From Helicobacteraceae bacterium (GTDB lineage: Bacteria; Campylobacterota; Campylobacteria; Campylobacterales; Sulfurimonadaceae), in NCBI GenBank assembly GCA_013138865.1, contig WTBY01000053.1, positions 1 through 41,774 of the forward strand: 41,774 nt of DNA, read 5' to 3'. Positions 1 through 41,774 of this stretch are shown here, one piece after another; position 1 is the stretch's first letter, and every line of letters starts with the position of its first letter. A model generated the notes under the pieces. The model had not been told where the DNA came from. It did not search any database and saw only the letters and a program-made list of their open reading frames with translations. Both the position numbers and the translations under genes were made by a program.

Positions 1-122
1 ACATCACTTCTTATTGACTCAGGGCATCCGTCTGACTCTCTAATGATATGCTTCATATCTGTGATTAAGTCCTCTATTTGTGCTAACTTTGCTTTCAATA
101 TTTCAGTTGTTTCTATTTGCAT
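1..122 (-). CDS. 5' part of the junction-spanning small gene (duplicate of the right end)
   Basis: This is the N-terminal part of the 57-residue gene annotated in full at 41596-41769, seen again because of the end repeat. Here its ribosome site is visible: GGGAGG lies eight bases before the ATG at 122-120. Its start overlaps the stop of the upstream gene (113-304) by 10 bases. Confidence 0.7.
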   Translation of the reverse strand, partial: MQIETTEILKAKLAQIEDLITDMKHIIRESDGCPESIRSD

Positions 123-127
123 ATCAC
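1..127. repeat. Direct terminal repeat, left copy
   Basis: Bases 1-127 are identical to 41648-41774. A 127-base exact overlap is what a de Bruijn assembler with k=127 leaves on a circular contig, so this is more likely an assembly overlap than a physical terminal repeat. A gene reads through the join without interruption, which supports circularity. Confidence 0.95.
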
Positions 128-304
128 ACCTCCCATTACTTCGTATAATTCATCTCTAAAGTTACCCATCAATAATGAGTTAAACATTATTAGATTAGTT
201 ACTTTGAACTTCTTGGCTAATATTGCAACGTGTGATAGTGTTATCTTACAAGCCTTTTCTGATACTGTCGGATTACCAGTTCCTATTATTCTTACTGTTT
301 TCAT
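113..304 (-). CDS. Small conserved-looking protein, first gene of an early operon
   Basis: 63 residues starting MKTVRIIGTGNPTVSEKACK. The longer open frame starts upstream at 355, but the ATG at 304 is preferred because AAAGG lies eight bases before it and a good promoter (334-339) lies inside the upstream extension. The start resembles a beta strand followed by GTGNP, but no family was recognised. It is the first gene of the operon that runs through the contig join to about 38.98 kb, overlapping the next gene by 10 bases. Confidence 0.7.
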   Translation of the reverse strand: MKTVRIIGTGNPTVSEKACKITLSHVAILAKKFKVTNLIMFNSLLMGNFRDELYEVMGGVICK

Positions 305-363
305 CTTCTTTTCCTTTAGTCTTTGATAGGAATAGTATAGCAAGTTATTGACCATAAAAGCAA
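302..363 (-). promoter_or_regulatory. Early promoter and leader, copy 1
   Basis: On the minus strand an extended -10 (TGCTATACT, box at 339-334) is preceded by TTGCTT at 363-358 with an 18-base spacer. The leader then reads AAGACTAAAGG (323-313) and ATG (304). The -10 box, leader block and start codon have the same spacing as in the copy at 8078-8117, so the two are probably duplicates driving two early operons. Confidence 0.65.
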
Positions 364-397
364 GATATTATCTATAATAGTATATTAGTGTTACTTT

Positions 398-784
398 TTA
401 ACTCATATACTCATCAATAATCTCGATACATTCTTTTAACCCAGTAGCAAAATAAACAGCATATCCTTTGTCTCTTAGCTTTTGATGATAGTCTGATTGT
501 TCTTTTAAGTGCTTATCTTTTTTTAGTGTTTTTCCATCTTTTAAATATGGTGTTGTTATTTTTAACTCAATCATAAGTGCGTGGTAATATCTATTTGACT
601 CAAATATTGTTAGATCAACAAAGCCACGGTTATTTACTCCATGAAGCTTCTTGATTCTATTTGCTTGACCTATTGAAAGTTTTAATCCTGCTACTGCATC
701 AAATCTGTATAGAACTTTTTTATATTTAGTTTGCAAAAATTCAGATACATCATCCTCTAAGTCTTTTTCGAGATATTTTTTCAT
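398..784 (-). CDS. VRR-NUC-type nuclease (PD-(D/E)XK fold)
   Basis: 128 residues, the usual size of stand-alone phage VRR-NUC proteins. Visible motifs are GFVDLTIFE (Asp57), MIELK (Glu73 and Lys75), then KEQSDYH near residue 94 and a GYAVYFATG strand. This matches the D...ExK core plus the Q..YH helix of the family. Such proteins act as structure-specific nucleases on replication or recombination intermediates. It closes the replication/recombination operon that starts at 8080. GAGGG lies five bases before the ATG, and the upstream gene ends one base away. Confidence 0.75.
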   Translation of the reverse strand: MKKYLEKDLEDDVSEFLQTKYKKVLYRFDAVAGLKLSIGQANRIKKLHGVNNRGFVDLTIFESNRYYHALMIELKITTPYLKDGKTLKKDKHLKEQSDYHQKLRDKGYAVYFATGLKECIEIIDEYMS

Positions 785-988
785 CTAACCCTCACTAAAA
801 TCATCAGCAGTTAAATACTCACAACTAAATCCGTTCATAATGAGGTCGTCATAGATGCATTGTCTAGCTTCTGCAAACTCTGGTACTATTGCAATATTCC
901 CTACTTTATCTTTATGCACATTTAACCAAGTGCTTCCTTCTCGCTCTGATACTGTGTATTTTCTGCTGTGCAGTGTGATTTCTCTCAT
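785..988 (-). CDS. Hypothetical protein, 67 residues
   Basis: Starts MREITLHSRKYTVSEREGST and is acidic at its C-terminus. It has no recognised domain and no membrane segment. AGAGAGG precedes the ATG at good spacing, and its stop abuts the VRR-NUC gene, so it belongs to the replication operon. Function unknown. Confidence 0.65.
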   Translation of the reverse strand: MREITLHSRKYTVSEREGSTWLNVHKDKVGNIAIVPEFAEARQCIYDDLIMNGFSCEYLTADDFSEG

Positions 989-989
989 G

Positions 990-1496
990 CTATCCTCTCT
1001 CTATTATCATATTATTTTTTATATTTAATCGCATAGTTTTCAATTTACTCTCTTTCTTTTTTATCCCTGTTTGTGGCATTTTATCTATTATGTAATCAAC
1101 TATTATTTTACTATCTCTTGCTAAATCAACCGTTGTCAGGTCTGATTCAAAGGTTGCCAACTCTTCAAACATTTTACTCGTTAGCTTTGCATTTTTTAGT
1201 AATGGTTTCTCAAATAAGTATTGAATTTGTATTATTGTTGAGATAGCTTCTATTGAATAGCTTTTATCTGCAAAATAATTGACCGCACTTCTCCATGCTG
1301 TATCTGCTAGATTAACAGCTTCAACGTATTTATCTAGATGAAGTCTAGCACTATTTTTTAGAAACTTATTTATGTGCTTATCCATTCTACCTATTGGTGG
1401 ATATTTCTTTTTATCTTCATCACTGTAGTTTGACAGAAGTGAACCTATCATACTTGAAGCGATAACTGCGTTTTGAAGTGGTGTCATATTATCCAT
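990..1496 (-). CDS. Hypothetical helical protein, 168 residues
   Basis: Largely alpha-helical by composition, with a hydrophobic N-terminal stretch (NAVIASSMIGSLL, about residues 9-21) and a basic C-terminus. AAAGG stands six bases before the ATG. Its start overlaps the end of the 92-residue gene upstream by eight bases. Its neighbours are nucleases and the replisome organizer, so a role in DNA metabolism is possible, but no family was recognised. Confidence 0.65.
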   Translation of the reverse strand: MDNMTPLQNAVIASSMIGSLLSNYSDEDKKKYPPIGRMDKHINKFLKNSARLHLDKYVEAVNLADTAWRSAVNYFADKSYSIEAISTIIQIQYLFEKPLLKNAKLTSKMFEELATFESDLTTVDLARDSKIIVDYIIDKMPQTGIKKKESKLKTMRLNIKNNMIIERG

Positions 1497-1767
1497 TTTG
1501 TGCCTTTTTAAATGCTCTTATAGCTTTCTTGTCGTTACAAATCACATCACTTGCTGTAAATGTATTGTTAATCGTGTCTTTCCTTGCATCTATGAGCTTG
1601 AATAGATATTCAGTTACATCTTTACCAAGTTCTTCTTTAATTGTGTATAGGCTCTTAGAATAAGCTAGTAATTCAGCACTACTTAACTCTACTATTTTAG
1701 CTTTGTGAGCTTTTATTTTCTGCTGGATTGGTTTGGGTAGTTTTTCTAATATCATTTTTCTAACCAT
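1489..1767 (-). CDS. Hypothetical protein, 92 residues
   Basis: A basic, helical protein starting MVRKMILEKLPKPIQQK. It overlaps the MmcB-like gene upstream by 16 bases and the next gene by eight, so translation is probably coupled. No domain recognised. Confidence 0.6.
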   Translation of the reverse strand: MVRKMILEKLPKPIQQKIKAHKAKIVELSSAELLAYSKSLYTIKEELGKDVTEYLFKLIDARKDTINNTFTASDVICNDKKAIRAFKKAQNG

Positions 1768-2213
1768 TCCTTTTTTCTTTTAGAGTGCATACTTGCAAAT
1801 CTATACCCTATTTTAATATTTAGATTTTTTACAGTTTCTTTATCTACTAAATCTTTATTGTGACGTCTTGATGCTCTAATGCACTCTAAATAATCTTTTT
1901 CATATGTATATAATCCAACGTGTTTTGGAACTTCATTTTTTATTATTTCAATTACTTCTCTTGGAGCTACAAAATAGAAATACTCACAATATTGTAAATA
2001 ATTTTTCCACTTCTTATCTGAGCGATAATCTTGCTTTGAACTTTTTACTTCATATATTATTATTTTATTGTCTTTGGTTATCTCAAACACATCTGCATAA
2101 TATGTATTTTCCCAATAAGCATTTAAAGGAAGTCCAACCTCATCTACAATCATGTGTCCTTTAAGCCCTCTTCTTTGTATTATTGATGATTTTATTAAGT
2201 CTGCTATTTTCAT
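1752..2213 (-). CDS. MmcB-like DNA repair nuclease (PD-(D/E)XK)
   Basis: 153 residues. The pattern ADVFEI (Asp41), IIIYEVKSS (Glu55 and Lys57), SDKKWKNYLQYCEYFYFVAP is the signature I associate with the MmcB family, whose members are predicted PD-(D/E)XK nucleases linked to DNA repair. The C-terminus is basic and would suit DNA binding. It is the second predicted ExK nuclease in the same operon, after the VRR-NUC protein at 398-784. Catalytic activity is inferred from the motif only. Confidence 0.65.
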   Translation of the reverse strand: MKIADLIKSSIIQRRGLKGHMIVDEVGLPLNAYWENTYYADVFEITKDNKIIIYEVKSSKQDYRSDKKWKNYLQYCEYFYFVAPREVIEIIKNEVPKHVGLYTYEKDYLECIRASRRHNKDLVDKETVKNLNIKIGYRFASMHSKRKKEWLEK

Positions 2214-2408
2214 CTACACATACCACTTAAACAAAATCAAAATACTAGCCACCGCAAAAAGAAGCCCTACGCTCTCAATACGATACAGTATCTTTTTCTG
2301 CAACTTAATCATCTCGTGAAGACTTGGTGCATCTTCTTGGATTTTCTTTGTTATTTCGGCTTGTAGTAGTATTGCTTTTTCTAGGGTTTTTATTTCTGTT
2401 TTAGTCAT
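2214..2408 (-). CDS. Coiled-coil protein with C-terminal membrane anchor
   Basis: 64 residues starting MTKTEIKTLEKAILL. An amphipathic helix is followed by one membrane span (about residues 46-62, VGLLFAVASILILFKW) ending at the C-terminus, a tail-anchored layout. The ATG at 2408 is preferred over an upstream start because GGGAGA lies before it. It overlaps the Cys-rich gene by eight bases. Its position in a replication operon argues against a holin, though a membrane-associated lysis role cannot be excluded. Confidence 0.65.
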   Translation of the reverse strand: MTKTEIKTLEKAILLQAEITKKIQEDAPSLHEMIKLQKKILYRIESVGLLFAVASILILFKWYV

Positions 2409-2640
2409 CTTTTTTCTCCCATTTGTTGCATGAAAAGTCTTTATTTGGAAAACATATAGTCTCTTCATTCAATGCATGCATACACTCATCTTCTGAATAC
2501 CCATTTGATTTATTAAAATATCTACAACTATTACAAGTTCTATCTTCCATTAGTAGTGCAGTCAAATATGAAAAATCTGTCGTTTCTATATTTGATGTAG
2601 CTAGTCTAGCTACTAACTCATTATGATTTTTTATAGTCAT
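2401..2640 (-). CDS. Small Cys-rich protein, paralogue 1
   Basis: 79 residues. Cys pattern: CNSCRYF near residue 36, DECMH, ETICFP, then the C-terminal NKDFSCNKWE. The same CxxC...(D)(F/W)xCxx(F/W)E ending occurs in the proteins at 32174-32431 and 39569-39817, so these are probably members of one metal-binding family. Function unknown. Starts inside an ATGA-type overlap with the gene upstream. Confidence 0.65.
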   Translation of the reverse strand: MTIKNHNELVARLATSNIETTDFSYLTALLMEDRTCNSCRYFNKSNGYSEDECMHALNEETICFPNKDFSCNKWEKKDD

Positions 2641-2891
2641 CTTAACCCCTTCATAATTTCAAGTAATTCTTTATTGTATTCAACGTAATCCTTTCGCATA
2701 ACTTTTATATGTTCCTCTTGAGCTTCAATAAATTCATCAAGATCAAAACATACAAGTAAACATATCCAGTCTCTTACGTCTCTACCCATTACGTCCTTTG
2801 TTATATTAAATGCTTTAGCTTTACACATTATTCTTACTGATAGCTTTTCATCATTTAGCTTTTGGTGTAGTATTGTTCTGCTTATAGTCAT
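2637..2891 (-). CDS. Hypothetical protein, 84 residues
   Basis: Starts MTISRTILHQKLNDEKLS, with a hydrophobic Cys-containing segment (WICLLVCFDLDEF, about residues 42-54) and a helical C-terminus. Its ATG overlaps the stop of the preceding gene (ATGA). No family recognised. Confidence 0.6.
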   Translation of the reverse strand: MTISRTILHQKLNDEKLSVRIMCKAKAFNITKDVMGRDVRDWICLLVCFDLDEFIEAQEEHIKVMRKDYVEYNKELLEIMKGLR

Positions 2892-3409
2892 TTTTTTATC
2901 CTTAGTCTTTTTGTAACATCGTTTGATATTTGAAGTGCATCATCGCTACTATTTTCCAAAGCTTCTATAAAGGCTTGTAGCTGAATATTTCCATCTTGAT
3001 AAGCATTGATATTAATAATCAGTAGTTTTGCGTTTCTGTGTGGCTTAACTGTATTTAAAATAGCTAAGTCGTTATCTTTAATCATTGCATCTAATTTTAT
3101 CTTGTCTATAAGTTCATTAAATTGAATAGAGAGTCTTTGAGAGTCTTTAAAAACTTTATCATTTATCTCTCTAGCTAAATCAATTAACCTTTTTGCTTCT
3201 GCTGAATGAACATCTTGACTGTTTGTCTCTTGACTTCCAAGTAGTGCGATTAATAAAGCTTCTTTTTTCTTAAACTCTATTCCAATAGTGGCTTGAAGTG
3301 CTTTTTTATAAGAGCCGTATTTATTTATAACTTCTAATGCTAATTCTAAATTATCTTCATTGTCTGATACTTCAAGAGCATCCATTAAATTTCTTGCTTG
3401 ATTAATCAT
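2888..3409 (-). CDS. Hypothetical helical protein next to the replisome organizer
   Basis: 173 residues, acidic N-terminus and basic C-terminus, predicted mostly helical. Its start overlaps the stop of the replisome organizer gene (ATGA), which suggests coupled translation. In many phages the gene after the organizer encodes a helicase loader or helicase, but no Walker motif is present here, so it could be an ATP-independent loader or partner. That assignment rests on position only. Confidence 0.55.
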   Translation of the reverse strand: MINQARNLMDALEVSDNEDNLELALEVINKYGSYKKALQATIGIEFKKKEALLIALLGSQETNSQDVHSAEAKRLIDLAREINDKVFKDSQRLSIQFNELIDKIKLDAMIKDNDLAILNTVKPHRNAKLLIININAYQDGNIQLQAFIEALENSSDDALQISNDVTKRLRIKK

Positions 3410-4281
3410 TTTATTTTACCAATCTCTATTGCAATATCTTCTTTTGAATAGCCTTTTTTAATCATAAAATTATATGTTGTTTGTTGAGCTTGAGATAACT
3501 TCTTTTCTTTAGCTGTTGGCTTCTTTGCTATTACTTGCATATTCATAGTGTCAAACTTATTTCTAAGTGCTGAACCGCTCAATACATTTTTTCTCCAAAA
3601 CATTCCATCTTCAGTAGAGTGAATCCATTTTATACAGTCTCTTAGTTGTTCAACTGTTCTTCCATCAACTCTTATAGCCAAGTCAATATCTTTAGCCCAT
3701 TTATCTAAGTTAGGTTTTTTATGATTAGGATTTATCTTAAGTATATGATTTAATAGATACTCAGCTAATCGAAAACTGTCGTCGTAACTTTTTGAAGTTA
3801 TGATATTCTTACTCTCTATCTTCTCTATCTCTTCTCTATCTCTTCTCTTCTCTGTGTTACAGTCTGTTACTTCATCGTTACACTCTATTACATCTATGTT
3901 ACATTGTAACTCTTTTTTAGCTCTATGATTTCTGACTCTCTCTGCTGACGCTGTTTCAGAGCCTATTAAAGTTAAGACTGAATTAATAATATACTGATTT
4001 TTATCAAGCTCTTCTATCATCTTATGCTTTGCCATGAAGTCTATTGTTACTTGAACATTTATAACATCTTCATCTAAGATCAGTGATAATTCTTCTGCTA
4101 AACTTTCCTCAACTTCATCAAAAGTTATTATTCCATCTGTAGGAACTGATAAAAGCATTATTTTTTGGAATATAATTACATAAGTGTCTCCACCAGCAAT
4201 TTTTCTAAGCTTTTTTATTCTTACATCTTGAAAGAAATCTATCTTTTGTTTTAGCCAAAAGTATTTCTTTGTTTTTGCCAT
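3406..4281 (-). CDS. Phage replisome organizer (replication initiator)
   Basis: 291 residues. The N-terminal domain (about 1-115) carries the replisome-organizer signature: YFWLKQKIDFF, IKKLRKIAGGDTYVIIFQKI. The C-terminal region (about 165-265) has the W...DGRT...FW...LR.KF pattern of initiator C-termini. The two are joined by a charged linker (about 121-160) whose DNA contains phased GTTAC repeats, the arrangement seen in lambda O, where the origin lies inside the initiator gene. The family binds origin repeats and recruits the helicase. The ribosome site AAAGG lies between the arms of a GTAAC/GTTAC inverted repeat, so feedback control is possible. Confidence 0.8.
   Translation of the reverse strand: MAKTKKYFWLKQKIDFFQDVRIKKLRKIAGGDTYVIIFQKIMLLSVPTDGIITFDEVEESLAEELSLILDEDVINVQVTIDFMAKHKMIEELDKNQYIINSVLTLIGSETASAERVRNHRAKKELQCNIDVIECNDEVTDCNTEKRRDREEIEKIESKNIITSKSYDDSFRLAEYLLNHILKINPNHKKPNLDKWAKDIDLAIRVDGRTVEQLRDCIKWIHSTEDGMFWRKNVLSGSALRNKFDTMNMQVIAKKPTAKEKKLSQAQQTTYNFMIKKGYSKEDIAIEIGKIK
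3814..3902. repeat. Candidate replication origin: phased GTTAC iterons beside a pyrimidine tract
   Basis: On the plus strand GTTAC starts at 3856, 3866, 3877 and 3898, with ATTAC at 3887. Spacings are 10, 11, 10 and 11 bases, one helical turn each. Next to them is a plus-strand pyrimidine tract (3811-3853) with CTCTATCT at 3814, 3823 and 3834. The block encodes linker residues of the replisome organizer (about 127-157), including an odd run of Cys-Asn pairs, which suggests the DNA sequence is what is conserved. Confidence 0.6.
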
Positions 4282-4284
4282 GTT

Positions 4285-4298
4285 GTAACCTTTGTTAC
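4285..4298 (-). promoter_or_regulatory. GTAAC/GTTAC inverted repeat around the replisome-organizer ribosome site
   Basis: On the minus strand GTAAC-AAAG-GTTAC ends four bases before the ATG, and the ribosome site AAAGG falls in its centre. The arms carry the same pentamer as the iterons at 3856-3902. It could be a protein-binding operator or a small hairpin that hides the ribosome site. Confidence 0.45.
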
Positions 4299-4326
4299 GA
4301 CCTTAAAATAAGTAAATCTGATTAAT

Positions 4327-4431
4327 GAGGGTCGAAGTCATAATCAGTAGTCTGTATTTACTCTAACCAAAGGGCTTACGAGATGTAAACCCAAAAGTCC
4401 CTAGAACTTCGACCCTCTGGTTAGAATAAAT
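4327..4431 (-). ncRNA. Structured 5' leader RNA with interleaved helices
   Basis: Read as minus-strand RNA there are three helices. P1 pairs 4431-4418 with 4369-4356 (14 bp, one G-U). P2 pairs 4417-4406 with 4338-4327 (12 bp perfect, GAGGGTCGAAGT/ACTTCGACCCTC). P3 is a hairpin 4392-4372 (8 bp, one G-U, loop AUCUC). P1 and P2 are interleaved, giving a pseudoknot or two mutually exclusive folds. On the plus strand the same pairs contain C-A mismatches, so the minus strand is the RNA. A TATAAT box lies just upstream (4460-4465) and the replisome organizer starts 46 bases downstream. Confidence 0.55.
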
Positions 4432-4459
4432 GTGCTTCGTAATCTTAATTGTTATCCAT

Positions 4460-4472
4460 ATTATAGCGTAAC
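4460..4472 (-). promoter_or_regulatory. Promoter for the replisome-organizer transcript
   Basis: Minus-strand TATAAT at 4465-4460, preceded by GTTACGC (GTTAC at 4472-4468) and with no clear -35 box. The predicted RNA would begin near 4453, about 20 bases before the structured element. The GTTAC next to the -10 box matches the iteron pentamer. Confidence 0.5.
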
Positions 4473-4481
4473 TATATAAAT

Positions 4482-4515
4482 ATTCCCTCCTGAGTCTCGC
4501 ATCTAAAGAGGGAAT
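4482..4515. repeat. Inverted repeat ATTCCCTC/GAGGGAAT
   Basis: Perfect 8-bp arms (4482-4489 and 4508-4515) around an 18-base loop, just upstream of the 4460 promoter. No U-tract follows on either strand, so it does not look like a standard terminator. It could be an operator or could separate transcripts. The rest of the 4282-4661 gap also holds a short inverted repeat, GCATTTG...CAAATG, near 4555-4575. Confidence 0.4.
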
Positions 4516-4579
4516 TGCTAAAAAACTTGCTTAAGTGATGAAGCTGAAGCTTTCGCATTTGTATTGTATCAAATGTTTG

Positions 4580-4651
4580 CTATAATACCACATCGCTTCT
4601 ACTTTTTAATCCTTTAGTCGGGCTTGAAGCGTTACTCCCGATGTCTAACAT
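4580..4651 (-). CDS. Possible micro-ORF, 23 residues
   Basis: MLDIGSNASSPTKGLKSRSD and three more residues, preceded by TGAGGTTG at ribosome-site distance. It follows the 43-residue ORF after a 10-base gap. Its length and composition give no functional clue, and it may be chance. Confidence 0.25.
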   Translation of the reverse strand: MLDIGSNASSPTKGLKSRSDVVL

Positions 4652-4661
4652 TGCATCAACC

Positions 4662-4793
4662 TCAAATACTAACCAGTTTTTCATCTTTCTGGTTAGAGTA
4701 CCATTTTATTTTGTATTTCTTTTTAGCTACCACATACCCTTTTTCATTGATATGTAGTATTACTTTTACGTTATTGTTGTGGCTTTTGCTCAT
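4662..4793 (-). CDS. Small basic protein, 43 residues
   Basis: Starts MSKSHNNNVKVILHINEKGY and continues with a lysine-rich strand pattern ending LVSI. It overlaps the end of the Q-rich protein gene by 23 bases in another frame and has no strong ribosome site, so it would depend on coupling. The coding-like amino-acid mix supports it moderately. Function unknown. Confidence 0.45.
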   Translation of the reverse strand: MSKSHNNNVKVILHINEKGYVVAKKKYKIKWYSNQKDEKLVSI

Positions 4794-5073
4794 ATTGTAC
4801 TGGCGAGTTCATGCCTTGGTTTGGTTGTTGATAGCTTTGTTGTTGAGGTTGATTATATCCACCTTGTTGATTGTTTTGCTGTTGTTCTTCTTGTAAGAAT
4901 AATTTGAACTCTCCGTTCCAGTTAGGTGGTATAGAGTCAAATTCTCCGTGAATAGTTACTTTCCCATCTTGAGATGTTATTTCATTTGCATAACCTAATG
5001 TTTTCCAGCTTGTGCCTGTTGTGTTATCTTGCTTTTGATATGTTTTCGCATAGCTTATTTTGAATTTTCGCAT
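4771..5073 (-). CDS. Possible ssDNA-binding protein with Gln-rich tail
   Basis: 100 residues: a compact N-terminal part of about 62 residues with alternating strands (MRKFKISYAKTYQKQ, KVTIHGEFDSIPPNW), then a disordered tail rich in Gln, Asn and Gly. A small beta domain with a disordered Q-rich tail, sitting next to a single-strand annealing protein, is the layout of a phage SSB, but the OB fold cannot be confirmed by eye and the acidic tip of bacterial SSBs is absent. Treat the function as a hypothesis. Confidence 0.6.
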   Translation of the reverse strand: MRKFKISYAKTYQKQDNTTGTSWKTLGYANEITSQDGKVTIHGEFDSIPPNWNGEFKLFLQEEQQQNNQQGGYNQPQQQSYQQPNQGMNSPVQYEQKPQQ

Positions 5074-5082
5074 TTTATTTCC

Positions 5083-5484
5083 TTAGTTAAATTTGATGAT
5101 TTGCTCTACTGCTTCATCGTCTGTTAATTCTACACATATATCTATTGCTACGTTATAGAACGACTCAAAATCTATAGCGTCCATTGTATGAAAACTTATC
5201 GATTTTGTTACTATAAAAGGATCTCCTATTAATGGAATGATAGTCTCGTAGTATCCAGCCCGATATTTAACCGCTTCATGGATATTGTCTACTGACTTGT
5301 AATGTTCTTGATTGTAAAGAACTGCATTTAGTAAAGCCCAGTATTTCTTATGAAACTTATATGATCTTCTAGGTTTATATTCAACATAGATTTCATCCCC
5401 CTCTTTGATTTTAAGTGTAGCTTTTACGCTCTCATCATTAAGTGGCATAAAACCTTGTTCTATTCTTTTAAGAAGTAGCTGCAT
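5083..5484 (-). CDS. DUF1367-family protein
   Basis: 133 residues. The pattern KIKEGDEIYVEYKPRRSYKF, HKKYWALLNAV, then SISFHTMDAIDFESFYNVA matches DUF1367 proteins, which commonly sit in recombination/replication modules of lambdoid and related phages. The molecular role is not established. Its start overlaps the end of the annealing-protein gene by 17 bases, so the two are probably co-translated. Confidence 0.7.
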   Translation of the reverse strand: MQLLLKRIEQGFMPLNDESVKATLKIKEGDEIYVEYKPRRSYKFHKKYWALLNAVLYNQEHYKSVDNIHEAVKYRAGYYETIIPLIGDPFIVTKSISFHTMDAIDFESFYNVAIDICVELTDDEAVEQIIKFN

Positions 5485-6073
5485 CTTCTATCCAAAGTAA
5501 AGCAGCATCAAAATTAAAAGCAGCAAGTTCTGATAATCTATTTATCCCGAATTGAGCATTGAGTTCGCCAAGCATAAGATTTTTACTTGCAATTAAATTG
5601 CTAATCTCTGATATTTGAGAACTGTCTATAAGCTCCATGTTTGCAAAGTCTTGACCACGATATACGTTAAGACCATATCCAAATAATGCACAACACTTAA
5701 CCACACAACGCATGATGGAAGTGTTAATATCAAAAGAAGTGCAAGCATTGACTGTACGCTCTCCTTTCTTTGTGGTATAGCTGTATTGCTCTGTTTTCAT
5801 AGCTTTATTGATTGAGTCAAGAACTGGCATTATCATCTTTTGGGTTTCATCTTCAATCGTTACTTCTACTTTTACAAATATACCCATAGTGCTTTCAAAG
5901 TATGGAAGTTGTTCTGAGTTTTCAAGCACTTCATATCTAGCTTTTGGATACACTTTTTTAATACCATCCCAACAGTCCGACCATGATATATAGTTTTGAC
6001 CTTGTTTTGAAGATGTTATATTTCTTACATCAATTATTGATAGTGTTTCAAATACTGTTTTTTTAGTTTCCAT
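5468..6073 (-). CDS. Single-strand annealing protein, Sak3/DUF1071 family
   Basis: 201 residues. Typical DUF1071 elements are visible: NYISWSDCWDGIKKVYPKA near residue 27, GIFVKVEVTI, MPVLDSINKAM, and FDINTSIMRCVVKCCALFGY near residue 114 followed by GLNVYRGQDF. The family binds ssDNA and anneals complementary strands during phage recombination. It overlaps the DUF1351-type coiled-coil gene upstream by 11 bases, a pairing often seen in phage recombination modules. Confidence 0.8.
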   Translation of the reverse strand: METKKTVFETLSIIDVRNITSSKQGQNYISWSDCWDGIKKVYPKARYEVLENSEQLPYFESTMGIFVKVEVTIEDETQKMIMPVLDSINKAMKTEQYSYTTKKGERTVNACTSFDINTSIMRCVVKCCALFGYGLNVYRGQDFANMELIDSSQISEISNLIASKNLMLGELNAQFGINRLSELAAFNFDAALLWIEDAATS

Positions 6074-7172
6074 CTTGAATCCATTTTACGTTTGGAATTA
6101 CACCTCTGATTATCTCGTTTAAAAGTAATTGATTATCAGTGTATTTATCTATAGCTTTAAGAGTTCTAGCTATTTCTTTTTCACGATTTTCAGCATATTT
6201 TTTTACTTTTTCTTTATGAAGTTTTTTAGCTAATTCGTTAGCTTCTTCCCACTCTTGTTGTTGTTTTTGTCTCTCAATCTCTTGCTGTCTTTCTCTCTCT
6301 ATTCTTTCTTCTTCTGCAATTTTATCACGTTCTTGTCGTTCAATTTCTTGAACTCTTAGCATCTCATTAGCTTTAATTTCTGCATTTTGTCTATCAATCA
6401 TTTCTTGTTGTTCTCTTTGTTGTCTAGCAAAATCATCTTGCTTTCTCTGAAATTCAGCTTGTTGTTTTGCAAATGCATCTTTTTCATCTTGAAGTTTTTT
6501 ATCTTCTATCGCTTTTTGTTCACGAGCTTTTACATCGGCTTCATCTTGTATCTTTTGAGCATTTTCGACTACTAACTGATTATCAAACATTTGTCTCATT
6601 TGAGTCATTGAAGCATCATAAATTATAACCGCTTCATCAAAGAACTCTTCAAGTATCTCTTGTTTTGGAAGTTCTGCTAAATCTATGACCTCTTGAATCA
6701 CTTTTGAACTCTTAGCGATACATTCCATAGGATATGATTTATAACGGTTTAGAAGTGCTTTAATGTTATCCATACGAGCTTCTTCTGCTTCTTCTGCTTC
6801 TCTTTGCTTTCTTGCTTCGTTGTCTTCTACTATTTTACGCTGAATAAGTAGTTCTTGCTCTTTGTTCTTAATCATAGCTTGAAATTCTTTAGCAATTCCA
6901 TCAACATTTTTTCCATAATCAAGTGCTGGTTGCTTTAACTGTTTGCGAGTTTTCTCTATGCCAGTTCTTGCTTTTACAAAAGCCTTGTGACCTTTTAGAA
7001 CGAATTGATATTGTTCAGCTACTATATCATCTTCTAACTCTGGATTGATTGTAGGTATATCACTATACTCTTTCAAAAGCGATTCTAAATCCGTTGTACT
7101 TACTGGATATTTAATCTCGCTTAAAACTATCTCGCCTTCTACTATTTCCGCTTCTATTGTATTTTCATTCAT
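6063..7172 (-). CDS. DUF1351-like coiled-coil recombination partner
   Basis: 369 residues. The N-terminal third (AEQYQFVLKGHKAFVKARTG, then EKTRKQLKQPALDYGKNVDG) fits the DUF1351 pattern found beside phage annealing proteins. Residues of about 200-345 form a long, highly charged Q/E/R/K coiled coil (repeated REQQ and ERQ stretches). It probably self-assembles or scaffolds the annealing protein. The ATG at 7172 follows the conserved CTAAAGGGG ribosome site. Confidence 0.65.
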   Translation of the reverse strand: MNENTIEAEIVEGEIVLSEIKYPVSTTDLESLLKEYSDIPTINPELEDDIVAEQYQFVLKGHKAFVKARTGIEKTRKQLKQPALDYGKNVDGIAKEFQAMIKNKEQELLIQRKIVEDNEARKQREAEEAEEARMDNIKALLNRYKSYPMECIAKSSKVIQEVIDLAELPKQEILEEFFDEAVIIYDASMTQMRQMFDNQLVVENAQKIQDEADVKAREQKAIEDKKLQDEKDAFAKQQAEFQRKQDDFARQQREQQEMIDRQNAEIKANEMLRVQEIERQERDKIAEEERIERERQQEIERQKQQQEWEEANELAKKLHKEKVKKYAENREKEIARTLKAIDKYTDNQLLLNEIIRGVIPNVKWIQDGN

Positions 7173-7173
7173 C

Positions 7174-7347
7174 TTAATCCCCTTTAGTCTTGGATTGTAA
7201 TTTTTTAATCAAATTTTTATCAAATTTAACTGACTCGGCTTTCATTTCTATATTTAATACGCTATTCTTGCTATGGCAACTCGATAAAGTTTTATTAATG
7301 TTTTTATCAAGTAAATCTATTAAGTGATATAATTCTTCATCTTTCAT
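7174..7347 (-). CDS. Small hypothetical protein, 57 residues
   Basis: MKDEELYHLIDLLDKNINKT at the N-terminus, helical and charged, ending KTKGD. Its last codons contain the CAAGACTAAAGGGG block that serves as the ribosome site of the next gene. Its ATG overlaps the stop of the membrane peptide gene upstream (ATGA). The overlap on one side and the abutting gene on the other support it as real. Confidence 0.6.
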   Translation of the reverse strand: MKDEELYHLIDLLDKNINKTLSSCHSKNSVLNIEMKAESVKFDKNLIKKLQSKTKGD

Positions 7348-7439
7348 CTATTCTCTCCCCATTTTCTATTTTGACTCGAGCAGTATTCTGCAACTAATAT
7401 TAAAAATGCTATTGATAGTATTGTTATTGTTTCAATCAT
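7344..7439 (-). CDS. Membrane micropeptide, 31 residues
   Basis: MIETITILSIAFLILVAEYC and 11 more residues: one predicted membrane span directly at the N-terminus, then a short polar tail. Overlaps both neighbours by four bases. Function unknown; similar tiny membrane peptides occur at 9829-9918 and 41284-41370. Confidence 0.55.
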   Translation of the reverse strand: MIETITILSIAFLILVAEYCSSQNRKWGENR

Positions 7440-7633
7440 TTTTTCCAACCCTTAGCCTTAAAATAAGCATCTGTTGGCTTCCAGTCATAAGAAATTGATT
7501 CAACTTTATCAAATTTAAAACCATTCTCTTCTTGTCTCCAGTAGCTACCATCACAACTTTTACATAAAGAATCTTTACCTCTGCCATAGTAGCATTGTCC
7601 GCAACAAATACAAGTTCTCATTATATTACTCAT
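7436..7633 (-). CDS. Small zinc-ribbon protein, 65 residues
   Basis: Two CxxC pairs near the N-terminus (TCICCGQC at about 7-14 and LCKSC near 23) indicate a four-Cys zinc ribbon, followed by a Trp/Lys-rich region. The start at 7633 (MSNIMRT) is chosen because AAAGG lies eight bases before it; the upstream alternative at 7678 would overlap the preceding gene much more. A DNA- or RNA-binding role is plausible. Confidence 0.65.
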   Translation of the reverse strand: MSNIMRTCICCGQCYYGRGKDSLCKSCDGSYWRQEENGFKFDKVESISYDWKPTDAYFKAKGWKK

Positions 7634-7635
7634 TT

Positions 7636-7911
7636 TTAAGCCTTTAAATTCATAGTGTAGTTGTATATTTCTAGCCATGCAGTACCGATTAAGTCGTCTG
7701 TTGTTGATTCGATAGGCATATCAAATAGGTTCATTAGGTCATTGTGCGTTGAGGTTGAAGCAGTTTGTTTTTTACCTGCATCACTCTCGCAACTTACAAC
7801 ACATAGTCTTACATAGTCTTTTAGTGAGTACCCTATTCTAAAGGCTGATGCTTTCGCCATTTTGTGAGTTTCTTCTGTGGCTTCGAAGTGTTTTATTTTA
7901 GGCATCTTCAT
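7636..7911 (-). CDS. Small protein with ribbon-helix-helix-like start
   Basis: 91 residues. IKHFEATEETHKMAKASAFR followed by IGYSLKDYVRLCV resembles a strand plus two helices as in small ribbon-helix-helix regulators, but conserved positions cannot be confirmed by eye. It may start two codons later (MPKIKH). It overlaps the upstream gene by 14 bases. It sits early in the replication operon, so a regulatory function is reasonable. Confidence 0.55.
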   Translation of the reverse strand: MKMPKIKHFEATEETHKMAKASAFRIGYSLKDYVRLCVVSCESDAGKKQTASTSTHNDLMNLFDMPIESTTDDLIGTAWLEIYNYTMNLKA

Positions 7912-8080
7912 CTTCTTTTAGAAGCTTGATACCACCTTTGAAAAGTTCTTCTAATGTGACCTCTCTTCCAACTTCTTTACTAAACGCTTCCGCTATTTTA
8001 TGAGTTAATTGCATCAGTTCAATCACTATTTCTTTTGGATTTCCATCCATTTCAATATTTCCGTTGTCGTTCTTTATCAT
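7898..8080 (-). CDS. Small acidic protein, first gene of the replication operon
   Basis: 60 residues starting MIKNDNGNIEMDGNPKEIVI, then a helical acidic region ending KEDEDA. Preceded by the strong ACTAAAGGGG ribosome site and promoter at 8110-8115. No family recognised. Confidence 0.65.
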   Translation of the reverse strand: MIKNDNGNIEMDGNPKEIVIELMQLTHKIAEAFSKEVGREVTLEELFKGGIKLLKEDEDA

Positions 8081-8132
8081 CTTTTACCCCTTTAGTCTTG
8101 GTATGTAAAAGTATAGCTTTAAGAACTTAAAG
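8078..8132 (-). promoter_or_regulatory. Early promoter with palindromic operator, copy 2
   Basis: Minus-strand TATACT at 8115-8110, then the leader AAGACTAAAGG (8099-8089) and ATG at 8080, at the same spacing as copy 1 (302-341). A near-perfect palindrome CTTTAAGAACTTAAAG (8117-8132) abuts the -10 box on its upstream side, the right place for a repressor or activator site. Copy 1 lacks this palindrome. Confidence 0.6.
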
Positions 8133-8140
8133 AACAGCTT

Positions 8141-8165
8141 AAATATAGCTATAATAGTTATATTT
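8141..8165 (-). terminator. AT-rich inverted repeat after the lysis genes
   Basis: AAATATA and TATATTT arms (8141-8147 and 8159-8165) lie just after the stop of the DUF5675 gene and before the early promoter. The stem is only A-T, so it is a weak terminator candidate; it may instead be part of the promoter region (TATTAT and TATATT boxes overlap it). Confidence 0.3.
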
Positions 8166-8177
8166 TAATTATATAAG

Positions 8178-8621
8178 CTACTCATCAATAACTAATATGT
8201 TCACTTTGATTCCATTTAGTATAGCACCACTTATCATTTCGTATATAGGAACGTAAGCATCTCTACTTTCTTGAACCATCTTATTATTTATATTTAGATT
8301 AGCTACTTCTCCTAGGAGTATGCATCCATCTGTATCCTCATCTGTGTTTCCAGTGTGAATATAAACCCATTCAAAGTTAGGTACATTTTGAAGCCATAAC
8401 ATACCTTTGTGATTAGAGTATCTCTTAGCGTATCTCTGAGTCATTCCACCAGCATCTCTTAGTTTTACTTCATAGTTTCCCATGGGTATGCGAGTTTTTC
8501 CATATATTTTGGTTTCGTGATAGGCATCTTCCATAGTAAAGCATTTAGGCTCGTTATCAATATGAAAAGTTCCGATAGTTCCTTTGTCGTCACTCATAAA
8601 TCTTTTAAGTATAAGTTGCAT
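8178..8621 (-). CDS. DUF5675-family protein, candidate cell-wall enzyme
   Basis: 147 residues. The pattern GTFHIDNEPKCFTMED, KTRIPMGNYEV, and VYIHTGNTDEDTDGCILLGE near the middle is typical of DUF5675. The HTGN...DGCILLG part resembles the His...Cys active-site region of L,D-transpeptidase folds, with His and Cys both present. It lies at the end of a run of small membrane proteins where an endolysin would be expected, and no other endolysin was found, so a role in peptidoglycan attack or remodelling is inferred. Confidence 0.65.
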   Translation of the reverse strand: MQLILKRFMSDDKGTIGTFHIDNEPKCFTMEDAYHETKIYGKTRIPMGNYEVKLRDAGGMTQRYAKRYSNHKGMLWLQNVPNFEWVYIHTGNTDEDTDGCILLGEVANLNINNKMVQESRDAYVPIYEMISGAILNGIKVNILVIDE

Positions 8622-8820
8622 ATAAAATTCCTATTGTTAAGTATGGAGTGAGATTAAAAAGTGTTATGTAGATTTTAGTTTTAAGGTGGTGTCGTTGTAC
8701 TAATTTTTGAAGTGGTATATCGTCATCAAAATCATCTGTTATCGAGCTATATAAGGCTATATAACTCCAGATAGGACTATTAGGGTACTCATGCTTTGAA
8801 ATACCCTTATAGTGCTTCAT
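8605..8820 (-). CDS. Small protein with C-terminal membrane segment, holin candidate
   Basis: 71 residues: a soluble N-terminal part (MKHYKGISKHEYPNSP), then a hydrophobic C-terminus (about residues 49-70, IYITLFNLTPYLTIGILYA). It overlaps the XhlA-like gene (TAATG) and the DUF5675 gene (17 bases), so it is embedded in the lysis cassette. It may contribute to membrane disruption, but this rests on context. Confidence 0.6.
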   Translation of the reverse strand: MKHYKGISKHEYPNSPIWSYIALYSSITDDFDDDIPLQKLVQRHHLKTKIYITLFNLTPYLTIGILYATYT

Positions 8821-9248
8821 TACTTCACTATTTGTACTTTTTGATGTGAAGTTATATAGTTGTTTGTAATAACTCCGATTGCAGTTAGAAGAATACCACT
8901 CACTAAAGCAATGATGATACCGCTTTTAATTTGTTGTCCGGCTTCAAACTTTTTATTTAGTTTGGTAATCTCATCTTCTTTTGAGCTTATGATATGTGAA
9001 TTAATATCTTTCTTTAAATCTGCAAACCCATCTGCTACTTGTACTCTCATCTCGCTAACCTCACTTTGGATATGTGCGAATTTTTCAGCACCCCTAGCAA
9101 ACTCTTCTTTATTTTGTTTTCTATCATCTTGAATAGCTTCCATTATTTCGCTTTGACCTGCTTTCAATTCTGTAATAATTGGTAAGTCTTTTACTCTTTC
9201 GTTGAGTTCGTCTCGCTCTATAATTTGCTGAGGTGTTAAATCTGGCAC
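8820..9248 (-). CDS. XhlA-like coiled-coil membrane protein (lysis)
   Basis: 142 residues starting with a GTG codon after AAAGGA. A long charged coiled coil (about 5-105) is followed by one membrane span (about 110-128, IIIALVSGILLTAIGVI) and a short tail. This layout matches haemolysin XhlA-type phage lysis proteins that work with a holin. A TGATATAAT extended -10 box just upstream (9266-9271) could add transcription of the lysis genes. Confidence 0.65.
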   Translation of the reverse strand: MPDLTPQQIIERDELNERVKDLPIITELKAGQSEIMEAIQDDRKQNKEEFARGAEKFAHIQSEVSEMRVQVADGFADLKKDINSHIISSKEDEITKLNKKFEAGQQIKSGIIIALVSGILLTAIGVITNNYITSHQKVQIVK

Positions 9249-9265
9249 GCTAAGTCCTTTCTTAT

Positions 9266-9271
9266 ATTATA
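9266..9271 (-). promoter_or_regulatory. Possible internal promoter for lysis genes
   Basis: Minus-strand extended -10 TGATATAAT, 18 bases before the GTG start of the XhlA-like gene and just after the lipoprotein stop codon. No convincing -35 box. Confidence 0.4.
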
Positions 9272-9275
9272 TCAC

Positions 9276-9449
9276 TTATTTTTTTAAAGCATCTACGTTT
9301 TTGTTTAATATGTGTAGTTTTATTAGAGTTTTATTGTCTAGTATATCGCTGTTTGTAATTACTATTGTTTTTCCTAGCTTATAAACGTCTCCAACACAAC
9401 CGCTGAGTGCTAGTGTTGCTAAGATTAATCCTAGTGCGAATATTTTCAT
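9276..9449 (-). CDS. Small lipoprotein, possible outer spanin
   Basis: 57 residues: MKIFALGLILATLALSGCVG is a clear type II signal with lipobox LSGC (Cys18), followed by about 40 polar residues. Its ATG overlaps the stop of the DUF1353 gene. In Gram-negative phages small lipoproteins in lysis cassettes are often outer-membrane spanins that disrupt the outer membrane; an obvious inner-membrane partner would be the XhlA-like protein or the holin candidate, but this is not shown. Confidence 0.7.
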   Translation of the reverse strand: MKIFALGLILATLALSGCVGDVYKLGKTIVITNSDILDNKTLIKLHILNKNVDALKK

Positions 9450-9832
9450 TTGTTATCCTTTTTTCTGTGCTTATTCCATGCAAATATACCACCGATTTTT
9501 AGTCCAGTAAGCACACCAACTCTTCGCCATCCACTTACACCCAATACACCCATCGCTTCATAAAGTAAATTATCGCATACACTTCTGTCGTCTTTGTATC
9601 TGATGCTATATAGATAATCATGCAACACGTATCCGAGAACAGCTAAACCATCTTTAGGGAATATCCATTGTAAAAGTGAAGGAATTGAACCAAGATCGCT
9701 TTTAAAACCAATAGGAACTATAATCATTTCATCTATTGGCTTTGAATAGTAGTGAAGCTCTGATAGTGTAGTTCTGATTGTTCCCTCTTTTGGAAGTCTC
9801 AAGTCAACATGGTCTTCTGCAAAGTAACTCAT
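9446..9832 (-). CDS. DUF1353-family protein
   Basis: 128 residues. VPIGFKSDLGSIPSLLQWIF, then AVLGYVLHDYLYSIRYKDDR and LLYEAMGVLGVSGWRR, are the DUF1353 hallmarks (SDLxSIP, LHDYLY, EAMxxLGV). The family is common near phage tail-fibre and lysis genes; its role is unknown. The ATG at 9832 is preferred over the TTG two codons upstream because it forms an ATGA overlap with the micropeptide gene. Confidence 0.75.
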   Translation of the reverse strand: MSYFAEDHVDLRLPKEGTIRTTLSELHYYSKPIDEMIIVPIGFKSDLGSIPSLLQWIFPKDGLAVLGYVLHDYLYSIRYKDDRSVCDNLLYEAMGVLGVSGWRRVGVLTGLKIGGIFAWNKHRKKDNK

Positions 9833-9918
9833 AACCAACCTACCTCAATTATATATAAAATAGCAACTAGCACTAATAATCCGTTTATTATAAATACAAC
9901 TATTTCGTGTTCTTGCAT
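9829..9918 (-). CDS. Membrane micropeptide, 29 residues
   Basis: MQEHEIVVFIINGLLVLVAI and nine more residues: a short acidic start and one membrane span through nearly the whole peptide. Its stop overlaps the DUF1353 start. Being at the top of the lysis group, it could be a holin-like or regulatory peptide; unproven. Confidence 0.55.
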   Translation of the reverse strand: MQEHEIVVFIINGLLVLVAILYIIEVGWL

Positions 9919-9927
9919 GATTTTAAA

Positions 9928-10416
9928 TTATAAATCTCTACCAGCTATAAACAAGTTATCCACATCTATCTCATTAAGACCTAATGCGGGTGCTAATAAA
10001 GCTATAAAGCTACTATCTCTAGTTAATGTAGGAGACATATTAAACTCATCCTCTGCATCTTCATCGGTCTTTAGTAATGCCTTAAAGTCTTTCCATTTAG
10101 TGATTTCCTTTAAAGATCTCATGGCTTGTAGTTTAGTAATAGATGTTGGAATAGATGATGTATAGTTAGCATCTATCTCTTCTTGGGTCAAAGCTACTAC
10201 TTCATAAGCCTTGTAGTACTTACCATCTATTAACGATGCATCTAACTCTGCGAGCTTATGAGTTAGTGGTTCATAAGTAGGGATAGTAGACCCAAATACG
10301 TAACTATGATCTAGTATTTCTATCGTACCATCTTTAGGTATCGACATCTTCTTGTATATGATCTTGTCTAAATTAGACCATGTGCTTGTCTCTAACGTGT
10401 TTCTATTTACATACAT
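9928..10416 (-). CDS. Tail-fibre-associated protein (assembly or chaperone type)
   Basis: 162 residues. The middle contains TSITKLQAMRSLKEITKWKD and the end has LLAPALGLNEIDVDNLF, the pattern often seen in small genes directly after phage tail-fibre genes. The N-terminus (about 1-90) looks like a beta-rich domain. It lies 9 bases after the fibre gene 10426-12942. A chaperone or cap role is inferred from position and pattern. Confidence 0.55.
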   Translation of the reverse strand: MYVNRNTLETSTWSNLDKIIYKKMSIPKDGTIEILDHSYVFGSTIPTYEPLTHKLAELDASLIDGKYYKAYEVVALTQEEIDANYTSSIPTSITKLQAMRSLKEITKWKDFKALLKTDEDAEDEFNMSPTLTRDSSFIALLAPALGLNEIDVDNLFIAGRDL

Positions 10417-10425
10417 GTATTATCC

Positions 10426-12942
10426 TTACTTTTTATTTAACGAAGCTTGTAGGCTTGTCATACGGTCGCCGGTAGCCTTTAGTATTACTTTACTCTGCAC
10501 CGTTTGCGAACCTGTTGAGTCTATTAAGTCATCGTATGTTCTAGTTGTTGTTAAAGTTGGCAAAGATGCTGTGCCGTATGTATCACTAACTAAAACTGCA
10601 TCTACAAATCCACCACTTATCTCAAAGCTAGGTTGTGCATCTACTGCATAAGCTCTTGAAGGTATCTCTCCTGCTGTTGTAGATGTTGTGTCCATAGAGT
10701 ATTCTCTTCCAGCAACTTGAACACTTACAATAGAGTCTGTTTGAGAGTCTGGAATATAAACATTGTCTCCTGATACAGCAATAGTAGTAGTAATTACTCC
10801 TATATCGGCACTAATAAAACTACCAATCTCAACCATTATACTAGGATTAGATATGTCAACTATTGTTACTCTTTTTGTGTCATAACCAACCACATATGCA
10901 AGTGTACCTGATATTGTTATGCTTGATATATAATCAAGCGTAACACTTGATATAGTACTTAGCTCAACCATTGCACTAGGGTTAGATATATCAACTGCTA
11001 TTATTCCATCATATGTAACATCTGCTATATATGCAACATTGCCTGATATTGCAAGACCAAAAGGGTCTATAGCACTAGGAGGGATATAGCTGTCTAACTG
11101 AACCATTGCAGATGGATTTGATATGTCTATTGAGTTGATATGGTTCCCTACTTGTGCAACACTATATAGAACTGTCCCAGATATAGCTATACCTTTAAGG
11201 TTTAATGTTGTTTCATTTGTGAAACTATCTAATTCTACCATTATACTAGGATTAGATATGTCTATTGAAGTAAAAGCATCTGATATAGAACTATATGTAT
11301 AAGCAACTGTTCCTGATACTACTATCTTACTTACGCCATTAAGACTAGAACTTGTAAAACTACTTATTTCCGACATTGATAAGGGATTTGATATATCTAT
11401 AGCTGTAACAGAGTCTGATGTTCCAGATGTCACATATGCAACATTCCCTGAGATAGCTACATTATTTGCCCCATTAAGGTTACTACTTGTAAAGCTATCT
11501 AGTTCTACCAAATTACTAGGATTGCTTATGTCGATTGATGTTATGCTGTCAGAAGTTGATGATGCGGCATAAATAATATCAGCATCAGCATAAATCCCAA
11601 CTATAGAATTTAAGTTAGCACTTGTGTATGTATCTAAATCAGATAATTCGCTAAAAGGACTATCGCTTACCCCACTAGCTACAACTTCATTTACACTATC
11701 ATCATCTTTAACTATTACTAGATTATCTCCATTTGCTATTGGTGTAGATGTAACTAGAGTATCTGCTGATGAGCCTACAGCTACTTCATAGTATTTAAGC
11801 CTAGCTATCTCTACCCATGAGCCTTCTCCAGCAGTAAATGCAAATTTATAGTATGTGTAGCTACCTACGGAACTTAATAAATATTCACTGTATGAATCAG
11901 TTATAGGAATAATTTGACTAGTTCTTGTATCTAAAACATCCCAATTTGTCCCATCATTAGAACCTTGAATAGTCCAATCAGCAGGTCCACTACCAGCATT
12001 TCTATTGAAATTACTTAGTTCATATTTAGCTATAGTGATAGCAGATGGAAATGTGTATATTACATTACCTATATTACTCCCAAGAGGATTAAGGTAGTTG
12101 CTATAAAAGATATTAACATCAGTAAATATGTGCCACTCGAAGTTATTATTGTAGGAATAGTCTGCCGATACGATACCATACGGGGAAGTAAAGCTAGTCA
12201 TCTCAGGGGTTGCTTTAGTTACTAGTATAATATCCTGTGTACTTATATTAGCGAACTCAAATTGACCTTCAAATGGTATATTGTCTGATGTAAGAGCTGT
12301 GAAGTCTGTTTGAGAACTATTTATTAATTCAAATCTATCAAGCCCTACAAGTGTTGAGCCATTATTGGCAGTTATATTTATTCTGTAATATTCATAGCTA
12401 GAAACATTAGATGCTGCAAAAGAAAATGTATTTATAACATCTGTAAATATATAACCAGACACTGTGTCTAGCACATCCCAATTAGTATCATTATTGCTTC
12501 CTTCAAATGTCCAGCTAGTTGGTGTCCTGTCAACAAGCCCTCCACCTTTCAAATTATAGCTAACAATAATTTCTGGTATAGTAAGTTGGTATTTTAGCCA
12601 ACCAGTTGCCCCATCAGCATACCATAGGTCAATACTACCTACCGCATCAAAAGCTCTCCATGCGTTATATCCACCAGCTGTTTCAGAACTAGCTGAAGCA
12701 GTACCTGATGACGATATATATTCAGTATGGTCTACTACAACATTACTGCCTATATCTTGTGTCTTCAAAATACTAATAGCTTCGCCATCACTAGCTGTAG
12801 CAGTAAGTACATCTCCTGTGCTATCTATACCCGTGTTATTGGCATTTGGAAACAGTGTAGCTATATTAGTATTGTTATATACTAAGTCTTCATCGTACAC
12901 ACCTGTACTAACTCCTGATGTCTTATTGCCTCTACGTTTCAT
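10426..12942 (-). CDS. Receptor-binding tail protein with discoidin-like modules and a beta-propeller
   Basis: 838 residues. Two discoidin (F5/8 C)-like modules are visible at about 50-215 and 255-390: each has a TPTSWTFEGSNNDTNWDVLD or ADWTIQGSNDGTNWDVLD core followed by a YYRI or YYKF strand. Residues of about 430-740 hold seven repeats of about 43 residues, six with an IDISNP or VDISNP motif, the LVIVD-type repeat of a seven-bladed propeller. A C-terminal domain follows. Discoidin and propeller modules bind glycans or proteins, so host recognition is the likely job. It overlaps the preceding fibre gene by one base. Confidence 0.7.
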   Translation of the reverse strand: MKRRGNKTSGVSTGVYDEDLVYNNTNIATLFPNANNTGIDSTGDVLTATASDGEAISILKTQDIGSNVVVDHTEYISSSGTASASSETAGGYNAWRAFDAVGSIDLWYADGATGWLKYQLTIPEIIVSYNLKGGGLVDRTPTSWTFEGSNNDTNWDVLDTVSGYIFTDVINTFSFAASNVSSYEYYRINITANNGSTLVGLDRFELINSSQTDFTALTSDNIPFEGQFEFANISTQDIILVTKATPEMTSFTSPYGIVSADYSYNNNFEWHIFTDVNIFYSNYLNPLGSNIGNVIYTFPSAITIAKYELSNFNRNAGSGPADWTIQGSNDGTNWDVLDTRTSQIIPITDSYSEYLLSSVGSYTYYKFAFTAGEGSWVEIARLKYYEVAVGSSADTLVTSTPIANGDNLVIVKDDDSVNEVVASGVSDSPFSELSDLDTYTSANLNSIVGIYADADIIYAASSTSDSITSIDISNPSNLVELDSFTSSNLNGANNVAISGNVAYVTSGTSDSVTAIDISNPLSMSEISSFTSSSLNGVSKIVVSGTVAYTYSSISDAFTSIDISNPSIMVELDSFTNETTLNLKGIAISGTVLYSVAQVGNHINSIDISNPSAMVQLDSYIPPSAIDPFGLAISGNVAYIADVTYDGIIAVDISNPSAMVELSTISSVTLDYISSITISGTLAYVVGYDTKRVTIVDISNPSIMVEIGSFISADIGVITTTIAVSGDNVYIPDSQTDSIVSVQVAGREYSMDTTSTTAGEIPSRAYAVDAQPSFEISGGFVDAVLVSDTYGTASLPTLTTTRTYDDLIDSTGSQTVQSKVILKATGDRMTSLQASLNKK
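10700..11655 (-). repeat. Coding repeats of the beta-propeller
   Basis: Seven imperfect units of about 130 bases. The most conserved DNA part is the minus-strand stretch coding for (I/V)DISNPS.MVEL, seen near 10830, 10965, 11110, 11230, 11370 and 11505. Such repeats allow blade gain or loss by recombination. Confidence 0.6.
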
Positions 12943-13934
12943 TACGCAATTCCACCTGAATGAGTTCCATACAGAGTACTACCAATCTTTTCAAAGAATA
13001 TCTTATCAGTAGTTCCTAATGTGGGTGTTTCGTCTCCGAACCATGTTATCGTTGGGTATGTAATAGTAAATCCTGCATTAGTTACTAATAGAGTCATAAA
13101 CTGCCCATCAGCTAAACCATCTGTAAATGTAGTATTAGCTATTAATGTTCTAGTTTGTACTGTACCATTATCAGGTTCTAGTACGTCTGTAGCTACTGCT
13201 ACTTGCTCTGTGATAGATCCAGTGAAAATAGGATTTGCTTTGTTTGCTTTTAAAGCTAAATCAGCATCATTAACACTAGCATCAGTCCAGTCACTATTTG
13301 CACCGCTAGGTTCACTTGCTGTAACATCTGCCAAGTTTACATTTAAAACCCATACAGAGTCATTATAATTTACACTTGCAGGGATATTTAAAGCACCTGT
13401 CAATGCACTCCAATTACCTTTATTGTTTGCAGATGATGTAGCTATTGATGCACTATCAGCAGCTAATGTTGCATTAGCATCAGCATTTTGTATATCTGTA
13501 ATGTTTGTTGCATTTGTGTTAATTGATGCTATGTTTGTTGCATTTATGTTTACGTTTGAAATATCAGAACCTACAATATTTACATTTGCTATATCAGTAG
13601 CTACTGTTCCGATTGTATCTGTTGTGGTTAAATTACCAGCAACAACATTTACGTTATCAATATCAGCATACACACCATCGATCGCTGTATAATGAGGGTT
13701 CATTAGATCTTCTCTAGCTGTTACATTATCATTCATTACAACTATTTCTGCATTTACAATATTTATTTCATCGCCAACTGCATTAACTTCTACTACAAAG
13801 TTATCTGATATGTTTGCACTATATGTTTCTTGACTTGATACAAAAGCAGCGATTGAAGCTGGATTTGAAGCATCCACATCTGTCGCTTTTATTGGTGCTG
13901 TTACTGGTGTTATATTAGTAGTTATCGTACTCAT
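12942..13934 (-). CDS. Tail fibre protein with short N-rich repeats
   Basis: 330 residues. Residues of about 80-150 repeat an I.NVN / IASIN / INTNATN pattern typical of slender triple-stranded fibre shafts. Then comes NWSALTGALNIPASVNYNDS, WVLNVNLADVT, a carbohydrate-module-like segment common in phage fibres, and a C-terminal beta domain. It lies between tail-tip genes and the 838-residue protein, so it probably links the receptor-binding protein to the tail. Confidence 0.65.
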   Translation of the reverse strand: MSTITTNITPVTAPIKATDVDASNPASIAAFVSSQETYSANISDNFVVEVNAVGDEINIVNAEIVVMNDNVTAREDLMNPHYTAIDGVYADIDNVNVVAGNLTTTDTIGTVATDIANVNIVGSDISNVNINATNIASINTNATNITDIQNADANATLAADSASIATSSANNKGNWSALTGALNIPASVNYNDSVWVLNVNLADVTASEPSGANSDWTDASVNDADLALKANKANPIFTGSITEQVAVATDVLEPDNGTVQTRTLIANTTFTDGLADGQFMTLLVTNAGFTITYPTITWFGDETPTLGTTDKIFFEKIGSTLYGTHSGGIA

Positions 13935-13943
13935 TTTATCCCT

Positions 13944-14786
13944 TTAGTTTTGAGTTAATTCCCATGATATAGTATTTAGTCCATTGTTTGAACCAACACC
14001 ATCGCATTTAGTTATTTTAGCTATCGTTACCATATTTGCATGAGATGAGTTTTCACTAGGGTCTATAACGAAAAGAAGTGGAATATCTTTGTACAATTCC
14101 CCTTTATCTATCGTTGGAATAAGTGAAGTTTTAGCTACGATGGTATTGAAGTTAGCTACCCTTCTTGAGTTAAAGCCTATGATTCTATTTGTGAAGTTTA
14201 CATTATCTAAAGTTTTACCCATATCGTCTGATTTTCCAGCTACTAAGAAACCGCAATAGTTATCAAGTCCACTTCGTAAAAAAGTGACTCTTATCTTTGT
14301 TCCAAGTCTTTGAAGTGGTTTATATAGTGCTTCTGATGTAGATGTTTCAAAATCAGCGTATATATAGCTGTAAGCATCTATCCTTGCACCTAAATAAGGA
14401 AAGTCGTATGTTTCTGTATCTAATACTGCATCAACATCGCTAAGGTACTCTATTGTTATTTGATTAGCATTGAATTTACCTATTGCGATTACTTCTTTTG
14501 TATCTCTGCTGAAAGTTACTATTCCATTGGCTGTAAAAGTTGTATTTGTATCTTCAAACAAATCAAGCATTGCGTATTCATTTGAAGCTTCCCAATCCAT
14601 CCAAAACTTATCTATATTATCTGGTGGGTAGTTGTCTAGGTTAGAGTCTGAAATAGATTTATATATTCTACTTTCTTCTCTTGCTTCTTCTGCTGTTAGA
14701 TATGTTGTAAGTGAGCTATATTCTGTTATTATGTTTTCAGCGTTTGATGTTAAAAATGAATCTATGTCTTGATTAATTAGTATCAT
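13944..14786 (-). CDS. Tail tip or baseplate protein
   Basis: 280 residues, beta-rich after a helical N-terminal 70 residues (LTAEEAREESRIYKSISDSN). Its position two genes after the tape measure and before the fibres is that of distal tail or hub proteins. No family was recognised, so the role is positional. Shares its first base with the previous gene's stop. Confidence 0.55.
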   Translation of the reverse strand: MILINQDIDSFLTSNAENIITEYSSLTTYLTAEEAREESRIYKSISDSNLDNYPPDNIDKFWMDWEASNEYAMLDLFEDTNTTFTANGIVTFSRDTKEVIAIGKFNANQITIEYLSDVDAVLDTETYDFPYLGARIDAYSYIYADFETSTSEALYKPLQRLGTKIRVTFLRSGLDNYCGFLVAGKSDDMGKTLDNVNFTNRIIGFNSRRVANFNTIVAKTSLIPTIDKGELYKDIPLLFVIDPSENSSHANMVTIAKITKCDGVGSNNGLNTISWELTQN

Positions 14787-15157
14787 TATACGTTTCCGTA
14801 TTCTATTCTACAAGGTGCTAAGAAAGTGTATGTGTTATCAGCGTGTAAAGCTATTTCATCTTCTTCTTTGTATAAAACTGGAACATTAACATCGTCCCCT
14901 GCTCCGTATGTTACAGTTGTTCTTTTGATTAGAATCCAAACACCCCTTTGATTTCCTTTTACATATTTATCTTTACCATCTTTTTTCTCAATAGTTCCGT
15001 CTTGGTTATATACTTTTCGCCATATCAACGGAGCTTCTGATATTTTAATTGTATCTATTGGAGTAACTGGAACAGTTGGAAGGTCTGAACTTGTGTATGA
15101 TCGACCTTTTACTACTTGAATTCCACCTGCTGATTTAAAGACTGGAGCGTGTGCCAT
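14786..15157 (-). CDS. Minor tail protein
   Basis: 123 residues, beta-rich with conserved-looking aromatic residues (APLIWRKVYNQDG, GVWILIKRTTVTYG). It is the first gene after the tape measure, overlapping it by one base, as expected for a distal tail component. Family not recognised. Confidence 0.5.
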   Translation of the reverse strand: MAHAPVFKSAGGIQVVKGRSYTSSDLPTVPVTPIDTIKISEAPLIWRKVYNQDGTIEKKDGKDKYVKGNQRGVWILIKRTTVTYGAGDDVNVPVLYKEEDEIALHADNTYTFLAPCRIEYGNV

Positions 15158-18100
15158 TATGCAGATTCCTGTATTAATGTAGTTTTTTGAAGATGAATAT
15201 CTTGTATGTCTTTACTATCATCTTGTATAACTCTTGACTGTTCTAATTTTGATAGTATAGCATTTAATGTATTTATTACCTCTTGTTGATTTAGTGGGTC
15301 GTCTTTAAGAGGTACTATTAATTCGCTGTGACTTTTTTCGCCAACTAATCCAAGAACTCCGCCCATTCCACCTTTTACAAGACCACCCTCTGCGAAAGGA
15401 GTTATCATACTTGAGTAAGCATTTAAAAAATCATTGAAAGGTATCACATTTTTATGATTATCTGGAACAGTTGAGTTTAATATCCCATATTCATCTACAA
15501 AGTTATTTGCATCATAATTAGATATTAAACCTTCATTTAAATTTCTTGATACTAATGCAAGTCCATCTTTAATTCCATTTAGTGACAACCATTCCAAAGC
15601 AGCATCTACATCATCCCCTACTGCCCCTCTCGCAATAGATTCATCAAGATTAGACTCTGTAATATTAGGATTATTCATTAGCTCTGATTCCCAATATTTA
15701 AATCCTTCAGATGTTGTATCGGGTGTTCTATTTAATACATCTTCGAATGTATTACTAACTAATCCTAATGTGTCAATCGCTCCGCTTGATGGAGTACTTA
15801 ATGATGTAGAATTACTTAAGCTAGATACGCTTGTGCTTAATTCTGTTATTTTTGCTTCAAGAGCTATTGCTGAACCTCTGGTGTTTTCTTCAATTAATTT
15901 TAAGTAGTCTATCTGCTCAAGTGTTGTCTCTTCCATTGATTCAAATTGATTAGATGCAACCAGTTGAGCAAACTTCATATTTCTATCTGAATCAAAAGCC
16001 GAAGCATCCATTAAAACATTTGACTTAGCTATCGTATCTTGCAGTGAATCTCCAAAAGCTTGATAATCATCTGTTCTTGAAAGGTCTATTGTCTCACTCA
16101 TTGAGTCGTAGAATTGGTCTAGTGTATAGCTAGAACCTATTGCTGCACCTCTCAATCTATCTATTACAGCTTCCATTGAGTTAAAAGCTGATTCTAATGT
16201 GCTTATACTTGATGTTATTCCATCTATATAATCATCTAATCCACTATCAATAAGAGCTTTATTTGCATCTAATAAATCATATTCAGCATCGGTTAAACCC
16301 TCTGTGTCGTATGCTAGTTGCTTAAATAATGATACCAACTCGTCAGTGTTTGAAGCTAAATCAACACCGACTGCTTTGGCTAAGTCTTGTGCTAATTGTT
16401 CTTCTGTTTTAAAACTGTCTATAAATGAATTTATGTTTTCAGTTGATGTTGCAAGTGCTTCGCCTACTAAATCTAAAGCATCTATAAATTCATAAACATT
16501 TTCAGGATTAAATTCCATCGTTGGGAAAGTGTCAGTCATATATTGAATTAATTCGGCTTGACTTGAATTGTCATATACTCTTTTTAGTTCTTTAAAGTCC
16601 ACATCGTAAGCAGTTATTAAATCACTATATAAATCAGTTATAGTAGATGATCCTATTTGTTTTCTTAAATCTTCTATATCAGCAAATGCTTCGGATAGTT
16701 TCGCTTGTGTGAATTTATTACTTCCAGTCGATTCTTCATATATTTCTATCCAATCATCACGATAGTCGTCCATTTCTTCATATAAATCTATTAGAGAAAG
16801 CGTGTACTCGTCTAATGCTATTGATATGGCACTTTGTATATCTGATATATTTCCTTCAGCCCATTCAAATCTTTCAGTACCGAATAAAGTACTTATGTCT
16901 GCTAGTCCCTCAGCCATTTCTAGCGTTGTATCGAATGTTGTAGACATACTATTATTGAAATTAGTGAATGTTTTATTTGCAATATCAAACTGTAAAAGTA
17001 ATCCATTTATTTCTACTAATCCATCAGATCTTCCTGTGAAGTCCGTGATCTCTTTAGAAATAGAACCTATTAAATCTGCAGCACCCATAGTTAAAGCATT
17101 AACAAAAGTACCGCCGAAGTCTCCTAGATTTTCATATATTTTATTCTGTACTTCTATTTTTGAAGCTAAATCTTCTATTGCATCTTCTAGTGATTGGTTT
17201 GTGTTCACTCCGAAATCGCCAAATGCAGATAGTCCAACGTCTGAGCCTTGAACTTCTGGCGGTGGCGTTGCTCCACCTCCTCCTCCACTCACTGCAACAC
17301 CTATTGATGCCAACATTGCAGCTACGGTTATAAATGCTGGTATATTAAGCGGCCATGGTGCAGTCAATGCACTAGCTAATGCAGTTACTCCATATATGCT
17401 TTGTTTTGATGTCTCTGTAGTTAATACTTGTGCCAATTCAGCTAGTCTTGCTGCTTGATTTATAACTTTTACTGTTCTGTCTATCTCTTGCTGCTTCTTT
17501 TTTCTATCATCATCTTCATCATAGAACTCATGCATCAAGCTAGTCATTCCGCCGTACATGCTATCGACTGCTTTTAATGAATCTTTTGTGCCATCTTTTA
17601 TTTCATCTGTATTTAGCTTAAAATCTAATTCTATACTTGCAGTTAATGCGGCTCGTTCTATTGCATCACTCATTTCTGTTAATAGTGGATTAGTTTTCTG
17701 TAATGCTTCGTAGTATTTTTCCATCTCTTCATTTGACATAGAAGTGCTTAAAGCCATTTCAGCCATCTGATTTGATACGTCCATCTGCCAAACGTCAAAC
17801 TCTGATGCTGTTACTCTATAGTAAGTGTCTATTAGCTGATTATTTAGTTCTAGTTGTCTTTCTAGTGCCTTAATTTCTTCTTTTGATAATTCGATTTTTT
17901 TATTCGAAGAACTTATTGACTCTTCATTGGTGCTTTCTAGCATAATCCTATGATGTTTAGCTATAGTTAAAAGCTTCTCATTGTTTTTTATATGCTCTCT
18001 TATTGCAAGTTTCGCATCATTGTCTTTAAGCTTCCAAGTCCATGATTCCGTTTCTTCTTTTAGTAGATTTGTTTCGCCTGTTAGCTTTCTTATTTGTCTT

Positions 18101-18990
18101 GATAAATCTTTAACATTGTCGAATTCAAATATATCTTTTGTTGTTTCAATATCTTGAGTAAAATATTTCCAGCCCGTAGTAAGTCTATTTAGTATTGATG
18201 CTAATTCATTTGCACTTTCTTTAGCATCTTTAAAAATATCTTTAGTTAAAGCTCCTGCAAAATTATCCCATGCGTTATTCATATTTGATATAGCAGTTTC
18301 CCACGTGTCAAATGCTTTAACATCTCCAACTTTACTGATTAATAATTTATAAACATCATCAGTTTCTTGAATTTCTTTCTTTGTAATTCCTAGATTTTTA
18401 ATCATCATTCCAAAGCCACTGTTTGCCATATATGTACCACTAGCAAGTGCATCAACTCCACTTAATAGCTGATTAAACTCTACGCCCATAGCACCAGATA
18501 CTATACTAAGTTTTTCTGTTAGCTTTATCATCTCTACTGTAGAAACATTTCTAAGCTTCATGCTTGAATACATTGCTGAATATATTTGATTAGTTTGTAT
18601 TAGTGAATGAGGAGTTTTTAGATTTATCTTTTGAAGTTCTGCAAGTGTTTTAGTTGCTTCATCTGTTGCTATTGAATATCTTTCCATTATTGGAATTGAT
18701 TTATCTTGAGTTATAGCTGATAGTGTTTTTAAGCTATTTAAGCTTTTTTCCATTTGTGCATTAAAAGCTATTCCATCTGTAGCTACTTTTTTTATTGCAG
18801 CAGACACACCATATAATCCAGCAGTAAGAGCTATTGTTGATGTACTCATCAGATTAAAAGAAGATGTCATCCCTTTTGCTGATGTTTCTGTTTTCTTACC
18901 TTGTAGTTCCAGTCTTTTAAGTTCGGCTTGGGCTTTTAATATATCGCCAGTTTTTATAGAAATTGCTAGTTGTGCTATATCTGTAGCCAT
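15157..18990 (-). CDS. Tail tape measure protein
   Basis: 1277 residues, by far the longest gene, directly after the tail chaperone pair. The N-terminal half is helical and charged; residues of about 543-571 are hydrophobic (LNIPAFITVAAMLASIGVAV then a run of Gly), as in tape measures that insert into the host membrane. The C-terminus contains EGGLVKGGMGGVLGLVGEKS and HSELIVPL, the usual tape-measure ending. At about 1.5 angstrom per residue the tail would be near 190 nm. No lysozyme domain was seen. Confidence 0.85.
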   Translation of the reverse strand: MATDIAQLAISIKTGDILKAQAELKRLELQGKKTETSAKGMTSSFNLMSTSTIALTAGLYGVSAAIKKVATDGIAFNAQMEKSLNSLKTLSAITQDKSIPIMERYSIATDEATKTLAELQKINLKTPHSLIQTNQIYSAMYSSMKLRNVSTVEMIKLTEKLSIVSGAMGVEFNQLLSGVDALASGTYMANSGFGMMIKNLGITKKEIQETDDVYKLLISKVGDVKAFDTWETAISNMNNAWDNFAGALTKDIFKDAKESANELASILNRLTTGWKYFTQDIETTKDIFEFDNVKDLSRQIRKLTGETNLLKEETESWTWKLKDNDAKLAIREHIKNNEKLLTIAKHHRIMLESTNEESISSSNKKIELSKEEIKALERQLELNNQLIDTYYRVTASEFDVWQMDVSNQMAEMALSTSMSNEEMEKYYEALQKTNPLLTEMSDAIERAALTASIELDFKLNTDEIKDGTKDSLKAVDSMYGGMTSLMHEFYDEDDDRKKKQQEIDRTVKVINQAARLAELAQVLTTETSKQSIYGVTALASALTAPWPLNIPAFITVAAMLASIGVAVSGGGGGATPPPEVQGSDVGLSAFGDFGVNTNQSLEDAIEDLASKIEVQNKIYENLGDFGGTFVNALTMGAADLIGSISKEITDFTGRSDGLVEINGLLLQFDIANKTFTNFNNSMSTTFDTTLEMAEGLADISTLFGTERFEWAEGNISDIQSAISIALDEYTLSLIDLYEEMDDYRDDWIEIYEESTGSNKFTQAKLSEAFADIEDLRKQIGSSTITDLYSDLITAYDVDFKELKRVYDNSSQAELIQYMTDTFPTMEFNPENVYEFIDALDLVGEALATSTENINSFIDSFKTEEQLAQDLAKAVGVDLASNTDELVSLFKQLAYDTEGLTDAEYDLLDANKALIDSGLDDYIDGITSSISTLESAFNSMEAVIDRLRGAAIGSSYTLDQFYDSMSETIDLSRTDDYQAFGDSLQDTIAKSNVLMDASAFDSDRNMKFAQLVASNQFESMEETTLEQIDYLKLIEENTRGSAIALEAKITELSTSVSSLSNSTSLSTPSSGAIDTLGLVSNTFEDVLNRTPDTTSEGFKYWESELMNNPNITESNLDESIARGAVGDDVDAALEWLSLNGIKDGLALVSRNLNEGLISNYDANNFVDEYGILNSTVPDNHKNVIPFNDFLNAYSSMITPFAEGGLVKGGMGGVLGLVGEKSHSELIVPLKDDPLNQQEVINTLNAILSKLEQSRVIQDDSKDIQDIHLQKTTLIQESA

Positions 18991-19008
18991 ATTAAAACCC
19001 TTTTGTTT

Positions 19009-19039
19009 AGTAAGTAATTATATCTAAATATTACTTACT
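19009..19039 (-). repeat. Inverted repeat between tail chaperone and tape measure
   Basis: Perfect 10-bp arms AGTAAGTAAT/ATTACTTACT (19009-19018 and 19030-19039) around an 11-base loop. It includes the stop codon of the frameshift product. The loop also holds a GATATAAT box, so it may combine RNA processing or attenuation with a weak promoter for the tape-measure gene. Confidence 0.5.
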
Positions 19040-19693
19040 TAACAGTTGCACCAAACATAGCGATTAATGCTGAATGTGGAATGTTTTCTTCTTCTTTTTT
19101 TGCTTTCTCTGGTTTGTAGACTGTGATTAAATAGTCTTCTAAAGTTTTCCCTTTATTACCTAGAAACGCACCAGCCATATAAGTGAGATAAGCTATCTGT
19201 ATTTCTACACTATTGCTAGGCTCAACTCTAAAGTACATAGACCAAGAGTTTAGCTCACTGACTGACATCGTGTGCTTAATCTCAAAGACACTTTTACTTA
19301 GTGTTTTCGCTACTCTATGGAGAAGTATCTCATCTTCTTCTAGAGGTTTTCGTTTCCCTCTTCATCAACCTCATCGCCATTCCAGTTATCAATATTCTTA
19401 ATAATTTCAGCGATTGCTTTATCTGCTGAGTTTGCAAGACCGCTCAACTCTTCAACTGTCATTTTAGGTTCGATCATACATACGCTAATTTTAGTAATGT
19501 TGGCAATAAATACTTTTGAATAATCAATCTTTGGAGTTCCATCTTCATCTTTACCGTTGAAAATATCACGACTAAACTCGTTTGCTTGTTGCACTGTTGG
19601 CTGTTGTAATACTACGACTGCATTGTTTAGTGCTTCTATTTGCACCTCTTTTCTTTCTGTTACGAATTGACCAAATGGATTATTTTGTTCCAT
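19035..19693 (-). CDS. Tail assembly chaperone, frameshift (GT-type) product
   Basis: The ribosome reads the G-type frame to the GGGAAAC site at 19358-19352, slips back one base, and continues in the -1 frame to 19035: 114 plus 105 residues, about 219 in all. The -1 frame is open well upstream of its first ATG (19268), which has no good ribosome site. Its end part (SVSELNSWSMYFRVEPSNSV) resembles the T-type domain that binds the tape measure. In lambda-like phages the G and GT proteins coat the tape measure while the tube assembles. Confidence 0.8.
19340..19693 (-). CDS. Tail assembly chaperone (G-type)
   Basis: 117 residues, acidic, ending DEVDEEGNENL. It has strand/helix patterns typical of G-like chaperones (EVQIEALNNAVVVLQQPTVQ). 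It is made in excess over the frameshift product. It lies between tail tube and tape measure, the standard place. Confidence 0.75.
   Translation of the reverse strand: MEQNNPFGQFVTERKEVQIEALNNAVVVLQQPTVQQANEFSRDIFNGKDEDGTPKIDYSKVFIANITKISVCMIEPKMTVEELSGLANSADKAIAEIIKNIDNWNGDEVDEEGNENL
19352..19358 (-). promoter_or_regulatory. Programmed -1 frameshift site GGGAAAC
   Basis: In the zero frame it reads gaG GGA AAC, a textbook X-XXY-YYZ heptamer of the type used in lambda (GGGAAAG). Six bases later CTCTA...TAGAG and GAAG...CTTC (19345-19316) can form a stimulating stem. The zero-frame stop lies nine bases after the heptamer. Confidence 0.8.
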
Positions 19694-19730
19694 GATATAC
19701 CCTTGTTATATAATTTAGCTCTGTTAAAGC

Positions 19731-19773
19731 TTTAAACAACACACCACCAACAAGGAGTAATGTGCTGTTTAAA
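19731..19773 (-). repeat. Inverted repeat after the terminator
   Basis: 13-bp arms (19731-19743 and 19761-19773) pair completely as minus-strand RNA with one G-U. It overlaps the U-tract of the terminator at 19771-19792, so the two hairpins may compete and tune read-through to the chaperone genes. Confidence 0.45.
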
Positions 19774-19792
19774 ACTCCCTCCAAAGAGAGAG
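19771..19792 (-). terminator. Intrinsic terminator after the tail tube gene
   Basis: Minus-strand hairpin CTCTCTC-TTTG-GAGGGAG (7 bp, one U-G pair) followed by TTTTAAA, starting seven bases after the tail tube stop codon. It would cut transcription after the highly expressed capsid and tail tube genes while letting some pass to the chaperones. Confidence 0.6.
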
Positions 19793-19798
19793 AATAAC

Positions 19799-20290
19799 TT
19801 AAACTGTGAAAGCAGCTAGAGTTAAGTCTGGTTTAGAACAGATTTCAACTGTATTTTTAATCATAACAGCAGAATCTTTCTCTAAAGATATTGGTTGACT
19901 TGAAACCGCTACATCAAAAGTGATATATGTAGGATTGTGAGTTGTTCCAGTAGGATCATCATTAAGTGCGATGATTAGAACTCTTTTAGAGTTATCAGCG
20001 TACATTGCAATTAAATCTTGTTGACCTGCTAAATCTGTTGAGTCAAATAATAAATCCATCTGTAAGTTGCCAAGTGTTAAAGCACCTAATGACTTAGCAA
20101 TTTCATCACTTGACATACAAGCGTACTCTTTTACGCTTCTACTTGAAGTAATATCTCCAAGAGTTTGCAAACAATTAATAGCTTTTCCACCACTAATAGC
20201 TGTTGCTATTTCTGTTGCATCTAAAACCGAAGTTCCAACTGCTGCTAATGTAGCTGTTAAGCCTTGAACATTTGTTAAATTGATTCCCAT
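19799..20290 (-). CDS. Major tail tube protein
   Basis: 163 residues, beta-rich with long alternating strands (NLQMDLLFDSTDLAGQQDLI, KRVLIIALNDDPTGTTHNPT) and a final segment TLAAFTV. Its size, its position between tail terminator and chaperones, and the terminator after it fit the major tail protein of siphoviruses. Sequence motifs alone are weak; the assignment is mainly by order. Confidence 0.75.
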   Translation of the reverse strand: MGINLTNVQGLTATLAAVGTSVLDATEIATAISGGKAINCLQTLGDITSSRSVKEYACMSSDEIAKSLGALTLGNLQMDLLFDSTDLAGQQDLIAMYADNSKRVLIIALNDDPTGTTHNPTYITFDVAVSSQPISLEKDSAVMIKNTVEICSKPDLTLAAFTV

Positions 20291-20319
20291 TTTATTTCCT
20301 TTTTATTTAAGATAGATAA

Positions 20320-20727
20320 TTATACAATATTATTGTAGGCTTGAAAATTGATTCTAACAGCCATTATTCCTCTGTCATTATCAACACTAACTTTAGACCT
20401 CGTAGGAGTCTCTAAAATTCGCACTTCTATATCATCTTTTGTCAATACTAACCCTCTTTCATAGTGAGCTATTATTCTAAGTGCTTCTGTTACCATTGCA
20501 CCAACTCCTTGTCCTATTGGATATTTTAAGTTTACTTGGAAGAATCCTAAGTATTGTTGTCTGTTATCGAAAGATAAAGACATATCCACTGTTATAATAT
20601 CACTCAAATGAGCTGACTGATATGGTGTATCATTATCTGGAGTAAAGCTTACTAATTCATATTCAGTAGGTAGCACATTAGATAATGTTCCTAAGTGAGA
20701 CTCTAAAGCTCCTCTTATATCATCCAT
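20320..20727 (-). CDS. Tail terminator protein
   Basis: 135 residues starting MDDIRGALESHLGTL. The layout (helical start, then YQSAHLSDIITVDMSLSFDN, LGFFQVNLKYPIGQGVGAMV, and a final strand pair) matches the phage tail terminator fold that caps the tube. It lies between the HK97 gp10-like gene (one-base overlap) and the tail tube. Confidence 0.7.
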   Translation of the reverse strand: MDDIRGALESHLGTLSNVLPTEYELVSFTPDNDTPYQSAHLSDIITVDMSLSFDNRQQYLGFFQVNLKYPIGQGVGAMVTEALRIIAHYERGLVLTKDDIEVRILETPTRSKVSVDNDRGIMAVRINFQAYNNIV

Positions 20728-21161
20728 TATTTTTTATACTTTCTTGCATATCTTTCAACATACTCACTCCATCTTAGAATATTAACACCAACAACACCGG
20801 ATGGTGCTTTCTTTGAAAATCCGCCAACTGTTTTTTGACCATCCCCGTATAAGCCAAACTCAATAGCTTCTGCATACGGTAAATTGTTCGTAAGAGTCAA
20901 TAAATCCCCTGACTTATATGTGTTCGCTTCTTTAATTACATTTCTTATTGCTTTTTGTTCGTCTTCACTTTCAGTTGTGCTTGAGTCATACCCACCAACA
21001 GCAGGCATCCAATTAGCACGAAACCTTCCTTCGTCTACAGGACTCGTTTCAATTATCTCTTTTGATAATTCAATGAATGATTTTTTAACAACTAACTTTA
21101 GTTTATGCTCTGTAAGATTAGAAAAAGCCGATAAATCTAAAGAAAAGCTATTCTTAGACAT
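20727..21161 (-). CDS. Neck/tail-completion protein, HK97 gp10-like
   Basis: 144 residues. Signature PVDEGRFRANWMPAVGGYDS (about 40-60), then LLTLTNNLPYAEAIEFGLYG, is the SPVDTGxxRxxW and NxxPYAxxxE pattern of the gp10-like family, which completes the head-tail interface. It abuts the head-closure gene. Confidence 0.8.
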   Translation of the reverse strand: MSKNSFSLDLSAFSNLTEHKLKLVVKKSFIELSKEIIETSPVDEGRFRANWMPAVGGYDSSTTESEDEQKAIRNVIKEANTYKSGDLLTLTNNLPYAEAIEFGLYGDGQKTVGGFSKKAPSGVVGVNILRWSEYVERYARKYKK

Positions 21162-21533
21162 TTAGCTATTCTTACACACGATATTATGAAGAGCTATTTG
21201 CTCTCCTGACCAGACTGGAATATCTTTAATAATAGAATAAGTTTTACCATCAAAGCTAATTTTGTCTGTATTATCTACTTCTAAATTCAACTCTTTTGCT
21301 GAAACCAATACTACCAAATCATCAGCATTTATAAGACCGCTAGATTTTAAACTACCAGCCTTTGCTTCATCGATAAAACAAGTAACATCATGGTTTGTTT
21401 CAATAATTGGCACAGTTCCAATATCAGGATCATATACACCCTCTGAAACTTCAACGTAAACAGCTTTCTTTCCAAACTTCTTTAATAATCTTTCAGAGGT
21501 TTTTCTTGCTGTACTATCTAAAGCTCCACTCAT
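21162..21533 (-). CDS. Head closure protein
   Basis: 123 residues, beta-rich. The N-terminal helix (TARKTSERLLKKFGKKAVYV) and later DVTCFIDEAKAGSLKSSGLI, DLVVLVSAKEL fit small head-closure proteins of the SPP1 gp16 type found just before gp10-like genes. Overlaps the connector gene by four bases. Confidence 0.65.
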   Translation of the reverse strand: MSGALDSTARKTSERLLKKFGKKAVYVEVSEGVYDPDIGTVPIIETNHDVTCFIDEAKAGSLKSSGLINADDLVVLVSAKELNLEVDNTDKISFDGKTYSIIKDIPVWSGEQIALHNIVCKNS

Positions 21534-22009
21534 CGAGTTACACCGTGTTGATAAGTTGAACCTGATTCTAGATAAGGACTTAGTAGCTGATAAACTTCTG
21601 TATATTGAGTTAATTCACTAGAATATTCTGAATATTCAACTTCAATTGAAGCTACTTTCTCTTTTTTAACTCTTTGCGAAACATTAATCATTAGCTTCTC
21701 GTTATCTCCAAGATGAAGAACTTCCATTGCCATTAAACAAACAGCATTTTGAAGTGCTAATGGATAGATTGTCTGACTATTGTATAATCTTGGCATTGTT
21801 AAGCCTTGAGTATCGTTAAGCGTTGTTCCTACCCAGTTTTGACCATAGACCGCTTCTATATAATCCATAGCTTTATAAATATATGCTTCTTTTTCTGTAT
21901 TCGAACCAGTCCAAGAAGTTTCATTTCGCTTTAGAAAATATGCATCAACAAATGCAACATCTGCATAAGTATCTGCTAGTGCTAGTCCTGTTCCATCTTC
22001 GATTAGCAT
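21530..22009 (-). CDS. Head-tail connector (DnaT-like/gp6-like)
   Basis: 159 residues. MLIEDGTGLALADTYADVAF, VDAYFLKRNETSWTG, then AYIYKAMDYIEAVYGQNWVG, LTMPRL is the typical opening of connector proteins often annotated as DnaT-like in phages. The helical bundle would sit under the portal. Standard position between cement/small head genes and head closure. Confidence 0.75.
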   Translation of the reverse strand: MLIEDGTGLALADTYADVAFVDAYFLKRNETSWTGSNTEKEAYIYKAMDYIEAVYGQNWVGTTLNDTQGLTMPRLYNSQTIYPLALQNAVCLMAMEVLHLGDNEKLMINVSQRVKKEKVASIEVEYSEYSSELTQYTEVYQLLSPYLESGSTYQHGVTR

Positions 22010-22272
22010 TAGTTAAGTCCTAAAAACTCTTTGATGTCACTTACTGCATCGTCTTTATTTACATAATCAATATGTAAATGATTCGCTATAAATTTAACAT
22101 CTTCTGCGAGAAGTTCATCAATTTTAACAATTAAATCATTAAATTTTAAATCATCTTCATTAAGTGTATTTTCTCCGCTTGAATTTTCAGATACTTCTGC
22201 ATCTTTATGAGGACAGTTTTTCATTGATTGCTTAGACTTATATTGTCGGTCGCATTTTACACATAAATACAT
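22009..22272 (-). CDS. Small zinc-finger plus HeH/LEM-like protein
   Basis: 87 residues. MYLCVKCDRQYKSKQSMKNC (CxxC...C..H) is a zinc-finger-like start; an acidic linker follows; the end (DVKFIANHLHIDYVNKDDAV, SDIKEFLGLN) looks like the small HeH/SAP-type helical motif often found in the head-tail gene region. Role unknown. Confidence 0.6.
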   Translation of the reverse strand: MYLCVKCDRQYKSKQSMKNCPHKDAEVSENSSGENTLNEDDLKFNDLIVKIDELLAEDVKFIANHLHIDYVNKDDAVSDIKEFLGLN

Positions 22273-22285
22273 TTAATTCCTTTGT

Positions 22286-22305
22286 GATAAGGCAAAAGCC
22301 CTATC
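22286..22305 (-). repeat. Hairpin at the end of the cement gene
   Basis: Minus-strand GATAGGGC-TTTT-GCCTTATC, 8 bp with one G-U pair, covering the stop codon region. No U-tract follows, so it more likely protects or processes the mRNA than terminates it. Confidence 0.45.
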
Positions 22306-22708
22306 TTGAGATATTTCTAATATAAGAAGTTGCAGTACCAACGATTGCAACGTCATCTGTTACGATAACCGCTTTAATCCACATAGGGTCTGAATGTTTC
22401 GGCACATATCTACCTAATTCAGTACCAGCATCGATTGTAGTCGCACCAGCCGCCGTTGCAGTGTATAAATCAACTAAAGCAACAAAAGTACCGTCCTCAG
22501 TATCAGAACCCGTTAAAGATACTGTAATGATTTTTAAATCAGTAATAACAATATCAGTTTCAGCGATAGCAACAATTTCTAAAGAACTTTGAGTTCCGCC
22601 AGTTTGTCTTGCAACACCAGTTAGTGTTGTATTTTGAGGTACAGTTGCACCCTCTAAAAGATAGTCTTGTGCAGAACGAATTTCTTCACTAATTTTTCCA
22701 ATAGCCAT
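22301..22708 (-). CDS. Capsid cement/decoration candidate
   Basis: 135 residues, beta-rich with low charge (SLEIVAIAETDIVITDLKII, TVSLTGSDTEDGTFVALVDL). Small beta proteins directly after the major capsid gene are usually capsid cement proteins (Bbp16-like or decoration proteins). The assignment rests on position and composition. Confidence 0.6.
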   Translation of the reverse strand: MAIGKISEEIRSAQDYLLEGATVPQNTTLTGVARQTGGTQSSLEIVAIAETDIVITDLKIITVSLTGSDTEDGTFVALVDLYTATAAGATTIDAGTELGRYVPKHSDPMWIKAVIVTDDVAIVGTATSYIRNISR

Positions 22709-22727
22709 AATGACTCCTTAATTATTT

Positions 22728-22745
22728 AGCCACGATAAAGTGGCT
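22728..22745 (-). repeat. Hairpin between capsid and cement genes
   Basis: AGCCAC/GTGGCT, 6 bp around a six-base loop, right after the major capsid gene and before the cement ribosome site (AAGGAG). Probably an mRNA stability or partial-termination element. A second small palindrome, ACTGTTAAACAGT, lies at 22755. Confidence 0.4.
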
Positions 22746-22756
22746 TGTTTTGACTG

Positions 22757-23677
22757 TTAAACAGTAACCTTTGATTCAGCAGCTTTCAAGAAGCTGTATG
22801 TAGTAACAATAGGGATTCCGTTCCACATCGCCACCGTTCTATCTACATTTGATTCTGATGTAACCATTTGCATTCTGTCGCCTTTGAAATTATACATCCA
22901 AGTAAGAAGTGCTGGGTGCATATAAATCTTTGTAGCACCATTAGCACGACAATTTAAAAGCATCTCATCAAGTTGAGCTTCAGTAGGTGTTTTACTATTT
23001 GCAATATCAATATTAACGATACCAGAAATATATCTATCTGATGCTAATTGAACACCAAGAGTTGACTTGATACGAACACCGTAACCATTAATGATTTTAC
23101 CATCAACTTCTTTTTCATAAAGTTCCCCACCGTTAAGTGGCTTAACATCAAAAATCTTACCATTTCCATAAGATGTAGGGTCATATAAACCACTAATCAC
23201 ACCCGACTTCCAAGTAACCGCTAACATTGAATAATTCGTAGAACCAACACCAAGTGCATCAATTACTTTATTGTTATCAATAGCAAAGGCTCTAAAGTTG
23301 TTATAGATAAGAGCTTTTTCAAGGTCTTCTCCAGTTTTGTTCATGATCACTGGCATTTTACCGTTAAAGTAAGCACCAGCACCACCGAAACGCATAGCTT
23401 TATCTTCGCCAACGAACATCGTACCACCAAGGATAGATAAGTCAGTTTGTTTTAACTCACTTGAACTATCAATCATTGGTAATTCATCATCAATATCAAC
23501 TAAACCTGCACCTGTTACGCTTGAAAGTTCTTCGTATACATTTGAAAAACCATCCGTTGATGGTTGCATTGGCATCATTGCTAAAAATGGTGCTTCCTCT
23601 AAAAGGTTATCCACCATTTCAGTCTGTTTAGTAGCATTTTCTACTGCTAATTCTCTAAAAATTGCATTTACACTCAT
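22757..23677 (-). CDS. Major capsid protein, HK97 fold
   Basis: 306 residues. N-terminal helix, then FLAMMPMQPSTDGFSNVYEE, FVGEDKAMRFGGAG (E-loop side), the NNFRAFAIDNNKVIDAL helix, a glycine-rich region, GVRIKSTLGVQLASDRYISG and a C-terminal strand WNGIPIVTTYSF. The NGYGVRIKSTLGVQLASDRY segment resembles the GP7-like capsid family. The scaffold gene stops four bases into it. Length is normal for this family. Confidence 0.8.
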   Translation of the reverse strand: MSVNAIFRELAVENATKQTEMVDNLLEEAPFLAMMPMQPSTDGFSNVYEELSSVTGAGLVDIDDELPMIDSSSELKQTDLSILGGTMFVGEDKAMRFGGAGAYFNGKMPVIMNKTGEDLEKALIYNNFRAFAIDNNKVIDALGVGSTNYSMLAVTWKSGVISGLYDPTSYGNGKIFDVKPLNGGELYEKEVDGKIINGYGVRIKSTLGVQLASDRYISGIVNIDIANSKTPTEAQLDEMLLNCRANGATKIYMHPALLTWMYNFKGDRMQMVTSESNVDRTVAMWNGIPIVTTYSFLKAAESKVTV

Positions 23678-24285
23678 GTGTTATCTCCTGTGTTTGTTTT
23701 AGAATCGCCGAACATAGTGCCCAGTTCTTCTTTTTGATTAGGTGTTTTGCCTGGTGGTGTTTGGTTTCCACCGTTTCCACCATTTGACCCACCGCCTGAA
23801 TTTTCTTTAGCTTGTAAATAGAAAGAAGAATCTTTACTATTAGACCAATCTGAAATAAAATCCTTTGCCGATTTATCTCCAAACATTGCCACACCATCAA
23901 CGATAGTAGGCTTGTGTTTTTTAAGTGCTTCAATGGTTACATCTAGTCCACCTTCACGAACACTGTATCGTTCCAAGCCCAATAGCTCTTTAGTAAATCC
24001 ATCATCCATGATTAGCTTAGTATTTGTACCGCTTAAGCTCTCATTTGTTTGTGATAAAGTTTCGATGTCTCTATCTTTACCTTTTAAAGTGTTTTCAAGT
24101 TTCCTATGTTCACTTTCTAAAGTATCAAACTTATCTCTTAAATTAAAATACTCATCAGCATCGACTTCTTTATATTTCTTTTCAAGTTTCTTCTTTTCGT
24201 CTAAAATAGTTTTCTTGCTTTCAACAAGTCCATCTATCTTTTCGTTAGCCTTAGTAAGCTCAGCTTCTAATTCTTCATTAGTCAT
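23674..24285 (-). CDS. Capsid scaffolding protein
   Basis: 203 residues from MTNEELEAELTKANEKIDGL. Residues 1-95 form a long charged coiled coil; the C-terminus is Gly/Asn-rich and basic (GGGSNGGNGGNQTPPGK). A coiled-coil protein just before the capsid gene is the classic scaffold. The ATG at 24285 is chosen over an upstream start because GAGGA lies eight bases before it. Confidence 0.75.
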   Translation of the reverse strand: MTNEELEAELTKANEKIDGLVESKKTILDEKKKLEKKYKEVDADEYFNLRDKFDTLESEHRKLENTLKGKDRDIETLSQTNESLSGTNTKLIMDDGFTKELLGLERYSVREGGLDVTIEALKKHKPTIVDGVAMFGDKSAKDFISDWSNSKDSSFYLQAKENSGGGSNGGNGGNQTPPGKTPNQKEELGTMFGDSKTNTGDNT

Positions 24286-24342
24286 ATCGATATTCCTCAG
24301 GAATTGTTTTTTGTAAGCCACTTCAAGCAACCTAATAGTAGT

Positions 24343-24348
24343 ATTATA
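24343..24348 (-). promoter_or_regulatory. Capsid operon promoter
   Basis: Minus-strand TGATATAAT (extended -10) about 58 bases before the scaffold start, in the AT-rich gap 24331-24423. It would drive scaffold, capsid, cement and tail genes independently of the accessory cassette upstream. Confidence 0.5.
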
Positions 24349-24423
24349 TCAAAATATTATGTAATATTAAGTTAATTTAAAGGGGGATTTTATTGGTGTT
24401 GGTATGTATGTTTATGAGAGTGG

Positions 24424-24528
24424 TTAGCTCTCGTGGTTTTTGCAGTATCCGCAGGCACACTTAGAGTATGGTTTATATTGACAATTAAAATAAACTAATT
24501 GTTTTGTTTTGCATCTAATGCAGTACAT
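24424..24528 (-). CDS. Cys-rich zinc-ribbon micropeptide, 34 residues
   Basis: MYCIRCKTKQLVYFNCQYKP then YSKCACGYCKNHES. Six Cys, with two CxxC-like pairs and CxCxxC near the end, suggest metal binding. GAGGG lies at good distance, and its ATG overlaps the stop of the 72-residue gene (TAATG). Last gene of the accessory cassette. Function unknown. Confidence 0.65.
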   Translation of the reverse strand: MYCIRCKTKQLVYFNCQYKPYSKCACGYCKNHES

Positions 24529-24746
24529 TAAAATAACCCTCTATGAGTATCTAAATACCATACATCACGAGCTATGTTATTATCATCCATTGTTGCTATT
24601 GCATCTTTTATGCACTCAGCAGTTACAATATCCTTTAGCCCTCGTTTTGCTATGTCTTTTGCACCACTTATTGTTAATCCCTCTGTAGTTAATATTAGAA
24701 TCATTAAAGAAGTCATTTCTCTAAGTGCTAAATCTGAATCGTTCAT
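24528..24746 (-). CDS. Hypothetical protein of the accessory cassette
   Basis: 72 residues, helical (LALREMTSLMILILTTEGLT) and without a clear membrane span because charged residues flank it. Starts at the stop of the antirepressor/GIY-YIG gene. No family recognised. Confidence 0.6.
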   Translation of the reverse strand: MNDSDLALREMTSLMILILTTEGLTISGAKDIAKRGLKDIVTAECIKDAIATMDDNNIARDVWYLDTHRGLF

Positions 24747-25318
24747 TATAAACTCCTTGCATATTTTTTAATACTTTTAATATCATCATCTGTTAGCTTA
24801 AACCACTCTCCGATAAGTTGAGAGTCTTTGTATATTTTATGTAAGTTCTTTTCAGCTTTTCTTGCATGTTTTAAAATAATTTCAAAGTCAATCCATAGCT
24901 TTTTTGGGTTGCCTGTTTGACACTGAGATAATCTATTCGTAGCATTATCTACAGTTACTCCAATCTTTGTGTACTCTCCATCTGTTATGAGATATAGTAC
25001 ATTTGATTTAACACTTTTCTTTTTATATCTCTCACTCTCTATAAGCTTAAGTGCGAAATCCTTTGTAACAATATAATCAACATTACTAAATTTACCTTTT
25101 CTTATAACTTCTTTATTGGCAATGGAAAAATCAATATCTTCAACTGCTCCAAGTGTATTAATTCTTCTTTTTATCCATCTTGAATATGCTGTATCAATTT
25201 TTAGATATTTATGAATATCTCGACTATTTCTTGAATTTGTATTTTTTCCATTTCCGAAAATAATACTCATTTCTTTAAAACCTCTTGGTTTATCTGGAAC
25301 TATCATTAATGTGTTCAT
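24746..25318 (-). CDS. AntA-type antirepressor fused to a T5orf172/GIY-YIG domain
   Basis: 190 residues. N-terminal part (about 29-95): NSRDIHKYLKIDTAYSRWIK, RRINTLGAVEDIDFS resembles the AntA/AntB domain of phage antirepressors. C-terminal part (about 107-185): SNVLYLITDGEYTKIGVTVD, then NRLSQCQTGNPKKLWIDFEI and LHKIYKDSQLIGEWFKLTDD matches T5orf172 (MUG113), a GIY-YIG-like nuclease domain; YLI...YTKIG stands for the GIY...YIG pair. Such fusions occur in temperate phages. It may relieve repression or be a mobile cassette gene. Confidence 0.75.
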   Translation of the reverse strand: MNTLMIVPDKPRGFKEMSIIFGNGKNTNSRNSRDIHKYLKIDTAYSRWIKRRINTLGAVEDIDFSIANKEVIRKGKFSNVDYIVTKDFALKLIESERYKKKSVKSNVLYLITDGEYTKIGVTVDNATNRLSQCQTGNPKKLWIDFEIILKHARKAEKNLHKIYKDSQLIGEWFKLTDDDIKSIKKYARSL

Positions 25319-25500
25319 TTTGCTAACTCTGTAATTTGTCTATCTTTCATCTTTATTATTTCTTTGTAATCTGAAACCATAATTATAAGTTCATCTGATT
25401 GCTTTTGTGATTCATTGAATTGATCTTGAAGATTACTAATCGAAACTGCATTTTTTTGTAGTTGCTTCTCTAGTTTCTTGATGTACTTTTTCTTTTTCAT
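25315..25500 (-). CDS. Small coiled-coil protein, first gene of the accessory cassette
   Basis: 61 residues, Lys-rich start (MKKKKYIKKLEKQLQK) and heptad-like pattern throughout. Overlaps the antirepressor start by four bases. It lies just after the structured RNA at 25543-25636. Function unknown. Confidence 0.6.
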   Translation of the reverse strand: MKKKKYIKKLEKQLQKNAVSISNLQDQFNESQKQSDELIIMVSDYKEIIKMKDRQITELAK

Positions 25501-25542
25501 GTGATTTCTTTCGACTGTTGATTTTATGATGAGTTTGAAGTT

Positions 25543-25636
25543 GTCGAGACTTTTTAACTCAAATTACTAAGCCCATAACTAAACCGATTATAGAAGCCTC
25601 GACGAAAACTATATCGGTTTAGTTAAAAACTTAGTA
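25543..25636 (-). ncRNA. Pseudoknot-type RNA upstream of the accessory cassette
   Basis: As minus-strand RNA: TACTAAG (25636-25630) pairs with CTTAGTA (25571-25565); a run of U-G pairs (25629-25625 with 25576-25572) continues the helix; AACTAAACCGATATAG (25624-25609) pairs with 25593-25577 with one bulged A. The 15-base loop contains GTCGAGGC (25603-25596), which pairs with GTCTCGAC (25550-25543) in the 3' flank, 8 bp with one G-U, forming a pseudoknot. The plus strand would have mismatches at these places. A TATAAT box ends three bases upstream, so the RNA probably starts at the helix. Confidence 0.6.
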
Positions 25637-25638
25637 GC

Positions 25639-25644
25639 ATTATA
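25639..25644 (-). promoter_or_regulatory. Promoter of the structured RNA and accessory cassette
   Basis: Minus-strand GGTATAATGC. The expected start site (about 25632) falls on the first strand of the RNA helix. No convincing -35 box. Confidence 0.5.
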
Positions 25645-25650
25645 CCTAAA

Positions 25651-26688
25651 TTAACTATATTTCTCTCTTAAATCCTTAACGCTCAACTCTTCGCCTCTCT
25701 GATTAACTAAATCGTTGAATGTTATTTTTCCATCTTTCCACATATTAAATCTAGAGACTCCAAGGTATTTTTCTTGCTGTTTAAGTGATTTACCTTCAAA
25801 CCATTTAGTGAATGATGTATCTGATGAAATTTGACCATCTAGTGAGCTTCTAGTGCCTTCTGAAACCTCATCAATATCTAAGCCTAACTCTTTAAAACTT
25901 TTAAGTATAGGTGTATAAACTGAACGACATCGGATATGCCTAGGAACTGGTTGGTATGGATTAGCTCTTGCTTTTGCATTGAGTGGATTGTTTTCGTTAT
26001 CATAAAACGCTCCATCTCTAGCACCGCATCCTTTTGTAGTCTTAAAATCAATCGTAGCGACAAATTCTTTACCTTTAATAACGTCCTGATTTTCTGAATA
26101 AACGGCTTCTCTAGCTTGATTACTAACCATAGCAACCGATGTTCTTGATACGCTTTCTGAATATACTCTATTTTTACCTAGAATATTGCTTACTCTATTT
26201 GCTAAAGCGTGATTACTTTCGCCAGTCATTACACCTAGTTTTATAGCTGATTGTAAATCTTTCATCATTGATTGGTCTATGCCTTCAAACCAATCTGGAA
26301 TAGTTGCTGCACCACCGTTTCCATCACTCATAAGTGAAGTCTTTGCTATATTCAATAGTGTTGAGTCTTTAGGTATCTTCTTGAATATTTCTACGCCCAC
26401 GACTGCGTTAGTTGATGATATAGCATAGGCACTTTCTGCTAGTGCTAAATCGTCTAACTCTTTATACATAAAATCTAAGTCAGGATTTATTCTTGATTGT
26501 AATTCGCTTATAGCTGTGTTTGCATTTCTTATCGTAATTGCATCTGCTGTTTTTATAGTAGAGTTAATATCATTTAATATCTCTTGATAGATTGATGCTA
26601 CTTCGGTTGATAATCCGTTGCTTACTCTTTGTAATATAAGGCTTCTGGTTATTGCTAAATCAGCCATAGTGTCCGATATATTAGCCAT
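25651..26688 (-). CDS. Head morphogenesis protein, Mu F / SPP1 gp7-like
   Basis: 345 residues. Near the middle: SRTSVAMVSNQAREAVYSEN, then FVATIDFKTTKGCGARDGAF, and PYQPVPRHIRCRSVYTPIL, the Mu F-like hallmark (T..GC..RDG, P..H..CR). Family members sit inside the procapsid and are ejected or assist head assembly. The N-terminal half is helical. It is separated from portal by about 7 kb of surface-type proteins, which is unusual. Confidence 0.85.
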   Translation of the reverse strand: MANISDTMADLAITRSLILQRVSNGLSTEVASIYQEILNDINSTIKTADAITIRNANTAISELQSRINPDLDFMYKELDDLALAESAYAISSTNAVVGVEIFKKIPKDSTLLNIAKTSLMSDGNGGAATIPDWFEGIDQSMMKDLQSAIKLGVMTGESNHALANRVSNILGKNRVYSESVSRTSVAMVSNQAREAVYSENQDVIKGKEFVATIDFKTTKGCGARDGAFYDNENNPLNAKARANPYQPVPRHIRCRSVYTPILKSFKELGLDIDEVSEGTRSSLDGQISSDTSFTKWFEGKSLKQQEKYLGVSRFNMWKDGKITFNDLVNQRGEELSVKDLREKYS

Positions 26689-27521
26689 TAAAGGAAACTC
26701 GCATTTATCACATCACTTTTTGAAGATGATTCCATAAGTTTATCATGTTGTTCTTGTGTGAGAACTCCAACACTAATAGGCACAAATAATGAACTCAAAT
26801 AGTTCACATTATCAGTTTCATTTCCTACACCATCGATAGCAGTTATCCCTATAAAATAAGTAAAGTTTCCAAGTAGTGTTACACCATCTGATTCAGTTCT
26901 TATCGTGTCTGAGTTCCTATCCACTTCTCTAATTAGTGAGCCATTTGTGAATAATAAGTTAGCATATTTAGATATATAAATTCTATATCTAACTCCTGAA
27001 TTATCAGTAGCAGAACCCCATGAAACATTAAGAGCATCTGAGTTTTGAGACAATCCTACTATACCTATTTGAGAATCCCATGTTGGCATATATGTATCAG
27101 CACCGACCGCTGTGTTATCTATAAGACCTGCTGAGTTGTTGGGTATTACTGATACTTGATTAACTGTTTTAACGTCTGCTATGTTGTTATTAGAGCCTAT
27201 TAATGATACTGAGTATTGACCATCTTCAAAAGTAACTGTATAGTTGTTGATAATCTCTATAAATCTAGCATAAGGAATACCGCTTAGTGTTGTTACTCCT
27301 GTGTGTTTAATAGGGTCTACATTTACCATCCCTGCTGGATCATCCATAATATCATCAATATCTTTTTTTAATTGATATGTATCTAAACTGTATAAAGCTC
27401 CACCAATTAGAGTAAGATAGAATTTCGGTATAAATATGTCGAGTGTAGACCAATTAATAGTTACAGTGGTTTGCGTATAATTATCAGCAACATACCCATC
27501 TTCTACATATAATACAGCCAT
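26688..27521 (-). CDS. Virion protein with fibronectin III-like domain
   Basis: 277 residues. N-terminal beta domain (about 1-135; PKFYLTLIGGALYSLDTYQL, VTFEDGQYSVSLIGSNNNI), then a Fn3-like module (about 150-250; ALNVSWGSATDNSGVRYRIY, FTYFIGITAIDGVGNE) and a short C-terminal helix LTQEQHDKLMESSS. Overlaps the head morphogenesis gene by one base. Likely an external virion component; the exact site is unknown. Confidence 0.6.
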   Translation of the reverse strand: MAVLYVEDGYVADNYTQTTVTINWSTLDIFIPKFYLTLIGGALYSLDTYQLKKDIDDIMDDPAGMVNVDPIKHTGVTTLSGIPYARFIEIINNYTVTFEDGQYSVSLIGSNNNIADVKTVNQVSVIPNNSAGLIDNTAVGADTYMPTWDSQIGIVGLSQNSDALNVSWGSATDNSGVRYRIYISKYANLLFTNGSLIREVDRNSDTIRTESDGVTLLGNFTYFIGITAIDGVGNETDNVNYLSSLFVPISVGVLTQEQHDKLMESSSKSDVINASFL

Positions 27522-27524
27522 TTT

Positions 27525-28232
27525 CTATTCTCCATAAAAAGGGAAATTTCTTCCTATTGTTGGAAGTGCGTTTGATTGGTAATGTATATCTACAAAGTGA
27601 GCAAATGGTTCTACTGTAGATGCATTAGATGTTGTAATATCGTTACTATCTAAGTATAGTCTGCAATTAAATATACCGTCTACTTCTAGTAAGTTAGTAT
27701 CTATAGTTACAGCACTACCTCCATTATCTGAAGCTATTGTTTCAGCGATCATGTGTTGGTATGGAACTATCGAAGCATCTTGAACAATTGCGATAGTAAC
27801 AGGTGCTTTAAATGCATCTTGGTCATAACCCTTAGCATACATAAGTTCAAAAGCCCAAGTACAGCTACCACCAGTAACTATAGAGCTATTGTGTGACCAG
27901 TGAATATGGATATATATTGGTGTACCGACTGCATAGTCGTGTGGCATATGGAAATTAACAAATGCTTCATCCCCTTCTCCAAACTGTAAAGACCTGATTC
28001 CACCACGGTATAAGTTAGCCGATGCAGGAGCTGGACTATCTGGATAATTTAATAGATACCCCTCAATATCTTGCCACCCAAAGTCTGGATTATCTATGTC
28101 AAGCTTTATGCCTATCGGTGCTTCTTTTGGGAATGTTTTACCATTTGGCAACTTATCTAACTCACTAAAGTTGGTGTCATGTTCAGCATGTGTCAGTGCC
28201 GCACCTTTGTCCTCTCTTAATACTATAGCCAT
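27525..28232 (-). CDS. Virion surface protein, beta-sandwich type
   Basis: 235 residues. It opens AIVLREDKGAALTHAEHDTN, an anchor motif seen at the start of many phage fibre proteins, then a beta-rich domain with aromatic strands (HMPHDYAVGTPIYIHIHWSH, WAFELMYAKGYDQDAF). This suggests attachment to a virion stalk through the N-terminus and an exposed C-terminal domain. Confidence 0.6.
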   Translation of the reverse strand: MAIVLREDKGAALTHAEHDTNFSELDKLPNGKTFPKEAPIGIKLDIDNPDFGWQDIEGYLLNYPDSPAPASANLYRGGIRSLQFGEGDEAFVNFHMPHDYAVGTPIYIHIHWSHNSSIVTGGSCTWAFELMYAKGYDQDAFKAPVTIAIVQDASIVPYQHMIAETIASDNGGSAVTIDTNLLEVDGIFNCRLYLDSNDITTSNASTVEPFAHFVDIHYQSNALPTIGRNFPFYGE

Positions 28233-28438
28233 TATGTTGTTCTCCCTCTGCTTCTATTTTGAGATAAAAATATATTTTGTTTCTGTTGCATCTCTTGTAT
28301 TTGTTGTTGTAGCTGCATAATTGTATTGTTTAGACCACCGATTTTAACTTCTGCTACTTCTAATTTAGATTGTAGTATCTTTTGGTTTTGATGTAAACCT
28401 TCAATATTCTTTTTGTTTATTATTTCTTGTGACATCAT
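28232..28438 (-). CDS. Coiled-coil linker protein, 68 residues
   Basis: A single long heptad coiled coil (about 8-58, IEGLHQNQKILQSKLEVAEV, then repeated Q residues) and a basic tail RSRGRTT. It overlaps both neighbours (one and four bases) and probably forms a stalk between surface proteins. Confidence 0.6.
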   Translation of the reverse strand: MMSQEIINKKNIEGLHQNQKILQSKLEVAEVKIGGLNNTIMQLQQQIQEMQQKQNIFLSQNRSRGRTT

Positions 28439-30030
28439 ATATCCTTAATCATTTGAGCATTTAAAGTTAATCCATTTGTGCTACTTATTGTCTCATTAAT
28501 TGGTACTGTTTTATAATGGTTTGGTGCTGTATTAAATCTAACTCTACCTGTAACTAATTGGTCTGCACTTACGCTTCTAGTATCGCTTACTTGACCATTT
28601 ATATCTGTTACTTCTCTAAATATCTCTACACCATCTAAAAGACCACCACTACCAACTAGATAAACCATAGCACCCTCAAGTATTGATCCAGTTACAATAT
28701 CTTTAACAGTGATTAGAGTTGTAACTTGACCAGAAACAACTGATACAGAACCTAAGCCAATATTATATACAAAAGGAGTAGAAGCACCTGATTGTACGTT
28801 TATAGTGAGTGTGATTCCACTATCAACTGATACAACTATTGTTTCGTTACCACTTGAAGCATCTGTATATCCACTCTCGAAGTTATCCCAGTTTAGTGAG
28901 ATATCTGCACTTATAGTTCCTAAATCAACACCGTGACCAGTCCCATCACTATTGAAAGTACATTTAGTAACACTATTTAGGCTATTTACTAATAGACCAA
29001 CCGTACCTGTTGGATTATCAAAAGTACATGAAGTAATAGTTGCACTATCTTGAGTTACTAATCCACATCTTCTAAATATGCAAGTACTTAATGTTGTACT
29101 TGATTTATAAATGAAAGTATCCATATCTGTGAAAGTACATGATGTTTTAAGTATAGTCGCATTATCTACTGCATTAAAAGTACCTTTAGATATTGTTCCT
29201 AGACTTGTAATACCAATAGCTGTCCACTCAATGTTAGAACTTGCATTATTTACTTCTATTGCATTAAAAGCTGAAGTTACATTAATTGTATTTCTGATAG
29301 TAATATTCGAGTTTGAGTCTCTAAAGTCTACTAATGTTCCAGCAGTTCCAAGACTCATTAATCCTTGAAATTTATAACCACCCTCGACTGGTTCTATTAA
29401 GTTCCATCTATTAGTTGTTAAATCATCTATTGCAGCATAGCCACTAAATGTAGCATAATTAGCAGCTTGACCATCCGTGAATATACTTTCACATCTCCCA
29501 TATCTAATAGCATTAACGGCATTAGGATTTCCACGAGCTTGAGCTAATGCAGCAACACCTATTCCTATCATTTCTATAGTTGTTGTCGTTCCTACTACAT
29601 AGTCAGGAGTTCCTATCGCTGGATTGATAGCATAGTTAGCCCAACCACCACGAGGTGCTGGTGCGAAGTCACTTCCAGAAGCATTCCATCCATCAAAGTT
29701 TCCAAAGTCTGTACCGACTAATATTCTAACTCCACCTGTTGCTATTGGATTTAATGCTGGAGGTGCAGCCCATAAGTGATGAAGTAAAACAGCACCATCT
29801 GTTGGAATTGTGAATGCTGATGTATGAACATACATAATAGTACCAACACCAGTTTTAGTATATTGAGCTGAAACACATTCTGTATTATTGTAATAAAGAT
29901 TTTGATCATCAACCATAGAACCAGCATCATCCCAACCAGCATCGGTGCTTTCATCCCATGTTCCAGCATCATTGACTAAATCGCCAGTTGCAATAGTTGT
30001 TAAATCTGTTGTATAACTAGGTATAGCCAT
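28435..30030 (-). CDS. Beta-helix virion protein with C-terminal Ig/carboxypeptidase-regulatory-like domain
   Basis: 531 residues. Residues of about 215-390 show short repeated strands (IRNTINVTSAFNAIEVNNAS, STTLSTCIFRRCGLVTQDS, ATITSCTFDNPTGTVGLLV) typical of a right-handed parallel beta-helix. Residues of about 440-530 (LITVKDIVTGSILEGAMVYL, REVTDINGQVSDTR) resemble a carboxypeptidase-regulatory/Ig-like module. Suggests a host-binding or depolymerising appendage. Confidence 0.65.
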   Translation of the reverse strand: MAIPSYTTDLTTIATGDLVNDAGTWDESTDAGWDDAGSMVDDQNLYYNNTECVSAQYTKTGVGTIMYVHTSAFTIPTDGAVLLHHLWAAPPALNPIATGGVRILVGTDFGNFDGWNASGSDFAPAPRGGWANYAINPAIGTPDYVVGTTTTIEMIGIGVAALAQARGNPNAVNAIRYGRCESIFTDGQAANYATFSGYAAIDDLTTNRWNLIEPVEGGYKFQGLMSLGTAGTLVDFRDSNSNITIRNTINVTSAFNAIEVNNASSNIEWTAIGITSLGTISKGTFNAVDNATILKTSCTFTDMDTFIYKSSTTLSTCIFRRCGLVTQDSATITSCTFDNPTGTVGLLVNSLNSVTKCTFNSDGTGHGVDLGTISADISLNWDNFESGYTDASSGNETIVVSVDSGITLTINVQSGASTPFVYNIGLGSVSVVSGQVTTLITVKDIVTGSILEGAMVYLVGSGGLLDGVEIFREVTDINGQVSDTRSVSADQLVTGRVRFNTAPNHYKTVPINETISSTNGLTLNAQMIKDI

Positions 30031-30054
30031 TTTATTCCTTTATAAACTTAATAA

Positions 30055-30071
30055 ACCCCTCTAAGAGAGGT
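30055..30071 (-). terminator. Terminator after the 576-residue virion gene
   Basis: Minus-strand hairpin ACCTCTC-TTA-GAGGGGT (7 bp, one U-G) followed by TTATTAAGTTT, eight bases after the stop codon. A fair but not strong intrinsic terminator. Confidence 0.55.
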
Positions 30072-30079
30072 CTATAAAT

Positions 30080-31810
30080 TTAGATATCTGGAGTAAGTAC
30101 AGCACTTGTACTTGACCCTAATGAAAGTGAAGTCTGAAATGTTTTTGTCGGCGTTCCATTTACTGTTCCGCCATCACGAACACGAACATATAAAGTTCTT
30201 GCTGAGTGGAATACCGCTGTAAATGTAGTAGAAGTTCCACTTACAAGTTCATCGGTATAGGCAATGAAAGCATTATTATTAGCTGTTGCTGCTGGCGTAC
30301 CAGTACAGCCTAATAATGTCATAGTAGAAGCTTCGACTGTATAAGATGTATAACTTACAATGTGTGAAACACCTGCATCATCATATAGTCTGAATTGACC
30401 TGATGCTGGTGTATCTTTTGCTGATTGAGTAGCTGTCCCTAATGTTTCAATATTAGACTTTAATAAAACCGTACCAGCATCTGCTATAACAGTTGTATTT
30501 AATGCGAATTGGTCACTCATTAACCCTGAGTTATCAGCAGCTACTAAAACACGACTTTCGCCATCATCTAAACCAGTTACTGAAGTTTGACGATAATCTG
30601 GTGGTGCGATTGTTGTATTAGTTAGATCAACAAGTTTATCACTCGCTCCTAAGTCTGTATCAAGAACACCGAAACCATAAGCACCATTAAGTGCTGTACC
30701 AGTTGAAGAGCCTGCAATAACAAATGATATAGGTCTTTCTTGTATTGTTGCATTCATAGCTACTGTAGCTGATGAAACTGTACCAGTGATAACTACACCA
30801 TCAGTAGGTATTACACCCGTTAATAGTTGAATCCATAACTTAGTTCCCACTGTTGGACTATCAATCGCTAATAATTGTCCTACACCTGCTGTAGCACCTG
30901 TACCCCAAGTTAGTTCTTCTGCACCTGTAAAAGTTCCAGTTGCAGTATCAACATCAATTTCATGTGTGATACCTCTAAATATCTTAGCACTTAAACCGTA
31001 AATAGTTTGAACACTATCATAAGCAGTTACCGCCTTGATATATTCAACGAAAGTATTCATGTCATTAGCTCCACGAGTCCAATTACTATAGTAATCTTCT
31101 GGTGTACCATCAATGTCAGTATCTTGAGAGTTGAAGCCTTCAGTGTTAATAATATCAACTATCGCATCAATCGTACCACGAGCCGTTACATTATTCCCAT
31201 CAAGTACATTATCAAGTGCTAAAGTATTGTTACCACGACCTGTACCATTTACTTTAAACTCTTTGAATGTTTTTAAATATTCACGAGTCATACCTATAAG
31301 TCTACGACCATCAATATCCGCACCAGCATCTTTAACAAGCACCATAAAGCGAGCTGAAATACCATTACCTGCATCAGCATTAAGTCCACTTGTAGCAGCA
31401 CCGAAAACTGTGTTGTTCCAAAAGTCATTAGTAATATAAGCACCGTTTTGTAATAGTTGAATATTTACACCAGCATTACCATAGTTTACGAAACCATCAT
31501 AAATCTTTTCAGTACCACCAGTGCCTTGAATAATCGAACCATCATAAATATGTTCCGATGCAGTTGTATCAATGTTGTAAGCACCTAGTAGTTGAATGAT
31601 ATTATCAATTCCTAGTCTATCCGATGGAGTATCACTTGTAATATCCACTAAATCATCAAGTAATGCACTTGCATCATCCGCTTTGTCTTGTAAGTATCTG
31701 TGAAGTTCAATAGTTGTTACATAACCAGCACCATCAGCACCGTGAGCTGCACCGATATAAGTAATGTTACCATTTAGAGCAACCGCCCAATCCGTTTCAT
31801 TCAAAGCCAA
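30080..31810 (-). CDS. Large virion structural protein
   Basis: 576 residues. N-terminal half mixed helix/strand (MALNETDWAVALNGNITYIG, ELHRYLQDKADDASALL); C-terminal half beta-rich with many Thr and Ser (ATGTFTGAEELTWGTGATAG, VLYVRVRDGG-like strands). Low charge and the following terminator suggest high expression as a virion component. Family not recognised. Confidence 0.6.
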   Translation of the reverse strand: MALNETDWAVALNGNITYIGAAHGADGAGYVTTIELHRYLQDKADDASALLDDLVDITSDTPSDRLGIDNIIQLLGAYNIDTTASEHIYDGSIIQGTGGTEKIYDGFVNYGNAGVNIQLLQNGAYITNDFWNNTVFGAATSGLNADAGNGISARFMVLVKDAGADIDGRRLIGMTREYLKTFKEFKVNGTGRGNNTLALDNVLDGNNVTARGTIDAIVDIINTEGFNSQDTDIDGTPEDYYSNWTRGANDMNTFVEYIKAVTAYDSVQTIYGLSAKIFRGITHEIDVDTATGTFTGAEELTWGTGATAGVGQLLAIDSPTVGTKLWIQLLTGVIPTDGVVITGTVSSATVAMNATIQERPISFVIAGSSTGTALNGAYGFGVLDTDLGASDKLVDLTNTTIAPPDYRQTSVTGLDDGESRVLVAADNSGLMSDQFALNTTVIADAGTVLLKSNIETLGTATQSAKDTPASGQFRLYDDAGVSHIVSYTSYTVEASTMTLLGCTGTPAATANNNAFIAYTDELVSGTSTTFTAVFHSARTLYVRVRDGGTVNGTPTKTFQTSLSLGSSTSAVLTPDI

Positions 31811-31865
31811 AATATATCCTTTTTATTAAAATTTAGCTTTCTTTCGGGCATTGCTTTTCCGCTAA

Positions 31866-32120
31866 TTAACCTAAGCTATCAATCTTTGCTTTTGCTTCTC
31901 CAAGTATCATAGCCACGGTTGCAGCATATTGTAAGTCTTCCGCACTAGCCATTTCTATAAATTGAGAGGTTTTTGTTTCGCTGTTCATTACAGTTTGATA
32001 TTCAATGAGTATTTTTGAAATATCATTATAAATTTTAATAGTTTCACTAGCTAAATATTCGCCAGTTGCACCTATTATCTTGGTTTCTTGGAATGTTGAG
32101 TTAAGAGTTTCTAATCTCAT
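31866..32120 (-). CDS. Small hypothetical protein, 84 residues
   Basis: Helical, starting MRLETLNSTFQETKIIGATG, with a C-terminal Ala-rich helix (SAEDLQYAATVAMILGEAKA). AAGGG and a TATAAT box precede it. Probably a minor structural or assembly protein given its neighbours. Confidence 0.6.
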   Translation of the reverse strand: MRLETLNSTFQETKIIGATGEYLASETIKIYNDISKILIEYQTVMNSETKTSQFIEMASAEDLQYAATVAMILGEAKAKIDSLG

Positions 32121-32141
32121 TAATACCCTTTTATTTTAGAT

Positions 32142-32147
32142 ATTATA
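32142..32147 (-). promoter_or_regulatory. Promoter before the structural genes
   Basis: Minus-strand ACGCTATAATATC 22-27 bases before the ATG at 32120. It shares GCTATAATAT with boxes at 4460, 35600 and 37384. Confidence 0.5.
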
Positions 32148-32173
32148 GCGTAAATTGGTGTAGTTTTAGTTGA

Positions 32174-32431
32174 TTATTTAGGCTCGAATTTGTTGCATCC
32201 GAAATCTTTATTATATATCATTGTGTAGGTTTCAGATTCACGCTTTCCACATTGATACAAAACAGTATCGCCAACAATTTGGTCTAGTATAGAAAATGAA
32301 CAATTTTCACAAGTTCTTGACTCGAAATACTCAAATATATCAATGATTAAATCGTCTACATCACTCTCATTAAGCACATCTCTATCATTAAATAATTCTG
32401 TATTTTTAACAATTGCTTCTTCTCTAGTCAT
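32174..32431 (-). CDS. Small Cys-rich protein, paralogue 2
   Basis: 85 residues. CENCSF near residue 37, YQCGKRE, and the C-terminal NKDFGCNKFEPK, nearly the same ending as in the protein at 2401-2640. Probably metal binding. It lies in a short accessory group between portal-side and virion genes, starting in a TAATG overlap. Confidence 0.65.
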   Translation of the reverse strand: MTREEAIVKNTELFNDRDVLNESDVDDLIIDIFEYFESRTCENCSFSILDQIVGDTVLYQCGKRESETYTMIYNKDFGCNKFEPK

Positions 32432-32583
32432 TACTTACTCACTTCTGTGTTGGTTTTTATGAAGTACTCTTTTAGTGCTTCGTATCTGTGGTTAAATCCT
32501 TTCTTTTTTGACCGCTTGTAGTTTCCTAGTGTTTGGATAGTTATGCTGTAAAACTCTGCCATGTTTGTGTATGTTGGTTTCAT
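32431..32583 (-). CDS. Small helix-turn-helix-like protein, 50 residues
   Basis: MKPTYTNMAEFYSITIQTLG then NYKRSKKKGF and a basic C-terminus. MAEFYSITIQTLGNYKRSK has the spacing of a helix-turn-helix. It lies directly after the 140-residue gene and overlaps the Cys-rich gene. Probably a small DNA-binding regulator. Confidence 0.6.
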   Translation of the reverse strand: MKPTYTNMAEFYSITIQTLGNYKRSKKKGFNHRYEALKEYFIKTNTEVSK

Positions 32584-33006
32584 TTAATCCATCTTTGTAT
32601 ATAATTCTTTATCTAAAATCTCATTTAGATTTAGCTTATTATTCCAACGTACATCTTCATTTATTTTAGCAAATGGAATACACTTAACCGCAACTATTGA
32701 CGGGTCTATTTCATAGTAATCATCATTTTCATCTCTAAAGTGAAAGTTACACTCAAATCTAAATTCTATAAAAGAGCCTTTTTTTATGTAAGTTTCTTCA
32801 AAAACTCTTTTATCTGCTGTGTCAAGTTTTTCTTTCAAGACTATCCCATCTTTTAGATAGATTGTCGTATGGCTTTTTGCACTAAATCCACTTAATACCT
32901 CATAAATAAATGAGTGGCTTTGTAAACCCCATCCATTTTTTGAAGCTTCTCTTACATATTCAATATGCTTTAGTGTATTCATATTATCTTTCTCTGTAAT
33001 TTTCAT
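32584..33006 (-). CDS. Hypothetical protein, 140 residues
   Basis: Mixed alpha/beta, with SFIYEVLSGFSAKSHTTIYL and a strand-rich, acidic middle. AAAGGA stands seven bases before the ATG, and a TATAAT box lies just upstream (33030-33035). No family recognised. Confidence 0.6.
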   Translation of the reverse strand: MKITEKDNMNTLKHIEYVREASKNGWGLQSHSFIYEVLSGFSAKSHTTIYLKDGIVLKEKLDTADKRVFEETYIKKGSFIEFRFECNFHFRDENDDYYEIDPSIVAVKCIPFAKINEDVRWNNKLNLNEILDKELYTKMD

Positions 33007-33029
33007 CTTATCATCCTTTAGATAAGCAT

Positions 33030-33035
33030 ATTATA
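33030..33035 (-). promoter_or_regulatory. Promoter of the small gene group 33.0-32.2 kb
   Basis: Minus-strand TGTTATAATATGC, 24-29 bases before the ATG at 33006, so the 5' leader would be about 15 bases and nearly all ribosome site. Confidence 0.5.
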
Positions 33036-33071
33036 ACAAATTATTTTAATAAATGCAAACTATTTTAAAGA

Positions 33072-34106
33072 TTAAGCACTATAAACAACAACAGTGTTAA
33101 CAATATCTGAACCTAAATATATAAGATTTTTAGTAAGTGTTTCGCCTGTAACTATCCTAGTAATGAGAGTTTGAGAGACTGCACCGTTCACATAGTTAAT
33201 CTCTTTTGTGAATAAGTGAACTACCTTTGTAATATCTTCGTGTACTTCTATTTTAGTTATATTTCCATCTACTCTTGTAAGTGTAGTGTATGCGGTTGTT
33301 TTAGCTGAGTCAAACATAGCTTCTATTTCTGTCCTCTTCTTAAACACTAAGTCACTTACGCCACCACTCGCTTGTGATAGTTCATCTAATGCAGACTTTA
33401 CATTCGTAGATGTTAAATCGCTATCTATGTTATTGTAAGGAACATCTTTAGCAGTTTGTTTGGAAGAACCACCACCGACTAAAACCTTTTGCTTAGGTAG
33501 TTTGATTCGCTTTTCTGTATCGTCACTAAGTGTTATAACTAGGTATTCTTTTTCGACTTTAATATCTGTTATTGAGATACCGTCTTGACCAGATTCGCCT
33601 GATTTACCATCAAGTCCACGAATTGACTTACCGTCTTGACCTTTTTCGCCTTTCAATAGATTAATATTATCTAATATCCATTTAGAAACAGCGTTTGAGA
33701 CTTGACTGTCAGTAGCATTTTTTCCATCAACCCCATCTTTAGGGATCTCTATATCAGATACAAGCTTTATTATCTCGTCTTTAATATTTTTAGTTTCTAA
33801 TGCTCTTGATTTTGTGAGTGTATTGATTTCAGTTGTAAGGAAATCCCGAACAACTGAATAATCTATCTCTTTTGGGTCTTGTGGTTTAGGTAGTGATTTA
33901 ATAGCATCTCTAACAAGTCTATCGACTAAAACAGCCGAGCCGTCTAGTCTGTCGTTGATTATCTTTATTTCTTTGGAATATTCTTCTTCAAATGCTTTTA
34001 GTTCGAGGATTATTTCCTCTGAGGTTGCTTCTTCCTCCGATACTCTCCTATTTAATTCAGCTAGACCTTGAATTAATGTTGTAAATAGAGCATCATTTGA
34101 AGCCAT
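33072..34106 (-). CDS. Virion protein with collagen-like segment
   Basis: 344 residues. A helical coiled-coil N-terminal region (about 1-120), then a collagen-like Gly-x-y stretch at about 152-173 (GEKGQDGKSIRGLDGKSG), a Gly/Ser hinge (VGGGSSKQ) and a C-terminal beta domain. Collagen-like repeats form trimeric stalks in phage fibres. It lies directly after the portal gene (one-base overlap), so a head or neck fibre is possible. Confidence 0.65.
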   Translation of the reverse strand: MASNDALFTTLIQGLAELNRRVSEEEATSEEIILELKAFEEEYSKEIKIINDRLDGSAVLVDRLVRDAIKSLPKPQDPKEIDYSVVRDFLTTEINTLTKSRALETKNIKDEIIKLVSDIEIPKDGVDGKNATDSQVSNAVSKWILDNINLLKGEKGQDGKSIRGLDGKSGESGQDGISITDIKVEKEYLVITLSDDTEKRIKLPKQKVLVGGGSSKQTAKDVPYNNIDSDLTSTNVKSALDELSQASGGVSDLVFKKRTEIEAMFDSAKTTAYTTLTRVDGNITKIEVHEDITKVVHLFTKEINYVNGAVSQTLITRIVTGETLTKNLIYLGSDIVNTVVVYSA

Positions 34107-35575
34107 TACTTACTCCCTAATCCTATATAATTTGCTATATTTTTAAGTGTAGAAGCATCACTATCTGTATTATTACTAGGCTTTGGAGCTATAGGACTTA
34201 CGCTCATTTGTGGAGTCTCTTCTTCTATTTGTGTTTTAAACTCTTCATAAGTCATTGACTCATCAATTATCTCTCCATTTTGAAGGTTGTTAAATAATAC
34301 ATTTTGACTGATAGCACCGCTCAACCACGATTCAGTTAATGCTTTAAGTGTTTGAGAGTCCATATTAACTAAGTTAAAGTCTGTATTTAATGAATAGCTA
34401 ATATCTCCACTAATTCCAGCCCATTCAGCTTTCACTTCTAGTATCTGCTCAAGAACATCTGATGCAGTGTCTAGTATTGATACTAAAATTGCTCTCTCAT
34501 TGTTACTACGGCTCGATTGAGCTTCAAACGACTCTTTGGCTTTAGTTGAGTTTTCAAGCATCCTAGAACCAAGTACAGATATAGTTTGTTTTTTCTCTTC
34601 TAGTTTGTCTACAATAGATTGAAGCCCTGCACCACTAAATTCTAGGAAGTCTAACTTTGCATCTGGGTGGTCGAATACATGAAAGAAGGTGCTACCTACT
34701 CCTATCCTTTCGCCTTCTTGCATCTGAATACCTGAGCCATAAGGTGTTGGAAGTGCTGCGAAGTGTAATCCTACTGCTAAATCAACATCAAGTGCGAAGT
34801 GAGACACATTTAGTTTAGCTATGTCATAAAATGGACTTTTTTCAGGATTAAGTGTTGCTTTTTTAGGAGTGATTCCAAAGAAGGGTATTTTAGTAAGTGC
34901 TGATCCATTCATTAGTGGAATTATTACTTCTATTGATTCAGTTTCATTCCCTTTTTCATCTTTATCAAATCGGTATATGTTTTGTTCGTACTTTCCATCT
35001 ACTAATCTAAGGACTCTATAAATAGTGACTGGATCATTAGTAAATTCATCAATCCACTTATCTTCACTTTCTTCTAGTACTACCATTACAAGCGTATTAA
35101 CACCGCCAACGCTTCTATACCGCCAATTTATTACGGATTCTGTTTTGTATGATGAGGTAAATGATGCAGCACTAAAACCTTCTACTGCTTCTGTATTTGA
35201 TGCAGCATCTTCTAAGTAACACATTCTACCCATAGATAGGACTTCACTAACTGCTTCTTTAGATAAGTCATAGAATGATTCGCCACTACCTGTTGCATCT
35301 ACTAAAAGCTCTTCTAAAGCTGGTGGCATATCTGTAATAGGTTTCTTTGCAAAAGCTAATCCCAGTAAGCCCTCTTTAGTTCTTGATATGTAGTTACTGA
35401 ATACTGTTCTATTGAGGTATGTTTCATAGTCTTCTGGGCTTTGACTGTCTAGTTTTGGTACATAAGTAGTTCCACGTGCTTTGATAGATTTATCGCCTGA
35501 AATTGTATCTCTTATGAGTTGATTGTCGCTAATTACATCGGAATAAAGTGGATTTTGATTTTTAACAGCACTCAT
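34106..35575 (-). CDS. Portal protein, DUF4055-like
   Basis: 489 residues. The N-terminal part (YETYLNRTVFSNYISRTKEG, LLGLAFAKKP), a clip/stem region (LNVSHFALDVDLAVGLHFAA, LPTPYG, GVGSTFFHVF) and the helical SRSNNERAILVSILDTASDV match the DUF4055 portal group. It follows the large terminase by 35 bases. It forms the dodecameric DNA gate of the capsid. Confidence 0.75.
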   Translation of the reverse strand: MSAVKNQNPLYSDVISDNQLIRDTISGDKSIKARGTTYVPKLDSQSPEDYETYLNRTVFSNYISRTKEGLLGLAFAKKPITDMPPALEELLVDATGSGESFYDLSKEAVSEVLSMGRMCYLEDAASNTEAVEGFSAASFTSSYKTESVINWRYRSVGGVNTLVMVVLEESEDKWIDEFTNDPVTIYRVLRLVDGKYEQNIYRFDKDEKGNETESIEVIIPLMNGSALTKIPFFGITPKKATLNPEKSPFYDIAKLNVSHFALDVDLAVGLHFAALPTPYGSGIQMQEGERIGVGSTFFHVFDHPDAKLDFLEFSGAGLQSIVDKLEEKKQTISVLGSRMLENSTKAKESFEAQSSRSNNERAILVSILDTASDVLEQILEVKAEWAGISGDISYSLNTDFNLVNMDSQTLKALTESWLSGAISQNVLFNNLQNGEIIDESMTYEEFKTQIEEETPQMSVSPIAPKPSNNTDSDASTLKNIANYIGLGSK

Positions 35576-35599
35576 TAGAAGCCCTTATGTTTTTGTGAT

Positions 35600-35605
35600 A
35601 TTATA
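35600..35605 (-). promoter_or_regulatory. Promoter between large terminase and portal
   Basis: Minus-strand ATGCTATAATATC in the 35-base gap, 25-30 bases before the portal ATG. Shares the GCTATAATAT consensus. Confidence 0.5.
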
Positions 35606-35610
35606 GCATA

Positions 35611-36858
35611 TTAATGCCCACTCATTCCTACTCTCTTGACTTGATGCATTGCATAATCTGAATAGTGATAAACAGCATAGGACATAGCATCGAAAACATC
35701 ATCGTGATATTCGTGCTTCTTGTTTGGAAGTCCATTCTCATCAAAAAAGTGCTTCTCTAATGTCTCTACTGCTTTTTTAATCTTAGTACTTACAAATAGT
35801 TTTCGAGTACCATCAACTGCTTTAATCATTGAGTTAAAAGAGTTTACCCTATCTATTATGTTTGGGTTTCTTGAGAGGTTATAGACTATATAGCCTTTGT
35901 TTTTAATGATTGTTATATCTGTTTGACCACCAGCACTTGATTTATTTGCTATACCAGTTGCATCCGTGTGAAATATCTTTTTATAGCTCTTGTATTTTAA
36001 CTCTATTGATTCCATTAAAGCATCAGTATTAAAACTTCCAAAGAAAAAGTCTACTAAATGAAGCTCGCTATTTCTTTTTACAAATACAGCACAAGGCATT
36101 TTATTAACATTAAAATCTATTCCGAATATTAGAGTATCGTGTTCTTGTATCTCTTCTTTACTTGCATTTAGTTCTCTATCGTAATAAGGCACTACTAAGC
36201 CCTCATAGCTTTCAAAACTTGCTTCATACTCTTGCCTAAAGCTTCTTTCATCTAAGTCATTACGAGCATTAGTAACTTCATCCTCATCTACATACCCACC
36301 ATCTAGAGTAGTAAACTGCCAACTGTTCCAATCGTCTGAGGTTTTAGCATTGTTGTATAGATCATAAAAGTATTCTCTACCCTTTGGACTCGATATAAAT
36401 AAACACCACCCTTTTTGGTCTGATAGTGCAGGTCTTAAAACTTCTTGCCAAACTATATTACTATCTCTGATTGTTGCAAACTCATCTAATACACACCCTG
36501 CAAGAGATACACCCCTCATTGTATCGGCTCTGTCTCCACCCTTTAAAGATATTACACTCCCATTAATCAAAGTAACCTCTAGCCTACTCTCATTAATTTT
36601 AGTGCTTAGCTTATCTCTTACTTTATCTTTTAGTAGTTCCCATAGAATCTGTCTTGCTTGTTGAAATGTAGGAGCTACAAAGAAGTAATTCCCTTTTTTA
36701 TCAAGTGCTTTTGTTAGTATTATATATGTAGCTAAGTATGACTTTCCAAACCTACGTCCACACGCTGCGACTTTAAAGCGGCTTTCATCTCTGAATATAT
36801 CAGCTTGATTATGCTTTAGTCTTTTATCAATATTAAACTTTATGATTGTCTTATTCAA
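35611..36858 (-). CDS. terL: Terminase large subunit
   Basis: 415 residues. Walker A GRRFGKS (34-40), Walker B VLDE (123-126), coupling motif SSPKG (156-160), then the RNase H-like nuclease with Asp248 (FGIDFN), Asp299 (FHTDATG) and Asp386/387/390 (HDDVFDAMSYA). Complete ATPase plus nuclease, as needed to package and cut concatemers. Overlaps the small terminase by eight bases. Confidence 0.92.
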   Translation of the reverse strand: MNKTIIKFNIDKRLKHNQADIFRDESRFKVAACGRRFGKSYLATYIILTKALDKKGNYFFVAPTFQQARQILWELLKDKVRDKLSTKINESRLEVTLINGSVISLKGGDRADTMRGVSLAGCVLDEFATIRDSNIVWQEVLRPALSDQKGWCLFISSPKGREYFYDLYNNAKTSDDWNSWQFTTLDGGYVDEDEVTNARNDLDERSFRQEYEASFESYEGLVVPYYDRELNASKEEIQEHDTLIFGIDFNVNKMPCAVFVKRNSELHLVDFFFGSFNTDALMESIELKYKSYKKIFHTDATGIANKSSAGGQTDITIIKNKGYIVYNLSRNPNIIDRVNSFNSMIKAVDGTRKLFVSTKIKKAVETLEKHFFDENGLPNKKHEYHDDVFDAMSYAVYHYSDYAMHQVKRVGMSGH

Positions 36859-37351
36859 TTTCTATCTCGATATTGTTACTATCTTTACCCTGTTCATTAT
36901 CTCTCTCATACAATCCAAGATGTTTACTAAGCATATCAAGAGCCTTTAGTTTATCGTTTGACTTAACTTCAATAACCTCAGCAAAGTTTTCGCCATCTGA
37001 TTTCTCTATTCGTGATTTAACACTACTTATAGCTCTTGCAGTTTTATCATCAAGCTTATCCACTTCTTTTAGTGAACTTCCATCGAATATGTTTCTAATG
37101 TCAAAAAATGCAATATGTGCTATTTCTTCAAGCACTCTATCGGCTGTTATATCTAGTCTTTCAGCCCTATCATCGGTCATTTTGTCAATATATGCCTTAA
37201 CCTTGACATTTCTTAACATTCTACTACCTTGAGTTTCAGCCGAGTTTTTACTATACCCTGCTTCTATTATCGCTCTAGTGGCATTCATGTCTACTAAATA
37301 CTCTTTACAGAATATAAGTTGCTTTTTTGTTAAATCATGCTCTTTTGACAA
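36851..37351 (-). CDS. terS: Terminase small subunit
   Basis: About 166 residues. LTKKQLIFCKEYLVDMNATR, AIIEAGYSKNSAETQGSRML is the helix-turn-helix signature of Terminase_2-type small subunits; the C-terminus is acidic. No ATG fits; the TTG at 37351 is preferred because AAAGG lies nine bases upstream. A longer frame from the TTG at 37372 would include repeat DNA. It binds the packaging site and stimulates the large subunit. Confidence 0.8.
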   Translation of the reverse strand: MSKEHDLTKKQLIFCKEYLVDMNATRAIIEAGYSKNSAETQGSRMLRNVKVKAYIDKMTDDRAERLDITADRVLEEIAHIAFFDIRNIFDGSSLKEVDKLDDKTARAISSVKSRIEKSDGENFAEVIEVKSNDKLKALDMLSKHLGLYERDNEQGKDSNNIEIEIE

Positions 37352-37402
37352 ATTATAGACCTTTATTGACAAGTAATTGACATATTATAGCATTTATTGA
37401 CA
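37345..37402. repeat. Tandem repeat upstream of terS, with promoters
   Basis: Two units TTGACA-N(14-15)-TTGACA (37345-37371 and 37377-37402), each containing ATTATAG on the plus strand, i.e. minus-strand TATAAT boxes at 37352-37357 and 37384-37389. The units lie 31-32 bases apart. They overlap the terS start, so they could be a terminase binding (pac/cos) site, a double promoter, or both. Confidence 0.5.
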
Positions 37403-37442
37403 ATCTGCTACTTTGCTTTATCCCATATCTCTTTTTTAATCA

Positions 37443-37592
37443 TTAACTAATATCCACCTTATTATTTCCAAACACAAAGCCAAATAGACTAAACACACTG
37501 CCTACTCTCTCGTATATGGGCTTATTAAACAAATAGAATACTGATACATCTCCTACTCTTTGAAATGTTGCTAGGTGGTATGTGTATTTCAT
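37443..37592 (-). CDS. Small hydrophobic-aromatic protein, 49 residues
   Basis: MKYTYHLATFQRVGDVSVFY then LFNKPIYERV and a Phe-rich C-terminus. AAGGG lies eight bases before the ATG, strong support for translation. No typical membrane span. Function unknown. Confidence 0.6.
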   Translation of the reverse strand: MKYTYHLATFQRVGDVSVFYLFNKPIYERVGSVFSLFGFVFGNNKVDIS

Positions 37593-37602
37593 TTTATATC
37601 CC

Positions 37603-37830
37603 TTAAGAACTCATAATTCTTTTTATGCTTCTTCTAAATCTAATTGTATCTCTTCTTGACATTATAGTTAGTATTTTTCTTTGCACCTCAAGACTAAGAT
37701 TATCCCTCTCACTGAGTCTTCTTGCGTTTTTTATACCGTGCTTTTCTGAAAACCTAATAATGTGTTTTATTATACTTAGAGATGCTGATTCTTTATCTGT
37801 TTTGAAAAAATTCTTTATTAGTGCTTTCAT
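37603..37830 (-). CDS. Small basic helical protein, 75 residues
   Basis: Many Arg and Lys (KHGIKNARRLSERDNLSLEV, SRRDTIRFRRSIKRIMSS). Probably nucleic-acid binding. Overlaps the upstream gene by four bases. No family recognised. Confidence 0.6.
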   Translation of the reverse strand: MKALIKNFFKTDKESASLSIIKHIIRFSEKHGIKNARRLSERDNLSLEVQRKILTIMSRRDTIRFRRSIKRIMSS

Positions 37831-38051
37831 CTATTAATATCCATTCCCTCTTTTTTTGCTTCATCAATCTCACTTTGAGTTGCTATTCTAAAATCATTAG
37901 CATTATAATTGCCTAAGTATGAGAATGGTTGTGCTAATCCATTATCTCCTATAAAAACTTCGCTACACCCTTTGTCCTTACTCCACTCTTGATTAATTAT
38001 CCAAGTACCAGATGGGAACACTTTTAGTATCTCTTTGTCTTTGTCTTTCAT
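37827..38051 (-). CDS. Hypothetical protein, 74 residues
   Basis: Mixed strand/helix, starting MKDKDKEILKVFPSGTWIIN, with YLGNYNANDFRIATQSEIDE near the end. No family recognised; operon member by tight spacing. Confidence 0.6.
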   Translation of the reverse strand: MKDKDKEILKVFPSGTWIINQEWSKDKGCSEVFIGDNGLAQPFSYLGNYNANDFRIATQSEIDEAKKEGMDINR

Positions 38052-38090
38052 CTTATACTCCTGTTGTTAGAATAGACTTGCTTTTTAGGT

Positions 38091-38300
38091 CTAAACATAA
38101 GTAATATCCATGCTTAATGATACAAGATGTGATTTTCCTGTACATTCGTCCTCTTCAGTCGATACATTTGTCATTGAAGATGAAACTTTTAAGCCTTTTG
38201 ATTTATAGTGTTGCCATATTATGTTCATAATATCTTCTTGCTTTAGAGTGTCTACCATCTTTGTTTCTGGCTTACCTACTGTTAGAATATCATTTGACAT
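38091..38300 (-). CDS. Hypothetical protein, 69 residues
   Basis: Starts MSNDILTVGKPETKMVDTLK; C-terminal strands (KVSSSMTNVS, HLVSLSMDITYV). It follows the winged-helix regulator after three bases. Function unknown. Confidence 0.6.
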   Translation of the reverse strand: MSNDILTVGKPETKMVDTLKQEDIMNIIWQHYKSKGLKVSSSMTNVSTEEDECTGKSHLVSLSMDITYV

Positions 38301-38303
38301 TGA

Positions 38304-38582
38304 TTAGCCTTTTATATAGCGTTCCGCTATCGTGAACACCGTTGAACCATTCCCACTTTTACTTGAGAATAATTCTCTTTTATACAAATCTTCTTTTTCA
38401 AGTATTCGTCTTACTCTTGAAACCTTTGAAATATCCCATCCTAAAGCTATTGCACTTTTCTCATCTGTATACTCAAAGTTTGGAGTTCCTGCTTTACTTA
38501 AATAATATTCTAATAGTACGAGTCCAGTCTCTTTACATTGAGACATAACTTCTCTTTTCTGTTCCATTGTTAAATATATCAT
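38304..38582 (-). CDS. Winged-helix DNA-binding regulator
   Basis: About 92 residues from MIYLTMEQKREVMSQCKETG. The segment SAIALGWDISKVSRVRRILE, KEDLYKRELF followed by a strand hairpin (NGSTVFTIAER) is a winged helix-turn-helix. The ATG at 38582 is preferred over an upstream start at 38675, which would overlap the repeat/promoter region. It probably controls early or late transcription, possibly through the three direct repeats just upstream. Confidence 0.65.
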   Translation of the reverse strand: MIYLTMEQKREVMSQCKETGLVLLEYYLSKAGTPNFEYTDEKSAIALGWDISKVSRVRRILEKEDLYKRELFSSKSGNGSTVFTIAERYIKG

Positions 38583-38665
38583 CTTTTTCTTTGCCCTTGA
38601 TGCTCTTAACGTTCTTGTGTTATAATACATTTGTATTCCGAATATGATATTTAAGATTGAACTTC

Positions 38666-38743
38666 CACGTAACAAACTTATGATATTATTATACCATAAT
38701 ATTACAAACTTATCATATTCACTTACTTCATATTACAAACTTA
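38666..38743. repeat. Three direct repeats and a palindrome upstream of the regulator
   Basis: ACAAACTTA occurs at 38672, 38704 and 38735 (spacing 32 and 31 bases, about three helical turns). Copies 1 and 2 share ACAAACTTAT(G/C)ATATT; copies 2 and 3 share ATATTACAAACTTA. Between copies 1 and 2 lies an inverted repeat (38678-38699, TTATGATAT/ATACCATAA) that contains a minus-strand TATAAT box (38688-38693). This is a likely operator/promoter for the regulator. Confidence 0.6.
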
Positions 38744-38975
38744 GAACTTAAATTATCTTTGTTTACTTCGTTGGTTAGGTACTTTCACTATGTTTTAATT
38801 AAATAGTTAGTCCTATGTAATAAATAGCACCTCAACAAACCCCCACCCCATCAACAATAACAACCTTTTTACAGTTCATCACTCTATTATAAGCAACAAC
38901 GTAACCCTATAAGAAAAGAATCTCTTAATACGTACGACCTCGAACTACTTTAGCTAGTGTCTTTTATCTTCTTAA
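38744..38975. other. Intergenic region between early operon end and regulator
   Basis: No convincing gene. Features seen: a minus-strand TATAAT box at 38886-38891 and a possible 21-residue minus-strand ORF (ATG at 38879) just after it, unsupported by a good ribosome site. A C-rich plus-strand patch lies near 38838-38850. No clear terminator was found for the operon ending at 38976. Confidence 0.5.
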
Positions 38976-39206
38976 TCAGTCTAATGAAACAATAGTTCTA
39001 CATAAAATAACACTCGATAAACTATCTACATCATGAAGCTCATACTTATTTATTTTACTAAAACAAAAACTTTCAGAATTTACAAAAGGGTCAAACATAA
39101 AAGTTTCGCCTTTATTGTATTCAAAACAATCTTCTAGCACCTCACAAAGTATTTCATTTTCTTTACCATCCCATTCAATAAACGAAACTATCATATCTTT
39201 ACTCAT
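38976..39206 (-). CDS. Hypothetical protein, 76 residues
   Basis: MSKDMIVSFIEWDGKENEIL; acidic, beta-rich. AAAGGA precedes the ATG. Last gene of the early operon that began at 304. No family recognised. Confidence 0.6.
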   Translation of the reverse strand: MSKDMIVSFIEWDGKENEILCEVLEDCFEYNKGETFMFDPFVNSESFCFSKINKYELHDVDSLSSVILCRTIVSLD

Positions 39207-39254
39207 CTTGTTTTCCTTTTTATCTTATAGAGAGGTAAACCTATTCAAACCATT

Positions 39255-39464
39255 CTAACCTAAGTTAGTTTCACTATCTTTTCTAATCTTTAACTCAATA
39301 TCATAAAAATCTTCATCTGTATACACTTCACCATCTATTGAAGATATAAAGCTAATCATACAAAACATCTTTTTTGTGCTATTGTCTTTAATCTCTGATA
39401 CAGTTGAAATATCATTAACATTTATTAAAATTTTTGTACCTATTCTATTTTCTATTACTATCAT
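39255..39464 (-). CDS. Hypothetical protein, 69 residues
   Basis: MIVIENRIGTKILINVNDIS; beta strands then an acidic helix. AAAGG precedes the ATG. Its opening resembles small SH3-like or PcfK-like strand proteins, but no family can be named. Confidence 0.6.
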   Translation of the reverse strand: MIVIENRIGTKILINVNDISTVSEIKDNSTKKMFCMISFISSIDGEVYTDEDFYDIELKIRKDSETNLG

Positions 39465-39568
39465 CTTTTAAACCTTTTTTGCTTATAGAGAAGAAACAAG
39501 TTCTTCCGCTTCACTACGTTACACGAGGGCAACGCTCCGCTTTATCTGCGATGCTTCTACCCACTAGC
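39465..39568. other. GC-rich noncoding spacer
   Basis: 104 bases without a gene. The part 39500-39555 is clearly richer in G and C than its surroundings. GAAGAA-ACAAG-TTCTTC (39490-39506) forms a 6-bp inverted repeat. Nature unknown; possibly a processed RNA or a remnant of transferred DNA. Confidence 0.4.
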
Positions 39569-39817
39569 TCAATCTTCACTCTCAAACATACTACAAGACC
39601 AATCATTATCAGCCATTCTTCCATCTCTTTTCTTTGATATTCTATTAACAAAATCAATTATCGGACAACTCCCTCTAAAAGAACAATCTACACATACATT
39701 CTTTTCTTGTTTAGCATCTTCCATTTTGAATGGCTGCATCTTTCGTTCTGTTACTGTGAACTTTTCGGCTACTTCTCTTGTTTCATTCCAATCTTTTGGT
39801 ACTTCATTATTTTCCAT
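39569..39817 (-). CDS. Small Cys-rich protein, paralogue 3
   Basis: 82 residues. CVDCSFRGSC near residue 42 and the end NDWSCSMFESED, matching the CxxC...(F/W)xCxx(F/W)E layout of the proteins at 2401-2640 and 32174-32431. Probably metal binding. It shares one base with the HNH gene upstream. Confidence 0.65.
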   Translation of the reverse strand: MENNEVPKDWNETREVAEKFTVTERKMQPFKMEDAKQEKNVCVDCSFRGSCPIIDFVNRISKKRDGRMADNDWSCSMFESED

Positions 39818-40143
39818 TATTTTTCCTTTTTATATTGTTCGTATAAATCATTATTTAAGTTACCAATAGCAACTAACTGAACTTTAGACTTCTTTAGTGT
39901 CTCATAGCCTACTGAGTGTAAAGTATGATGGCATTCAATACAAATACATATTAAACTTCTATCGTCCTTATTTGAGCCTTGTAGCGTATGATGGGGAGTA
40001 TCTAAGTTTGTACTATCATCACACACTTGGCAAATTCCAAGAGATTTTATGAAGTCTTGTCTCTCTTTGTATTCAGCTTCGTTAAATCTAACTGGAACAT
40101 CATCTCTGAGTCTAGCTTTCTTTTTATATTTCTTACTTAACAT
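39817..40143 (-). CDS. HNH-like endonuclease 2
   Basis: 108 residues. ICQVCDDSTNLDTPHHTLQG, then LICICIECHHTLHSVG: CxxC, a PHH motif and CxxCHxxxH, the pattern of zinc-stabilised HNH nucleases. The N-terminus is basic. Early genes of this kind often cut host or phage DNA. It overlaps a 24-residue micro-ORF by 11 bases. Confidence 0.65.
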   Translation of the reverse strand: MLSKKYKKKARLRDDVPVRFNEAEYKERQDFIKSLGICQVCDDSTNLDTPHHTLQGSNKDDRSLICICIECHHTLHSVGYETLKKSKVQLVAIGNLNNDLYEQYKKEK

Positions 40144-40207
40144 CGTAACTAAATGACTTTGCTACACTTCTTATATATGCTTTCCATCCCTCTAAATCTC
40201 TAATCAT
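40133..40207 (-). CDS. Micro-ORF bridging two genes, 24 residues
   Basis: MIRDLEGWKAYIRSVAKSFS then YDVK. A perfect AAGGAG ribosome site lies seven bases before the ATG. It overlaps the stop of the YopX-like gene and the start of the HNH gene, so it may mainly couple translation to the HNH gene, which lacks its own site. Confidence 0.6.
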   Translation of the reverse strand: MIRDLEGWKAYIRSVAKSFSYDVK

Positions 40208-40586
40208 TTAAAAGCTCCTTATTTTCATATAGATTGCCAATAACTTCAAGAGTTTGAAATGTCATCTTGTTTAATCTATAGTACCCTTTACTTCCATCTA
40301 TCTTCATAATAAAAGAAGCATCATAAAATTCAACTACACCTGTATATATTTCTTTTTCGTAGGCACTACCCTTTACTATATCCCCTTCAAAGATTTCTTT
40401 TCCATTTTTATCTTTAAGTCTAGTGTATTGCATAAGTGGATAATCTTCACTATTTGGTAAAACTATAAAATCATCTATTGATAGCTTTTCTTCAAGTGCA
40501 AATACGCTCATCGCTTTCAATCTCTCAGCATCTACCATCTTCTTTGTTTTTTTATTATATGCTCTAAACTTAATTTCACGACTCAT
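40200..40586 (-). CDS. YopX-family protein
   Basis: 128 residues from MSREIKFRAYNKKTKKMVDA. The pattern REIKFRAY, LMQYTRLKDKNGKEIFEGDI, VKGSAYEKEIYTGVVEF and the final VIGNLYEN is the YopX hallmark. The family is widespread in phages; the role is unknown. The ATG at 40586 (ATGA overlap) is preferred over one four codons upstream. Confidence 0.75.
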   Translation of the reverse strand: MSREIKFRAYNKKTKKMVDAERLKAMSVFALEEKLSIDDFIVLPNSEDYPLMQYTRLKDKNGKEIFEGDIVKGSAYEKEIYTGVVEFYDASFIMKIDGSKGYYRLNKMTFQTLEVIGNLYENKELLND

Positions 40587-40756
40587 TTCGCACCCCATAC
40601 AATCCCATCAATAGTAGCAATTATAAAGTCTCTTGACTCTTCAAAGTTATCTCTTAAGTATTTATTCTCTTTCTCTAATTCAACTTTAACTTTTTCAAGT
40701 TTATTGATCGTTTGCGACTGTTGGTTGATTATTGCTATTAGTTTTTTCTTTTTCAT
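40583..40756 (-). CDS. Small coiled-coil protein, 57 residues
   Basis: MKKKKLIAIINQQSQTINKL, then a Glu/Lys heptad region and a hydrophobic end (FIIATIDGIVWGAK). Both ends overlap neighbours by four bases (ATGA). Similar in style to the coiled-coil protein at 25315-25500. Confidence 0.65.
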   Translation of the reverse strand: MKKKKLIAIINQQSQTINKLEKVKVELEKENKYLRDNFEESRDFIIATIDGIVWGAK

Positions 40757-41001
40757 TTCCCTATCTTCCTTAATTGTTCTTCTTTATTGACATAATTGCT
40801 AATGTCTTTCTCTAATCTTTCTATCTTTTCCATCATACTTAACACATCATAAGTTGTAATCTCATTCTTAATTAATGTTGCAGCTAGTCTGAATGTTTCA
40901 TATCTGTGAGGATACTTTACTATATCATTCTTCCATCTTTGAATGGCGTTTGCAGATATATTAAATATCTTTAAAATCTCAACATCTTTAACAAGTTCCA
41001 T
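40753..41001 (-). CDS. Small helix-turn-helix-like regulator, 82 residues
   Basis: MELVKDVEILKIFNISANAI, QRWKNDIVKYPHRYETFRLA: LKIFNISANAIQRWK has helix-turn-helix spacing, as in small Cro-like proteins; a coiled-coil C-terminus suggests dimerisation. The best candidate for a repressor-type protein in the early operon, but unproven. Confidence 0.6.
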   Translation of the reverse strand: MELVKDVEILKIFNISANAIQRWKNDIVKYPHRYETFRLAATLIKNEITTYDVLSMMEKIERLEKDISNYVNKEEQLRKIGK

Positions 41002-41042
41002 AATACCTCTTTTATATGTAATTATACTACAAAATACATTAA

Positions 41043-41300
41043 TTAACTATTATAGTTTATCTTTTTATGTATTTTAGCATGGTGTTGTCTACATAAAGTT
41101 ACTACTGAATACAACTTTGTTTTATAAATATCGTCTTCATAACTTAGATGATGCACTTCCAAATTCTTACTTGTCTCACATAGGAAGCACTTATGATTAT
41201 CTCTAAGTAAAGCTAGTCTTCTAATCCTAGCCCACTCCTTCGACTTCATATATTTGTCGTATCTTCTTTGCTTGAAGTACGCTTTAATTAATCGAATCAT
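41043..41300 (-). CDS. HNH endonuclease 1
   Basis: 85 residues. SKEWARIRRLALLRDNHKCF, LCETSKNLEVHHLSYED, VVTLCRQHHAKIH: CxxC at 38/41, HH at 50/51, CxxHH at 70-74. A standard small phage HNH nuclease. In many phages it lies near terminase and aids packaging; here it is about 4 kb upstream of terS. Confidence 0.8.
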   Translation of the reverse strand: MIRLIKAYFKQRRYDKYMKSKEWARIRRLALLRDNHKCFLCETSKNLEVHHLSYEDDIYKTKLYSVVTLCRQHHAKIHKKINYNS

Positions 41301-41370
41301 TTATTATTGTCTCATAATATACTGCTGATAGAATTACTATTATTAAAATATGAAATACTATGTCTTTCAT
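41284..41370 (-). CDS. Membrane micropeptide, 28 residues
   Basis: MKDIVFHILIIVILSAVYYE and eight more residues: a single membrane span. Its ATG overlaps the stop of the 78-residue gene (ATGA) and its end overlaps the HNH start by 17 bases. Function unknown. Confidence 0.55.
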   Translation of the reverse strand: MKDIVFHILIIVILSAVYYETIINDSIN

Positions 41371-41603
41371 TTTAATTCATGTACTTTAACACTAAAATTA
41401 TCTTCTAAGTAGCTAATAATCTCATCTGCATCCATCTCTTTAAGTAGGTTTTCATTGCTGTGGCTTTTTATAATATCCTCAGTCTTTAAATTATCTATGA
41501 AATAACCATCAACTTCACTCAACTCTATTGATAAAAGTCCGTTTGATCCATAACTTGCAATTTCATTTATTGCTTTAGCTTCTATTGTTAATTCTTTAAT
41601 CAT
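41367..41603 (-). CDS. Small acidic protein, 78 residues
   Basis: MIKELTIEAKAINEIASYGS, then LSIELSEVDGYFID and an acidic helical C-terminus. Its start overlaps the stop of the junction gene by eight bases. No family recognised. Confidence 0.6.
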   Translation of the reverse strand: MIKELTIEAKAINEIASYGSNGLLSIELSEVDGYFIDNLKTEDIIKSHSNENLLKEMDADEIISYLEDNFSVKVHELK

Positions 41604-41769
41604 TTATATCACGCTCCATTTGTACTACACTTGCCTCTACATCACATACATCACTTCTTATTGACTCAGGGCATCCGTCTGACTCTCTAATGATATGCTT
41701 CATATCTGTGATTAAGTCCTCTATTTGTGCTAACTTTGCTTTCAATATTTCAGTTGTTTCTATTTGCAT
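41596..41769 (-). CDS. Junction-spanning small protein, complete copy
   Basis: 57 residues: MQIETTEILKAKLAQIEDLI, then TDMKHIIRESDGCPESIRSD and an acidic end. It is complete only because of the 127-base end repeat, and its continuous reading through the join supports a circular genome. Helical coiled-coil character. Its ribosome site GGGAGG is seen at the other end of the window (near 131-136). Function unknown. Confidence 0.7.
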   Translation of the reverse strand: MQIETTEILKAKLAQIEDLITDMKHIIRESDGCPESIRSDVCDVEASVVQMERDIND

Positions 41770-41774
41770 ATCAC
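41648..41774. repeat. Direct terminal repeat, right copy
   Basis: Second copy of the 127-base end repeat. Dropping one copy gives a unit of 41,647 bp. The virion could have circularly permuted ends or cohesive ends; the sequence alone does not decide this. Confidence 0.95.

Follow-up and report, generated by a model that had tools for sequence, protein, structure and literature searches.

RNA control of initiator synthesis through leader pseudoknots is well established in plasmids. Among tailed phages, few cases of such RNA control are known to us (P4 CI and P1 c4). The repZ (repA) pseudoknot of IncI-alpha, IncB and IncL plasmids lies in an initiator leader in which a segment of the 5′ hairpin is complementary to a gene-proximal segment; the first hairpin carries a UUGGCG loop and is the target of an antisense RNA, the loop contact is short, and translation of a leader peptide opens the second structure. 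The rep attenuators of pT181 and pIP501, which are antisense-controlled, place alternative leader folds before rep. In the type I toxin-antitoxin system timPR, the timP mRNA has mutually exclusive folds in which two hairpins pair, and its SL1-SL3 pseudoknot is essential for translation (PMC11228461). In phage P4, the CI RNA is processed from the leader, pairs with seqA and seqC, and terminates transcription of the replication genes (PMC4825925). P1 and P7 also have complementary segments on one leader, and their c4 RNA targets the ant mRNA (PMC12197685). By analogy, the phage leader described here is best read as a counterpart of the repZ (IncI) and timP pseudoknots, or of the same-transcript complementary RNAs of P4 and P1; the likeness is one of mechanism alone, and the leader belongs to none of these groups.

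The window, that is, the whole 41.8-kb contig analysed (41,774 nucleotides), carries a 127-bp direct repeat at its two ends (1-127 and 41648-41774), as a circular assembly would show, which makes it probably a circular and complete phage genome, some 41.6 kb in size. It encodes terminase, capsid and tail proteins, whereas the ORFs examined included neither an integrase nor a repressor. The genes surrounding the leader are all minus-strand genes, the one that follows it being the Phage_rep_org_N replisome organizer that the preliminary description had called. The parts of the locus, listed in transcript order, are as follows:

4460-4465, minus strand: candidate -10 box TATAAT of a leader promoter, from the sequence, with a putative transcript start at about 4450
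4418-4431, minus strand: helix A 5′ strand, AUUUAUUCUAACCA, extendable to 4412 (20 bp)
4405-4417, minus strand: helix B 5′ strand, GAGGGUCGAAGUU, invariant in every relative
4396-4408, minus strand: mini-hairpin E, AGUUC-UAG-GGACU, in the predicted A-state fold
4372-4392, minus strand: hairpin C, GGGUUUAC-AUCUC-GUAAGCCC, within helix A
4356-4369, minus strand: helix A 3′ strand, UGGUUAGAGUAAAU
4318-4347, minus strand: hairpin D, CUGAUUAUGA-CUUCGACCC-UCAUUAAUCAG, a predicted fold with the helix B 3′ strand in its loop
4327-4339, minus strand: helix B 3′ strand, GACUUCGACCCUC
4289-4293, minus strand: rep Shine-Dalgarno AAAGG, from the sequence, in a small hairpin GUAAC-AAAG-GUUAC in predicted folds
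3406-4281, minus strand: gene behind the leader, a replisome organizer of 291 aa (Phage_rep_org_N, E 3.5e-22; phrog_5968)

Within the minus-strand RNA, 4431-4418 and 4369-4356 form helix A (14 bp, including one G-U), and 4417-4405 and 4339-4327 form helix B (12 perfect pairs and a terminal U-G, 13 bp in all), the two 5′ strands adjoining with zero spacer. Recomputation returned exactly the coordinates first given for A, B and the inner hairpin C. The placing of the structure in minus-strand RNA was also borne out, as the minus strand pairs better than the plus strand both in A+B stacking energy (-45.6 vs -38.5 kcal/mol, as stacking sums without pseudoknot loop costs) and in the z score of the nested minimum free energy (-4.5 vs -2.2). 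Among 1000 dinucleotide shuffles, whose mean was -20.1, none reached the minus-strand stacking energy (z -5.8), and the pair ranked first among 2972 sliding windows covering both strands of the whole contig. An artefact of chance or composition, for which nothing speaks beyond the small number of sequences, is contradicted by these statistics and by the homologs described below, and is scarcely credible. Two parts were absent from the preliminary description: a 20-bp extension of helix A (4431-4412 / 4375-4356), which overlaps the B 5′ strand so that the full-length forms of A and B exclude each other, and a fourth hairpin, D (4347-4318). A search of Rfam 15 returned no family at the gathering score and only chance matches up to E 10, and a tRNA/tmRNA search returned none.

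Constrained nested folding assigns -43.1 kcal/mol to the A state and -43.0 kcal/mol to the B state. As these nested states are predicted to be equal in energy, the helices look like alternatives, in agreement with the earlier suspicion that the two long helices may be so. In the growing transcript, the A hairpin is predicted to dominate as long as the B 3′ strand is not yet complete; by transcript length, the predicted minimum is B at 126-150 and A again at 156 and beyond. With about 36 and 17 nt in its remaining two connectors, a full pseudoknot with the 14-bp form of A may still be feasible despite the zero 5′ spacer. In the A state, mini-hairpin E, whose pairing is retained in the relatives L315 and L316 as read from the alignment, masks part of the B 5′ strand, while the loop of D displays CUUCGACCC, the core of the B 3′ strand. 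The hairpin at the ribosome-binding site is identical in both predicted states, and the B 3′ strand and D leave the Shine-Dalgarno uncovered; coupling to translation is thus not visible in the window leader itself.

Upstream of helix A, L315 likewise has a TATAAT (GGTATAATAC). A two-hexamer promoter scan did not report the TATAAT at 4460-4465. Upstream of the leader lies a CTAACCAG hairpin (window 4669-4700), and at 4700-4690 on the minus strand TACTCTAACCA forms a near copy of the A 5′ strand that is fully complementary to the A 3′ strand; from its sequence, a role as a competitor or protein site is possible.

Relatives of the element were sought by DNA searches of phage records and 100 related genomes, and in IMG/VR by way of the Rep, Sak and TerL proteins; none of these searches found it, and the window Rep protein has no close relatives among viral contigs. 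An inverted-repeat pattern derived from helix B uncovered three IMG/VR contigs with the complete element (L315, L316 and L317). L315 and L317 are identical across the 5.1 kb compared, leaving three distinct family sequences including the window. In these two further phage types (L315/L317 and L316), the element shares 77-79% of its positions with the window across 133-143 nt, and elsewhere the only match between the window and these contigs at E<1e-5 is a 92-nt stretch of a YopX-like gene (L315/L317). Gap lengths in the alignment are not multiples of three, which marks the element as non-coding. All three contigs share its sequence together with helices A, C, D and B, and with the window they constitute a new family. 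The preliminary description had staked its reading on the presence of the pairing in close relatives, and the pairing is present in those found. A second pattern scan added nothing, the exact core occurring in only three IMG/VR contigs, and a covariance model, R1, built from these sequences brought in no new member from the 399 Campylobacterales genomes it was run on (398 besides that of the window).

Within this family, helix A has 17 pairs, with one compensatory change from A-U to G-C in L316, two one-sided changes that keep the pair, and one mismatch in L315. Three pairs of hairpin C show two-sided changes, and all pairs of hairpin D are kept in all three distinct sequences. Helix B is invariant at 12/12 pairs, the 13th being U-G or U-A, and so provides no covariation here. 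The structure pairs 98.8% of alignment cells, against at most 49% for slid versions, and the covariation across A, C and D, drawn from only three distinct sequences, is weak (equalled by 56 of 500 shuffles). The genes behind the element differ: in L315 it stands at the head of a replication operon, before an 80-aa ORF, a DUF6291 protein and a DnaB helicase, and in L316 before a short ORF with ORF6C similarity. Since the next gene is not rep in these two contigs, and several initiator types follow the Fusobacterium leaders described below, what the leader is tied to is the replication module, not the organizer gene.

Leaders of Phage_rep_org_N genes were also gathered from genomes and viral contigs. 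Interleaved pairs with z<-3 occurred in 10 of 155 leaders, compared with 1 of 465 stretches drawn at random from these loci; at z<-4 the counts were six and none. Under a stricter control, with long leaders in the same loci, the counts were 8/48 for rep and 18/264 for other genes; eight of these 18 were Fusobacterium copies before initiators of other families. The real contrast, a modest one, is between replication modules and the rest, and most Phage_rep_org_N genes are without such a leader.

The full plan consists of hairpin A, the B 5′ strand in its loop, and the B 3′ strand in hairpin D or at the ribosome-binding site. It recurs with unrelated sequence in Fusobacterium phages, in the group L181, L312 and L148, in L083 (24-bp A, 10-bp B) and in L049 (16-bp A, 11-bp B, with B covering the Shine-Dalgarno); overall, leaders of this plan stand before replication initiators in phages of distant bacteria, namely in Fusobacterium phages, other IMG/VR phages and single Fusobacteriaceae and Campylobacterales contigs. 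In the Fusobacterium leaders, as in L083, it is the 3′ arm of D (CUCUCC, CUCCU) that has the potential to pair with the Shine-Dalgarno. The sense strand folds better than its complement in 8/8 leaders, and none of the three phage genomes scanned (this contig, FNU4 and Funu2) has an interleaved pair stronger than that of its initiator leader. In Funu2 (L314), interleaved leaders also stand at 27619-27530 and 8376-8290, before a DNA methylase and a Rha-family regulator. The window has two further structured elements on its minus strand, each equalled by 0 of 500 shuffles. At 19778-19700, a loop segment UCCUUGUUG of a 23-bp hairpin pairs with UAACAAGGG, the Shine-Dalgarno region of a 117-aa gene that starts at 19693 behind the presumed major tail protein. 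A third interleaved element, at 25636-25543 (13-bp A, 10-bp B), has its B 3′ strand in a hairpin loop and a TATAAT just upstream, and precedes a 61-aa ORF (25315-25500) followed by an AntA/T5orf172 gene.

The Fusobacterium leaders, which test the plan and not the window sequence, comprise 12 different sequences. Their pairs were counted on a hand-set alignment, as MAFFT had shifted the B 5′ strand by one base. Helix A keeps 19/19 pairs in 12/12 variants, five of them with two-sided changes, and five pairs of helix B also show two-sided changes, the B variants being AGCCUGUC/GACAGGCU, GCUUUGGCAG/CUGCCGAAGC, GCUUUGGUAG/CUACCAAGGC and GCUUUGGCAG/CUGCCAGAGC. These two-sided changes provide the best evidence for the reality of both interleaved helices within a single RNA. 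Behind the leaders lie genes for Phage_rep_org_N, HTH_36/phrog_19658, phrog_428, HTH_36 with Phg_2220_C, and O-like phrog_678 proteins; one leader precedes an HNH gene.

These comparisons bear on the possibility that the arms are DNA sites, forming an origin or operator bound by the initiator or a regulator, with the pairing a by-product of inverted repeats. The invariance of both B strands would fit such sites, as would the occurrence of CTAACCAG three times in the contig, each time in the intergenic region of the leader. However, the compensatory changes in A and C of the window family and in A and B of the Fusobacterium leaders preserve RNA pairing and not a fixed site, the G-U pairs favour the sense RNA, and hairpins C, D and E need no explanation as DNA sites. 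We regard this reading as improbable, and less probable than transcription attenuation, in which D would be a terminator and the B pairing an antiterminator. D is strong in L181, L312 and L148 (-24 to -27 kcal/mol for the segment) and is followed there by a U run, a resemblance to the pT181 and pIP501 attenuators, and D of the window is followed by AUUUACUUAUUUU. Yet D of the window, AU-rich and weak, would make a poor terminator at best and went unreported by the terminator scan, and a U run is missing at this place from the leaders of Fusobacterium phages, L083 and L049; attenuation is therefore an unlikely account of the leader. In Lachnospiraceae loci such as L077, L081 and L086, a conserved leader before rep, with a long hairpin and a U run (CGCAAGGGCAG..CUGUCCUUUUUGUGCG), looks from its sequence like an attenuator.

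The IncI-type repZ leader and the window leader share their position before an initiator gene and the complementarity between a segment of the 5′ hairpin and a gene-proximal segment. They differ in several respects: the one belongs to plasmids and the other to a phage, the UUGGCG loop is lacking in the window, B is 13 bp long rather than a short loop contact, and the window Shine-Dalgarno is not visibly covered. Nor does the window family have a conserved leader peptide; an AUG inside D is conserved, but its frames differ (MTSTLINQIYLF, MNFDPH and MDFDPQ, as read from the alignment). The timP mRNA, likewise alike in plan, differs in its genes and sequences and has an antitoxin RNA, whereas none is known for the window leader.

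Copy control of the IncFII/IncI type would further call for a counter-transcript from the plus strand. In the window, only a CATAAT (4339-4344, plus strand) could serve as its -10 box; boxes matching at 5/6 positions are common in AT-rich DNA, and no terminator was seen for a plus-strand RNA. A structured leader before Phage_rep_org_N is found as well in other Campylobacterales elements that share this Rep family (L045-L047, L056-L064 and L132), and an antisense TATAAT occurs in 8/13 related Campylobacterales leaders (shuffling expects 1.7). Unlike the window, however, they form a single hairpin with a UUUGGCG/CGACCAAA loop, and the window has neither the UUUGGCG nor the CGCCAAA loop. Antisense control is thus a poor candidate for the window leader, ranking below even the DNA-site reading, and its assignment to this Campylobacterales type was rejected, there being no shared sequence, loop motif or consistent interleaving. 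As for those leaders themselves, an antisense TATAAT comes after a loop of the UUUGGCG or CGACCAAA type in L045, L046, L047, L056, L057, L059, L064 and L132, which suggests IncFII/IncI-like antisense control.

Trans control of the P4 CI or P1 c4 kind is ranked next after a cis-acting switch, although it too is on the unlikely side. By analogy with those phages, the A hairpin would be cut out as a small RNA able to act in trans as well: its B 5′ strand would pair with B 3′ strands carried by other transcripts, so that replication genes are turned off and groups of immunity or incompatibility are defined. The window leader does carry two complementary segments before a replication operon, as do the P4 CI leader (PMC4825925) and, before antirepressor genes, the c4 leader (PMC12197685). 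Moreover, B is invariant in the window family and differs between Fusobacterium groups, as specificity groups would, and related plans precede regulatory genes (Rha and the methylase in Funu2) and the 61-aa ORF before the AntA gene in the window, as the element itself precedes the ORF6C-like ORF in L316. On the other side, the structure differs from that of P4 CI and P1/P7 c4, the covariance model of the C4 antisense RNA (RF01695) did not match the window leader, and lysogenic immunity is not evident, there being no integrase or repressor among the ORFs examined.

On balance, we favour a structured, cis-acting two-state leader RNA that governs how far the replication module of the phage is expressed, and we infer that the B pairing is the regulated step and initiator expression the output. 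Hairpin A, with E and C inside, would form first during transcription and D next, giving the default state. Full complementarity links the B 5′ strand, at the top of A, with the D loop (the B 3′ strand), and pairing of the two would open the top of A and all of D, making a two-state switch; in relatives without the A/B overlap, it would instead knot both hairpins together. The winning state would decide ribosome entry into the initiator gene or, in some relatives with a terminator-like D, the passage of RNA polymerase. Common to the leaders are matching segments in the 5′ hairpin and in or beside the gene-proximal hairpin, and the likely output differs between them. For the structured origin RNA or primer also proposed in the preliminary description, no specific support emerged.

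The leader probably represents a device, so far undescribed, for controlling phage replication through RNA; no such phage leader was described in the literature searched, which covered few subscription journals. More tentatively, it may belong to a widespread class of modular RNA cassettes, swapped among otherwise unrelated phages, with matching segments on a 5′ hairpin and a gene-proximal one. An interchangeable B pair would then serve as a specificity code for RNA-level control of replication initiators, and of regulatory genes in some phages, across several bacterial phyla. The interest of the system lies in a switch-like leader that is more conserved than its neighbouring genes, and in a plan that recurs with compensatory swaps before non-homologous initiators. 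If this reading is true, RNA-level control of phage replication would become a testable general rule, and the leaders would offer ready-made two-state RNA parts.
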